The notes under the pieces: generated by a model
Databases searched by the model: none
Told to the model about the DNA's origin: nothing
Seen by the model: only the letters and a program-made list of their open reading frames with translations
Shown here: one piece after another, positions 1-40,699 of the stretch
Layout: every line of letters begins with the position of its first letter
How positions within the stretch are numbered: position 1 is the stretch's first letter
Program-made: the position numbers and the translations under genes
Source of the DNA: a virus
DNA length: 40,699 bases
Strand: one strand, 5' to 3'
Virus record (IMG/VR): IMGVR_UViG_3300049215_000066
Location: 1 to 40,699 of that record

Positions 1-675
1 CTTCGACAGGACTTCCTCGCGGTAGCTCGGATTCCGCGACTTGAGCGCCACGCGCCCGTCGAGCAGCCGCTCGATGAGCTTGACCATTAGCGCGCCGTCG
101 AACTGGAACACATAAAACGCATCGTCCAGTAGCCTTTCGATCCCGCGATCGACCAGCATCGCATCGCCGTCATAGATGTCCGGCTCGTTCGACTCGCCGC
201 GGTTGAAAACTACCGCAAGCTTGTCGAAACCGGCCGATGCCAAGCGTCGCAGCAGCGCGCTCGGAAATGCCAGCGGCTCTCGCATATTCTCGGCAATGGG
301 GAAGGCTCCGTGGCCGCTGGAAGCCTCGATATCGAAAACCGGCACTAGAAAAAAACCATTGGGAAGTGGCGGCTCATAATGCGGTGCGCGTTCGGTCACG
401 CCGAGCGCGTGGTCCATCAGTGATCGTGCACTCGAAGATTCACGGCCCCGCGGTCCGCGTCCGGTCAGCAACCACGCCTCGTTGATCCCATATGCTTCGC
501 AGAACCTGACCATGAAGGCCGGATCGGGAAGCCTGCCGTTCTCATAATTCGCCAAGCTGCTGGGGGAAATGCCCGTCTTGGCTTGGACCTCCGACCGAGC
601 CTGACGCCCGCGGACCTCGCGAAGACGCTCTCCGATTAGGCGCCCAAGTTCCTCGTCTGCGTTTTTTTCGCCCAT
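1..675 (-). CDS. c-type phage repressor, HTH_XRE plus S24 peptidase-like domain (partial, runs off left edge)
   Basis: The reverse strand is open from an ATG at 675 down to base 1, giving 225 codons with no stop, so the C-terminus is cut by the window edge. Residues about 12-70 form an XRE-type helix-turn-helix (ISPSSLANYENGR is the recognition-helix region). Residues about 108-225 match the LexA/S24 fold: VPVFDIEASSG is the usual entry to the domain, GESNEPDIYDGD carries the expected nucleophile Ser162, and VKLIERL carries the general-base Lys199. In this family the domain mediates dimerisation and, with an intact Ser-Lys pair, RecA-stimulated self-cleavage. It is divergent from ner and so sits where the lysogeny repressor of B3-type transposable phages sits. 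The cleavage dipeptide is not a plain Ala-Gly, so cleavability is inference. Confidence 0.9.
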   Translation of the reverse strand, partial: MGEKNADEELGRLIGERLREVRGRQARSEVQAKTGISPSSLANYENGRLPDPAFMVRFCEAYGINEAWLLTGRGPRGRESSSARSLMDHALGVTERAPHYEPPLPNGFFLVPVFDIEASSGHGAFPIAENMREPLAFPSALLRRLASAGFDKLAVVFNRGESNEPDIYDGDAMLVDRGIERLLDDAFYVFQFDGALMVKLIERLLDGRVALKSRNPSYREEVLSK

Positions 676-707
676 TCGACTTGACTTAATCCACGAACAG
701 GCTCTTC

Positions 708-738
708 TTGTTGCCGAGTTAACCCCAAACGGCAGCAA
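708..738. promoter_or_regulatory. Inverted repeat between repressor and ner, probable operator
   Basis: TTGTTGCCG (708-716) and CGGCAGCAA (730-738) are inverted copies with one G-T step, separated by 13 bases that include the palindrome GTTAAC (718-723). It lies in the 65-base gap between the divergent repressor and ner genes and ends two bases before the ner ATG, so a bound protein would block ner transcription or translation. In Mu-like phages both the repressor and Ner act in this gap. Which of the two would bind is not decidable here, and I see no convincing sigma70 boxes. Confidence 0.4.
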
Positions 739-740
739 AA

Positions 741-989
741 ATGCCCGAACGTAGTGAAGGCCAACCCAATCAAAGCGATTTCGGCTGGCCCGAGATTAAA
801 TACGAGCTTGAGAAGAGGGGCATCACATTCGCCATCCTCGCCTCGCGCGCGCGAGTGAGCCGGCAAGCGTTCTCAAAAGTCAAGAAATGGACCAGCGCGC
901 CAGTCCAACGGGTTATCGCCGACGCCTTGGGAATGCGGCCAGAACACATCTGGCCGGAGAGGTACCGAAAAAACGGTGCTCGCCGATGA
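741..989 (+). CDS. ner: Ner-family early regulator (winged HTH)
   Basis: 82 residues, the usual size of Mu Ner and the related Nlp/SfsB family. The fold signature is visible in order: a Trp-containing first helix (FGWPEIKYELEKRG), then ITFAILASRARVSRQAFSKV as helix-turn-helix, then WTSAPVQRVIADALGM and PEHIWPERY, the family's C-terminal signature. Ner binds near the early promoter and turns down early and repressor transcription during lytic growth. It is the first rightward gene after the repressor, exactly where Ner is expected. No Shine-Dalgarno is obvious before the ATG. The stop overlaps the next start (ATGA, 986-989). Confidence 0.9.
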   Translation: MPERSEGQPNQSDFGWPEIKYELEKRGITFAILASRARVSRQAFSKVKKWTSAPVQRVIADALGMRPEHIWPERYRKNGARR

Positions 990-1309
990 GCGAACCGGGG
1001 CTGGGCGAGATTTTCGAGGTCATCAACGAGCTGCGCGGCGAAGTGGCGGCGCTTCGTGCCGAACTTGGCCAGCGCGCGCCCTCAAATCAGATCGCCGGTG
1101 ACGAGCTCGTCTGGAAGTGGGGTCGACGCCCGAAATTCTGGAGTGATCTTCCGGTACGCGAAGCAGCAATAGCGTTGCACCGGCGCGTAACGCTCGATCA
1201 GGCCGTCGATCAGCTCACCGAACAATTCGGCCCCGAGCGCGCACCGTCGAAATCTGCGCTCGGGCGCCTCTGGCTACTCATCGACCGTCAACCTGGGAGG
1301 CGCGCATGA
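986..1309 (+). CDS. Early-operon protein of unknown function, 108 aa
   Basis: The ATG at 986 overlaps the ner stop, which makes it a better start than the longer reading frame opening at 887 inside ner. The first 35 residues are predicted helical with a leucine-rich pattern (IFEVINELRGEVAALRAEL). The remainder (KWGRRPKFWSDLPVREAAIAL, then ALGRLWLLIDRQ) is basic and could be a helix-turn-helix, since the middle reads like a short regulatory repeat. I do not recognise a named family. Position between ner and the transposase suggests a small early DNA-binding or accessory protein. Confidence 0.75.
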   Translation: MSEPGLGEIFEVINELRGEVAALRAELGQRAPSNQIAGDELVWKWGRRPKFWSDLPVREAAIALHRRVTLDQAVDQLTEQFGPERAPSKSALGRLWLLIDRQPGRRA

Positions 1310-1407
1310 ACGCGTGGGCAAAAGACATCGCAGCGGCGCTGCTGACAGCCGTCGTCGTCATCGGCGCCACGATCGCGCTATACGGCTTTTTCGGTGCGCA
1401 TCCGTGA
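1306..1407 (+). CDS. Small single-pass membrane protein, 33 aa
   Basis: The ATG overlaps the previous stop (ATGA) and the stop overlaps the following GTG start, so it is embedded in the coupled operon. After a short polar N-terminus the chain is one hydrophobic segment (AALLTAVVVIGATIALYGFF, about residues 9-28). Function unknown. Small membrane peptides in early phage operons are sometimes superinfection or host-takeover factors, but nothing here shows that. Confidence 0.6.
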   Translation: MNAWAKDIAAALLTAVVVIGATIALYGFFGAHP

Positions 1408-1850
1408 AGAAAAGCGGCAACCGCCAGGGTCTGTTCGCAGCCAAGCGTGGAGTCGCAGTGCTCTGCCGCCTCTCGTTCCTCGAAAGCGAGGATCGTTACC
1501 AGCTTCTCTACACCGACCGAAATTGCCTGACGCTGTGCGCGCCGTTCTGCGAGCGCGTGCCGATGCAGCTTGGATCGCGGGACCCGGAGCTGCACAGCGC
1601 GACATCCTACGCGTGGTTCTTTTTCGTGAAAGGATTCCGGCCGATGCCGATCGAGGCGATCCCGCCCGGTACGCGCGATCGTCTCTGGAAATCCGATGAC
1701 GTGCTTCGTTTTGCGAAGCCATCCGCAATCCCTTTGTTTGAACAGAACTCTCGCGTCACACCGTCGCCCGCGAGCGCGGAACGCGAGAAGGCCGCGCCGG
1801 CGCAGACTCCTCTCGCCGGCGCGGCTGTTTTTGAAGGCGCGGCGCGATGA
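1404..1850 (+). CDS. Early-operon protein of unknown function, 148 aa
   Basis: GTG start at 1404 overlapping the preceding TGA (GTGA). The N-terminal half is the best-ordered part (AVLCRLSFLESEDRYQLLY, then LTLCAPFCERVPMQL), with several cysteines but no clear zinc-ligand spacing. The C-terminal 50 residues are Ala/Pro-rich and probably disordered. A frame beginning at 1314 upstream has no support, because those codons overlap the small membrane gene in another frame. No family recognised. Confidence 0.65.
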   Translation: MKKSGNRQGLFAAKRGVAVLCRLSFLESEDRYQLLYTDRNCLTLCAPFCERVPMQLGSRDPELHSATSYAWFFFVKGFRPMPIEAIPPGTRDRLWKSDDVLRFAKPSAIPLFEQNSRVTPSPASAEREKAAPAQTPLAGAAVFEGAAR

Positions 1851-2056
1851 AAGACAGCCTGCCGCGGGTCGCCAGCATGACGGTCCACATCTGCGGACAG
1901 GGTCATGTTGTCGTCACGATGAAAGACGAAGGCGGTCGCGACGTCACCGCTGTGCACCTCGGCTACAACCAAACACTCCAAACAGTCGGCGCTCTGCAGC
2001 GCGCGCTTATCCGTATCGAAGCGAGTGAACACAAACCATCTGCGGGGCACGCATGA
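1847..2056 (+). CDS. Small early protein of unknown function, 69 aa
   Basis: Coupled to both neighbours by ATGA overlaps (1847-1850 and 2053-2056). The central part (MTVHICGQGHVVVTMKDEGG) has alternating hydrophobics typical of a small beta sheet, followed by one helix (TLQTVGALQRALIRIEAS). No family recognised. The gene is real on the strength of its exact fit in the overlapping operon. Confidence 0.65.
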   Translation: MKDSLPRVASMTVHICGQGHVVVTMKDEGGRDVTAVHLGYNQTLQTVGALQRALIRIEASEHKPSAGHA

Positions 2057-2142
2057 GAGAGAAGCGCTATGCGGTTCTGCTTACCGCCAAACAGCTCGGC
2101 ACAGTACGAATTTTCGCCAAGAGAAACTATGAACACGCCTGA
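2053..2142 (+). CDS. Very small basic ORF, 29 aa
   Basis: The ATG at 2053 overlaps the previous stop and the frame runs to a TGA at 2140-2142, overlapping the next start by 14 bases. The product is Lys/Arg-rich with a hydrophobic start (KRYAVLLTAKQLGTVRIF). The support is positional: without it there would be a gap in an otherwise overlapping operon. Function unknown. Confidence 0.4.
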   Translation: MREKRYAVLLTAKQLGTVRIFAKRNYEHA

Positions 2143-2245
2143 AGCGCTTTTGATTTATCGAGATTTTCTCGATGCGTTTCCGGAAATCGTCGAAGCTGTT
2201 GAGCATGCGGCGCCGGAGCTTTTCTCTGCCGAGGCGCAGGAATAA
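2129..2245 (+). CDS. Very small acidic ORF, 38 aa
   Basis: ATG at 2129, TAA at 2243-2245 overlapping the transposase ATG (TAATG). The product is acidic and helical (ALLIYRDFLDAFPEIVEAVE), opposite in charge to the small ORF just before it. Likely translationally coupled to the transposase. Function unknown. Confidence 0.45.
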   Translation: MNTPEALLIYRDFLDAFPEIVEAVEHAAPELFSAEAQE

Positions 2246-4377
2246 TGCGCGTCCCGACTTCGAGAGAGTGGCTCACTGCCGACGAGGCAGCGGACGAGCG
2301 GTTGCCAGGTCTTTTATTCACTGCCCGCTGGATTTCTCAATGGATCCTGCGCGCCGGAGTTGCAACTCGATTTCGCAACTCGTCGGGAGGCAGGAGGGCG
2401 CGCGAATTCCACTGGTCATCACTTCCCGGCGAAGCGCGCGCCGAATACGCCAAGCGCCACGCCACAGAAACTCGCGATCTAAACCCCTGTCGCGAGCAAC
2501 AGCAAACCGGCAAGGATTTGCTGGCGGAAGCGCGCGGCCTGATCGTTAAGTCGTGGCTTGGCGCCCGCACTGGAAGAACAAAGAACGCCGATCGCAAGCG
2601 CTACTGCGCCGCCTACAACGCCCGCAAGGTCAAGCTCGACGACTGGGTATTTCGTCTCGTTCCGTCGATCGAGCCGCACCAGATTGCACTCTGGGAATGC
2701 AGATTGCGCCGTGGCGAGGATCTGCGCGACGGCCGCGGACGTCCGTCCGGGACCGCCCTGTTCGATCACGATCTCACCCTCAAGAACTATGTCGTTGCCG
2801 CCGTCGCCGCGCGCCCGCTTCTGTCCGCGACGGCTATCAGGAAGCTCATAACAACCGATCTCGGCCGCGAAATCCCGCTGCGCACGCTGCAGCATTTCCT
2901 CAAGCATTTCCGCGCCACGGCCAAACCGGAACTGAAGGCGCTCACCAATCCCGATCGTTACCGCTCCCACCACAAGCCGGCCTTCGGCGTCGTCGGCGCG
3001 CGCATCGAGCGCATCAACCAGCGCTGGGAGATAGACGCGTCGCCGGCCGACGCGATGTGTTTGGTCGATGGCCGCGAGCTTCGTTACAAGCTGATCGGCT
3101 GCATCGACGTTTTCACCCGCCGCGCCATGATCGTGGTCACCGACCAGGCGCGCGCCGTCGCCACGATGGCGCTGCTGCGCCGTGCCATTCTCGCCTGGGG
3201 ACTGCCCGAGCTGGTCAAGATCGACAACGGCAAGGAATTCAAGAACCGCGCCGTCGAGCGCTTCGCCCAGGACGCCGGAATAATCACCGAGTTTTCCCGC
3301 GCCTTCACGCCCGAGCAGAAGCCGCATATCGAGCGTTTCTTTGGTACGCTCACCCGCGATCTGTTCGAGCTGTTGCCCGGCTATATCGGTCACAATGTCG
3401 CCGAGCGCCAGGGCATCGAAGCGCGCCGGTCGTTCCAGCATCGCTTCGGCGAAGACGCCCATCTTGCTTTCGGCGTCCAGCTCTCGCCGGAAGCGCTGCA
3501 GGCGCGCATCGACGGCTGGTGTAATGAGATCTACGCCCGCCATGTGCATGAGGGGATCAAACGAACCCCGCATGATCTGGCACTCGCCTTCGCCGGCGAC
3601 GTAAGACGCCTGCCGGACGAGCGCGTTCTCGATGCGCTGCTGCTCGATGCGCCCGACGCGTCGGGAATTCGCGTCGTCGCCAAATCCGGCATCCGCATCG
3701 GCAATCGTTTTTATGTCGCCGGCGAGCTCGGCGAATGGATGGGCCACCGCGTCCATTGCCGTTTCGATCCTTTCCAGCCGGAACAGATCGTCGTCTACAA
3801 CGACACCCGCACGAAGTTCATCTGCGTCGCCCGCGATCGCGACCAGATGGACGGCGCCGATCTCGCCCGCGAAGCGGTGCGGGCGCAGAAGCTCAACGCC
3901 GCCAAGATCACCGATATCCGGTCGGCCGTGCGCGGCGTGCAGCGCCGATATCCGGCCGACGGCGCGGCCGATCGCCTGCTGATCGATGCGCGGCAAATCT
4001 TCGTCCCCGATCCCGAGTCGGCCGAAGCGATGCGCATGGCCGCGCGCCCGGCTTTGATAGCCCAGGCCGAAGCAATGCAGGCGCTTTCCGCGTCCGCAGC
4101 GCCTCCGCGGGCCATCGAGCCCACGCCCGAGCAGCGCGAAAGCGCCGAAATCTTTCATCTCGAAGAAGCCGCGCGCCACACGCCGCTGCCCGAGCGCATG
4201 GAGCAATGCGACGGCTACGAGCGCCCGCGCTTCATCGACGACGATCTCGGGTTTTACGCGTGGCTCACCGGGCATCGCGACATGCTCGACCAGGCCGATC
4301 GCCTGGCGCTCGAAGATTTCGAGTCCGATCCGTCATTTCAGGACCTTCTCAACAGCAAACAAAAGGCGCGCGCATGA
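2245..4377 (+). CDS. A: DDE transposase subunit A (MuA-like)
   Basis: 710 residues, slightly longer than MuA. The N-terminal part (about 1-250) holds the DNA-binding domains, with TRRs such as LLSATAIRKLITTDLGREI. The RNase H-like core has Asp264 in WEIDASPAD, Asp327 in VKIDNGKEF and Glu363 in PHIERFFGTL, and a beta-barrel-like region follows (about 480-560). The D-to-E spacing is 35 residues, shorter than in MuA and like retroviral and Tn552/TnsB-type enzymes. It catalyses strand cleavage and transfer of phage ends for replicative transposition. The start shares bases with the previous stop, and the stop overlaps the next gene. The C-terminal 90 residues are Glu/Ala-rich and would contact the ATPase B. 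Confidence 0.96.
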   Translation: MRVPTSREWLTADEAADERLPGLLFTARWISQWILRAGVATRFRNSSGGRRAREFHWSSLPGEARAEYAKRHATETRDLNPCREQQQTGKDLLAEARGLIVKSWLGARTGRTKNADRKRYCAAYNARKVKLDDWVFRLVPSIEPHQIALWECRLRRGEDLRDGRGRPSGTALFDHDLTLKNYVVAAVAARPLLSATAIRKLITTDLGREIPLRTLQHFLKHFRATAKPELKALTNPDRYRSHHKPAFGVVGARIERINQRWEIDASPADAMCLVDGRELRYKLIGCIDVFTRRAMIVVTDQARAVATMALLRRAILAWGLPELVKIDNGKEFKNRAVERFAQDAGIITEFSRAFTPEQKPHIERFFGTLTRDLFELLPGYIGHNVAERQGIEARRSFQHRFGEDAHLAFGVQLSPEALQARIDGWCNEIYARHVHEGIKRTPHDLALAFAGDVRRLPDERVLDALLLDAPDASGIRVVAKSGIRIGNRFYVAGELGEWMGHRVHCRFDPFQPEQIVVYNDTRTKFICVARDRDQMDGADLAREAVRAQKLNAAKITDIRSAVRGVQRRYPADGAADRLLIDARQIFVPDPESAEAMRMAARPALIAQAEAMQALSASAAPPRAIEPTPEQRESAEIFHLEEAARHTPLPERMEQCDGYERPRFIDDDLGFYAWLTGHRDMLDQADRLALEDFESDPSFQDLLNSKQKARA

Positions 4378-4640
4378 CCCTATCTACTCCCGAAGAACGA
4401 CGCTGTACCGCGCTGATCGATCTCTTCGTGCGGCTTCTCCAGGCAACGCATTTGCACATCGCGCGCGAGCCCGACCAGAGCGTCCGCGTCGGTGCGCTCA
4501 TGGGCGTGATGGCTTCGGCCGCAACGCTCACCTTCGTCGAGCTTACCAACGAGCGCGACCCTGACTTCGCGCAAACCGCGATGGTGAGCGCCTTCCAGGC
4601 CGTCAAAGAACAACTCGAAAGCATGAAAGAGCGCAAATGA
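4374..4640 (+). CDS. Small protein between transposase A and B, 88 aa
   Basis: The ATG at 4374 overlaps the transposase stop and the TGA overlaps the ATPase start. Predicted all-helical with a hydrophobic stretch around residues 43-58 (GALMGVMASAATLTFVEL), perhaps a buried helix rather than a membrane segment. No family recognised. Being wedged between the two transposition genes suggests it is made in step with them; a role in transposition is only an inference. Confidence 0.65.
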   Translation: MTLSTPEERRCTALIDLFVRLLQATHLHIAREPDQSVRVGALMGVMASAATLTFVELTNERDPDFAQTAMVSAFQAVKEQLESMKERK

Positions 4641-5356
4641 AAACCGGGCATTTCGTCGAAGGGCTTTCGAACGTCCAGCGCTTTCTCGATGGGCAGCGCA
4701 CGGTGGAAAACCGCGGCGCGCGCGAGGCGAGCTGGCATCTGGTGAAGGGCGAGCCGGGCTACGGCAAATCGCGCACCCTGGCGTGGTGGGCGGCGAAGAA
4801 AACGCCGGTGTTTGTTCGCGCCAAGGCCGACTGGACGCCGACCTGGATGCTTCGCGATATCTGCGCCTGCCTCGGGCTGCAGCAATCGGTGCGCAAGCAC
4901 GCGATGTTCGAAGCGGTCTGCACCGAGATCATGGCGAAGAACTGCCTGCCGCTCGTGGTCGACGAAATCGACCACGCCGCGCGCAACGTCAAGGTGCTCG
5001 AAACCCTGCGCGACATCACCGACATCACCGAGTCGGCGCTGATCGCGGGCGGCATGAAAGACGCCGAAGGGCTGATGAAGCGCTACACGCAGGTCCGCTC
5101 GCGCATCGCCAAGGTGACAAGTTTCGGCCCGGCGACGGCCGCGGATGCGCAGCTCATTTGTGAGCAGCTTTGCGACGTCGAACTCGCGCCGGACCTGGTC
5201 GCCGAAATCCTCCGCGTCACCCAGGGCCGCGTGCGCCTGCTCATGAACGCGATCGCCCGCTCCGAGCAGTTCGGCAAAGGCGTGCGCGGCAAGCTCGCGC
5301 TGGCCGATATCAAAGGCAAGCCGCTGATTTCCTCCGACGATCGCGAGGCCGTATGA
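4637..5356 (+). CDS. B: AAA+ ATPase, transposition target-selection protein B (MuB-like)
   Basis: 239 residues. The Walker A loop GEPGYGKSRT is at residues 38-47, and Walker B LPLVVDEIDH begins at 104 with the catalytic Asp-Glu at 109-110. A sensor-like segment follows (ESALIAGGM, about 132-140). MuB and TniB/TnsC-type ATPases bind target DNA, deliver it to the transposase and give target immunity. It is shorter than MuB (312 aa) and lacks an obvious N-terminal HTH extension, a form common in B3-type phages. It follows A with one small gene between, as expected. Confidence 0.93.
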   Translation: MKTGHFVEGLSNVQRFLDGQRTVENRGAREASWHLVKGEPGYGKSRTLAWWAAKKTPVFVRAKADWTPTWMLRDICACLGLQQSVRKHAMFEAVCTEIMAKNCLPLVVDEIDHAARNVKVLETLRDITDITESALIAGGMKDAEGLMKRYTQVRSRIAKVTSFGPATAADAQLICEQLCDVELAPDLVAEILRVTQGRVRLLMNAIARSEQFGKGVRGKLALADIKGKPLISSDDREAV

Positions 5357-5979
5357 GGCCCAATCAGACGACAATCCTGCACTGGCTGGTCGAGGGCGCC
5401 GAGCTGAGCGCCACCGAGATCGTGCATCGCTGTCAGATGATCTCGGCAGAGGCAGGCCGCAAGAACATCCTCGAATGCCTCGGCAGGCTTCTCCAGAAGA
5501 AGTTCATCGAGCGCGCGAACAAACAAACCACGGCCGCGCCCGTCGAGCCGCGCTATCGGCCGACGCAGCTCGGCCGCGAATTCGCGGCGAGCGGCAAGCG
5601 CATCACCAGCGGCCCGAATGGTCCGCTCACCGGCGTGCGCAAGCCGAGGGAAGGCTCGTTCCGCCAGCGCTTCTGGAATGCCTTCCGCATCACGCGCAAA
5701 GCCACGCTGCCGCAGCTGATCGAACTGGCGCGCGAGCAGAAAGACGGCAACGTCGACGCCAACGCGCTCAAATACATGAAGGCGCTGGAACGCGCCGGCG
5801 TCGCCACGCGCCTGCCGACGAAAGAAAAAGGCCACGCGCTCACCTCGCCCGGCCATGTCCGCTTCGCGCTGATCCGCGATCTCGGCCCGACCGCGCCGGG
5901 CGCAGCAAACAAACACCTCGTCAACCTTAACGCCAAAACCGACGCCGAGCGGTTCATTCCCTATGGAGCGAGCAAATGA
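5353..5979 (+). CDS. Probable tandem winged-helix DNA-binding protein, 208 aa
   Basis: The ATG at 5353 overlaps the B stop. Two segments look like winged helices: residues 1-75 (ILHWLVEGAELSATEIVHRC, then ILECLGRLLQKKFIERAN) and residues about 105-175 (FWNAFRITRKATLPQLIELA, then ALKYMKALERAGVATRLP). The linker is Arg/Gly/Pro-rich. The pattern suggests a regulator, but no family is recognised. It opens the group of small early genes after the transposition pair. Confidence 0.7.
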   Translation: MRPNQTTILHWLVEGAELSATEIVHRCQMISAEAGRKNILECLGRLLQKKFIERANKQTTAAPVEPRYRPTQLGREFAASGKRITSGPNGPLTGVRKPREGSFRQRFWNAFRITRKATLPQLIELAREQKDGNVDANALKYMKALERAGVATRLPTKEKGHALTSPGHVRFALIRDLGPTAPGAANKHLVNLNAKTDAERFIPYGASK

Positions 5980-6059
5980 CCCCGCTCGACTGGACCTGCG
6001 TTGCAGCTTTGGTTTTCATAGTCGCGGCCGTCGCATTCGTCTGGTTTGTCGAATTATGA
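5976..6059 (+). CDS. Small single-pass membrane protein, 27 aa
   Basis: ATG at 5976 overlapping the previous stop, TGA at 6057-6059 overlapping the next ATG. Nearly the whole chain is hydrophobic (CVAALVFIVAAVAFVWFV). It is the second of three tiny membrane proteins in this operon (also 1306-1407 and 9503-9685). The upstream GAGCGAGCAAATGA motif recurs at 6456-6469 and looks like this operon's favoured start context. Function unknown. Confidence 0.55.
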   Translation: MTPLDWTCVAALVFIVAAVAFVWFVEL

Positions 6060-6469
6060 GCGCGCACGGCAAATCGCTCGGGGCGCGCTGCGGCAAATCC
6101 TATGTCGATCGGGCGCAGGAGAAATGGAACGGCCGCGCGCCGGACTGGGTGATTGCGCTGGCCGAGGAAGCCGATCGCGCGCGGGCGACAGGCAAATCCC
6201 AGGGCGATCTCGGCGAGCGGCTCGGGCTTTCCGGTTCTGTTATTTCCGCGATCATCGGCCACACCTATCCCGGCCGCTATGACATGGCGGAGGCCAAGGT
6301 CCGCGGCGCGCTTATGCGCGCGACTGTTACCTGTCCCGTCGAAGGCGTCATTGGACGCGATCGCTGCGCCGGCAACCAGGCGCGCAAATTCTCGGCCGCC
6401 AATCCCAGCCTCGCGAAATTCCCTCATGCCTGCCGCGAATGCCCGAACAGGATCGAGGCGAGCAAATGA
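6056..6469 (+). CDS. HTH protein with C-terminal cysteine cluster, probable early regulator, 137 aa
   Basis: The ATG at 6056 overlaps the stop of the 27-aa gene. Residues about 45-75 (SQGDLGERLGLSGSVISAII) form a clear helix-turn-helix. The C-terminal 40 residues carry Cys in TCPVEGVIG, RDRCAGNQ and ACRECPNR, a plausible zinc site. Proteins with this HTH plus CP...C...CxxC arrangement are frequent in the early region of Mu-like phages of Proteobacteria. The DNA target is unknown. Confidence 0.75.
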   Translation: MSAHGKSLGARCGKSYVDRAQEKWNGRAPDWVIALAEEADRARATGKSQGDLGERLGLSGSVISAIIGHTYPGRYDMAEAKVRGALMRATVTCPVEGVIGRDRCAGNQARKFSAANPSLAKFPHACRECPNRIEASK

Positions 6470-6660
6470 AAACAAGCGAAAGAATGTTGGCGCTGGTCTC
6501 GCGGCTCGAAGTGCTTGCGGCCGACGATCACATCACGGCCGCTCAGCTGCGCGCCTATGTGTCGGTCGAAGCTAACCGTCTGCGCAGCCTCGCGCCGGAC
6601 GTCGGCGCCCTCGAAGCGGCTTGCAGCGCCGCTCTAAGTGCGGTCGCCACGCCACAATGA
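6466..6660 (+). CDS. Small helical protein of unknown function, 64 aa
   Basis: The ATG at 6466 overlaps the previous stop and is preceded by GGCGAGCAA. Predicted as two or three helices (MLALVSRLEVLAADDHITAA, then QLRAYVSVEANRLRSLA). No family recognised. Confidence 0.6.
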   Translation: MKTSERMLALVSRLEVLAADDHITAAQLRAYVSVEANRLRSLAPDVGALEAACSAALSAVATPQ

Positions 6661-6869
6661 GCTATCTCCCGCAAACCGATTTCCTGATCACGACAGCGAA
6701 GCCCTCGCGGTGCAAGCCGCTAAGGCCATGCGCCGGAGGTTGCGGCGCAAAGGTGAGCGCCAGGGAAAAACGCTGCGGTCCATGCCGGGCCGACCGGCTC
6801 GACGAAACGAAACGCAACTACGCAGCGCGCCGCATCGTCCGCGACTCCGCGCGGGAGAAAATTTCATGA
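6657..6869 (+). CDS. Small zinc-ribbon-like protein, 70 aa
   Basis: The ATG overlaps the preceding stop. The centre has Cys at RCKPLRPCAGGCG and RCGPCRADR, giving two CxxC-like knuckles that could bind one zinc ion. The tail is strongly basic (RNYAARRIVRDSAREK). Likely a nucleic-acid or protein adaptor; no specific family recognised. Confidence 0.6.
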   Translation: MSYLPQTDFLITTAKPSRCKPLRPCAGGCGAKVSAREKRCGPCRADRLDETKRNYAARRIVRDSAREKIS

Positions 6870-7216
6870 GCACGCCTCCGAACACCGGCGCTACCGATCT
6901 CGGCATCACGCGGAAGCTCTTCGAGCGCCGCTCCGGTGGCCGCCCGATGCGCGATCTCACAAATACCGGTGAAGTCTTCGCGCTCGCTGCCGAGATCGCC
7001 GACGGCAATACGCGTCGATTGAGCCTGCTTTCGATCGAAGAGACGCGCGCGATCGCGCAGCTCGCCGCCGCCGGCGGCGTGCTCCTGCATTGCGCGATCG
7101 AACTCGTTCACGCCTCCGACACGGCCGCAGAGCCGCGCCTCGTTCGCGCGCATCTGGAGGCGCTTTGCAAAGCCACGCGCGCGCTCATCACCAAGGAAGG
7201 GGAAAAACCGACATGA
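6866..7216 (+). CDS. Early-operon protein of unknown function, 116 aa
   Basis: ATG at 6866, overlapped by the stop of the zinc-ribbon gene, and ending in an ATGA overlap with gam. Predicted mostly helical (TRAIAQLAAAGGVLLHCAIE), with a basic N-terminal stretch (KLFERRSGGRPMRDLTNTG). No family recognised. It immediately precedes gam. Confidence 0.65.
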   Translation: MSTPPNTGATDLGITRKLFERRSGGRPMRDLTNTGEVFALAAEIADGNTRRLSLLSIEETRAIAQLAAAGGVLLHCAIELVHASDTAAEPRLVRAHLEALCKATRALITKEGEKPT

Positions 7217-7752
7217 AATCCGCAGCGAAAAAGAAGACCGCCATGGCGGCGATCCAGGTCCCGCAGACGGACGAAGAGGCGAACGCGCTGGTCGCGGAAT
7301 ATGGCGAGCATTTCAACGCCATCGCCAATCTGCAGGTCGGGCTCGACGATGCACTCGCCAAGGTCAAGGCGACATTCGAGGAGCAGTCCGCGCCGCATCA
7401 GGAGCGTCTCAAGACCCTTTTCATGCAGCTGACAAGCTGGGGTGCAGCGCACCGCAAACGGCTCACCGAAGACGGCAAGACGAAGACCGTCAAGCTCCCG
7501 GCCGGCGAAATCGGCTGGCGCAACCTGCCGCCGAGCGTGCGCTGGAAGAAAGGCAGCAAGGTCGAAGACATCATTGCCGCGATCAAGGCGGCCGGCATGC
7601 GCCGCTTCCTGCGCCTCAAGGAAGAACCAAACAAGGAACGCATGCTCGAAGAGCCGGAAGCCGCGGCGCTGATCGACGGCGTCATTATCGGCTCAGGCGG
7701 CGAGAATTTCTTCGTCGCGCCCTTCGGCGCCGATCTGGCGCAACCGAAGTGA
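7213..7752 (+). CDS. gam: Gam-like host-nuclease inhibitor
   Basis: 179 residues, the size of Mu Gam. The signature is a long coiled-coil-like pair of helices (EYGEHFNAIANLQVGLDDAL, then LAKVKATFEEQ), then the conserved small domain with GEIGWRNLPPSVRWKKG and RFLRLKEEPNKERMLEEPE. Mu Gam is a Ku-like dimer that binds duplex ends and shields them from RecBCD. The N-terminus is Lys-rich. Position between the transposition genes and gemA/mor matches the Mu early region. Confidence 0.93.
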   Translation: MKSAAKKKTAMAAIQVPQTDEEANALVAEYGEHFNAIANLQVGLDDALAKVKATFEEQSAPHQERLKTLFMQLTSWGAAHRKRLTEDGKTKTVKLPAGEIGWRNLPPSVRWKKGSKVEDIIAAIKAAGMRRFLRLKEEPNKERMLEEPEAAALIDGVIIGSGGENFFVAPFGADLAQPK

Positions 7753-8123
7753 GTGCCGCCGCGCGCGCTTTCGACGGCCCGGTGGGCGATCTGCTGCTCA
7801 CCATCCAGCCGCTGCTTCATGTGCTGCACGGCGAAAAGCGCGCCCGGCTGCAGCTCGCCTTCATCAACACGGTGTTTGACATGGCATCCCGCGCGCTCAA
7901 CTGCGATCCGGCCCAACTGCCACCCAATCCGCAGGCCGCGGCGCTGGCGCTCCATCGCGCCGTCATAGAGCTGTGTCTTCGCGCCGGCGTCCAGCGCATC
8001 GAACTGGTCGAAAATTACAACGACCACGACGTGGTGCAGCACGCGCCCAATATCGCCGAATCCATTGAGCGCTGCCTCGCGCTTCTCTCGCTCTTTCACG
8101 CCCGGAGCATCACGCAGTCATGA
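7749..8123 (+). CDS. Early-operon protein of unknown function, 124 aa
   Basis: GTG start at 7749 overlapping the gam stop (GTGA). The chain looks helical and globular (GDLLLTIQPLLHVLHGEKRA, then NPQAAALALHRAVIELC). No family recognised. It is coupled to the next gene by ATGA at 8120. Confidence 0.65.
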   Translation: MSAAARAFDGPVGDLLLTIQPLLHVLHGEKRARLQLAFINTVFDMASRALNCDPAQLPPNPQAAALALHRAVIELCLRAGVQRIELVENYNDHDVVQHAPNIAESIERCLALLSLFHARSITQS

Positions 8124-8425
8124 GCACCGTTTCGATGAGCGAACAGGAATTCCTGACCCGGATCGGGCACGGCCAATGCACGCCGGACCTCATGTCGGAT
8201 GCGCTGGCCGATTTCCTGCGCTCGCGCGGGCTACATGACGCGGCGCGCGCGCTGATCCACTGGATTGATACCCGCGAAGAAATGGGCGTCAGCTTCGATT
8301 GCTATGCTGCCGCCGATCCCACCGACGCGCAGATCGCGCTCGAATGCGCGGCCAAGGCTTTCGCGCGTGGCGAGCCGGAAATCGCCCAGGCCGTGATCGA
8401 GGACTTCATGAAGGGCGCGAGCTGA
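8120..8425 (+). CDS. Early-operon protein of unknown function, 101 aa
   Basis: ATG at 8120 in an ATGA overlap, stop at 8423-8425 sharing a base with the gemA ATG (TGATG). Acidic and helical (MSDALADFLRSRGLHDAARA, then ALECAAKAFARGEPEIAQA). No family recognised. Confidence 0.65.
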   Translation: MSTVSMSEQEFLTRIGHGQCTPDLMSDALADFLRSRGLHDAARALIHWIDTREEMGVSFDCYAAADPTDAQIALECAAKAFARGEPEIAQAVIEDFMKGAS

Positions 8426-9066
8426 TGCCCAAGCCGTACAATGCCCGCAATTCCAAGCTCCAGCGCCTGCATGCCAGCGTGCGCCAGCAAGGTATCTCCG
8501 AGGATGACTACCGCGCCCGCCTGGAGCGCCAGTTCGGCAGGCGCAGCGCCAAGGACCTGACGGACCTGGAATTAGAAGCCGCGGTCAAAATGTTTCGCGT
8601 GAAACATTTGTTCCCTCACATGGCGAAGGTGAAGGCGCTGTTCATCGCCGCCTACAACCTCGGCGCCTTCGACAATGGCACCGACGCCGCCCTGGAAGCC
8701 TTTGTGAAGCGCCAGACCGGCAAGGATCGCCTCAACTGGCTTACGCCCACCGAAGCAAATTCCGTCGTCGAGGCGCTCAAGGCCATCTGCGCCCGCGATG
8801 GCTTCGTCGTGCCGGAAGGCGACGGCATGGAAGCCCGCAAGGCTCTCCTGCGCGCGCAATGGAAGCGGCTGGGCGATCTCGGCCAGACGTCGGTCAGGAA
8901 TGATTTCGGGCTCGACGGCTGGGTATCCCGTTACATCGCCGGCCGTCGCGAGTCCCATCTCACGCTCAAGCGCCATCAGCTCGACGCGGCCAATATTCGC
9001 CTGGGCAAATGGATCAGGCGCACCATCAGCGGCAAGCTCGAAGATCACGGGCGCGCGGCCGGCTGA
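8425..9066 (+). CDS. gemA: GemA-like regulator (Mu gp16 family, DUF1018)
   Basis: 213 residues. The family's opening is clear: KLQRLHASVRQQGISEDDYR followed by FGRRSAKDLTDLELEAAV. The C-terminal half keeps the FGLDGWVSRYIAGRRESHL region. GemA in Mu alters host gene expression and DNA supercoiling; in other transposable phages it is a conserved early gene beside mor. The start at 8425 is set by the TGATG overlap, although an open frame extends upstream to 8299. The stop shares a base with the mor ATG. Confidence 0.9.
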   Translation: MPKPYNARNSKLQRLHASVRQQGISEDDYRARLERQFGRRSAKDLTDLELEAAVKMFRVKHLFPHMAKVKALFIAAYNLGAFDNGTDAALEAFVKRQTGKDRLNWLTPTEANSVVEALKAICARDGFVVPEGDGMEARKALLRAQWKRLGDLGQTSVRNDFGLDGWVSRYIAGRRESHLTLKRHQLDAANIRLGKWIRRTISGKLEDHGRAAG

Positions 9067-9506
9067 TGGTCAAGCACCGCAACACCTGGCAGCCGTCGCG
9101 CGTGCTCATTCTGGTTGCCAAGGCCGGCGGCATCGAAGCAGCGCGCAAGCTCGTCCAGCATTTCGGTGGGCGCCGCCTGTATGTTCCTCGAACGCCGATG
9201 GCCGACAATCACGAGATCGTAATCGGCATCGGACGCCGCGCCGCACAGGTGCTGCAGGACGAATATGGCGCGGAATCGATCATCGTTCCGGTGGGCCGCG
9301 ACCTGAAGCTCGACATCGCCGCCGAGGCCGTCGAGAAGGCCGCAGGCGGCAAGCGCGCCGCGATCGCCCAGGCGCTGGGCGTCTCCTATTCCACCGCCAA
9401 GCGCATCCTGCGTAAGCTGCGCAAGGAGTTCCCTGGCACCGCGCCAGCGCCGCAACCGCGCAAGCGCGATCCGCGCCAGATCGATATCGAGGATTATCTG
9501 CGATGA
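9066..9506 (+). CDS. mor: Mor-family middle/late transcription activator
   Basis: 146 residues. The dimerisation domain shows the family landmark GGRRLYVPRTP (about residues 34-44). The C-terminal HTH is GKRAAIAQALGVSYSTAKRI (about 95-115), followed by a basic tail. Mor and its paralogue C bind dyad-symmetric sites just upstream of the -35 region and recruit RNA polymerase alpha and sigma subunits. Only one Mor/C gene is present, so it may serve both roles. The proposed targets are the dyads at 9692-9707 and 19939-19956. Confidence 0.9.
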   Translation: MVKHRNTWQPSRVLILVAKAGGIEAARKLVQHFGGRRLYVPRTPMADNHEIVIGIGRRAAQVLQDEYGAESIIVPVGRDLKLDIAAEAVEKAAGGKRAAIAQALGVSYSTAKRILRKLRKEFPGTAPAPQPRKRDPRQIDIEDYLR

Positions 9507-9685
9507 TGCGAGCACGGACTCTGGGGCTCATTGTTATCGTGGTCGCGATTTACAATGGCATTCCGGACGTGGCTCGGCTTGTGCACGGTGAGCGATCGGC
9601 GTGGCTCTTTGGCGAGCTCGCGGCTGATGCCACTATGTTAGCCCTCGCGTGCGGCATTCTTCTCGGGCTGGTCGAAATCACCTGA
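9503..9685 (+). CDS. Small two-helix membrane protein, 60 aa
   Basis: ATG at 9503 (or 9506) overlapping the mor stop. Two hydrophobic segments are visible: TLGLIVIVVAIYNGI (about 6-20) and ATMLALACGILLGLVEI (about 43-59). It is the last gene before the promoter-like gap at 9686-9742. It could belong to the early operon or be a holin-like peptide preceding the lysis genes; nothing decides this. Confidence 0.6.
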   Translation: MMRARTLGLIVIVVAIYNGIPDVARLVHGERSAWLFGELAADATMLALACGILLGLVEIT

Positions 9686-9742
9686 GTCGCGGGGTCAATT
9701 GAGACCCTCAAATCGCCAAGCGGACAAGCCTAATGTCCGCGC
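9686..9742 (+). promoter_or_regulatory. Probable Mor-dependent promoter of the lysis/late operon
   Basis: This is the first real gap after mor. It holds a dyad GGGTC (9692-9696) / GACCC (9703-9707), centre 9699.5, and a second inverted repeat CGGACA (9721-9726) / TGTCCG (9734-9739). Mor in Mu binds a dyad centred near -43; the same distance here puts the start point at about 9743, the ATG itself. TAATGT at 9731-9736 sits where a -10 would be. A near-equivalent arrangement occurs before the protease gene at 19939. If this start is right, the first lysis mRNA would be leaderless, and indeed no Shine-Dalgarno precedes the ATG. Confidence 0.5.
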
Positions 9743-10177
9743 ATGTTCGACCTCGCAAAGATCAAGCCCGTCACCGACGCCGATATCGACGCGTTTGCAC
9801 GCACGATCTACGGCGAAGGCAGCAACCAGGGCGATGCCGCGCGCATCGGCATAGGTTCGAGCATCCTGACGCGCGCAATCGAGGGCACATGGCCGGGCGG
9901 TCATGACATCGCCGCCGTCTGCGAAGCGCGACGGCAATATGATTGCTGGGATGTAAACACCGCCGACGAAGAGCGCACGAAGAACGCGACGCTCGCCGAT
10001 CCGGCTTTCGCGGCCTGCTACGGACTCGCGCTGGCGATGCTGCGCGGCGGCGTTCCGGACAACACAAAGGGCGCCGTCTTCTACCACGACACCTCGCGCC
10101 AGACGCCGCCCACCGCGTGGGGCAGCGTTCGTCTCACCGTCGTCTACGGAAGGCTGAAGTTCTATGCGAAGAATTGA
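9743..10177 (+). CDS. Cell-wall hydrolase, SleB/Hydrolase_2 type, probable endolysin
   Basis: 144 residues without a signal peptide. RTIYGEGSNQG contains the expected catalytic Glu25, then IGIGSSILTRAI, FYHDTSRQTPP and the C-terminal beta region. SleB-type enzymes cleave the glycan strand of peptidoglycan as lytic transglycosylases. Position directly after mor and before holin-like and lipoprotein genes marks it as the phage endolysin. Being unsignalled, it would need a holin to reach the wall. No ribosome-binding site is seen. Confidence 0.85.
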   Translation: MFDLAKIKPVTDADIDAFARTIYGEGSNQGDAARIGIGSSILTRAIEGTWPGGHDIAAVCEARRQYDCWDVNTADEERTKNATLADPAFAACYGLALAMLRGGVPDNTKGAVFYHDTSRQTPPTAWGSVRLTVVYGRLKFYAKN

Positions 10178-10369
10178 GCTGGCGTTCATCGCGCTTTTTG
10201 CCGCGGTCTTTGTTTGTCATGGCGCGCGCAACCCGTCGGCGATCTCGCGCTCGATGGTCCCTACGTCATCGTCGGCTCGACGGCCGCCCAGGGCCGGAAA
10301 GGCGGGGGCACGTCCTGGCGCTACGAAATCCGCTCACACCGTTTCGAAATCCTGAAAAACTTCAAGTGA
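10164..10369 (+). pseudogene. Small exported or membrane protein interrupted by a frameshift
   Basis: An ATG at 10164 starts a typical export signal (RRIELAFIALFAAVFVCHG). That frame then degenerates into Ser/Arg/Pro-rich shadow-like sequence to 10355. One frame back (-1), from about 10232, the codons read GDLALDGPYVIVGSTAAQG, then SWRYEIRSHRFEILKNFK with a stop at 10367-10369, which looks like genuine coding sequence. No classical slippery heptamer is at the join (around AACCCG, 10230-10235). The simplest reading is a gene of about 68 codons broken by one lost or gained base, or a sequencing error. It overlaps the endolysin end and leads into the GAGGAAG ribosome site of the next gene. Confidence 0.5.
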
Positions 10370-10376
10370 GGAAGCA

Positions 10377-10772
10377 ATGAACACAGCTATTCCGCTTCAG
10401 CCGTTTCTCACGCTCGCGCTTCAGGCCGTGGCGCTCTTGCTGGCGGCGATCGCCGTGCCATTCGCGAACAAGCTTTTCGACCAGGTCACGGCCAACACGA
10501 ACCTGAAGGGCAACGCGACGGCACGCAGCATCATCGACGGCGGCGTCGACTACGCACTCGCCTATGCGGAGAAATTCGCCAGCGCCGCGATTACCCGGGT
10601 CGGATACATCGATTGCGGCAACGCCACCGTCGCCGCGGCGGCCAACTACATCCTGAGCCACTTCCCCGAAGAGCTGGCCCAGATCGGCTACACCGAGCAG
10701 CACGTCATCGAGCTGGTGCGCTCGGCGCTTGGCCTCAGCTCGGCACCTTCCACACCGGAGAAAACTTCATGA
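10377..10772 (+). CDS. Holin-like membrane-anchored protein, 131 aa
   Basis: ATG at 10377 with GAGGAAG just upstream. Residues 8-30 form one strong transmembrane helix (FLTLALQAVALLLAAIAVPF), followed by a soluble helical part with ARSIIDGGVDYALAYAEK. This layout resembles the Holin_LLH type (one N-terminal anchor plus helical tail). Placement between endolysin and a lipoprotein supports holin or a related lysis role, but the family assignment is by architecture only. Confidence 0.55.
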   Translation: MNTAIPLQPFLTLALQAVALLLAAIAVPFANKLFDQVTANTNLKGNATARSIIDGGVDYALAYAEKFASAAITRVGYIDCGNATVAAAANYILSHFPEELAQIGYTEQHVIELVRSALGLSSAPSTPEKTS

Positions 10773-11119
10773 AGCGTTTGTTTGCACTCGGCGCGCTGTG
10801 TTGCGCACTGGCATTGGGCGCGTGCGCCGGCACGTCCGATGTCGAGAAATCCCTGATCGCCGCGCATGCGACCTATGACGGCGTGAGCATCGCGCTGCAG
10901 ACGGCCACGACAACCGGCGTTCTGCATGGCAGCGCGGCACAGGAAGCGCAGTCCACTTACGACCAGGTCGGCCAGGAGCTTGCCGCCGCCGACGCCGCCT
11001 GGACGGCCGGCAACCAGACGGATGCCGCGACGCATGTCGCAAACGCGAACGCCGCCGCGACGAAGCTCTGCACGTCCAGTCTCGACTGCAGGCCCACCGT
11101 CTCGAACGGCTCTCAGTAA
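10769..11119 (+). CDS. Phage lipoprotein, possible outer-membrane spanin component, 116 aa
   Basis: The ATG overlaps the holin-like stop. A lipoprotein signal is clear: KRLFALGALCCALALGAC, with lipobox LGAC and Cys19 as the acylated residue. The mature part is Ala/Thr/Gln-rich and helical (ALQTATTTGVLHGSAAQEA). Lipoproteins in phage lysis cassettes often act as outer-membrane spanin (Rz1-like) subunits; no matching inner-membrane Rz is evident unless the 131-aa or 139-aa proteins serve. Exact role unproven. Confidence 0.65.
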   Translation: MKRLFALGALCCALALGACAGTSDVEKSLIAAHATYDGVSIALQTATTTGVLHGSAAQEAQSTYDQVGQELAAADAAWTAGNQTDAATHVANANAAATKLCTSSLDCRPTVSNGSQ

Positions 11120-11157
11120 TCGGCACACGCATCCCGAAACCCCCGGAGACTGAAGTA

Positions 11158-11364
11158 ATGACGATTGCCCAACTCATCCTGGCGTTTATCACCCAGGCGC
11201 CATCCGCGCTGTCCCAGATCACGTCGCTCTACGAGGCGGTCAAGGCCGATATCGGCTCCGACGACCAGGCGCAGATCGACGCGGCGCTCGCGGCCGAGCA
11301 GGCCAAGCTTGCGCCCGAACAGGCGCAGACCGACGCCGATCTCGAATCTGCCGCGAAGGAATAA
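11158..11364 (+). CDS. Small protein of unknown function in lysis region, 68 aa
   Basis: ATG at 11158 preceded by GGAGACTGAAGTA. The first 20 residues are hydrophobic (IAQLILAFITQAPSALSQI), then an acidic Ala/Gln-rich helix (AALAAEQAKLAPEQAQTDAD). It could be a membrane-associated helper, but no family is recognised. Confidence 0.6.
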   Translation: MTIAQLILAFITQAPSALSQITSLYEAVKADIGSDDQAQIDAALAAEQAKLAPEQAQTDADLESAAKE

Positions 11365-11403
11365 GCGTTAACCGAGGGTTGAACCTCAGACACACGAGAG
11401 CAG

Positions 11404-11823
11404 ATGACCCTCGATCAGATTGTTGCCATATCCGACATCGCCGCGGCGGTCCTATCCGCCGCGGCGTTTGCTTTCGCGTTCTATGTGCGCTCGGTCGCCG
11501 ACGCCAAATGCGAGAAGCTGAAGGAAGATTACGACGGCAAGCTCGCAAGGGCGAAGGCAGAGTTCGATGGAGAGATCAAGATTGTCACCAACGCGCTCTA
11601 CCAGCGGATCAATGGCCTGGGCGATCGCCTGCAGCATGTCGAAAGCCGGCTGGATGGCGCGGCCGGCCGCGAAGATGTCCACAAGCTCTCGCTGCAGCTG
11701 TCGGACCTGTCGGGCGACCTCAAGGTGATGACCGCCAAATTGGCGTCGATGAGCGAGAACAGTCAGATCACGGGCCTCGCGATCAAGCGCCTGGAAAATC
11801 ATCTGTTAAAAATCGAGGGCTGA
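11404..11823 (+). CDS. DUF2730-like phage protein, membrane anchor plus coiled coil, 139 aa
   Basis: One N-terminal membrane helix (IAAAVLSAAAFAFAFYV, about 12-28) is followed by about 100 residues of heptad-rich coiled coil (RINGLGDRLQHVESRLDGA, then LSDLSGDLKVMTAKLASMS). Length, architecture and location just before the small terminase match the DUF2730 proteins of Mu-like phages, whose function is unknown. The anchor plus coiled coil is also what an inner-membrane spanin looks like, and a lipoprotein gene lies upstream. Confidence 0.75.
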   Translation: MTLDQIVAISDIAAAVLSAAAFAFAFYVRSVADAKCEKLKEDYDGKLARAKAEFDGEIKIVTNALYQRINGLGDRLQHVESRLDGAAGREDVHKLSLQLSDLSGDLKVMTAKLASMSENSQITGLAIKRLENHLLKIEG

Positions 11824-11824
11824 C

Positions 11825-12127
11825 ATGAAATTCGGAGAGGCGCTCGCCCAGGACCGCAGGCTCGCCACCCTCAAGCTGATCAACGAAGCCGGGGGCGCCG
11901 CCAACGAGAGCGTGCTGCGCCAGGGATTGGAGATGCTCGGTTACATGGCCGGCATGACCTATCAGACCGTGCGCGACGATCTGCGCTTCCTGGAAGAGGC
12001 GGGCTGCGTCAAGGTCGACTGGTTCGATGACCGCGTGGCCATCGCGAAGATCACGCGCCGGGGCGTGGATTGCGCGGCTGGACAGATCCGCGTGGAGGGC
12101 GTCAAGCGGCCGAGCATCGGGTTGTAA
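11825..12127 (+). CDS. VpaChn25_0724-like phage protein (winged helix), 100 aa
   Basis: Starts one base after the previous stop. The fold is a winged helix: LATLKLINEAGGAANESVLR, then TYQTVRDDLRFLEEAG, then the wing VDWFDDRVAIAKITRRG. Proteins of this type sit between DUF2730 and the DUF3486 small terminase in many Mu-like phages. Probably DNA-binding, perhaps part of packaging control; function not established. Confidence 0.8.
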   Translation: MKFGEALAQDRRLATLKLINEAGGAANESVLRQGLEMLGYMAGMTYQTVRDDLRFLEEAGCVKVDWFDDRVAIAKITRRGVDCAAGQIRVEGVKRPSIGL

Positions 12128-12129
12128 CG

Positions 12130-12672
12130 ATGCGCCCCTCTTCGATCGACAGACTCGACAAGGACCTGCGCGCGGAGATCAACCGTCTGCGCGTCGACCA
12201 GGGCTTCACGATCGAACAGATCGTCGAATACCTGAAATCGATGAACGCGAATGTTTCAAAGAGCGCGGTCGGCCGCCACGTCAAGAAACTCGCGGAAGTT
12301 GGCGCGCGCATCCGCGAAGCGCGCGCGGTCGCCGAAGGCATCGCGCCGACGATCTCCGACAGGGACGACGGACAGCTCGTGAACATGAATGTGGAACTGC
12401 TCCACAGCGCGATCATGCGTTTGTCATCGGGCACAGGCGCTGACGGCGAAGATGTTGAGCTCTCGGCGGCCGAGGCGATGATGATCGGCAAAGCCATCCA
12501 GGCGGCGGCCAGCGCCTCAAAGATCAACGCCGATCGCGTGCTGAAGATCAGGCAGCAGACAGCGAAGAGCGCCGAAAAAGAAGTTGCAAAGGTGCTCAAA
12601 AAAGCCGCTCCGGGTCTCTCCGCGGAAACAGTATCGCAGATCCGTCAGGCCGTGCTCGGAGTGGCGGCATGA
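12130..12672 (+). CDS. Small terminase subunit-like protein (DUF3486, Mu gp27)
   Basis: 180 residues. An N-terminal HTH (LRVDQGFTIEQIVEYLKSM, then SKSAVGRHVKKLAEVG) is followed by a long helical oligomerisation region (AEAMMIGKAIQAAASASKI). In Mu, gp27 is the candidate DNA-recognition subunit of the packaging motor. The ATG at 12130, two bases after the previous stop, is preferred over the upstream in-frame start at 12070 that lies inside the previous gene. Confidence 0.85.
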   Translation: MRPSSIDRLDKDLRAEINRLRVDQGFTIEQIVEYLKSMNANVSKSAVGRHVKKLAEVGARIREARAVAEGIAPTISDRDDGQLVNMNVELLHSAIMRLSSGTGADGEDVELSAAEAMMIGKAIQAAASASKINADRVLKIRQQTAKSAEKEVAKVLKKAAPGLSAETVSQIRQAVLGVAA

Positions 12673-12905
12673 AGAAAGATTTGCACGCGGAGCCGCGGAG
12701 ACCCGCAGAGGACGCGGTCGAACAGTACATCAGCGGCAGAGCGCGCCGGCGCGGCTATTCCGCGCCAACGAAACCTTGCATTGCCTGCGAAGGCATTATG
12801 CATCTCAGAAAGTACACGCGTTTGCAGCGCTGGTACTGGCGATGTGATGGCTGCAACTGCAAGACCGATCTCCGTGGCTCTGTGCCTCTGTGTGAGCAAT
12901 CCTGA
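12669..12905 (+). CDS. Small zinc-ribbon protein, 78 aa, bracketed by repeat sequence
   Basis: The ATG overlaps the previous stop. The core has CIACEG at about 37-42 and CDGCNC at about 59-64 with aromatic residues between (RLQRWYWRC), a four-Cys zinc ribbon. Its first codons (LHAEPRRPAEDA) and last codons (LRGSVPLCEQS) are encoded by sequence of the repeat type described at 12684-12897, so both ends may be recruited rather than original. Function unknown; it is in the position of the small zinc-ribbon genes near Mu-like terminases. Confidence 0.6.
   Translation: MKKDLHAEPRRPAEDAVEQYISGRARRRGYSAPTKPCIACEGIMHLRKYTRLQRWYWRCDGCNCKTDLRGSVPLCEQS
12684..12897. repeat. Two repeat arms bracketing the zinc-ribbon ORF
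   Basis: The left arm at 12684-12714 reads as repeated (G/A)GAG blocks (GGAGCCGCGGAGACC). The right arm at 12869-12897 reads GTGGCTCTGTGCCTCTGTGT. The right arm closely matches the right half of the palindrome at 23432-23490. Reverse-complemented, its inner part (AGAGCCACGGAGAT) resembles the left arm (GGAGCCGCGGAGAC), so the two arms are roughly inverted around the ORF. Confidence 0.5.
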
Positions 12906-13012
12906 TGCCCTGCGAAGCCGTCAGAATGGACAACGGCATCACGGCCATTGTTTGCACAGGCCGCTCGCTCGCAAACCGTCGCAAAAGAGCACGACAAGCG
13001 TGCAGGTTATGA
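12905..13012 (+). CDS. Very small protein, 35 aa
   Basis: The ATG at 12905 shares a base with the previous stop (TGATG). The product begins MPCEAVRMDNGITAIVCT and ends in a basic tail (RRKRARQACRL). Short phage proteins of the form MPC...G.TAIVC... are common as uncharacterised genes. The two Cys could form half of a zinc site. It ends in an ATGA overlap with the next small gene. Confidence 0.55.
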   Translation: MPCEAVRMDNGITAIVCTGRSLANRRKRARQACRL

Positions 13013-13125
13013 GGCTTCGCGAAAAGCTGGAGGTCTTCGGCATTCGCATTGAGACGGAGTGCGGCTACGGGTCGCGCGGCTTCCGTCTCCTGTTTCCCGC
13101 GCCGATCGGCTCCGAGGCCGCATGA
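13009..13125 (+). CDS. Very small protein, 38 aa
   Basis: ATG at 13009 in an ATGA overlap with the previous stop, and TGA at 13123-13125 overlapping the next ATG. The product (LREKLEVFGIRIETECGYGS) is unremarkable. An upstream in-frame ATG at 12781 lies within the zinc-ribbon gene and is not favoured. Confidence 0.5.
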   Translation: MRLREKLEVFGIRIETECGYGSRGFRLLFPAPIGSEAA

Positions 13126-13439
13126 GAAACTACCAGGCGGGTTGGGGCAAGGACGCGGCGCAGGAATTTCACGACGACGTGCTCTATGTCGATCTTCCCG
13201 AAGGTCAGGTGAGCTATCATACGGCCGGCCGCGGCGCCGGTCCCGATTGTCCAGGTGAATGGGACGGCATCACCGGCGTGTCGGAATTGCGCGCCTGTGA
13301 ATTTGTCATCCGCGTGCTCGCCGGCGAGCCGCCGCCATTCGAGCTGGGGCGCGAACTGAGAATTGCGCGAGACCGCATGCGCGCGATCGCAGAGCAGCCC
13401 ACGACTGCGATGAAACAAGCCGAACTGTTCGCGGCATGA
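13122..13439 (+). CDS. Phage protein of unknown function before large terminase, 105 aa
   Basis: ATG at 13122 and stop overlapping the terminase ATG at 13436. The conserved-looking part is VLYVDLPEGQVSYHTAGRG followed by PDCPGEWDGITGVSELRAC, then a helical tail. I have the impression of a recurrent phage family but cannot name it. Likely co-translated with the terminase. Confidence 0.65.
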   Translation: MRNYQAGWGKDAAQEFHDDVLYVDLPEGQVSYHTAGRGAGPDCPGEWDGITGVSELRACEFVIRVLAGEPPPFELGRELRIARDRMRAIAEQPTTAMKQAELFAA

Positions 13440-14974
13440 TCGAGCCGATCGACAAGTTCATCCCGCGTCACAAGGGCGACGAACTGCCGGAAGCGGTCGC
13501 GTTGCTTCCGCGTGGTGATCTGCTATTGCCCTATCAACAGCGCGCGGCCTTGCAAGCGTCGACGTCGCCTCTCCTGGTCATCGAGAAATCGCGGCGCATC
13601 GGTCTCACCTGGGGCATGGCCTCGAATGCCGTGCTGACGGCCGGCTCCGCGCGCGGCGAAGGCGGCGACGATTTTTCGTACATCTCCTATTCGCAGGAAA
13701 TGACGCGCGAGTTCATCGACGCCTGCGCGATGTGGGCCAAGGCATTTGCGATCGTCGGCTCGGCCGTCGACGAATTCCTGTTCGAGGACCAGGACGAACA
13801 CGGCAACACGAAATCGATCAAGGCATTCCGTATCAGCTTCGCATCCGGCTTCGAGATCGTGGCGCTGTCGAGCGCGCCGCGATCCTTGCGCGGGCGCAAG
13901 GGCGTCGTGTTCATCGACGAAGCGGCCTTCGTCGACAATCTCGCCGAGCTGCTCAAGGCCGCGCTCGCGCTGCTGATGTGGGGCGGCCGGGTGATCGTCG
14001 TCTCGACGCATAACGGCGTCGACAATCCGTTCAACCAGCTGCTCGACGAAATCCGCTCCGGACGCCGCAAGGGCGATGTGATGAAGATCACGCTCGCCGA
14101 TGCGATCGCGGACGGCTTGTATGAGCGCATCTGTCTCGTCACCGGCAAGGAAGCCACGCCGGCAGGCAGGCGCGCCTGGGAAGCCGATGTGCGCGCGAGC
14201 TATGCCGAGGCCGCGGCCGAGGAACTGGATTGCATTCCCGCCGCCGGCGGCGGTGCGTTCATCGATCCCGCGCTGGTAATAGCCGCGCACCACGACGACT
14301 GCGCCAAGCCGGAAATGTACCAGAAAGGACTTTGCGTCGCCGGCCGCGACATTGCGCGCCGGCGCGACCTGGACGTGATCTGGGTTTTCGAGATGATCGG
14401 CAATGTTTTGTGGCTCCGGCTGCGCAGCGAAGCGCGCAACACGAAGCTGACATTGCGACAGAAGATTTTCTCCGGCCTCTTCCGCGTCTTCCGCATCTTC
14501 CGCGCCATGGTCGACGAAACCGGCATGGGCATGGGCGAGGTCGAGCGCGCCCAGGAAGAGTTCGGCGAAGTGGTTGTCGTCGGCGTCACCTTCACCGCAG
14601 CAAACAAACTCGATATCGCGCTCGCGATGAAGAAGCGCTTCGAGGACGGTACGATCCGGATCTTCGTCGATCCGGAAGTGCGCGCCGATTTTCGCGCCAT
14701 CAAGGTGTCGAAGGGCGCCGGCGAAACCGTGCGCCTGGTCAACGACACTGAGGAAGTGCACGCCGACATGTTCTGGGCCTGCGCGCTTGCGTGCAAAGCG
14801 GCGGATCTCGGTGAGCCGGCTTACTACGGTTACAAGGCCGCGCCGAAGCGCGACAAGTTTAGCGACGTGCCGCGCGGCCATGAACGCGACCGCGGTCTCG
14901 CGCCAGGCCGCATGCGCAATCGTCCGGACGATCGCGGCGCCGGCGCACGCTTTCGAAAGGGAACAACATGGTGA
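13436..14974 (+). CDS. terL: Large terminase subunit (Mu gp28-like)
   Basis: 512 residues. The ATPase part has a deviant Walker A, EKSRRIGLTW (50-59), and Walker B VVFIDEAA (157-164) with the catalytic Glu162. The nuclease half shows GRDIARRRD (Asp305), MVDETGMG (Asp360) and HADMFWA as the third acidic position. The enzyme packages DNA into the prohead and cuts the concatemer or integrated genome; in transposable phages it cuts outside the phage ends, carrying host DNA. The ATG at 13436 overlaps the previous stop. The last 40 residues are Arg/Gly-rich and probably disordered. Confidence 0.95.
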   Translation: MIEPIDKFIPRHKGDELPEAVALLPRGDLLLPYQQRAALQASTSPLLVIEKSRRIGLTWGMASNAVLTAGSARGEGGDDFSYISYSQEMTREFIDACAMWAKAFAIVGSAVDEFLFEDQDEHGNTKSIKAFRISFASGFEIVALSSAPRSLRGRKGVVFIDEAAFVDNLAELLKAALALLMWGGRVIVVSTHNGVDNPFNQLLDEIRSGRRKGDVMKITLADAIADGLYERICLVTGKEATPAGRRAWEADVRASYAEAAAEELDCIPAAGGGAFIDPALVIAAHHDDCAKPEMYQKGLCVAGRDIARRRDLDVIWVFEMIGNVLWLRLRSEARNTKLTLRQKIFSGLFRVFRIFRAMVDETGMGMGEVERAQEEFGEVVVVGVTFTAANKLDIALAMKKRFEDGTIRIFVDPEVRADFRAIKVSKGAGETVRLVNDTEEVHADMFWACALACKAADLGEPAYYGYKAAPKRDKFSDVPRGHERDRGLAPGRMRNRPDDRGAGARFRKGTTW

Positions 14975-14976
14975 CG

Positions 14977-15009
14977 ATGAGCGCGCGAGCGCGAAGAGCA
15001 AATAAATGA
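14977..15009 (+). repeat. Family-1 hairpin/mini-ORF element, copy A
   Basis: The element sits between terminase and portal. Bases 14981-14992 fold as GCGC-GCGA-GCGC, a 4-bp stem with a GNRA tetraloop. The same bases are an ORF MSARARRANK (14977-15009; an in-frame ATG at 14968 would add three residues) whose stop overlaps the portal ATG as ATGA. Related copies are at 26147, 29868 and, inverted, 31015. Confidence 0.6.
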
Positions 15010-16919
15010 CCGGCACAGCACTTGTTCCCGCGAACACGGCCGGCCAGCCGGTCAATACTTCGCAGATCGACACCGGCCTCGTCTGGCCGAACGGCATGCC
15101 GATCATCCGCGAAGTCATGACGGAGAAGATCGCCGCGGCCGCGCTGACGGGCGTGCGCCAGGCGGTAAGCTGGCAGGTCACGCCCGGTCTCGATCCCTGC
15201 GGACTCGCCACGCTGTTGATGGAAGCGATCGACGGCGACCCGCAGGCTTACATGCAGCTCGCCGAAGAGATCGAGGAAAAGGACCTGCAATATGCGTCGG
15301 TGCTTGGCACGCGCAAGCGCCAGGTCGCGCAACTCGACATCACGGTCGCCGCGCCGCCCGGTGGCGATCCGATCGACAAGGAAATCACCGCGGCTGTCCA
15401 GGCTGAACTGGTCGACTCGGGCCTTATCCAGGGCGCGCTGTTCGACATGCTCGACTCGGTGGGCAAAGGCTATTCGGGCACCGAGATCATCTGGGACCTC
15501 CAGGGAAGCCACTGGGGCATTGCATCGCTCGACTATGTCGATCCGCGGTTCTTCCGCTTCGACCGTCCGACGCGGCGCGTTCCTTTGCTGCGCGCCGACA
15601 ATGACGGCGGCATAGGTCTGCCGCTGCCGCCGTACAAATTTGCGTGGCTGCAGGTCAAAGCGAAGTCGGGCATTCCCGTGCGCAACGGCCTCGTTCGTCC
15701 CGTCGCCTGGGCGTGGATGTTCAAGAACTTCGCGTTGAAGGATTGGGTCCAGTTCTGCGAAGTGTTCGGCATGCCGTTGCGCGTCGGCAAATTCGCGCCA
15801 GGCGCGAGCGAAGCGGACAAGGATGCGTTGCTGCAGGCGGTTGCGTCTCTTTCGTCCGACGCGGCCTGCATCATCCCGTCGAACATGGAGATCGCGTTCC
15901 AGGAGACCGGCGCCAAAGGCGGCAGCGGCGATGTGCATGGCGCGCTCACCGATTATCTCGACAAGCAGATCTCCAAGATCGTGCTCGGCCAGACGAGCAC
16001 GACCGACGCGACACCCGGCAAGCTCGGCGGCGCGAACGAAGCCACCGAAGTGCGCGAGGATATCGAGCGCTCGGACGCCTATGCGGTTTCTGTTTGTTTG
16101 AACCGCGACGTGGTCGCGCCGTTCTGTTTCCTCAATTACGGACCGCGCCCGAAATATCCCACGATCCGCGTCGGCCGCAGCGAGCCGAAAAACGCCGCGC
16201 TGATGGTCGACACCGCGACCAAGCTTGTTCCCTTCGGCTTCAAGGTCGCACAGGCTGATATCCGCGACGCAGTCGGTTTCAGCACGCCTGGTCCCGATGA
16301 CGAGTTGCTCACTTCGCCTGGCGCCGGCGCTGGCGTGCCGCCGGCGAATGCAACCAACGTCCCGCTTGCCGATCTCAACTACGATCTCAACACGACGCGG
16401 CGCGCGCATCTGCTGGCTTATGAGCTGCTCGCGGTCGAGGAACGCGACGCGATCGAGCATGTAACAACGGCGAAGATCGCAGACTACAAGACGCTGATGG
16501 GGCCTGCCGTCGAACAGATCCTCGCGACCGCGAAGGCATCGACCGGCTTTGACGATTTCCAGAAGCGCCTGCGCACGATCAATCCGAACATGACGCCGCT
16601 GGCCACAAGCCTCGCATCGCTCACCTTCCAGGCATTCGCCGGCGGCGCTGTCGGCCGCGAGATCGAAGACCGTCCGATCCGCTCGCTCGCGAGCGCCGAC
16701 CCCTACGGCGATGTCGAATACGCCGATCCCGGCTATCAGCCCGACAGGAAGAAGCGCTATCCCGTTGACACCGAAGAGCACATCCGCGCGGCGTGGAGTT
16801 ACATCAACAAAACCGGCAATCAGTCCGCGTACAGTTCCGACCAGGTCGACAAGATCAAAGCGAAGATCATCTCAGCGTGGAAAAAGAAGATTGATCCCGC
16901 GGGACCGCCCTCGGCCTGA
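15006..16919 (+). CDS. Portal protein (Mu gp29-like, DUF935) with fused C-terminal domain
   Basis: 637 residues against about 500 for ordinary DUF935 portals. The portal body is typical: IIREVMTEKI near the start, then GTRKRQVAQLDITVAAPPGG, LVRPVAWAWMFKNFALKDWV and KIVLGQTSTTDATPGKLGGA. The extra C-terminal 66 residues (572-637) match the DUF6582-type tail often found on phage head proteases: YADPGYQPDRKKRYPVDTEE, then HIRAAWSYINK and KIISAWKKKIDP. The portal dodecamer forms the DNA-entry vertex and docks the terminase. Start fixed by the ATGA overlap with the mini-ORF. Confidence 0.93.
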   Translation: MTGTALVPANTAGQPVNTSQIDTGLVWPNGMPIIREVMTEKIAAAALTGVRQAVSWQVTPGLDPCGLATLLMEAIDGDPQAYMQLAEEIEEKDLQYASVLGTRKRQVAQLDITVAAPPGGDPIDKEITAAVQAELVDSGLIQGALFDMLDSVGKGYSGTEIIWDLQGSHWGIASLDYVDPRFFRFDRPTRRVPLLRADNDGGIGLPLPPYKFAWLQVKAKSGIPVRNGLVRPVAWAWMFKNFALKDWVQFCEVFGMPLRVGKFAPGASEADKDALLQAVASLSSDAACIIPSNMEIAFQETGAKGGSGDVHGALTDYLDKQISKIVLGQTSTTDATPGKLGGANEATEVREDIERSDAYAVSVCLNRDVVAPFCFLNYGPRPKYPTIRVGRSEPKNAALMVDTATKLVPFGFKVAQADIRDAVGFSTPGPDDELLTSPGAGAGVPPANATNVPLADLNYDLNTTRRAHLLAYELLAVEERDAIEHVTTAKIADYKTLMGPAVEQILATAKASTGFDDFQKRLRTINPNMTPLATSLASLTFQAFAGGAVGREIEDRPIRSLASADPYGDVEYADPGYQPDRKKRYPVDTEEHIRAAWSYINKTGNQSAYSSDQVDKIKAKIISAWKKKIDPAGPPSA

Positions 16920-16927
16920 GTCGTCCG

Positions 16928-17680
16928 ATGGCTGATCTCACATTCGACAACATCTCGCCGGAAGCCGCGCTGCAGGCATGGCAACAGCGGGCGGCCAATC
17001 CGCTGCCGGCTTATTCGTGGTGGGATGTCTGGCAGCAACAGCACAGCCAAGCCTTCACCGTCGCCAAGTCGGCCGGCGCCGATGTGCTCGATGACATCGC
17101 CGGCGCAGTCGAGAACGCGATCGCCAATGGCGAGACCTTCGACCAGTTTGTTTCCGACATCGAGCCGGTCCTGGTCGAGAAAGGCTGGTGGGGACAAGGT
17201 CCGGCATTCGATCCGGAGACTGGCGAAATCAACATCGCGCAGCTCGGCTCGCTCAACCGCCTGCGCATCATCTACGACACCAATCTGCGCATGAGCTACG
17301 CGGCCGGGAAATGGGCGAGCATCGAGAGGAACAAGGGCGATCTCCCGTACCTCATGTACACGCACACGACTTCCCTGCATCCGCGCGCCGAGCATCTGGC
17401 ATGGGATGGGATATGCCTGCCGGTCGATGACGAATGGTGGGACACTCATTATCCGCCAAACGATTTTGGCTGTAAGTGCGGCGTGATCGCGCTCACGCGC
17501 CAGCAATACGCGTCGATGGACGGCTCGGGACTGATCACGACGTCGGCGCCGCAGACGATCTGGCAGGACATCGTCAACCCGCGAACTGGGATTGTGACCC
17601 CGACGCCTGAGGGCATCGGCGCGGGGTTCGCTTACAATGTCGGGAAGGCGTTTCTGGCAGCGCTGGGAGGAACTTCCTAA
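16928..17680 (+). CDS. Head morphogenesis protein (Mu F / SPP1 gp7 family)
   Basis: 250 residues. The family core is visible: RLRIIYDTNLRMSYAAGKW, then LMYTHTTSLHPRAEHLAWDG and WDTHYPPNDFGCKCGVIAL, the conserved HxxW...PPNxFGCxC pattern. Mu F is a minor capsid component at or near the portal. It starts 9 bases after the portal stop. Its stop overlaps by three bases with the stop of the leftward gene at 17677-18021, so the two are convergent. Confidence 0.92.
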   Translation: MADLTFDNISPEAALQAWQQRAANPLPAYSWWDVWQQQHSQAFTVAKSAGADVLDDIAGAVENAIANGETFDQFVSDIEPVLVEKGWWGQGPAFDPETGEINIAQLGSLNRLRIIYDTNLRMSYAAGKWASIERNKGDLPYLMYTHTTSLHPRAEHLAWDGICLPVDDEWWDTHYPPNDFGCKCGVIALTRQQYASMDGSGLITTSAPQTIWQDIVNPRTGIVTPTPEGIGAGFAYNVGKAFLAALGGTS

Positions 17681-18021
17681 TTGTCCTGCTGAAGCTTGAC
17701 TTTCGCCAGCATGACAGTCTTGACCCACTTTCCCGGTGGTACATGGTTTTCCATCAGCTTGATTTCCATGCCCCGTGCCTCAGCGAGCGGAATATCGGCG
17801 GCTGCAGATATCTGCATTGCCATGCCTTCGAGTGCCTCATCGCTATATCCTGTCGCGTAAATCACATTTGCGTTGTGACGTGCCAAGACGAGATTTTGCT
17901 CCGGCGTTTTCTTGTTGGCGATAGCGATCCCCATCACGACGAACGTGCAGAGAACCACGGCCGAGCCCAACGTCCACACGATTGCAGTATTGCGCGAACG
18001 GACTGCCTCGGTTTGGGACAT
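17677..18021 (-). CDS. Leftward membrane-anchored accessory protein, 114 aa
   Basis: The ATG at 18021 follows a very strong GGGAGGGGAAG site, so it is preferred over the upstream ATG at 18036. One membrane helix (IVWTLGSAVVLCTFVVMGIA, about 14-34) leads a soluble part with SDEALEGMAMQISAAADIPL and a basic C-terminus. It is the only gene besides the repressor on the reverse strand and ends against the F gene. The combination of reverse orientation, own ribosome site and likely own promoter fits a moron expressed from the prophage. Function unknown; not a recognised exclusion family. Confidence 0.75.
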   Translation of the reverse strand: MSQTEAVRSRNTAIVWTLGSAVVLCTFVVMGIAIANKKTPEQNLVLARHNANVIYATGYSDEALEGMAMQISAAADIPLAEARGMEIKLMENHVPPGKWVKTVMLAKVKLQQDN

Positions 18022-18045
18022 CTTCCCCTCCCTCAATTCATGCCC

Positions 18046-18073
18046 GATCTAAGCACGTTTTGGGGCCGCTCAA
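18046..18073 (-). promoter_or_regulatory. Possible sigma70-like promoter of the leftward gene
   Basis: On the reverse strand TTGAGC (18073-18068) and TAGATC (18051-18046) are 16 bases apart, about 25 bases before the Shine-Dalgarno of the 114-aa gene. The -35 is good and the -10 weak. A promoter is expected here because the gene is reverse and isolated. Confidence 0.3.
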
Positions 18074-18155
18074 GAGCCCCTTGAAGAAGGAAATTTGCGG
18101 GCATATGGTTAAGCCGCTTCGCGATGCGGAGCCGGGAGTAGAGGCCCGAACGAAA

Positions 18156-18187
18156 AAGGCGCCACGCGCGCCTCGGCTTTTGCCGGG
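18156..18187 (+). terminator. Possible terminator hairpin in the accessory island
   Basis: An A-run (18152-18156) precedes GGCGC (18157-18161), loop, GCGCC (18167-18171), and TTTT follows at 18177-18180. An alternative fold pairs CCTCGGC (18170-18176) with GCCGGGG (18181-18187) around that TTTT loop. The two folds exclude each other, as in an attenuator. It would insulate the island from antisense read-through of the head operon. Confidence 0.4.
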
Positions 18188-18270
18188 GCGTATTCGTTTG
18201 GTCGGCGCTGGGCGGGATGCCTTAGGGCATGCCGCGTCGCCTTTTCCGCGGTCCTCTAACCTGTCCAGCG

Positions 18271-18303
18271 CCGGCCGCCACGCTTAGAGGCGTGGCGAGC
18301 CGG
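18271..18303 (+). other. Very stable hairpin upstream of the Bro-N gene
   Basis: CCGGC-CGCCACGC (18271-18283) pairs with GCGTGGCG-a-GCCGG (18290-18303), 13 base pairs with one bulged A and loop TTAGAG. It ends 9 bases before the GAGGAG ribosome site of the gene at 18327. There is no T-run, so an intrinsic terminator is unlikely; a leader structure or protein-binding dyad are the alternatives. Confidence 0.5.
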
Positions 18304-18326
18304 CTCAATGCAGAGGAGTCGAAAAG

Positions 18327-18776
18327 GTGAAACTCATCATGAATGCGGTCTTCGAGCCTCGCGGATCGAAGCCAATCAATGTGCCGATCTTCGAACAAGG
18401 CGGCAGGAAATGGATCCGGGGAACATCGGTCGCCGAAGCGCTCGGCTATAAAAACAAGACCGAGTCCATCCGTAAGAAAAGCAAGCGCAATTCCGAACAC
18501 ATGGAGAGTTTGCTTATAAAGCTCGAACATGAGGGATCGCGCCGGGAGGGCGGTCGCCTCGGAGCGCCAGTTCGATTTTTCACTTTGCGAAGCGCTATGA
18601 TGCTCGCTGCACGGGATCATTGTCAGGCACAGCGCGGCGTCGATTTCATTTTGTTCCTGAACAAAATAGAGGACGGAGACGGCCAGCCTGCCGCTCAGCC
18701 CGCGCGCCCGGCCTATCTCGACATGCCTCTCTCGCTTCTCCTGCGCGAATGGTTCTGGGGAGGGCGCAATGTGTGA
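18327..18776 (+). CDS. Bro-N domain protein, antirepressor-like, 149 aa
   Basis: GTG start at 18327 with GAGGAG 8 bases upstream (an in-frame ATG at 18339 is possible). The Bro-N pattern is clear: NVPIFEQGGRKWIRGTSVAE, then ALGYKNKTESIRKKSKRN, then FFTLRSAMMLAARDHCQAQR. Bro-N proteins are phage antirepressors or DNA-binding regulators, usually with a second C-terminal domain; here only a Pro/Ala-rich tail follows. Location in the late region, far from the repressor, is unusual. Confidence 0.75.
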   Translation: MKLIMNAVFEPRGSKPINVPIFEQGGRKWIRGTSVAEALGYKNKTESIRKKSKRNSEHMESLLIKLEHEGSRREGGRLGAPVRFFTLRSAMMLAARDHCQAQRGVDFILFLNKIEDGDGQPAAQPARPAYLDMPLSLLLREWFWGGRNV

Positions 18777-18948
18777 GCGAACTATCGACATGGACAAGCT
18801 CGAAGACGGCATCGCAATGCTTCGTACCATCGGCGATCTGACCTGCCACACCGGTACGCTGGGCGACGTGGACGCCGGCGATCTGGCCATCACACTGCGC
18901 GTGATCCACGACCAGATACGCGAAGCCGTGCTCGGTAAGGCGGCGTAG
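18769..18948 (+). CDS. Small helical protein, 59 aa
   Basis: ATG at 18769 overlapping the Bro-N stop by eight bases; an internal ATG at 18790 is an alternative. The product is two acidic helices (MDKLEDGIAMLRTIGDLTC, then AGDLAITLRVIHDQIREAVL). Probably made together with the Bro-N protein. No family recognised. Confidence 0.55.
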   Translation: MCERTIDMDKLEDGIAMLRTIGDLTCHTGTLGDVDAGDLAITLRVIHDQIREAVLGKAA

Positions 18949-18956
18949 CGGATGGG

Positions 18957-18986
18957 CGGGACGGCTGGCGGGAAACAGCCGTCCCG
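18957..18986 (+). other. 11-bp perfect hairpin between two accessory genes
   Basis: CGGGACGGCTG (18957-18967) and CAGCCGTCCCG (18976-18986) are perfect inverted copies around the loop GCGGGAAA. It lies just before the ATG at 18993. No T-run follows, so it is either an RNA leader structure or an operator. Confidence 0.55.
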
Positions 18987-18992
18987 TGCCTA

Positions 18993-19538
18993 ATGCCGAA
19001 TCGAGAGGAGACGACACCTGCGGCGCGGCTCGCGGCGAGCGCCGGAGACAAGGGAATGGAATTGATTGACACGCGGCACTTCAACAATGCGGCGATCCGC
19101 ATCTATCGCCATGAAGGAAAAATCTGGATGCCGGCGCACGACATCGAACGCGCGCTCGGGCTGCCAAAGGAAGCATTCGGCGCTATGGTTCACAACGACG
19201 CGACCGAAGAAAGGCGGAAGGCCCGCAAAGCGGGTCTCACGGGAGCCAAGCTGTACAAGGAAGCTACCAGAGCGGCCGAAAAACAGGCGCGGGAGCAATG
19301 GGGCAACGAGACGATGCTGTTCGGGCGCAAGACAACGCGCACGCACAAGCATTTCGGTAAGCGTACGGGCCGCGAGGTCGAAAGGCAGGCGGAGGATGTC
19401 GAAGGCGTAAACTGGAAGATGACCTGCGAGGGCGCGCGCCGGTTTGCGCTTAAGAGCCTCGCGGCGACGGGCCGCGAATACATTTTTTGGGTTGACGCAC
19501 TTCAGGTAGAGTTAACGAACGCCGCCGCCCAAAAGTAG
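18993..19538 (+). CDS. Regulator-like accessory protein with Bro-N-like N-terminus, 181 aa (or 160 aa)
   Basis: The frame opens at ATG 18993, but ATG 19056 is preceded by GACAAGGGA and begins the ordered part, so it may be the true start (160 aa). The N-terminal region (AAIRIYRHEGKIWMPAHDIE, then RALGLPKEAFGAMVH) follows the Bro-N pattern of a short sheet then a helix-turn-helix-like pair. The rest is highly basic (RTHKHFGKRTGREVERQAED) and suits nucleic-acid binding. It ends next to the candidate structured RNA. Identity is by pattern only. Confidence 0.6.
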   Translation: MPNREETTPAARLAASAGDKGMELIDTRHFNNAAIRIYRHEGKIWMPAHDIERALGLPKEAFGAMVHNDATEERRKARKAGLTGAKLYKEATRAAEKQAREQWGNETMLFGRKTTRTHKHFGKRTGREVERQAEDVEGVNWKMTCEGARRFALKSLAATGREYIFWVDALQVELTNAAAQK

Positions 19539-19539
19539 A

Positions 19540-19795
19540 AAATAAACCACCTTTTAAGGTGTTGCGCAGGGCGCGGGTCACGACGTGTGGTGCCGCGCCC
19601 AAGCATTTGGGCCGTAGGACGCGCTAGGAGCGATGTTCGAGGCGCGGGCGGCATCTTTACCCTATTCGATACCTTTCGTCGCTGTACGGCCCTGCTAGGT
19701 ATCTTTGCAGCTTCTTTAGAAACCGGCGACCTGCGGGGACGCGCTCGGCGAGCGCGGGAGGGCGTTCCGGCCCCGCTCCGTTAACATTAACGGTA
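19540..19795 (+). ncRNA. Candidate structured RNA with a predicted pseudoknot
   Basis: A 456-base gene-free gap starts here. Perfect helices seen by eye: CACCTT/AAGGTG (19548-19561); GGGCGCGG/CCGCGCCC (19569-19576 with 19593-19600); GGGCCGTA/TACGGCCC (19609-19616 with 19685-19692), enclosing CGCGCT/GGCGCG (19620-19625 with 19641-19646); GATACCT/AGGTATC (19668-19674 with 19697-19703), which crosses the previous helix as a pseudoknot; GCGGGG/CCCCGC (19733-19738 with 19771-19776) enclosing GCGCTC/GAGCGC (19741-19746 with 19750-19755); and CCGTTAA/TTAACGG (19778-19793) followed by TAAATTT, perhaps its 3' end. I do not match it to a known RNA class. Confidence 0.5.
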
Positions 19796-19848
19796 AATTT
19801 CTAACCAGTTCAGGCGGGTCAACTCGGCGGCTGGACAAGATCGCCGAA

Positions 19849-19912
19849 CGGGGTCACCGTGACGCGTCCCCTCGCGGACCCCGGCCGGACGGTCGCTCGG
19901 CGCCGTCCGGCC
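19849..19912 (+). other. Two hairpins between the RNA-like region and the protease promoter
   Basis: CGGGGTC (19849-19855) pairs with GACCCCG (19877-19883), and GGCCGGACGG (19883-19892) pairs perfectly with CCGTCCGGCC (19903-19912) around a 10-base loop. The first contains a GGGGTCA half-site like those in the proposed Mor sites. No ORF is credible here. They may insulate the island transcript from the head operon. Confidence 0.45.
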
Positions 19913-19938
19913 ATCCTGCTCTTCCTTTCCATCGTGCG

Positions 19939-19994
19939 CGGGGTCATCTGACCCCGTTAGCGCCTGTTCCCGCCTTCGCCATGTTCGCGGTCCG
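19939..19994 (+). promoter_or_regulatory. Probable Mor/C-dependent promoter of the head operon (Mu PI equivalent)
   Basis: CGGGGTCA (19939-19946) and TGACCCCG (19949-19956) form a perfect dyad centred at 19947.5. At the same distance from the centre where the lysis promoter has TAATGT (9731-9736), this region has CCATGT (19979-19984). A start 43 bases from the centre falls at about 19991, just before the protease ATG. In Mu, a C-activated promoter lies directly before gene I. The site shares GGGGTCA with 9691-9697 and 19850-19856. Confidence 0.5.
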
Positions 19995-21143
19995 ATGGAT
20001 CGTGATCTCAACACCGCGCTGCACCTGTTCGCGCTCTCTGCCGTCAACGGCAACGCGCCCGGCTGGATACAGCTCACGCCGAACCTGACGTCTTTCTCGA
20101 CGAAAGACGGCCGCGGGCCTTTCACGATCAAGAGCGCAGCGGATGTAATTCGTACATCGTTGCAGGGCGGACCTATCGGCATCGACTACGACCACGCGAC
20201 AGACCTGGCGGCGAAAGCCGGCATCTCCGCGCCGGCGGCCGGATGGATCGAGGAAATCGCCGAGCACGGTCCTGGTAACGAACCGGGGCTGTGGGGCCGC
20301 GTCGAGTGGACAACCACGGGCGCGCAGCGCGTCGGCGGCAAAGAGTATCGTTACATCTCGCCCGTGCTGCTTTCGAGCAAAGACGGAACGCTGGTCGCGA
20401 TCGGCCGCGCCGCGCTCACCAACGACCCGGCCCTTGTGATGAAGGGCCTCTTTTCAATCCAGGAGATGGATGACGTGAACAGGAAAGCACTTTGCGATGC
20501 GCTCGGTCTCGCGGGAACAGCCAGCGACAGCGACGTCCTTGCCGCCGTGAAGAACGGTTCGGCCGACACGAAGAAGAAGCTCGCCTCCGCGCTCGGTATT
20601 CCCGAAAGCGCGAGCGACGATGATCTCATGTCGGCCGTAAAGAAGGTCGGTGCCCAGGCTTCGACGCTCGCGAATGTTGGGCGCGTCCTTAAGGCCGCCG
20701 GCCTCTCGGGCGACACGCTCGATGAAACAACCACGACAGCCCTTTGTGCCAGGCTCAGCACGGCTCCCGACGCGCAAGGTGCGGCCGCCAAGGCGCAAAC
20801 ACTTCAGACACAGGTCGACGACCTGCAGAAGCAGCTCGCTTCGCTCAATATGGCATTCGCCGGCAGCACGGCGACGAAGGAAGTCGAAGCCGCGATCGCG
20901 GCCGGCAAGCTTACGCCGGCGCAGAAGGATTGGGCCGTCGACTACTGCGCGCGCGATCCGGATGGCTTCAAGAAATTCGTCGGCAACCAGCCTGTGATCC
21001 TGAAAGACGGCCGCGTTGTCGAAGGCGCGCCTCCCGGTCCCGAGACGCTGACAGCCGACGAAAAGACGATCTGCGCGAAGATGGGCCTCAAGGAAGAGGA
21101 CTTCAAGCGCACGCGCGCAACCATGCAGAAGGAGTCCGCATAA
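19995..21143 (+). CDS. Capsid maturation protease/scaffold (Mu I family)
   Basis: 382 residues. The protease part (about 1-155) has the family landmarks IGIDYDHATDLAAKAG, APAAGWIEEI and EYRYISPVLLSS. A long helical scaffold part follows, with a coiled coil (AKAQTLQTQVDDLQKQLASL, about 255-280) and a conserved-looking C-terminus. Mu I cuts itself and the scaffold during head maturation. The ATG at 19995 is close to the inferred start of transcription and lacks a clear ribosome site. TAATG overlap with the next gene. Confidence 0.92.
   Translation: MDRDLNTALHLFALSAVNGNAPGWIQLTPNLTSFSTKDGRGPFTIKSAADVIRTSLQGGPIGIDYDHATDLAAKAGISAPAAGWIEEIAEHGPGNEPGLWGRVEWTTTGAQRVGGKEYRYISPVLLSSKDGTLVAIGRAALTNDPALVMKGLFSIQEMDDVNRKALCDALGLAGTASDSDVLAAVKNGSADTKKKLASALGIPESASDDDLMSAVKKVGAQASTLANVGRVLKAAGLSGDTLDETTTTALCARLSTAPDAQGAAAKAQTLQTQVDDLQKQLASLNMAFAGSTATKEVEAAIAAGKLTPAQKDWAVDYCARDPDGFKKFVGNQPVILKDGRVVEGAPPGPETLTADEKTICAKMGLKEEDFKRTRATMQKESA
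20475..21143 (+). CDS. Possible internal start for a separate scaffold protein (Mu Z equivalent)
   Basis: Within the protease gene, AGGAG at 20461-20465 is followed in frame by ATG 20466 (no spacing) and GTG 20475 (9-base spacing). Initiation here would give about 222 residues containing only the helical scaffold region (VNRKALCDALGLAGTASDSD onward). In Mu the scaffold Z is made from the 3' part of gene I in the same frame. The join also follows the end of the protease domain. Inferred, not proven. Confidence 0.45.
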   Translation: MNRKALCDALGLAGTASDSDVLAAVKNGSADTKKKLASALGIPESASDDDLMSAVKKVGAQASTLANVGRVLKAAGLSGDTLDETTTTALCARLSTAPDAQGAAAKAQTLQTQVDDLQKQLASLNMAFAGSTATKEVEAAIAAGKLTPAQKDWAVDYCARDPDGFKKFVGNQPVILKDGRVVEGAPPGPETLTADEKTICAKMGLKEEDFKRTRATMQKESA

Positions 21144-21913
21144 TGGCGCTTACCCAGGACCGCGACACCAAAGAGCGAAGCGGCAACGCCTATTCGCTCG
21201 GCGTAGCTGCGGGAAAGCTCATTTATGCCGGCGCCATCGTTTGTCTGGATGCCAATGGCAACGCCACGCCGGGCGCGGCAGCGGTCGGGCTTATCTGTCT
21301 CGGCCGCGCCGAGCAGCAGGCCGACAATTCGCTGGGCATCGCGGGCGCGATCAGCGTCAACATCTTCCGCGGCGTATTCCGCTGGGAGAATTCTGCTGGC
21401 GGTGACGCGATCACGGAAGAAAGCATCGGTGAGAAGTGTTACATCGTCGACGATCAGACAGTGGCACTCACCGGCGCAGCCGGCACGCGCAGCGTCGCGG
21501 GCACTGTGTTCGACGTTGATAGTGCGGGCGTCTGGGTCGACACGCGCGTTCCGGGCGAACAGCGCAAGACCTATTTGACGCTGAACCTCGCCGATCTCCT
21601 CGGCGCCGACGCGGCTGTCTATCACATCGCATCTCCGGTTTCGGGCCGCATCACGAAGTACTGGTCGAACCTGTCGGGCGCCCTGGCGACGGGCAATGCG
21701 ACGGCCACCGGCAAGATCGGCGGCGTGGCCATCACCAATGGCGTGCTGACGATGGTCCAGGCCGGTTCGGCCGCCGGCCAGGTCAACAGCCAGGCGCCGA
21801 CCAGCGACGGCACGAACGCCGTCGATGTGGGCTCCGATATCAGCTTCACGATCGGCGGCACGAATACCGCCAACAGATCGGCGACCGTCGTCATCGAAAT
21901 CACGCGCAACTAA
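21143..21913 (+). CDS. Capsid decoration/cement-like protein, 256 aa
   Basis: The ATG shares a base with the protease stop. Residues 1-130 follow the cement-protein pattern of phage heads (LGVAAGKLIYAGAIVCLDAN, then VGLICLGRAEQQADN), a small beta barrel. Residues about 140-256 form a second beta domain (KYWSNLSGALATGNATATGK) with Ser/Thr/Gly-rich loops. Position between protease and capsid is that of head decoration genes. The two-domain form is inferred from composition. Confidence 0.75.
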   Translation: MALTQDRDTKERSGNAYSLGVAAGKLIYAGAIVCLDANGNATPGAAAVGLICLGRAEQQADNSLGIAGAISVNIFRGVFRWENSAGGDAITEESIGEKCYIVDDQTVALTGAAGTRSVAGTVFDVDSAGVWVDTRVPGEQRKTYLTLNLADLLGADAAVYHIASPVSGRITKYWSNLSGALATGNATATGKIGGVAITNGVLTMVQAGSAAGQVNSQAPTSDGTNAVDVGSDISFTIGGTNTANRSATVVIEITRN

Positions 21914-21937
21914 TCCGGCGCGAGAGAGGGAACAAAC

Positions 21938-22831
21938 ATGCAAATCACCCGCGGCACGCTGCAGACGCTGGGCATCGCCTTCAAGGCCACGTTCGAGAAC
22001 GCGCTCGGCACGGCGTCGACGCAATACCAGGGCGTCACGACGATGGTCCCTGTTACGACCGGCAAGACCGAATATGGCTGGCTGGGCGAAATTCCGAACG
22101 TGCGGGAATGGGTCGGCGATCGCTTCATCAACAATCTGGAGCGTTTCGCCTGGTCGATCAGCAACAAGGACTTCGAGGTTACCGTAGGCGTCGATCGCAA
22201 CGACATCCTCTACGACAATCTCGGCATCTACACGCCGAAGTTCACCAAGATGGGCAATTCCTGCGCTGCCCATAAGGACCTGCTCATCTGGCCGATGATG
22301 AATGCGGGCTTCGCCAATCTTTGCTATGACGGCCAGTATTTCTTCGACACCGATCATCCGGTGCTCGATGTCAACGGCGTTTCGCAATCGGTGGCCAACA
22401 CGGACGGCGGCGCCGGCACGCCGTGGTTCCTGGTCGCCAAGAACCAGGTGCTCAATCCGATCATCCTGCAGACGTTCAAGGATTACGAATTCGTATCCAA
22501 GGACCAGCCGGATGACGACAACGTCTTCATGCAGAAGCGCTACCTTTACGGCGCCGATGCCATCTACAACGCGGGCTACGGCCTGTGGCAGACGTCGTGG
22601 GGCAGCAAGCAGCCGCTCGATGCCGCGCACTATGCCACGGCCCGCGCAGCGCTCCTGGGCATGAAGGGCGAATACGGGCGTCCGCTCGGCTTGAACGCCT
22701 TCACCATGTACGTGCCGCCCACGCTCGAAGGCGCCGCGCTGCAGATCCTCAATGCGGATCGCAACGCGGACGGTTCCACCAACATCTGGTTCAAGACGGC
22801 CGACCTCGTTGTCGTGCCGTGGCTCGCGTAA
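21938..22831 (+). CDS. Major capsid protein (Mu gpT-like)
   Basis: 297 residues, preceded by GAGAGAGGGAACAAAC. The gpT pattern is clear: TLGIAFKATFENALG near the start, YGWLGEIPNVREWVGDR, NKDFEVTVGVDRNDILYD, YDGQYFFDTDHPV and the C-terminal NIWFKTADLVVVPWL. It forms the icosahedral shell on an HK97-type fold. It follows the protease and cement genes, as in Mu and B3. Confidence 0.94.
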   Translation: MQITRGTLQTLGIAFKATFENALGTASTQYQGVTTMVPVTTGKTEYGWLGEIPNVREWVGDRFINNLERFAWSISNKDFEVTVGVDRNDILYDNLGIYTPKFTKMGNSCAAHKDLLIWPMMNAGFANLCYDGQYFFDTDHPVLDVNGVSQSVANTDGGAGTPWFLVAKNQVLNPIILQTFKDYEFVSKDQPDDDNVFMQKRYLYGADAIYNAGYGLWQTSWGSKQPLDAAHYATARAALLGMKGEYGRPLGLNAFTMYVPPTLEGAALQILNADRNADGSTNIWFKTADLVVVPWLA

Positions 22832-22848
22832 GCGCGAAAGAGGGTACG

Positions 22849-23076
22849 ATGCCGAAAAAGGAAACTCCGAAGATCGAGCTGCCGAAGGCTGGCCAGCTCG
22901 TCCGTATCAAGGCGCATCGCGACGGTTATCGTCGCGCCGGCGTCGCGCACACCAAGGCTGCCGTCGATCACGCGCACGATGCTTTCACGCCGGAGCAGCT
23001 CGAACAGCTGCACGGTGACGAGAACATGATCGTGTCCTACGTCGATGCTCCGAAGGGCGCGAAGGCAGAGTCCTGA
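22849..23076 (+). CDS. HI1506-like small head-region protein, 75 aa
   Basis: ATG at 22849 after AGAGGGTACG. The stretch LVRIKAHRDGYRRAGVAHT, then FTPEQLEQLHGDENMIVSYV is the pattern of the FluMu HI1506-related proteins, found after the capsid gene in Mu-like phages and thought to be structural. The N-terminus is Lys/Pro-rich. The stop is 8 bases before the tRNA. Confidence 0.8.
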   Translation: MPKKETPKIELPKAGQLVRIKAHRDGYRRAGVAHTKAAVDHAHDAFTPEQLEQLHGDENMIVSYVDAPKGAKAES

Positions 23077-23084
23077 CGATCTCT

Positions 23085-23161
23085 TGCGGGGTAGGGCAGC
23101 CCGGTAGTTCGGCAGCCTCATAAGCTGCAGGTCGCTGGTTCGAATCCAGCCCCCGCAACCA
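23085..23161 (+). tRNA. tRNA with CAU anticodon, initiator-like body, CCA encoded
   Basis: The 77 bases fold as a complete cloverleaf: acceptor TGCGGGG/CCCCGCA, D-arm GGGC/GTTC, anticodon arm GCAGC-CTCATAA-GCTGC (anticodon CAT at 23119-23121), T-arm GCTGG-TTCGAAT-CCAGC, then ACCA. The D-loop, variable loop, R11:Y24 type pair (G11:U24) and CUCAUAA loop are those of initiator tRNA-fMet. However, position 1:72 is a paired U-A instead of a mismatch, and the anticodon stem lacks the three G-C pairs needed for initiation. It may read AUG in elongation, or AUA if C34 is modified to lysidine. It lies on the coding strand within the head operon. Confidence 0.9.
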
Positions 23162-23167
23162 ACGCTT

Positions 23168-23189
23168 CCGGCGGTCTCGCGGACGCCGG
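23168..23189 (+). other. Short GC hairpin after the tRNA
   Basis: CCGGCG (23168-23173) pairs with CGCCGG (23184-23189). It lies between the encoded CCA and the GGAGG site of the next gene and may help 3' processing of the tRNA from the operon transcript. Confidence 0.35.
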
Positions 23190-23200
23190 CTGGAGGCAAG

Positions 23201-23416
23201 ATGAAGTTTGGTATCAACTTTCACACGGGCTCCAAAGCCGACGCGGTCACGCGGCTTAATGGAGCGGTGTCTTTGCCGGCGCGCGTTCGCGAGCTGGCGA
23301 TCGCCACCGTCAACGCGCTCGCCGGCGAGCCCTCGATCGTGAAGCTGTCGATCGGCGGAGAGCACAAGGGCAATGAAATCTCGGCCATCGTCGTTTCGGT
23401 GAGCGGCAATGGCTAA
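23201..23416 (+). CDS. Small protein of unknown function, 71 aa
   Basis: ATG at 23201 behind a TGGAGGCAAG ribosome site. The product has a helix (VRELAIATVNALAGEPSIV) and a C-terminal beta stretch (KGNEISAIVVSVSG). No family recognised. The strong ribosome site fits a fresh start after the tRNA. Confidence 0.65.
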   Translation: MKFGINFHTGSKADAVTRLNGAVSLPARVRELAIATVNALAGEPSIVKLSIGGEHKGNEISAIVVSVSGNG

Positions 23417-23510
23417 AGCAGTCATGAAGATGGCTCACACAGAGGCACAGAGGCACGGAACCTCTGCGGCTCTGTGGCTCTGTGTGAGCCCTTCCCTGGT
23501 GCGCTCGTGA
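23409..23510 (+). CDS. Repeat-derived small ORF, 33 aa
   Basis: ATG at 23409 overlaps the previous gene's end and the TGA at 23508-23510 overlaps the next GTG start (GTGA). Most of the frame is the palindromic repeat at 23432-23490, translated as AHTEAQRHGTSAALWLCVS. The ORF links two genes that are otherwise about 90 bases apart. Whether the peptide is made or merely keeps ribosomes moving cannot be told. Confidence 0.35.
   Translation: MAKAVMKMAHTEAQRHGTSAALWLCVSPSLVRS
23432..23490. repeat. Long imperfect palindrome, REP-like
   Basis: GGCTCACACAGAG (23432-23444) pairs with CTCTGTGTGAGCC (23478-23490), and after one mismatch CACAGAG (23446-23452) pairs with CTCTGTG (23470-23476). That gives 20 pairs with one interruption, enough for a cruciform or very stable RNA hairpin. 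Its right half resembles 12869-12897. GCAGAG/CACAGAG-type repeats of this kind are widespread extragenic elements in bacterial chromosomes. Confidence 0.75.
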
Positions 23511-23938
23511 GCTACGCGACGATCCAGAACATGATCGACCGCGGCTATGGCCAGGAGCTGATCGAGCTCACCGACACGGTGAATGATCCGCCGACGACGA
23601 TCAACGAGCAGACGGTGCAGGACGCGTTGGATGACTCCGACGCGGAGATCAATTCCTACATCACCGCCGCAAACCTGACAGTCCCGCTCAATCCCGTGCC
23701 GCGCGTCATCGTCACCCGCGAGATCGAGATCGCGCGCTACAAACTCTGGCGCGATCGTGCGAGCGAAAAGGTGCAGGCCGATTACGCCGGCGCCGTTGCG
23801 TGGCTGAAGATGCTCGCGGCCGGCCAGGTGCAGCTTGGCGACAACATCGCGCCCACCGAACAGGCCGCGGAGTCGACGCCGAAGATCGTCTATCCCAACA
23901 CGCGCACCTTCACGCGCGGCTCGCTGAGTAATTTCTGA
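23507..23938 (+). CDS. DUF1320 head-tail protein (Mu gp36-like)
   Basis: 143 residues from GTG 23507, which overlaps the stop of the small ORF; the ATG at 23474 lies in the repeat and is not favoured. The family pattern is present: ATIQNMIDRGYGQELIELTD at the start, then DSDAEINSYITAANLTVPL and IARYKLWRDRASEKVQADY. DUF1320 proteins follow the capsid gene in Mu-like phages and act in head-tail joining. Confidence 0.88.
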   Translation: MSYATIQNMIDRGYGQELIELTDTVNDPPTTINEQTVQDALDDSDAEINSYITAANLTVPLNPVPRVIVTREIEIARYKLWRDRASEKVQADYAGAVAWLKMLAAGQVQLGDNIAPTEQAAESTPKIVYPNTRTFTRGSLSNF

Positions 23939-23973
23939 TGCGCTCAAGCAGCAAAGCGGTAGCTCTCAAATGA
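23938..23973 (+). repeat. Family-2 hairpin/mini-ORF element, copy 1
   Basis: The ATG at 23938 shares a base with the DUF1320 stop. The ORF reads MRSSSKAVALK and its TGA overlaps the next ATG (ATGA, 23970-23973). Bases 23940-23965 fold with GCGCT against AGCTC (four of five pairs) and a GCAA loop. Other copies are at 30430, 31476 and 34366. Confidence 0.6.
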
Positions 23974-24551
23974 CCGGCGTGTCGATGGAAGTCACGCTGG
24001 ACAGCGCGGACGCGACCGACGCGATGCAGCGGCTGGCGGAATTCGGGGACGATCGCGCGCATGCCATGTGGGACGCGATCGGCGCGGCGATGGTCAGCTC
24101 CACGCAGCTGCGCTTCCGTGGCCAGCATGGGCCGGACGGGACGGCATGGAAGCCGTCCGAGCGCGTGTTGAAACATGGTGGCGCAACGCTGATCGAGCAT
24201 GGTTATTTGCTCGCCTCGCAGACGCACAACGTGCTGGAAGGCAACGAAGGCGTGCAATGGGGTTCGCCAATGGTCTACGCAGCGATCCATCAAGCCGGTG
24301 GCGATATCCACCGCGAGGCGCATGAGCAGACGATTTACCGCAAGGCGTCAAAGGATGCGCTCTCGCCGCACTTCGTGAAGAAGAAACAATCCAACTTCGC
24401 CCAGGACGTGCACGTAGGCGCTTACAACATTCACATTCCGGCGCGTCCCTATCTCGGCATCGACGCGGCCGACGAAGCGACCATCGAGGGCATCGCACAG
24501 CGCCATCTCGAAGCTGCCCTGCTCGGAACTTCGCCAGGGAGCGTGCAGTGA
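23970..24551 (+). CDS. Phage virion morphogenesis protein (Mu G / gp31, tail completion)
   Basis: 193 residues. Family landmarks: LRFRGQHGPDGTAWKPSER, then HGYLLASQTHNVLEGNEGVQ, YAAIHQAGGD and the C-terminal IPARPYLGID. In the P2/Mu families such proteins complete the head-proximal tail end. The ATG at 23970 is fixed by the ATGA overlap with the mini-ORF. Confidence 0.9.
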   Translation: MTGVSMEVTLDSADATDAMQRLAEFGDDRAHAMWDAIGAAMVSSTQLRFRGQHGPDGTAWKPSERVLKHGGATLIEHGYLLASQTHNVLEGNEGVQWGSPMVYAAIHQAGGDIHREAHEQTIYRKASKDALSPHFVKKKQSNFAQDVHVGAYNIHIPARPYLGIDAADEATIEGIAQRHLEAALLGTSPGSVQ

Positions 24552-24982
24552 TTTCGGCCGCACAAATCCAGGCAGTCCTCGCCGGTAACGCGGCGTTCCT
24601 GTTCGTCGGGGGCGCCGGCGATTTCGCCAGCGCAGCCGAGCAGCTCAAGACGACGCGAAGCCTCTTTGTAATGCCGCCTGTCGAAAAGGCGCAGCCCAAC
24701 AGCACGGGAACGCAGGTCATACGCCAGCGATCGGTGGCATTCGCGCGCGTGGTCGCAGGCTTCATCGTTCGCAGCGCGACGAAAGCAGATCAGTCCGGCG
24801 ACGTCGACGCCGTGCGCGAAGCGTTGAAGACCGCGCTGATCGGATGGACGCCCGACGCGTCCACGCATGAGCCGATGAATTTCGTCGGCTGGAATGCACT
24901 CGCCGCGGGCAAAGATGGCACGACAGTCTTCTACGCCTGCGATTTCACCACCGCTTATTACTTGAGGGCGATCCCGGCATGA
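24548..24982 (+). CDS. Tail terminator-like protein, 144 aa
   Basis: GTG start at 24548 overlapping the previous stop (GTGA). The chain has the mixed alpha/beta look of the small tail-terminator family (VIRQRSVAFARVVAGFIVR, then TTVFYACDFTTAYYLRAI at the C-terminus), similar in size to Mu gp37/lambda U-like proteins. The location just before the tail tube gene supports this. The family is assigned by position and shape. Confidence 0.6.
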   Translation: MISAAQIQAVLAGNAAFLFVGGAGDFASAAEQLKTTRSLFVMPPVEKAQPNSTGTQVIRQRSVAFARVVAGFIVRSATKADQSGDVDAVREALKTALIGWTPDASTHEPMNFVGWNALAAGKDGTTVFYACDFTTAYYLRAIPA

Positions 24983-25194
24983 TGAAAGAAAAACCCGTAT
25001 CGCGGCCGAGTGGCCGCATCCTGGTCGGCAAGGATGGCACGCGCGAGCGCGTCGAGATCGATACGGCCGACAACGCCGACAACAGCCGCGCGCATGGCTA
25101 CGACACCGAGCCTGGGCGCGCGTTCAACGCCCGCAAGCGCGCGGGCATCCCCGCTTCTGCTCCACAGCCTGCAGCGGAAGGAGACGACCAATGA
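24979..25194 (+). CDS. Small polar protein before tail tube, 71 aa
   Basis: ATG at 24979 overlapping the previous stop, and ATGA overlap with the tail tube gene. Very polar and Arg/Asp-rich (GKDGTRERVEIDTADNADNS). The position is that of DUF2635-type genes, but the sequence does not clearly fit them. Function unknown. Confidence 0.6.
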   Translation: MMKEKPVSRPSGRILVGKDGTRERVEIDTADNADNSRAHGYDTEPGRAFNARKRAGIPASAPQPAAEGDDQ

Positions 25195-26141
25195 CGCTGG
25201 GCAATCCCAAACTTTCATCGCGCAAAGTCCTGCTCGCCGAGATCGAGTCGAGCTATGGCGTCGACGTGATCGTCAGCAACCCGATGGGCGCGCATGGCAT
25301 CCTGGCGAGCAACTTCACCTTCACGCCGATGGCCGCGACGGCGACGAAGCGCCAGCGCGCCTATCAGAACTGGGGCGGCGATCCGTCGGAGATCACGCAG
25401 AAGCATGCGATGATCACGTTCGACGTCGAAGCCGCCGGCTCGGGCGCGGCGGGCACCGCGCCCCTCTTTGGTCCATTGCTGCGCTGCTGCAATCTGGAAG
25501 AAACAATTGTCGCCGCCACCAGCGCGTCTTACACGCCGCTCACCGGCGACACGGAAAGCACGTCGCTGCATTTCTACCAGGACTCGCTTTATCACCGGCT
25601 CACCGGTTGCCGTGGCACGGTGTCCCTGAAGATGAGCGGCGGCGGATTGCCCATGTGGTCCTTCGCCATCACGGGCCTGTGGAACGCAGCCGCGGACGGC
25701 GCGCCACCCGATGTTCACGCCGATCTCGAAGCGTTCATTGACGCGAGCGAAGTCAACCTCGCAAACACGACGTTCACTTTGTTCGGCCAGGCGGTTGTGC
25801 TCGACTCGCTGCAGATCGACCTTGGTAACAGCGTCGAATTCCGTGATCGCCCGAACGCGGCCTATGTCGCCGTCACCAATCGCGTGATGACCGGGAAAAT
25901 CGTCTTCGAAGCGCCCACGGTCGCCACTTACGACTGGGAAACCGCCGCGGCCATCAAGACCACGGGCGCACTGGCCCTGCTCCAGGGCACGACGGCCGGC
26001 GACAAGCTCCAGATCGCCGCGACGCGCGTGCAGATCGAAAACCCGAGCTACGCCGACCAGAACGGCGTGCTTTGCCTGTCGGCAAACATAAACATCCTGC
26101 GCACCGCGGGCGACGACGAAATCACATTCACCATCAAGTAA
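25191..26141 (+). CDS. Major tail tube protein, siphovirus type
   Basis: 316 residues. It opens KLSSRKVLLAEIESSYGVD and shows the tube-protein beta pattern (GCRGTVSLKMSGGGLPMWSF, then FAITGLWNA; later EFRDRPNAAYVAVTNRVMTG). Such proteins stack as hexamers around the tape measure. Order (terminator, tube, chaperones, tape measure) is canonical for non-contractile tails; there is no sheath gene, so the virion should be a siphovirus. Confidence 0.85.
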   Translation: MTLGNPKLSSRKVLLAEIESSYGVDVIVSNPMGAHGILASNFTFTPMAATATKRQRAYQNWGGDPSEITQKHAMITFDVEAAGSGAAGTAPLFGPLLRCCNLEETIVAATSASYTPLTGDTESTSLHFYQDSLYHRLTGCRGTVSLKMSGGGLPMWSFAITGLWNAAADGAPPDVHADLEAFIDASEVNLANTTFTLFGQAVVLDSLQIDLGNSVEFRDRPNAAYVAVTNRVMTGKIVFEAPTVATYDWETAAAIKTTGALALLQGTTAGDKLQIAATRVQIENPSYADQNGVLCLSANINILRTAGDDEITFTIK

Positions 26142-26146
26142 TGCCG

Positions 26147-26185
26147 ATGAGCCCGCGAGGGCGAAGAGCAAACAAAGGAGTTTGA
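26147..26185 (+). repeat. Family-1 hairpin/mini-ORF element, copy B
   Basis: GCCC-GCGA-GGGC (26151-26162) is a 4-bp stem with a GCGA tetraloop. The ORF reads MSPRGRRANKGV (26147-26185; ATG 26141 is in frame too). The element ends in the GGAG (26177-26180) that serves the TTG start at 26187. Relative to copy A one stem pair is changed from G-C to C-G on both sides. Confidence 0.6.
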
Positions 26186-26186
26186 A

Positions 26187-26510
26187 TTGACCAGGTACGC
26201 ATTCCGCAAGGCGTCCGAGCCGCGCATTGTCAAATGGACTTGCACAGCGACTGTGCCCGTCGACGCCGGCAAGACCGAAGAACAAACGATCAACGCGACC
26301 TACCGTCTGGTCGATCCCTCGAAGATGGCGCAGGCCGTCGCCGCACCGAACCTGATGGGCCAGAATGGCGACGTTCTGCAGCTCAGGGAATGCCTGGACA
26401 GCGTCGAAGGCGTGGAGAGCCTGGACGACGTCTACGCCGATCCCATCGCCGTCAGCGCGCTCGCACGGGGCTATTGGGAGATGCTCAAGGGGCGCCTGCC
26501 AAAAAACTGA
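26187..26510 (+). CDS. Tail assembly chaperone, short form (lambda G-like), 107 aa
   Basis: Start codon TTG at 26187; GGAG at 26177-26180 is spaced six bases, which decides this rare start. The product (TATVPVDAGKTEEQTINATY, then LRECLDSVEGVESLDDVYAD) has the size of tail assembly chaperones and lies between tail tube and tape measure. The stop at 26508-26510 directly follows a slippery sequence, so a fraction of ribosomes should continue into the second part. Confidence 0.8.
   Translation: MTRYAFRKASEPRIVKWTCTATVPVDAGKTEEQTINATYRLVDPSKMAQAVAAPNLMGQNGDVLQLRECLDSVEGVESLDDVYADPIAVSALARGYWEMLKGRLPKN
26501..26507 (+). other. Programmed -1 frameshift heptamer A AAA AAC
   Basis: In the chaperone frame the bases read CCA AAA AAC TGA, an ideal -1 slippery heptamer placed immediately before the stop. 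Slippage enters the frame that stays open to 26899. A G/G-T type -1 shift at this exact place in the gene order is conserved in tailed phages with lambda-like tails. Confidence 0.85.
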
Positions 26511-26899
26511 AGGCCGTTGCTCTCGCGCTCGCGGGCGAGGGTGGCGGGAAGGCGGCGATGGATGAGGAGACCATCGCCGAATTGAGACGGATGGGCGTGA
26601 GCGAGAAGAAGCTCACAAAGGCGCGTGCGAAGAACCGTGAGCAAAAAATCGAAGTCGAGCCGGAGAACTGGAATGCCGTGCGCGTCTTCATCGCGCTTCA
26701 AACGCAATGGCATTACCAGCCGCGCTCGAACGGCAAAGTCTCGCTGCTTTCGCGCACGGGCCTGGACTACACGGCCGTTCCGGTTGTTTGTTCCGCTCAC
26801 GCCCTCGATCTCGACGAAGAGCTGCTCACACAGATCCGCGCGCTGGAGTCGGAAAGCCTCGCGATCTACGCCGAACGCGATCGGAAGATGCTGGCATGA
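26507..26899 (+). CDS. Tail assembly chaperone extension (lambda GT-like), reached by -1 frameshift
   Basis: After slippage reading continues CTG AAG..., giving KLKAVALALAGEGGGKAAMD and then 110 more residues (EELLTQIRALESESLAIYAE near the end). The fused product is about 237 residues. An ATG at 26558 could also start the second part alone. In lambda the G-T fusion binds the tape measure and recruits tube subunits, then leaves. The stop overlaps the tape measure ATG (26896-26899). Confidence 0.8.
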   Translation: MKAVALALAGEGGGKAAMDEETIAELRRMGVSEKKLTKARAKNREQKIEVEPENWNAVRVFIALQTQWHYQPRSNGKVSLLSRTGLDYTAVPVVCSAHALDLDEELLTQIRALESESLAIYAERDRKMLA

Positions 26900-29871
26900 G
26901 TAGCGCCGGCGCACAGCTCCAGGCGTCGCTCACACTCAAGGGCGATTCATCGGCGCTGGTCGGTGCGGCCACCGAAGGTGCAGCCGCGCTGAACAAGCTC
27001 TCGGGAAGCGCCAATGCGGCATCGGCGTCCGGAGCCGCAATGGCGCCCGCGTTCAGCGCCGCCACGAAAGCGATCCAGGGACAGGCCGCAGCGTCAGCCG
27101 CGGCGAGCCAGGCTCTCACCGCAAGCGGCGCGGCCGAGGTCGAGGAAATCGCGCGCCTGACCCAACTCGTCAGCGCGAGCACGGCCACGACGACAAATAT
27201 CCGCGCGCTGTCAGTGGCGCATGGCGAGTACAATTCGACGGTCAACGCGGCGCGCGAGCTTCTCGCGGCCGGAGTCCTCAACCAGTTTCAATATGGGGAG
27301 GCGGTGCGCGCCGCATCCGCAAAGCTCGCGCTCGCAAACGTGGTCCACGATGCGGGCGCGGCGGCGCTTGCGAAAGAAGCCGGGGGCTCCGCCGCCCTGG
27401 GCGCCGCACAGCGCGCACTCGGCGAAGGTGCTGAAGAAACCGGCGTGCACATCAGTGGTCTCTCGCGCCAGGTCGAACGTCTGGGAGAAGATGCCGGCGT
27501 TGGCGGCGGGGCGATGTTCGCGCTCGTGCACGGGGTTGAAGATCTTGCGGAGGTTGCCGCAACGCCTGCTGGCGGCATCGCTATTGCTGCCGCGGCGATC
27601 GTCGGTCTCGTTGCAGTTGAGCAGCTTTATGAAAATTCGATCAACAAGGTGACGGTCGCGGTCACCGCACATGGCGACGCGTTGCGCCTTGGCACTGCCG
27701 ATTATACCAAATTTGCTTCGGAGATAGCGGCGGCCGCGGACGTCTCGGATAGCGAAGGCCGTGTCATCGTCGCGGCATGGGTCAATGCCGGCGCGCAGTC
27801 GTCGCAGGCGATGAAGAGCGCAGGGGAAGCGCTCAAGGGATACGAGGTGCTGACGGGACAGACGGCCGATCAGGCTGTCCAGAGCATCGGCAAGATGTTC
27901 ACCGATCCCGCGTCGGCCATCGACGATTTGAACAAACAGTACGGATTTCTCTCTTCCGCGGAGACGGCGCATATCGAGCACATGCAGGCCGAGGGCAACC
28001 TCGCTGGCGCACAGGGCGCCGCGATGGATGATCTCAAAAGCCATGTCATTCCGCTCGCTGACAAGACAACGGCGTTGGCTACCGCCTGGGACAGCGTCAA
28101 GAAGGCGATGGAGAACGCCTTAAGCTGGGCGGGAAATCATCTGCAACTGAGCAAAAACCCATTCTGGAGCCTGCTCGGGGTCGAAGACAACGGCCCCCCC
28201 GACGCGAAGAAACAGGTTGATGCAGCCCTTGCAGCCGTCCAGGCCCAGGATCAAGCAGAGGAGGAGGCACATAACAAGCTCGCTCAGTCCGTCGCTGACT
28301 ATGCGGGTGGCTACAATGACGAGGCCGAACGGAAGATAATTCAGGGCCACATCGACGCGGCCCACGCGCTCCTCGCGGAGGCGCAGAATGCGAAGGAAAC
28401 GACCGACGCCAATCATGCGCTCGCCTATGCACAGCAACAGCTTGCTGATCTCGACAAGAAAAGCACCGATACCAAGGATAAACTCACCGACGCACAGCGC
28501 GCCTATCGAGACGAAATCAACGAGCTCATCAACAAGACTGGACCCGAAGCGGTCGCGCTGGCGATGGACGACGCGTCCGCGTTGCAGGCCCAGGCTGCCG
28601 CGAGCGACGGCACGGCGCTCTCCATAAAGAATTTGCAGAACGCGTATGACATCGCCAAGGCCGTGCAGCCCTACAACACGGCGCTCCAGAAGGCCGCGGT
28701 TCTCTACAAAGAGAACGTGCTCAGCGCTTCGCAGTATGACGCCGCTGTCAGGGCACTGAATTCCGATATCGCCAATATTACTGTCGCGATGAAGGAGCAG
28801 CAACAGGCGCAAGCCGAGATGGAGGCGAAGCAACAGGTCCGCTCCGGCTTCGAAGGCTTGAACAATTTCTATTCCTCCCTCGACGCGGCGAAACAGGGCA
28901 TCCAGGCCGACGCGGCTTACATCGAACAGAAGAGCGCCGAAATCCGCGACATGCAGATCGCGGACCTTACGGCCACGGCGCAGGCGCAGATCAACAATCA
29001 CGACTGGTCGCTCGGCGATTGGGACCATTATCTGGAGCACGTCCTCGATATTCTGGATAACGGAGTCGCCAAAGCCTATCAGGACGACGCCGCGCGTCAG
29101 ACAGCATGGGCTGCGGGAATCAAGCGCGGACTGACGCAGCTCACCAACGATCAGCAGAACTGGGCGAAAACCTCTGAGAGCCTCGTGACGGGCTTCTCAA
29201 GCGAGTTCGAGGACACGCTGGTCAAGATGGTCGAAGGCGGCAAGAACGCGCTGGGCGATTTCTTTACCTGGGTCGAAGAGCAGCTTTTGAAGCTGATGTA
29301 TCAGCAATATCTGGCTAGTTATTTCAACAGCCTGTTCGGAAGTGTGGTCGGCGATCTCGGCGACATCCTTGGTATCGGCGGAGCCGGCGCAACGGCATCC
29401 GCTGGCACAGGAAGCGGGATCGTGGGCGTCGGGGTTCACCACACGGGCGGCGTTGCCGGATCGCCTTCAGTCACGCGGGACGTACCGCTCGCGCTCTTCG
29501 CCAACGCGCCGCGCTATCACTCGGGCGGCATCGTCGGCCCAGGCGAAGTGCCGATCATCGCGCAGGAAGGCGAGCGCATTCTCACCGCGACGCAGGCCAT
29601 GACGGTTGACGCGGCCCTCTCGCGGCCGATCGTGCTGCAGATGCCGGCGAACGCAAACAGCAACGATCGCCCGTTCGCGGTGAACATTCATGAGGCGCCC
29701 GGCACGCAGGCGCGCACACAGAGCACGCCGGGCCCGAATGGTTCCTTCAGCCTGGATGTCTTCGTCGACCAGATCGACAAGAGCCTGGCTCAGAAGAGCA
29801 GGAAAGGCCGGAGCGCGCTCACGCAGTCGCTTGAGAACACCCACGGCATCAGACGGGCGCCGATAGGATGA
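26896..29871 (+). CDS. Tail tape measure protein (lambda H-like), 991 aa
   Basis: The ATG at 26896 overlaps the chaperone stop; the longer frame from 26707 is a shadow of the chaperone. The first 150 residues are Ala/Ser-rich coiled coil, and a hydrophobic segment is near 225-245 (GGIAIAAAAIVGLVAVEQLY). The lambda-type block FTDPASAIDDLNKQYGFLS and the C-terminal LKLMYQQYLASYFNSLFG and SGGIVGPGEVPIIAQEGER are typical of gpH-family tape measures. Length predicts a tail of about 150 nm at 1.5 angstrom per residue, by the usual rule. Confidence 0.92.
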   Translation: MSSAGAQLQASLTLKGDSSALVGAATEGAAALNKLSGSANAASASGAAMAPAFSAATKAIQGQAAASAAASQALTASGAAEVEEIARLTQLVSASTATTTNIRALSVAHGEYNSTVNAARELLAAGVLNQFQYGEAVRAASAKLALANVVHDAGAAALAKEAGGSAALGAAQRALGEGAEETGVHISGLSRQVERLGEDAGVGGGAMFALVHGVEDLAEVAATPAGGIAIAAAAIVGLVAVEQLYENSINKVTVAVTAHGDALRLGTADYTKFASEIAAAADVSDSEGRVIVAAWVNAGAQSSQAMKSAGEALKGYEVLTGQTADQAVQSIGKMFTDPASAIDDLNKQYGFLSSAETAHIEHMQAEGNLAGAQGAAMDDLKSHVIPLADKTTALATAWDSVKKAMENALSWAGNHLQLSKNPFWSLLGVEDNGPPDAKKQVDAALAAVQAQDQAEEEAHNKLAQSVADYAGGYNDEAERKIIQGHIDAAHALLAEAQNAKETTDANHALAYAQQQLADLDKKSTDTKDKLTDAQRAYRDEINELINKTGPEAVALAMDDASALQAQAAASDGTALSIKNLQNAYDIAKAVQPYNTALQKAAVLYKENVLSASQYDAAVRALNSDIANITVAMKEQQQAQAEMEAKQQVRSGFEGLNNFYSSLDAAKQGIQADAAYIEQKSAEIRDMQIADLTATAQAQINNHDWSLGDWDHYLEHVLDILDNGVAKAYQDDAARQTAWAAGIKRGLTQLTNDQQNWAKTSESLVTGFSSEFEDTLVKMVEGGKNALGDFFTWVEEQLLKLMYQQYLASYFNSLFGSVVGDLGDILGIGGAGATASAGTGSGIVGVGVHHTGGVAGSPSVTRDVPLALFANAPRYHSGGIVGPGEVPIIAQEGERILTATQAMTVDAALSRPIVLQMPANANSNDRPFAVNIHEAPGTQARTQSTPGPNGSFSLDVFVDQIDKSLAQKSRKGRSALTQSLENTHGIRRAPIG

Positions 29872-29909
29872 GCGTGCGAGCGCGAAGACAAACGAAGAGA
29901 CCTGGATGA
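29868..29909 (+). repeat. Family-1 hairpin/mini-ORF element, copy C
   Basis: GCGT-GCGA-GCGC (29872-29883) is a 4-bp stem closed by a U-G pair with a GCGA tetraloop. The ORF MSVRARRQTKRPG starts by ATGA overlap with the tape measure stop and ends by ATGA overlap with the next gene (29906-29909), a perfect translational bridge. Confidence 0.6.
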
Positions 29910-30430
29910 CCGCGACCTGTCCGACATGGCCAAGCTCGATCCTGCCGGCGCCGTCGCTGTCGGACAACCTAGCGCAGCAATATCCAAATCTCATCACGCG
30001 CACGGATTTCGACCAGGGACCCTCGCGACAGCGCAGCAACTATCAGGGCGGTCCCACCACGCAGTGGATCGTCTGGCCGATGAATGCGGTGCAGCTGCGC
30101 ATCTTTCATGGCTTCTGGCGCAACGAGATCAGCAATGGCGCCGACTGGTTCTATCTGCCGATCTTCGCGGACAATAGCTACCAGACATTTCTGGTGCGCT
30201 TCGTCGACGTGGCGCGGCCGATCAGCTCAACGTCGGGCGGGCAGATCACGCGCAACGCCGGCGAATGGATGTATGCGGCCGTCGTGGAGACGATGGACGA
30301 AACCGCTCCGGATGAAACAGAGACTGCATCGCTGATGCTGACTTACATCGGCGCGTGCCAGGCCGCGGTGCTCGACCAGGTCGTGGCGCAGATGCGCTCG
30401 GCCGTGCAAACGCTGGGGAGCAATCTGTGA
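29906..30430 (+). CDS. Minor tail protein, 174 aa
   Basis: ATG at 29906 within ATGA. Beta-rich with WPMNAVQLRIFHGFWRNEIS and ADWFYLPIFADNSYQTFLVR. It lies between tape measure and DUF1833, where lambda has M and where Rhizobiales/Rhodobacter-type siphoviruses and GTAs have small baseplate components. The exact family is not recognised. Its stop shares a base with the mini-ORF at 30430. Confidence 0.7.
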   Translation: MTATCPTWPSSILPAPSLSDNLAQQYPNLITRTDFDQGPSRQRSNYQGGPTTQWIVWPMNAVQLRIFHGFWRNEISNGADWFYLPIFADNSYQTFLVRFVDVARPISSTSGGQITRNAGEWMYAAVVETMDETAPDETETASLMLTYIGACQAAVLDQVVAQMRSAVQTLGSNL

Positions 30431-30468
30431 TGCGCTCAAGCAGCGAAGCGGTAGCGCAGCAAAGATGA
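30430..30468 (+). repeat. Family-2 hairpin/mini-ORF element, copy 2
   Basis: GCGCT (30432-30436) pairs with AGCGC (30453-30457) and the loop holds GCGA. The ORF MRSSSEAVAQQR starts on the last base of the previous stop and its TGA overlaps the DUF1833 ATG (30465-30468). Confidence 0.6.
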
Positions 30469-31010
30469 GCGCGGCGGGTTACACCTACACCGACGATGCG
30501 CGCGAATATATGTTTTCGCCGGCCGGCGCGGATGTGATCTTCGACACGATCGAACTGCGCCATCCCGCTTTCGTCGATGAACACGGCAACCCGATCGCGG
30601 TGCGCTTCGTCAACAATTTCTCCAACATCGAAGCGACGCTCGAAGAGAACGCGCCGCTCAATGGCGGCCAGACTGTTCTCTTCACCGCTGCACCGTTCGA
30701 GCTGGTGAAGGCCGACTCGCCGGAAAGCGGCCTGCCGCAAGCGCAGATCGCGGTCTCGAATGTGATGAGCGAAGTCTCGCCATATCTGGCACTCGCCGTT
30801 TCGAGCGTGGCTCCCGTGCAATTGTCGCTGCGCCAGTTCCTTGCCGACGATCTCACCGAGCCGTGTTTCGTGATGCACGGGCTCACCTTCGACAACGCCC
30901 AGGCAAACATTCGCCGGGTGAGCGCCACGGTCGGCTTTCAGGACCTGCTCAACATGCCGGCGCCGCGCGAGCTCTACACCCTGGAGAATTCCCCTGGTCT
31001 ACGGCGCTAA
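30465..31010 (+). CDS. DUF1833 minor tail protein
   Basis: 181 residues. The DUF1833 pattern is visible: DTIELRHPAFVDEHGNPIAV, then VRFVNNFSNIEATLEENAP and a C-terminal FQDLLNMPAPRELYTL. These proteins occupy the lambda L position before the NlpC/P60 gene and are part of the tail tip. Start fixed by the ATGA overlap. Confidence 0.85.
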   Translation: MSAAGYTYTDDAREYMFSPAGADVIFDTIELRHPAFVDEHGNPIAVRFVNNFSNIEATLEENAPLNGGQTVLFTAAPFELVKADSPESGLPQAQIAVSNVMSEVSPYLALAVSSVAPVQLSLRQFLADDLTEPCFVMHGLTFDNAQANIRRVSATVGFQDLLNMPAPRELYTLENSPGLRR

Positions 31011-31064
31011 TAGTTGCTCTTCGCCTGACGGCTCATCGTGCGCTGACACGCTCTCATCGCGCGA
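31011..31064 (-). repeat. Family-1 element in inverted orientation, with a degenerate neighbour
   Basis: Read on the reverse strand, 31037 to 31015 gives GATGAGC-CGTCAG-GCGAAGAGC, the family-1 frame with a GCC/GGC stem and GTCA loop, and even a mini-ORF MSRQAKSNY. Next to it, 31060-31037 on the same strand contains a weaker GATGAG...GCGCAC copy. This is the only gap of this size between tail genes. Inverted occurrence suggests a mobile REP-like nature. Confidence 0.5.
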
Positions 31065-31068
31065 TGAA

Positions 31069-31509
31069 ATGAAAGCCGTCTGGTTCGTGCGGGACGTGAT
31101 CGGCTTGCCGTGGAGCGACAACGGCCATGGACCGGACTCTTACAGCTGCTGGGGCCTGACACGCGAGTGCCAGCGCGCGGTCTTCGGCCGCGATCTGCCA
31201 ATCATCAATCATCCGGCGACGCTGCGTTCGCTGATCGAGACCATCGAACATCACGAGATACGCGACGCGTGGCCGGAGGTTAAAAAACCGGTACACGGCG
31301 ACCTCGTAACAATGACGCACGCGCGCCACCCGCACCACATCGGAGTTTATCTGGGGCTCGATGGCGGCCGTGTCCTTCATTCGACCGAGCAAACGGGCGT
31401 GATGTGCTGTTCGCTCACGCAGCTCAAGCTCGAAGGCTTCGTGCGCCTGCGCTTTCATCGATACAGGGCGCCCCTGCGCTCAAGCAGCGAAGCGGTAGCG
31501 CAACAATGA
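31069..31509 (+). CDS. NlpC/P60 family tail-tip peptidase (lambda K-like)
   Basis: 146 residues. The catalytic Cys27 is in DSYSCWGLTRECQ and His90 in HPHHIGVYLGLDGG, with His104 a likely third residue. Such proteins sit in the tail tip and are thought to cut peptidoglycan or cross-links during DNA entry. The last 11 residues (LRSSSEAVAQQ) are encoded by a family-2 hairpin element, so the element has become the C-terminus. ATG 31069 is chosen over ATG 31064, whose frame stops after two codons. ATGA overlap with the next gene. Confidence 0.9.
   Translation: MKAVWFVRDVIGLPWSDNGHGPDSYSCWGLTRECQRAVFGRDLPIINHPATLRSLIETIEHHEIRDAWPEVKKPVHGDLVTMTHARHPHHIGVYLGLDGGRVLHSTEQTGVMCCSLTQLKLEGFVRLRFHRYRAPLRSSSEAVAQQ
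31476..31501 (+). repeat. Family-2 hairpin element, copy 3, fused into the NlpC/P60 gene end
   Basis: Identical in its 26 bases to copy 2: GCGCT (31476-31480) pairs with AGCGC (31497-31501) around a GCGA loop. Unlike the other copies it is not preceded by a stop and is read in the same frame (RSSSEAVAQQ) as the end of the peptidase. Confidence 0.65.
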
Positions 31510-34364
31510 CAGTCCGCATCGCTCACATTCGCAATCCGCTCGCGCCGCAGCTGGAGATGCGGACGATCGACGTCGAGCCCGGCGTCGTGCTGACGTGCGC
31601 GCTTGCCGATGCGGAATGGAAGCTGCCGCCATCGACGTTTCTGCTGCGGCGCGACGTTGTCGATCGCGAGATCGATTGGGAGCATGTCGAATATCCGGAG
31701 ATATTCGTTCGGCGCTCCGATTGGGACCTTGCAACGCTGGAAGACGGCGATTGCGCGGTCCTGATAACTCTGCCGCAGGGCGGAGGCGGAGGCGGCGGCT
31801 CGCAGGTTCTCAAGATCGTAGCGACCATCGCCCTCATCATCGCGGCGGCCGTATTCGCCGGGCCGCTCGGCGCGAGCCTGGCAGACGGTAGCCTGGGCAC
31901 GGCGATCGGGCTAAGCGCGGCTGCCGGGAGCGCCATTGTCGCATCGTCCATCATCGTGGGCGGCCAGCTGATCCTTTCGGCAATCCTGCCGCAGCCGAAA
32001 CCCGCGCAGCAGAAAGCCGCGTCGCCCACCTATACGTTCGGGCTTCAATCGAACCAGGCGCGCATCGGGTCGGCCGTGCCGGAATGGTTCGGCCTCTACA
32101 ACCAGGTCCCCGACCTGCGGGCGCAGCCCTGGATCAATTACGAGAACAACGAGGAGGACCTTTACGAGCTTTTCTGCCTGGGTAAAGGCAGCTATCAAAT
32201 CCAGCAGATACGCATCGGCACGAACGCGATCGCCACGCTCAACGACGAAGGCGTTCTCGTGCCGACGGGCACCTATCCCGAGATCGAGTGGCAGATCGCG
32301 GGGCCAAATGAGACCCTTAGCCTCTTCCCCGACAACATAGTTACTTCGACCGACGTCAGCGGGATCGAACTCCTTGGCACGAACGAAGACGATTACGGAC
32401 CGACAGACTGGTTCGTCGTGTGCCCGCCCGGCACTGAGACGCACGCCATCGCCTTCGACATGACGCTGCCCGGCGGCCTTTATCACTCCACCGACAGCGG
32501 CAACATCAATCGCGCCGAAGTCGATTTCGAAGCCTGGGCGCAGCCGATCGACGATTACGGCAATCCGACCGGCGACGCGATTATCATTCTCGACACCCAT
32601 CTCGTGCTTGCCACCAACACGCCGCAACGGCTCACCTATCACTGCGTCGTGGACTCCGCGCGCTATCAGGTGCGGATGGAGCGCACAAATCCCAAGGGCA
32701 CCACGACCTCCATTTCCGACACGATCGAATGGCTGTCGCTGCGCGCAATCCTGCCGAGCGATCTGAATTACGGCGACTGCACCATGATCGCGATCGCCGC
32801 GACGGCTACGGCCAGCCTCAACGGCTCTTCGAGCGACCAGTTCAACACCATCGCCATGCGCGAACTGATCACGCCGGTGCTGATCGATGGCGCCTGGCAT
32901 TGGAGTGAGTCGCCGCAGCCAACGCGCTCGATCGGCGCCGCGGCCTATTACCTGCTTACATCGAGCAACAATGCCGACATCGATCCGTCCATGATCGATG
33001 GCGACTGGCTGCTTGCTTACGAGCCCGTGTGGCAGGGACGCGGAGACACATTCGACGGCGGTTTCGACACCCAGGGCAGCTTCTGGGACAATCTCAATCA
33101 GTGCCTGAATGTCGGCCGGACGCAGGCGCTTCCCGGACCGCTGATTTCCTTCGTGCGCGACGAACCGAAGACGCTCTATCGCTGCGCGTTCTCGTCGCTT
33201 CAGACGGCGACGGACAGCTTCACCATCAACTATGTGTTTTTCGACGAGAACAACGCCGACGCTGCGAATGTCACTTACATGGACGAAGTCAACTGGCAGT
33301 CGAACACGGTGTTCTGCAAGCTGCCCGGCTCGACCTTGAACGAAAGCACGGCGCCGCAGGTGAACGCCTTCGGCATGGTGAGCCGCGACCAGGTGTACCG
33401 GACGTGGATGTATAACTTGGCGGCAAGTTGCTACCGGCGCCAGTTTCCGCAATTCGACACCGAGCTCGACGGCCGCGTGTGCCAGCGCGGCGATCTGGTG
33501 AAGATCAGCCACATCATGCCGCAATGGGGCGCAGCGGCTTTGGTCATGGCGCTCGAAGAAGACGACGAAGACGGCGATCTGATCACACTCTCGGAGCCGT
33601 GGACGCTCGACAGATCAACGCCCGTTGTTACCCTGTCGACGCCTGACGGTTACGTCGCCGGGCCTGCAACTGTCACCATCGTCGACGATGGCGCGACCAC
33701 GCATCGCGCGCAGCTGCGCTTCACAGCTTCCTGCACATCCGACCAGGGAAACTTCGCCGGCATGGAGCCGCGCGATTGGGGCATCTGGGGCGACACGGTG
33801 CGCGGGCTGCAGCGCGAGCGGCCGAAATGCCTGATGGGAACAAACACAACTTCGAGCGTCGACGCGCTCGTTGTTTCGATGACGCCGCAATCGGGGTTGA
33901 ACGCGACGGTTGCGTGCGTCGTCGATAATCCGGCGGTGTACACGGCCGACCAGGGCACGGTTCCCGAGCGCGCGGAAGAGCCGCCCGACGATCCGGCCGA
34001 GGATCTCCAGATCGTGGCGCTCAACATCCGCGAAGTGCCGGCGTTCGATGGTCTGACTGCGATGTGCTCGGTGACCATCGCCGGCGCGGCCGACCAGACG
34101 GGCTTTTCCTACCGCACGCGCTACCTGAATGGTGGCACCTGGTCGGGAATAACAAACGTCACGGGCCGCGTGTTCTCATTCCTGTCCGGCCGTGGAACGA
34201 TCCAGCTCCAGGTGCGCGCGCTCGGCACATCGTCGATCGGCGACTGGTTCGAAACCGACATCGAGGCCGAAGGCTATATCGAAGTGGTGAACGCGACCTT
34301 CGATTTCAGCCAGCGCGCCAACTCCGGAAATCTGGCGCTCATGCAAGCGGCGTGGATGAACTGA
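31506..34364 (+). CDS. Host-specificity protein, TipJ/lambda J-like, 952 aa
   Basis: ATG at 31506 overlapping the previous stop. An N-terminal beta-grasp-like part (residues 1-95; CALADAEWKLPPSTFLLRRD) ends in a Gly-run, then a membrane-like segment (IVATIALIIAAAVFAGPLG, about 102-150) as in lambda I/J fusions. Then comes the J-type baseplate hub (FGLQSNQARIGSAVPEWFGL; YELFCLGKGSYQIQQIRIG). The C-terminus has fibronectin-like beta domains (SYRTRYLNGGTWSGITNVTG). It forms the tail tip and contacts the receptor. An I-like N-terminal region appears to be fused, since no separate I gene exists. Confidence 0.9.
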   Translation: MTVRIAHIRNPLAPQLEMRTIDVEPGVVLTCALADAEWKLPPSTFLLRRDVVDREIDWEHVEYPEIFVRRSDWDLATLEDGDCAVLITLPQGGGGGGGSQVLKIVATIALIIAAAVFAGPLGASLADGSLGTAIGLSAAAGSAIVASSIIVGGQLILSAILPQPKPAQQKAASPTYTFGLQSNQARIGSAVPEWFGLYNQVPDLRAQPWINYENNEEDLYELFCLGKGSYQIQQIRIGTNAIATLNDEGVLVPTGTYPEIEWQIAGPNETLSLFPDNIVTSTDVSGIELLGTNEDDYGPTDWFVVCPPGTETHAIAFDMTLPGGLYHSTDSGNINRAEVDFEAWAQPIDDYGNPTGDAIIILDTHLVLATNTPQRLTYHCVVDSARYQVRMERTNPKGTTTSISDTIEWLSLRAILPSDLNYGDCTMIAIAATATASLNGSSSDQFNTIAMRELITPVLIDGAWHWSESPQPTRSIGAAAYYLLTSSNNADIDPSMIDGDWLLAYEPVWQGRGDTFDGGFDTQGSFWDNLNQCLNVGRTQALPGPLISFVRDEPKTLYRCAFSSLQTATDSFTINYVFFDENNADAANVTYMDEVNWQSNTVFCKLPGSTLNESTAPQVNAFGMVSRDQVYRTWMYNLAASCYRRQFPQFDTELDGRVCQRGDLVKISHIMPQWGAAALVMALEEDDEDGDLITLSEPWTLDRSTPVVTLSTPDGYVAGPATVTIVDDGATTHRAQLRFTASCTSDQGNFAGMEPRDWGIWGDTVRGLQRERPKCLMGTNTTSSVDALVVSMTPQSGLNATVACVVDNPAVYTADQGTVPERAEEPPDDPAEDLQIVALNIREVPAFDGLTAMCSVTIAGAADQTGFSYRTRYLNGGTWSGITNVTGRVFSFLSGRGTIQLQVRALGTSSIGDWFETDIEAEGYIEVVNATFDFSQRANSGNLALMQAAWMN

Positions 34365-34365
34365 C

Positions 34366-34401
34366 ATGTCCTCAGGCAGCGAAGCGATAGGACGCAAGTA
34401 A
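34366..34401 (+). repeat. Family-2 hairpin/mini-ORF element, copy 4 (diverged)
   Basis: GTCCT (34368-34372) pairs with AGGAC (34389-34393); two base pairs of the stem differ from copies 2 and 3 on both sides, so pairing is kept. The loop GCAGCGAAGC is unchanged. The ORF MSSGSEAIGRK ends at 34401, one base before the next ATG at 34403. Confidence 0.6.
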
Positions 34402-34402
34402 C

Positions 34403-34792
34403 ATGGCCGATTGCACGCCCATAACGCAGATCGTGGTCGATGGAGACGGAACAACCAGCAATTTCCCGATCCCGCCGCCTTCGCTCACGCCGATTGACGT
34501 CAACGCGTCGAGCGTCTTCCCGCTTACGCTGCAGGCGGCAACGGCAGGCACGCTCACGCGCGTGTACCGCATCTATTTGACCGTCAGCGGGCCATGCACG
34601 CTTGTTTTCGACGATGGCGGAACGGCGCTTCCTGGAAAGATCGAGATGCAGGGCGCGGGAAACGTCACGCTCGATCAGGGATTGTTTCCCTGGTGGCAGG
34701 GCAGCGTAGACACGGATTTCAAGCTCAATTTGATCGCGCCAGGCTCCGTCACTGTAGAGGGCGCCGTCTGGATCAATCTCAATCCGACGTGA
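34403..34792 (+). CDS. Tail-tip-region protein of unknown function, 129 aa
   Basis: ATG at 34403 right after the hairpin element. Predicted all-beta (TAGTLTRVYRIYLTVSGPCT, then LFPWWQGSVDTDFKLNLIAP). It follows the J-like gene, the usual place for small tail fibre or receptor-binding accessory proteins. No signal peptide. No family recognised. Confidence 0.65.
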   Translation: MADCTPITQIVVDGDGTTSNFPIPPPSLTPIDVNASSVFPLTLQAATAGTLTRVYRIYLTVSGPCTLVFDDGGTALPGKIEMQGAGNVTLDQGLFPWWQGSVDTDFKLNLIAPGSVTVEGAVWINLNPT

Positions 34793-34799
34793 GGGACCC

Positions 34800-36545
34800 A
34801 TGAGAGCGTTCGCAAAAGCCTCTTTGATAGCAGCGGGAATTGTGCTCGCCATCGACATTGTCGTCCATGCGAGCAGCACGGGCTACAGCGTCGCGGGCAT
34901 TCTCGGCCTTGAGAACATCATGGGTTCGCAGATCAATCCCGCGACCTCCGATCACCAGGCGACGGAAGATAGCTATCTCTCGACGATTGCGACGAATACG
35001 ACGGGCGGCCTGTCAGGCAATGTCGGCATCAAGAACACAGGCGGCTCGCAGATCGACCCGGCCACTTCGGGAAACCAGTCGACCGCCAACAGCTATCTAT
35101 CGACGATTGCGACCAACACGACGGGCGGTCTTTCGGGCGCGGTCAACATCAAGAATACGGGCGGATCGAACATCGATCCCGCGACATCGGGAAACCAGAC
35201 GACAGAGCTTTCCGATCTCGCGACGATCGCGACGAACCAGGCCGACGTCCATGCGAGCGGTTCGGCCGCTCTCGGCACGCTGAACGCGACCTACGGCGTC
35301 ACGCTCGATCATGCCGGCACAACCAGCATCAGTGTCAGCGCCACAACCTGGAACGGCGCCATTCTCACCATCGAGTCCGAGGGCGCGGACGGTTCGACCT
35401 GGAACACGAAGACCTGCGGGAATTCGACCTCGAACTATTCGACCATCACCGCAAATGGCAATTACATCTGCAAAACGGCCGGCGATCGCGCGCTGCGACT
35501 GCGCGTCTCGACGGGCGGTTCGCCTGGCGCCACATCGGCCAGCATCGCCTATGACGCCACGCCGGTCGTCGCCTATATCGAGCTGTCGAAGCCGCAGAAT
35601 TTCCTGATGTCAGACGGCGCCGACATCGTCGAAGGCGCCACGACGGACGGCGTTTGCTCCAACAGCGCCGCGCCCTGCACCAATCACGCGCTGCTTGCGG
35701 AGATCGAGCAGGATTTTCACAGTTCCGCTGCGCAGGCCGTCAAAGGCGATGTCGCGGACTACGGCTCGCCGGGCCCTGCTTCGGTGCAGGTCTCGTGTGT
35801 GTACGGGCCAACCACGGGCACATCCGGTCAGAAAATCCCGCTCAATTGCGCTGACAATGCCGGCGATCTCGGCGTCTCCGTCCAGAACACGCCGGCCGTG
35901 ACGTGCTCGGCCTGCGCAAAAGACACGACCGCCACAAACGAGCAGGGCACGGAAGGCGGCGGCTCAGCGCCGTCGAAGTTCAAACTTGTCGGCGGCGCTT
36001 ATCATTCTTCTCCGATTACGCTCACAAACGGCCAAGCGGCCGAGTTTCAGTTCGACAGCCGCGGCGACGTGAACATAGATTGCGGCGGATCGACCTGCGG
36101 CAAGGACAGTTCCCTCACCAGCATACTGACGGCGCTCGGCTCGTCCGTGATGCAGAACACCGGCGGCACGGTCCAGACCGTGCCCGGTACTTCGGGCGGC
36201 CTGTCGGTCAAGAGCTACATCGTCGCCAATAACACCACGTCGGTGGCGATCGACGCGAGCGCGGGACAGGTCTACGCCGTGACGGGCTACGCGATCCACG
36301 CCTCGCAGCCGATCTGGCTCAAGCTTTATGACGCCGCCGCCCCATCCGTGACATGCGGCTCCGGCACGCCGAAAGAACGGCATCTGATCTCGACGGCATC
36401 GACGGGCGCGGGCCTCGTTCTTCCGATCGGATCGGGCGTCCCCTACGCAACCGCCATAACCGGCTGCGCGGTACAGGGCATAGCCGACAATGATGCGACC
36501 GCGCCCGCTGCCTCCAGCTACGTCGTGAACGTGTATTACAAATGA
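34800..36545 (+). CDS. Putative exported receptor-binding/tail protein with 40-residue repeats, 581 aa
   Basis: ATG at 34800 after GTGAGGGACCC. The N-terminus (FAKASLIAAGIVLAIDIVVH) is a signal peptide or membrane anchor. Residues 42-148 are two and a half repeats of 40 residues built on GSQIDPATSGNQ...YLSTIATNTTGGLSG. The rest is beta-rich and Cys-rich with paired Cys (DCGGSTCGKD, TCSACAKD), suggesting disulphides formed outside the cytoplasm. Repeated DPATxxNQ plus TIATN segments are seen in phage fibre-like proteins. The target is unknown. The stop overlaps the next ATG. Confidence 0.7.
   Translation: MRAFAKASLIAAGIVLAIDIVVHASSTGYSVAGILGLENIMGSQINPATSDHQATEDSYLSTIATNTTGGLSGNVGIKNTGGSQIDPATSGNQSTANSYLSTIATNTTGGLSGAVNIKNTGGSNIDPATSGNQTTELSDLATIATNQADVHASGSAALGTLNATYGVTLDHAGTTSISVSATTWNGAILTIESEGADGSTWNTKTCGNSTSNYSTITANGNYICKTAGDRALRLRVSTGGSPGATSASIAYDATPVVAYIELSKPQNFLMSDGADIVEGATTDGVCSNSAAPCTNHALLAEIEQDFHSSAAQAVKGDVADYGSPGPASVQVSCVYGPTTGTSGQKIPLNCADNAGDLGVSVQNTPAVTCSACAKDTTATNEQGTEGGGSAPSKFKLVGGAYHSSPITLTNGQAAEFQFDSRGDVNIDCGGSTCGKDSSLTSILTALGSSVMQNTGGTVQTVPGTSGGLSVKSYIVANNTTSVAIDASAGQVYAVTGYAIHASQPIWLKLYDAAAPSVTCGSGTPKERHLISTASTGAGLVLPIGSGVPYATAITGCAVQGIADNDATAPAASSYVVNVYYK
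34923..35246 (+). repeat. Tandem 120-base coding repeats (2.7 units)
   Basis: Units 34923-35042, 35043-35162 and a partial 35163-35246 encode similar 40-residue blocks beginning GSQINPATS, GSQIDPATS and GSNIDPATS. They may vary in number between related phages and so change fibre length. Confidence 0.8.
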
Positions 36546-37312
36546 TCCGCGCGCTCGTAGCCCTGTTCCTGATATTCTTCGCGACGCCGTGCTTCGCGAC
36601 GATCGGCGCGCCTGCCAATCTCGGAAGCAACAATGCCGCTGCCGGCAGCGTAAATCTCGCCATCACGACAGGCGCGAATTGTGCGGCGAATGCGCTCATC
36701 CTTCTCGATCCCGCGCAGAACTCATCCACCGGCACGATCAGCAGCGCGAGCGACAGCGCCGGCGACAGCTTCAGCACCACCACGGCCATCAGCAATACCG
36801 GCAACAACAAGTTCCGACTGCTCTACAAACAGGGCGCGCTTGCGCTTTCGAGCGGCGGAACGGTCACGATCGTCTATTCGACAAGCACGGTCACACAGGC
36901 ATCCGATGCGGCCTGCGTAACCGGGACGAAGACATCAACCTCGCTGGACGTCCAGGGCGCCGGCGTAGCCGCGACAGGAACTAATCCCAGTCTATCGACC
37001 GGAACGCTGGCGCAAGCCTACGAGCTGCTGATCGGCGTCATCACCATCACAGCGGGCACCTCCGACACTTACACCGAGGACACGGCGCATGGCTGGACCG
37101 CGATGACGCCCGTTTCGCAAGGAAGCGGCAGCACCGGCCTTGAGGTGCGCTGGGCCTATAACATCGTCACGACCACCTCGTCCGTCACCTGGGCGCCGAC
37201 TCTCGGCACATCGCGGGCCTATTCGGCGAATGTCTATTCCTTCGAAGGCATCGGCTCACCGCCGGGAAGCTGCAATGGCGGTCTACTGTTGAGAGGAGCA
37301 GGCGGATGTTGA
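36542..37312 (+). CDS. Exported protein of unknown function, 256 aa
   Basis: ATG at 36542 overlapping the previous stop. A classic Sec signal peptide (IRALVALFLIFFATPCFA, cleavage likely after residue 19) is followed by a low-charge, Ser/Thr/Ala/Gly-rich beta protein (GDSFSTTTAISNTGNNKFRL; VITITAGTSDTYTEDTAHGW). It resembles secreted concanavalin-like or Ig-like folds in composition, but no family is recognised. The gene ends in a 7-base overlap with the next one. Confidence 0.65.
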   Translation: MIRALVALFLIFFATPCFATIGAPANLGSNNAAAGSVNLAITTGANCAANALILLDPAQNSSTGTISSASDSAGDSFSTTTAISNTGNNKFRLLYKQGALALSSGGTVTIVYSTSTVTQASDAACVTGTKTSTSLDVQGAGVAATGTNPSLSTGTLAQAYELLIGVITITAGTSDTYTEDTAHGWTAMTPVSQGSGSTGLEVRWAYNIVTTTSSVTWAPTLGTSRAYSANVYSFEGIGSPPGSCNGGLLLRGAGGC

Positions 37313-39309
37313 AGCGCTTCATCGCAACATTTCTGATCGCGCTGTTGAGCTGCCAGCCGGCATTCGCGCATCGGCTCTTGCCTTATATTCCGGCATCGAA
37401 CGCGAACGCGGTTGCGCTCATCAGGCACCTGAATTCGGTCCCGTCGATCGCCGACCAGGGCACGATCGCGAATTACTTCGGCTGCGTTGCGCCGCTGCCC
37501 ACGCTCTCGCTGCTGTGGGTGAACGGCTACACGCAGGACGCGGCGAGCTGGAATTGGGCGAATGTCAACACGCCGCGCATCAGTTTTCCGGGGGCCACAT
37601 GGGACCTCGCGTCGGGCGGTTATCGCGGCGACGGCGCGAGCGTCTATGGTTCGACCGGCATATTCCCAGGCGCCGACAGCAACATCTCTGCCAGCAATGC
37701 GGAGATATTCGATTACGTCGTCGGTCCCGATCAGTTGACAAGCAATCCGGCCGGCGGCGCCGGCGCGAGCGGCGGCAGCAACGGCCTATGGATCAACGGC
37801 CCGACGACGAACGCAGCGCCCTATCGGCTGAATTCGGCGACCAACAACAGCGTCAATGAGAAGATCATAGACGGGTATTACGAGGCCAGCATCGCGTCCG
37901 GCAATGTCGTCCCTTCCGACGACTACGAGATCAAGGACGGCACGCTCAATTTCGAGACGGGCAACGTCACAGCCGTTCCGACGTCGAGCGAATTCCAGAT
38001 CTACAAGCAGGGCAGCGGCAGCACCTTCGGCGAGCTTACACTCGGCGCGATCGGCTACGGCGCCGGCGACACCCAGGCGCAGGAACAGGCGCGCGATACC
38101 TGCGTGACCAATCTGCTTGTCGGGCTGAACATCACGCTCGGACCTTTCGTCGGCGAACCGGCGCTTCCCGCCTACTACACAAACCCGTGGAGCGGCTCGC
38201 CCACATTCCTTTTCCGCACCGGCTGCGGCGTCCCGCTCGCCTCGCAGGGCGATACCAACACGAGCTCGCCGAACGGCTTCAACTGCTGGCCCGGCACGGA
38301 CTATCACAATCGCGATCCGTCGCAATTCAACGGCACGGGCGCCAACACGCCCGAGAGCGATGTGAACTACTGGTATGGCGACTGGGGCGATCGCTTCCAG
38401 ATCGCGTGCGGTGTCGGTGGAGAGCCCAAATGCAACCAGGGCAATCTCGATCTTTCGCCGCAGCCCAAGGATGGCACGGGCAACCAATATCGCGAGGAAT
38501 ATTCGACCGAAGCGAATGCCGATGCAGCAGAAACCGCGCGCACCATGTACGCGCTGGGAGCGACCACAGCGCAATGGCAGGCGGCACTCACGGCGAATGA
38601 CGGCAACGGCACGCCGACGTTCAATCTCGCGACCGACGTTCTTACCTATTCCGCCGTCTCGGCGAGCCCTTCGACCTATTTCACCACGCTCAGCCAGGAC
38701 GGCCGCAGCCTCGTCACCGTTGACAAGTTCATCGAGCCCGACGCGCAGATCAGTTTCAGCTCGCCTGTCGTCGGCGCGATGCTCGACTACGAGGTTGCGA
38801 CCAATCAGACAGATGTGCGCGGACTCATCGCCTGGGCGAACGGCGTGCATTCGCTCACCTGCTATGGCGGTGTTCCCTGCAAGACGATGCTCTATCTCGA
38901 CGAATGGACGGGAACCAACGTCGCCAGTTCGGGGCTCGCCATCCCCGCCAATATCGAAGCGGTCAAAGGCGTCTTCGACTACATCATGGTTGAACTGCCC
39001 GGCGGCGATCCGAACTACACCACGCTCGCGGAATGGAATGCGGCTGTCGGCGATGGCTGCAGCGGCAGCGTCAAGGCCATTCTCTGCGGCACGAGCAACA
39101 CGATCAATCTCAGCCAGATCATCGATAATTTCGGCATGCAGTCCAATGCCGACTCCGACGCGATCGCGATCTACAACCAGTATCAGGCCAGGCCGTGGAA
39201 AGGCCACTCGATCTGGCCCGAACGTTCGATCATCGGCGGCGCAACGCACTGCCTCGCCGGTTCGTCCAACAAGCTCTTCTCCGAGCTCACAAAAGGAACC
39301 TGTCCCTGA
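37306..39309 (+). CDS. Large exported protein, possible tail-spike/receptor-binding or glycosidase-like, 667 aa
   Basis: ATG at 37306 inside the end of the previous gene. Signal peptide LKRFIATFLIALLSCQPAFA (cleavage after about residue 21). The first 250 residues are beta-rich. Residues about 480-600 look like a TIM-barrel segment (GLIAWANGVHSLTCYGGVPC, then KTMLYLDEWTG and FDYIMVELPGGDP), where the Asp-Glu in LDEW could be catalytic. Several Cys suggest disulphides. A polysaccharide-acting enzyme at the tail tip is possible; identity not established. The stop shares a base with the next ATG. Confidence 0.6.
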   Translation: MLKRFIATFLIALLSCQPAFAHRLLPYIPASNANAVALIRHLNSVPSIADQGTIANYFGCVAPLPTLSLLWVNGYTQDAASWNWANVNTPRISFPGATWDLASGGYRGDGASVYGSTGIFPGADSNISASNAEIFDYVVGPDQLTSNPAGGAGASGGSNGLWINGPTTNAAPYRLNSATNNSVNEKIIDGYYEASIASGNVVPSDDYEIKDGTLNFETGNVTAVPTSSEFQIYKQGSGSTFGELTLGAIGYGAGDTQAQEQARDTCVTNLLVGLNITLGPFVGEPALPAYYTNPWSGSPTFLFRTGCGVPLASQGDTNTSSPNGFNCWPGTDYHNRDPSQFNGTGANTPESDVNYWYGDWGDRFQIACGVGGEPKCNQGNLDLSPQPKDGTGNQYREEYSTEANADAAETARTMYALGATTAQWQAALTANDGNGTPTFNLATDVLTYSAVSASPSTYFTTLSQDGRSLVTVDKFIEPDAQISFSSPVVGAMLDYEVATNQTDVRGLIAWANGVHSLTCYGGVPCKTMLYLDEWTGTNVASSGLAIPANIEAVKGVFDYIMVELPGGDPNYTTLAEWNAAVGDGCSGSVKAILCGTSNTINLSQIIDNFGMQSNADSDAIAIYNQYQARPWKGHSIWPERSIIGGATHCLAGSSNKLFSELTKGTCP

Positions 39310-40244
39310 TGGGCACGCCGCTGCAGGACATCACAACGTTTCAGACCGACGCGACGATCTTCGACAATTTCCTGTCGGCCGACGCAAACACACAGGTCGA
39401 TTTCAGCCAGGCGCAGGACGGCAGCGACATGCGGCCATCGCTGGCCATGCTGCTGGCAAATATGGGTTTGCGGCCTGCCGCGAATGGCGCATGCGCAGCG
39501 GCGACGACCGGCGCTTTGCCGGCCTGCACCTATAACAACGGCGCGAGCGGCGTGGGCGCGACGCTCACCGCGAACGCGAATGGTGCGTTTCCCAGCGGCA
39601 ACATGGATGGTGTCGTTGCTGCATTAAACCAACGGCTCCTCGTGCACGGCTCCGGCATCTGGGCCGGTGCCTATGTGTTCACCGCGATCGGCGACGGCAC
39701 GCATCCCTGGATATTGACGCGCGACACGGATTCCGACTCGGCCGAAGAGCTGGGTTATGAGCTGGTGTTTGTGACGGGGGGCGCGACTTTCGCCGGCAGC
39801 GCGTGGCTGCAACCGCTGTCCGGCGCCGATATCGTCGTCGGAACCACGCCGATTCCCTTCATGCAGCTGCCGCTCGGAACGACTGTGTCGGCCGAGCAGG
39901 CGCGCGCGGAAGCCGCCGAGCTCGCGATCGAGAATGGCCTGCGCTCCTGCGAAAACGCCCAGGCGGCGAATTTCACGCTCGACGGCACGGCCGATTTCTG
40001 GCCGGTAAATGCGAATGCCGGCGCGATCGTCGCGAGCGTTCCCGCCGGCGCAGGATTCGCCAACCAGGAATGGACGGTGAAGAAAACCGACAACAGCGGC
40101 AACACGGTGACGCTGCAATTACAGGTCGGCGAAGCGCTCGACGGCGCCAACACTTTCGTCCTCCACAACCAGAACGCAGCGGTCACCTTCCGCAACAAGC
40201 GTGGCAGCACAACGTGGTTCGTAAAGTCGCTCTATCTCACCTGA
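39309..40244 (+). CDS. Last tail/fibre-region protein, 311 aa, no signal peptide
   Basis: ATG at 39309 (TGATG). The N-terminal half is low-charge; a central beta part (VFTAIGDGTHPWILTRDTDS; AWLQPLSGADIVVGTTPIPF) and a C-terminal domain (GTADFWPVNANAGAIVAS; TVTLQLQVGEALDGANTFVL) read like the tail-fibre C-termini with repeated beta blades. It contains Pro/Gly-rich loops typical of fibre tips. It is the last intact gene of the phage. Function as receptor binder is inferred from position. Confidence 0.65.
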   Translation: MGTPLQDITTFQTDATIFDNFLSADANTQVDFSQAQDGSDMRPSLAMLLANMGLRPAANGACAAATTGALPACTYNNGASGVGATLTANANGAFPSGNMDGVVAALNQRLLVHGSGIWAGAYVFTAIGDGTHPWILTRDTDSDSAEELGYELVFVTGGATFAGSAWLQPLSGADIVVGTTPIPFMQLPLGTTVSAEQARAEAAELAIENGLRSCENAQAANFTLDGTADFWPVNANAGAIVASVPAGAGFANQEWTVKKTDNSGNTVTLQLQVGEALDGANTFVLHNQNAAVTFRNKRGSTTWFVKSLYLT

Positions 40245-40551
40245 GCGTCTCACGGGCGTGGTCATCGAGCGAATCGCCCGCTACGACCGTCCGGCGACGC
40301 TGTTTTTCCTCGATCCGCCCTGTCTCGGCAGCGAGCACTATTACGGCCGGGAGGATGGGTTTTTCGGCCGCGAGGATTTCGAGAAACTGGCGGAGCTTTT
40401 GAGCGGTCTTAAAGGAGGGTTTTTAATGACGCTCAACGATCATCCGGAAACGCGCAGAAACTTCGCCCACTTCGGCCGAAGTGCCTATTCGGTGCAGGGT
40501 AAGGGCAAGCGCAAGGCAGCGCGGGAATTGCTAATCCAGTCAAAGGGTTAG
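40243..40551 (+). pseudogene. Truncated DNA adenine methylase (Dam/D12 class), C-terminal part only
   Basis: The frame directly after the fibre gene reads ERLTGVVIERIARYDRPATL, then FFLDPPCLGSEHYYG, LLSGLKGGFLMTLNDHP and a normal family end KAARELLIQSKG. These are the DPPY motif region (here DPPC, Tyr to Cys) and C-terminal part of N6-adenine methylases. The N-terminal half with the AdoMet motif FxGG is absent, and a few residues before ARYDRP are missing. The frame stops upstream at 40222. It is the leftover of a methylase whose 5' part was replaced by the fibre gene. GTG 40258 would give 97 residues, unlikely to be active. Confidence 0.8.
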
Positions 40552-40589
40552 TGGGTTGTTCGGGTCGCCGGAAATCGCAACGCTATTTC

Positions 40590-40624
40590 TTGCGCGCGAC
40601 ACACATTTTTTTGCGCGCTACACC
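40590..40624. other. Probable transposase-binding repeats at the phage right end
   Basis: TTGCGCGCGACACAC (40590-40604) and TTGCGCGCTACACC (40611-40624) are direct repeats 21 bases apart, two helical turns. Read inward from the right they give TGTAGCGCGCAA followed by seven A, a layout like Mu R sites (CG followed by an A-run). A terminal CA at 40621-40622 would make 40622 the phage end. No matching left end is available because it lies outside the window. Confidence 0.5.
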
Positions 40625-40699
40625 GATGTTGTAACTCGGCTTCGCCTCGCCAGCCCGCGCCTCCGGCGCGCTGGGCTTCGCTCGGCCGGGCAATCACTC
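40623..40699. other. Probable host flank with extragenic palindrome
   Basis: After the presumed terminus there is no ORF. CCAG..CGCGCC (40650-40661, two C bulged) pairs with GGCGCG..CTGG (40665-40674) around TCC, and CGGCTTCGCC/GGGCTTCGCTCGGC lie on either side, a REP-like arrangement common in GC-rich chromosomes. If the end is at 40622, CCGAT (40623-40627) should be the duplicated target. Confidence 0.45.

Follow-up and report, generated by a model that had tools for sequence, protein, structure and literature searches.

The window, the whole 40,699-nt stretch analysed here, is a 40.7-kb virus record from a transposable, Mu-like phage that has tail genes. Pfam domains of a Mu transposase, a Mu F-like protein, a terminase, a Mu gp36-like protein, a virion morphogenesis protein, DUF1833, NlpC/P60 and a gpJ-like tip protein were identified in it. 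The original prediction of four 26-nt hairpins starting at 23940, 30432, 31476 and 34368 was confirmed, with 0 such hairpins expected in 100 shuffles of the sequence. A covariance model constructed from 61 copies of the element recovers only these four in the window with scores of 36-45 bits, and the next-best window match scores 9.9 bits.

All four copies are on the plus strand. Copy 1 (23940..23965; 36.1 bits) has the core CTCAAGCAGCAAAGCGGTAG between arms GCG/CTC, and a broken C.T pair that had been overlooked interrupts its stem. Copy 2 (30432..30457; 44.5 bits) has the consensus core and arms GCG/CGC, which are shared by copy 3 (31476..31501). Copy 4 (34368..34393; 39.4 bits) has the core CTCAGGCAGCGAAGCGATAG and arms GTC/GAC, and its stem is compensated as had been proposed, with two pairs changed relative to GCG/CGC. 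The mini-ORF MRSSSKAVALK (23938..23973, plus strand) arises from copy 1 and lies between the Mu gp36-like gene and the virion morphogenesis gene, with its start and stop overlapping these flanking genes. Copy 2 gives rise to the mini-ORF MRSSSEAVAQQR (30430..30468, plus strand), which precedes the DUF1833 gene, and copy 4 to MSSGSEAIGRK (34366..34401, plus strand), downstream of the gene for the gpJ-like tail tip attachment protein. The two-sided stop/start overlaps noted earlier are present at 23938-23973 and 30430-30468. The peptides read as claimed, except that the 31476 copy is not a separate ORF and forms by in-frame fusion the LRSSSEAVAQQ C-terminus of the NlpC/P60 protein. An ATG flanks the element on both sides at three of the window junctions.

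The element has a constant anatomy consisting of a 3-bp outer arm, the motif CTCAAGYA/GRTAG, a small apical hairpin and an A-rich tail. The outer arm is free in sequence and its complementarity is nearly always kept. In exact-core copies, chosen by core alone, the successive flanking bases are complementary in 98, 98 and 92% of cases and the fourth base is at the 35% background. Sixteen different arm triplets occur with their perfect complement, and the arms are perfectly paired in 232 of 274 copies compared with 42 when the arms are shuffled. The conservation of base pairing suggested by the window copies is thus much stronger than could be seen from the window. In the best-fitting structure, a 5-bp stem is followed by a three-base bulge (CAA), two 2-bp helices separated by an A.G mismatch, and a triloop. 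This structure pairs 94.9% of alignment cells, includes six pairs with double changes and exceeds all shuffled and slid versions, a score that leans towards pairing because the 61 alignment rows were chosen by hand to be diverse and passed a weak filter for pairing; the arm figures are free of this lean. Double changes are confined to the outer arm in the energy-preferred fold, and for the inner helix the covarying structure is better supported than the alternative fold. The GNRA loops of the original prediction are not retained: G12-C18 and C13-G17 are paired, these pairs undergo double changes to A-U and U-A elsewhere, and the usual loop is a GNA triloop. Longer paired hairpins can take the place of the apical one while CTCAAGYA and GRTAG remain constant, and apical lengths of up to 17 nt occur that have no counterpart in reversed-sequence controls. 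The GTAG lies within the hairpin at the 3' arm, where its A pairs with T5 and its last G with C4. G.U pairs are scarce in the arms, at about 2% overall and 3.2% at arm position 2 against 13.6% expected by independence, a hint that complementarity is kept at the DNA level or by templated repair.

Tandem copies are common with a period of ~36 nt. The unit of ~36 nt seems to include the A-rich tail, because tandem arrays repeat the tail at this period and reversed copies upstream of a tRNA-Ser gene carry the complement of the tail. In composite forms the same outer motif encloses a long apical insert (GGACGCGAAGCACAGCCGCAGGCTGAACC or a similar sequence). Such forms were seen at L251:1861-1910, at L251:1654-1703 and near the core match in L175, and are possibly a larger relative of the element.

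The exact 19-nt core was found in 65 other viral stretches; bacteria, scanned with one genome per species, add at least 118 stretches. Among the matches listed are Erythrobacter, Qipengyuania, Caulobacter, Asticcacaulis, Rhodobacterales, Hyphomicrobiales and Robiginitomaculum, with Nitriliruptorales and Euzebyaceae as actinobacterial carriers. The element also occurs in plasmids, in 23S rRNA genes and in frame within proteins such as PheS. Its presence is patchy: a scan that tolerates up to two mismatches detects it in only 13 of 289 alphaproteobacterial genomes, one of which, 1.7 Mb in size, holds 67 copies. In the class of a Nitriliruptorales MAG, the covariance model detects the element in 19 of 61 genomes, with a maximum of 136 matches per genome. 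A search of an annotated phage collection returned no record similar to the window region or to the 36-mer, and no paper was found in the open-access literature by core DNA sequence or peptide. The hairpins match no Rfam family at the gathering threshold and the L063 array matches none at E values up to 5; the sole sub-threshold Rfam match overlapping a hairpin in the window is to a trypanosomatid snoRNA.

Comparison with relatives distinguishes occupied from empty sites. Two sister phages, L201 and L202, have about 80% protein identity to the window phage in the query gene. The element is absent from junction 1 in L201 (L202 is without coverage there), absent from junction 2 in L201 and kept in L202, and absent from junction 3 in both. 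At junction 4, L201 has a diverged copy and L202 has none. All four junctions are therefore empty in at least one sister phage with gene order kept, the finding named in advance as evidence against a conserved junction element. A tail-gene-specific role is likewise not borne out, since the hairpins are also in chromosomes, plasmids and rRNA and close relatives lack copies without a change in gene order. A terminase gene is occupied in only 1 of 80 sequences fetched by protein similarity, the other 79 being empty; the insertion is 33 nt long and keeps the frame when aligned with nine empty relatives that are 83 to 91% identical in the flanks. A 23S rRNA hairpin tip contains the element in Cereibacter and several relatives, and the same tip is empty in Rhodobacter CZR27, Falsirhodobacter and Ruegeria. 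The flanks of a Cereibacter plasmid copy match hundreds of plasmids because these flanks are 23S rRNA. Upstream of one tRNA-Ser gene, 0 to 3 copies in both orientations are found across species of one genus, and two A. excentricus plasmids differ in the element with flanks too diverged for a clean boundary. The PheS gene of a Novosphingobium MAG (L148:4200-4378) contains four tandem in-frame copies that encode (P)ASSSEAVGQNN units.

Bacterial copies in open frames (n = 23) are all in the sense orientation, with 16 read in the SSSEAV frame and 7 in the LKQRSG frame. Core substitutions in the SSSEAV frame fall on the third position in 49 of 181 cases and elsewhere in 132, where the expected third-position share is about 6/20, and some apical sequences shift the reading frame. 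The proposed conservation of the peptide fails on these grounds: third-position changes are unbiased, other frames are used and many copies are intergenic or in rRNA. Strand counts, based on gene calls from a purpose-built hexamer model rather than annotation, gave 20 sense versus 0 antisense copies in bacterial genes (p = 2e-6) and 33 versus 11 in bacterial intergenic regions (p = 0.001), both with related sites removed. The bias hints at a link to transcription. It is weak in viral contigs, with 19 versus 8 copies in intergenic regions and 4 versus 5 within genes. The mini-peptides of the window are best explained as by-products of the element sequence.

Single arm pairs dominate some copy-rich genomes in which the core varies: G560 has GTG/CAC at 30 of its 32 sites, G059 has GCC/GGC at 14 of 18, and G498 has GAC/GTC at 6 of 7. 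Such dominance would be expected if the proliferating unit carries its arms along. Other copy-rich genomes, such as those of the alphaproteobacteria G322 and G312, have several arm pairs.

The copies thus form one family with constant anatomy, polymorphic sites, in-frame insertions, tandem arrays and arm-pair dominance in several copy-rich genomes. Each hairpin is probably a copy of a dispersed insertion element, miniature and non-autonomous, that consists of a 26-nt hairpin plus A-rich tail and that multiplied in alphaproteobacteria and actinobacteria and entered their phages and plasmids. It resembles a miniature selfish element and seems to be undescribed. From sequence comparison, the copies would have spread by insertion. 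A folded single strand, either RNA or single-stranded DNA bared by transcription or replication, may be recognised via CTCAAGYA/GRTAG, and recognition through this internal motif would explain why only the complementarity of the arms, and not their sequence, is kept. In the window phage, four late-gene junctions seem to have tolerated insertion because two forward frames of the element are without a stop and the element supplies usable start and stop codons. No mobilising gene was found; neither a Y1 transposase nor a reverse transcriptase tracks the element. Mobility by a reverse transcriptase was rejected since RVT_1 matches show no association, occurring in 5 of 18 element-positive and 11 of 41 negative genomes. 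Over 105 sites there was no clear excess of flanking direct repeats that would mark a target-site duplication. A bolder proposal, that this is a new class of minimal mobile element (~36 nt) in which the folded single strand is recognised by the constant internal-loop motif, the arms serve as a free lineage tag, the machinery is transcription-coupled and the system is common to two bacterial phyla and phages, is tentative and somewhat doubtful.

A cis-acting RNA motif placed by selection at gene junctions in the sense orientation, whether a protein binding site, an RNA processing signal, an mRNA stability element or a translational coupler, would fit the sense-strand bias in bacteria and the constant internal motif between two variable helices. 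RNA folding parameters also give the covarying outer stem in the main copy and DNA parameters do not. This explanation is nonetheless unlikely: close phage relatives lack the element at the same junctions with unchanged gene order, the insertions in PheS, 23S rRNA and other genes share no function, presence among alphaproteobacteria is patchy, and the few arm G.U pairs point to complementarity that is maintained in DNA or by a template. A route with no dedicated enzyme, in which replication slips or switches template at a stable hairpin and horizontal transfer contributes, accounts for the tandem arrays, the almost always perfectly complementary arms with few G.U pairs, the two orientations at one site and the lack of an associated gene. 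One arm pair over 30 separate sites of a genome and arrival in unrelated genes are not easily explained by it, which makes this route quite improbable.

The idea that selection acts on an 11-residue peptide, either free or attached to proteins as a tag, draws on the presence of the SSSEAV frame in all four window copies and in 16 of the 23 intragenic bacterial copies. Substitutions without third-position bias, use of the LKQRSG frame in the remaining 7, and the many copies that are intergenic, in rRNA or altered in frame by other apical sequences render it very unlikely. REP elements have a GTAG or CGTC unpaired tag at one end (PMC3733652) and are tied to TnpA_REP (RAYT) transposases (PMC3733652, PMC8266576). 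The present element resembles REP/BIME sequences as a small hairpin with internal mismatches, many copies per genome and a GTAG. That GTAG is inside the hairpin and not an unpaired tag at its foot, the outer stem varies freely, and Y1 (REP-type) transposases were found in 0 of 11 element-carrying genomes. With two defining features missing, the end tag and the Y1 enzyme, assignment to the REP/RAYT system was rejected, and movement of a REP element by such a transposase is hardly credible here.

The miniature insertion element is best explained as similar in kind to the palindromic elements of Rickettsia, the nearest published kind. Rickettsia palindromic elements (RPE) are 105-146 bp and enter protein and RNA genes (PMC2229807). 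Like the element described here, RPE and Wolbachia palindromic elements are dispersed palindromic repeats that lie between genes, within structural RNA genes and, with the frame kept, within conserved protein genes. In-frame protein insertions (PheS, the 33-nt terminase insertion and others) and a structural RNA insertion (23S rRNA) were found; the length differs, at 26-36 nt, in this comparison of described features. Other differences from RPE are the constant internal motif combined with free arms, the tandem arrays and a range that covers two phyla, plasmids and phages. The SAS/ESAS of cluster K mycobacteriophages are reportedly short, partly inverted repeats just upstream of phage start codons. 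That position does not characterise the element, which unlike SAS/ESAS is also chromosomal, intragenic and in rRNA and is absent from the same sites in close phage relatives. The copies that sit at a hypervariable hairpin tip of 23S rRNA in Cereibacter and in further Rhodobacterales recall 23S rRNA intervening sequences, and a further copy (L227:1331-1356) lies near the 5' end of a 23S gene. Unlike intervening sequences, the element is found beyond rRNA too, and it is much smaller than the 428-nt Coxiella intervening sequence (PMC4990558). A resemblance to the tRNA D-arm (CUCA/GGUAG) was dropped since the pairing register differs. There may be a likeness to the receptor of the GAAA tetraloop and to the d(GCGNAGC) mini-hairpin, which is stable, and the 36-nt units of type III antitoxin repeats are a further candidate likeness.

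If the insertion reading is correct, the element would be among the smallest known dispersed insertion elements, unnoticed in two phyla despite its locations in PheS, terminase and 23S rRNA, and would constitute a repeat common to phages, plasmids and their hosts. Proteins would gain short tags with their frame intact, and the element would provide a natural experiment on hairpin movement and the growth of tandem arrays. It would also be a warning for the interpretation of mini-ORFs between phage genes, which could be insertion by-products.

Other features were observed in the window. A C4 antisense RNA is located at 18195-18281 (Rfam RF01695, 60.8 bits), and a tRNA-Met (CAT) gene at 23085-23161 lies between phage structural genes. 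Three tandem 120-nt repeats (100, 73 and 63% alike) at 34896-35255 are in the gene that follows the tip region. A second hairpin family is present at 14976-14997, 26146-26167 and 29869-29890 with the pattern GATGAGC-NN-GCGA-NN-GCGAAGA followed by an A-rich tail, and one copy has a GCCC/GGGC stem in place of GCGC/GCGC. An exact match to this pattern was detected in just two further viral contigs, L240 and L241, and in L241 another similar hairpin is directly behind the match.
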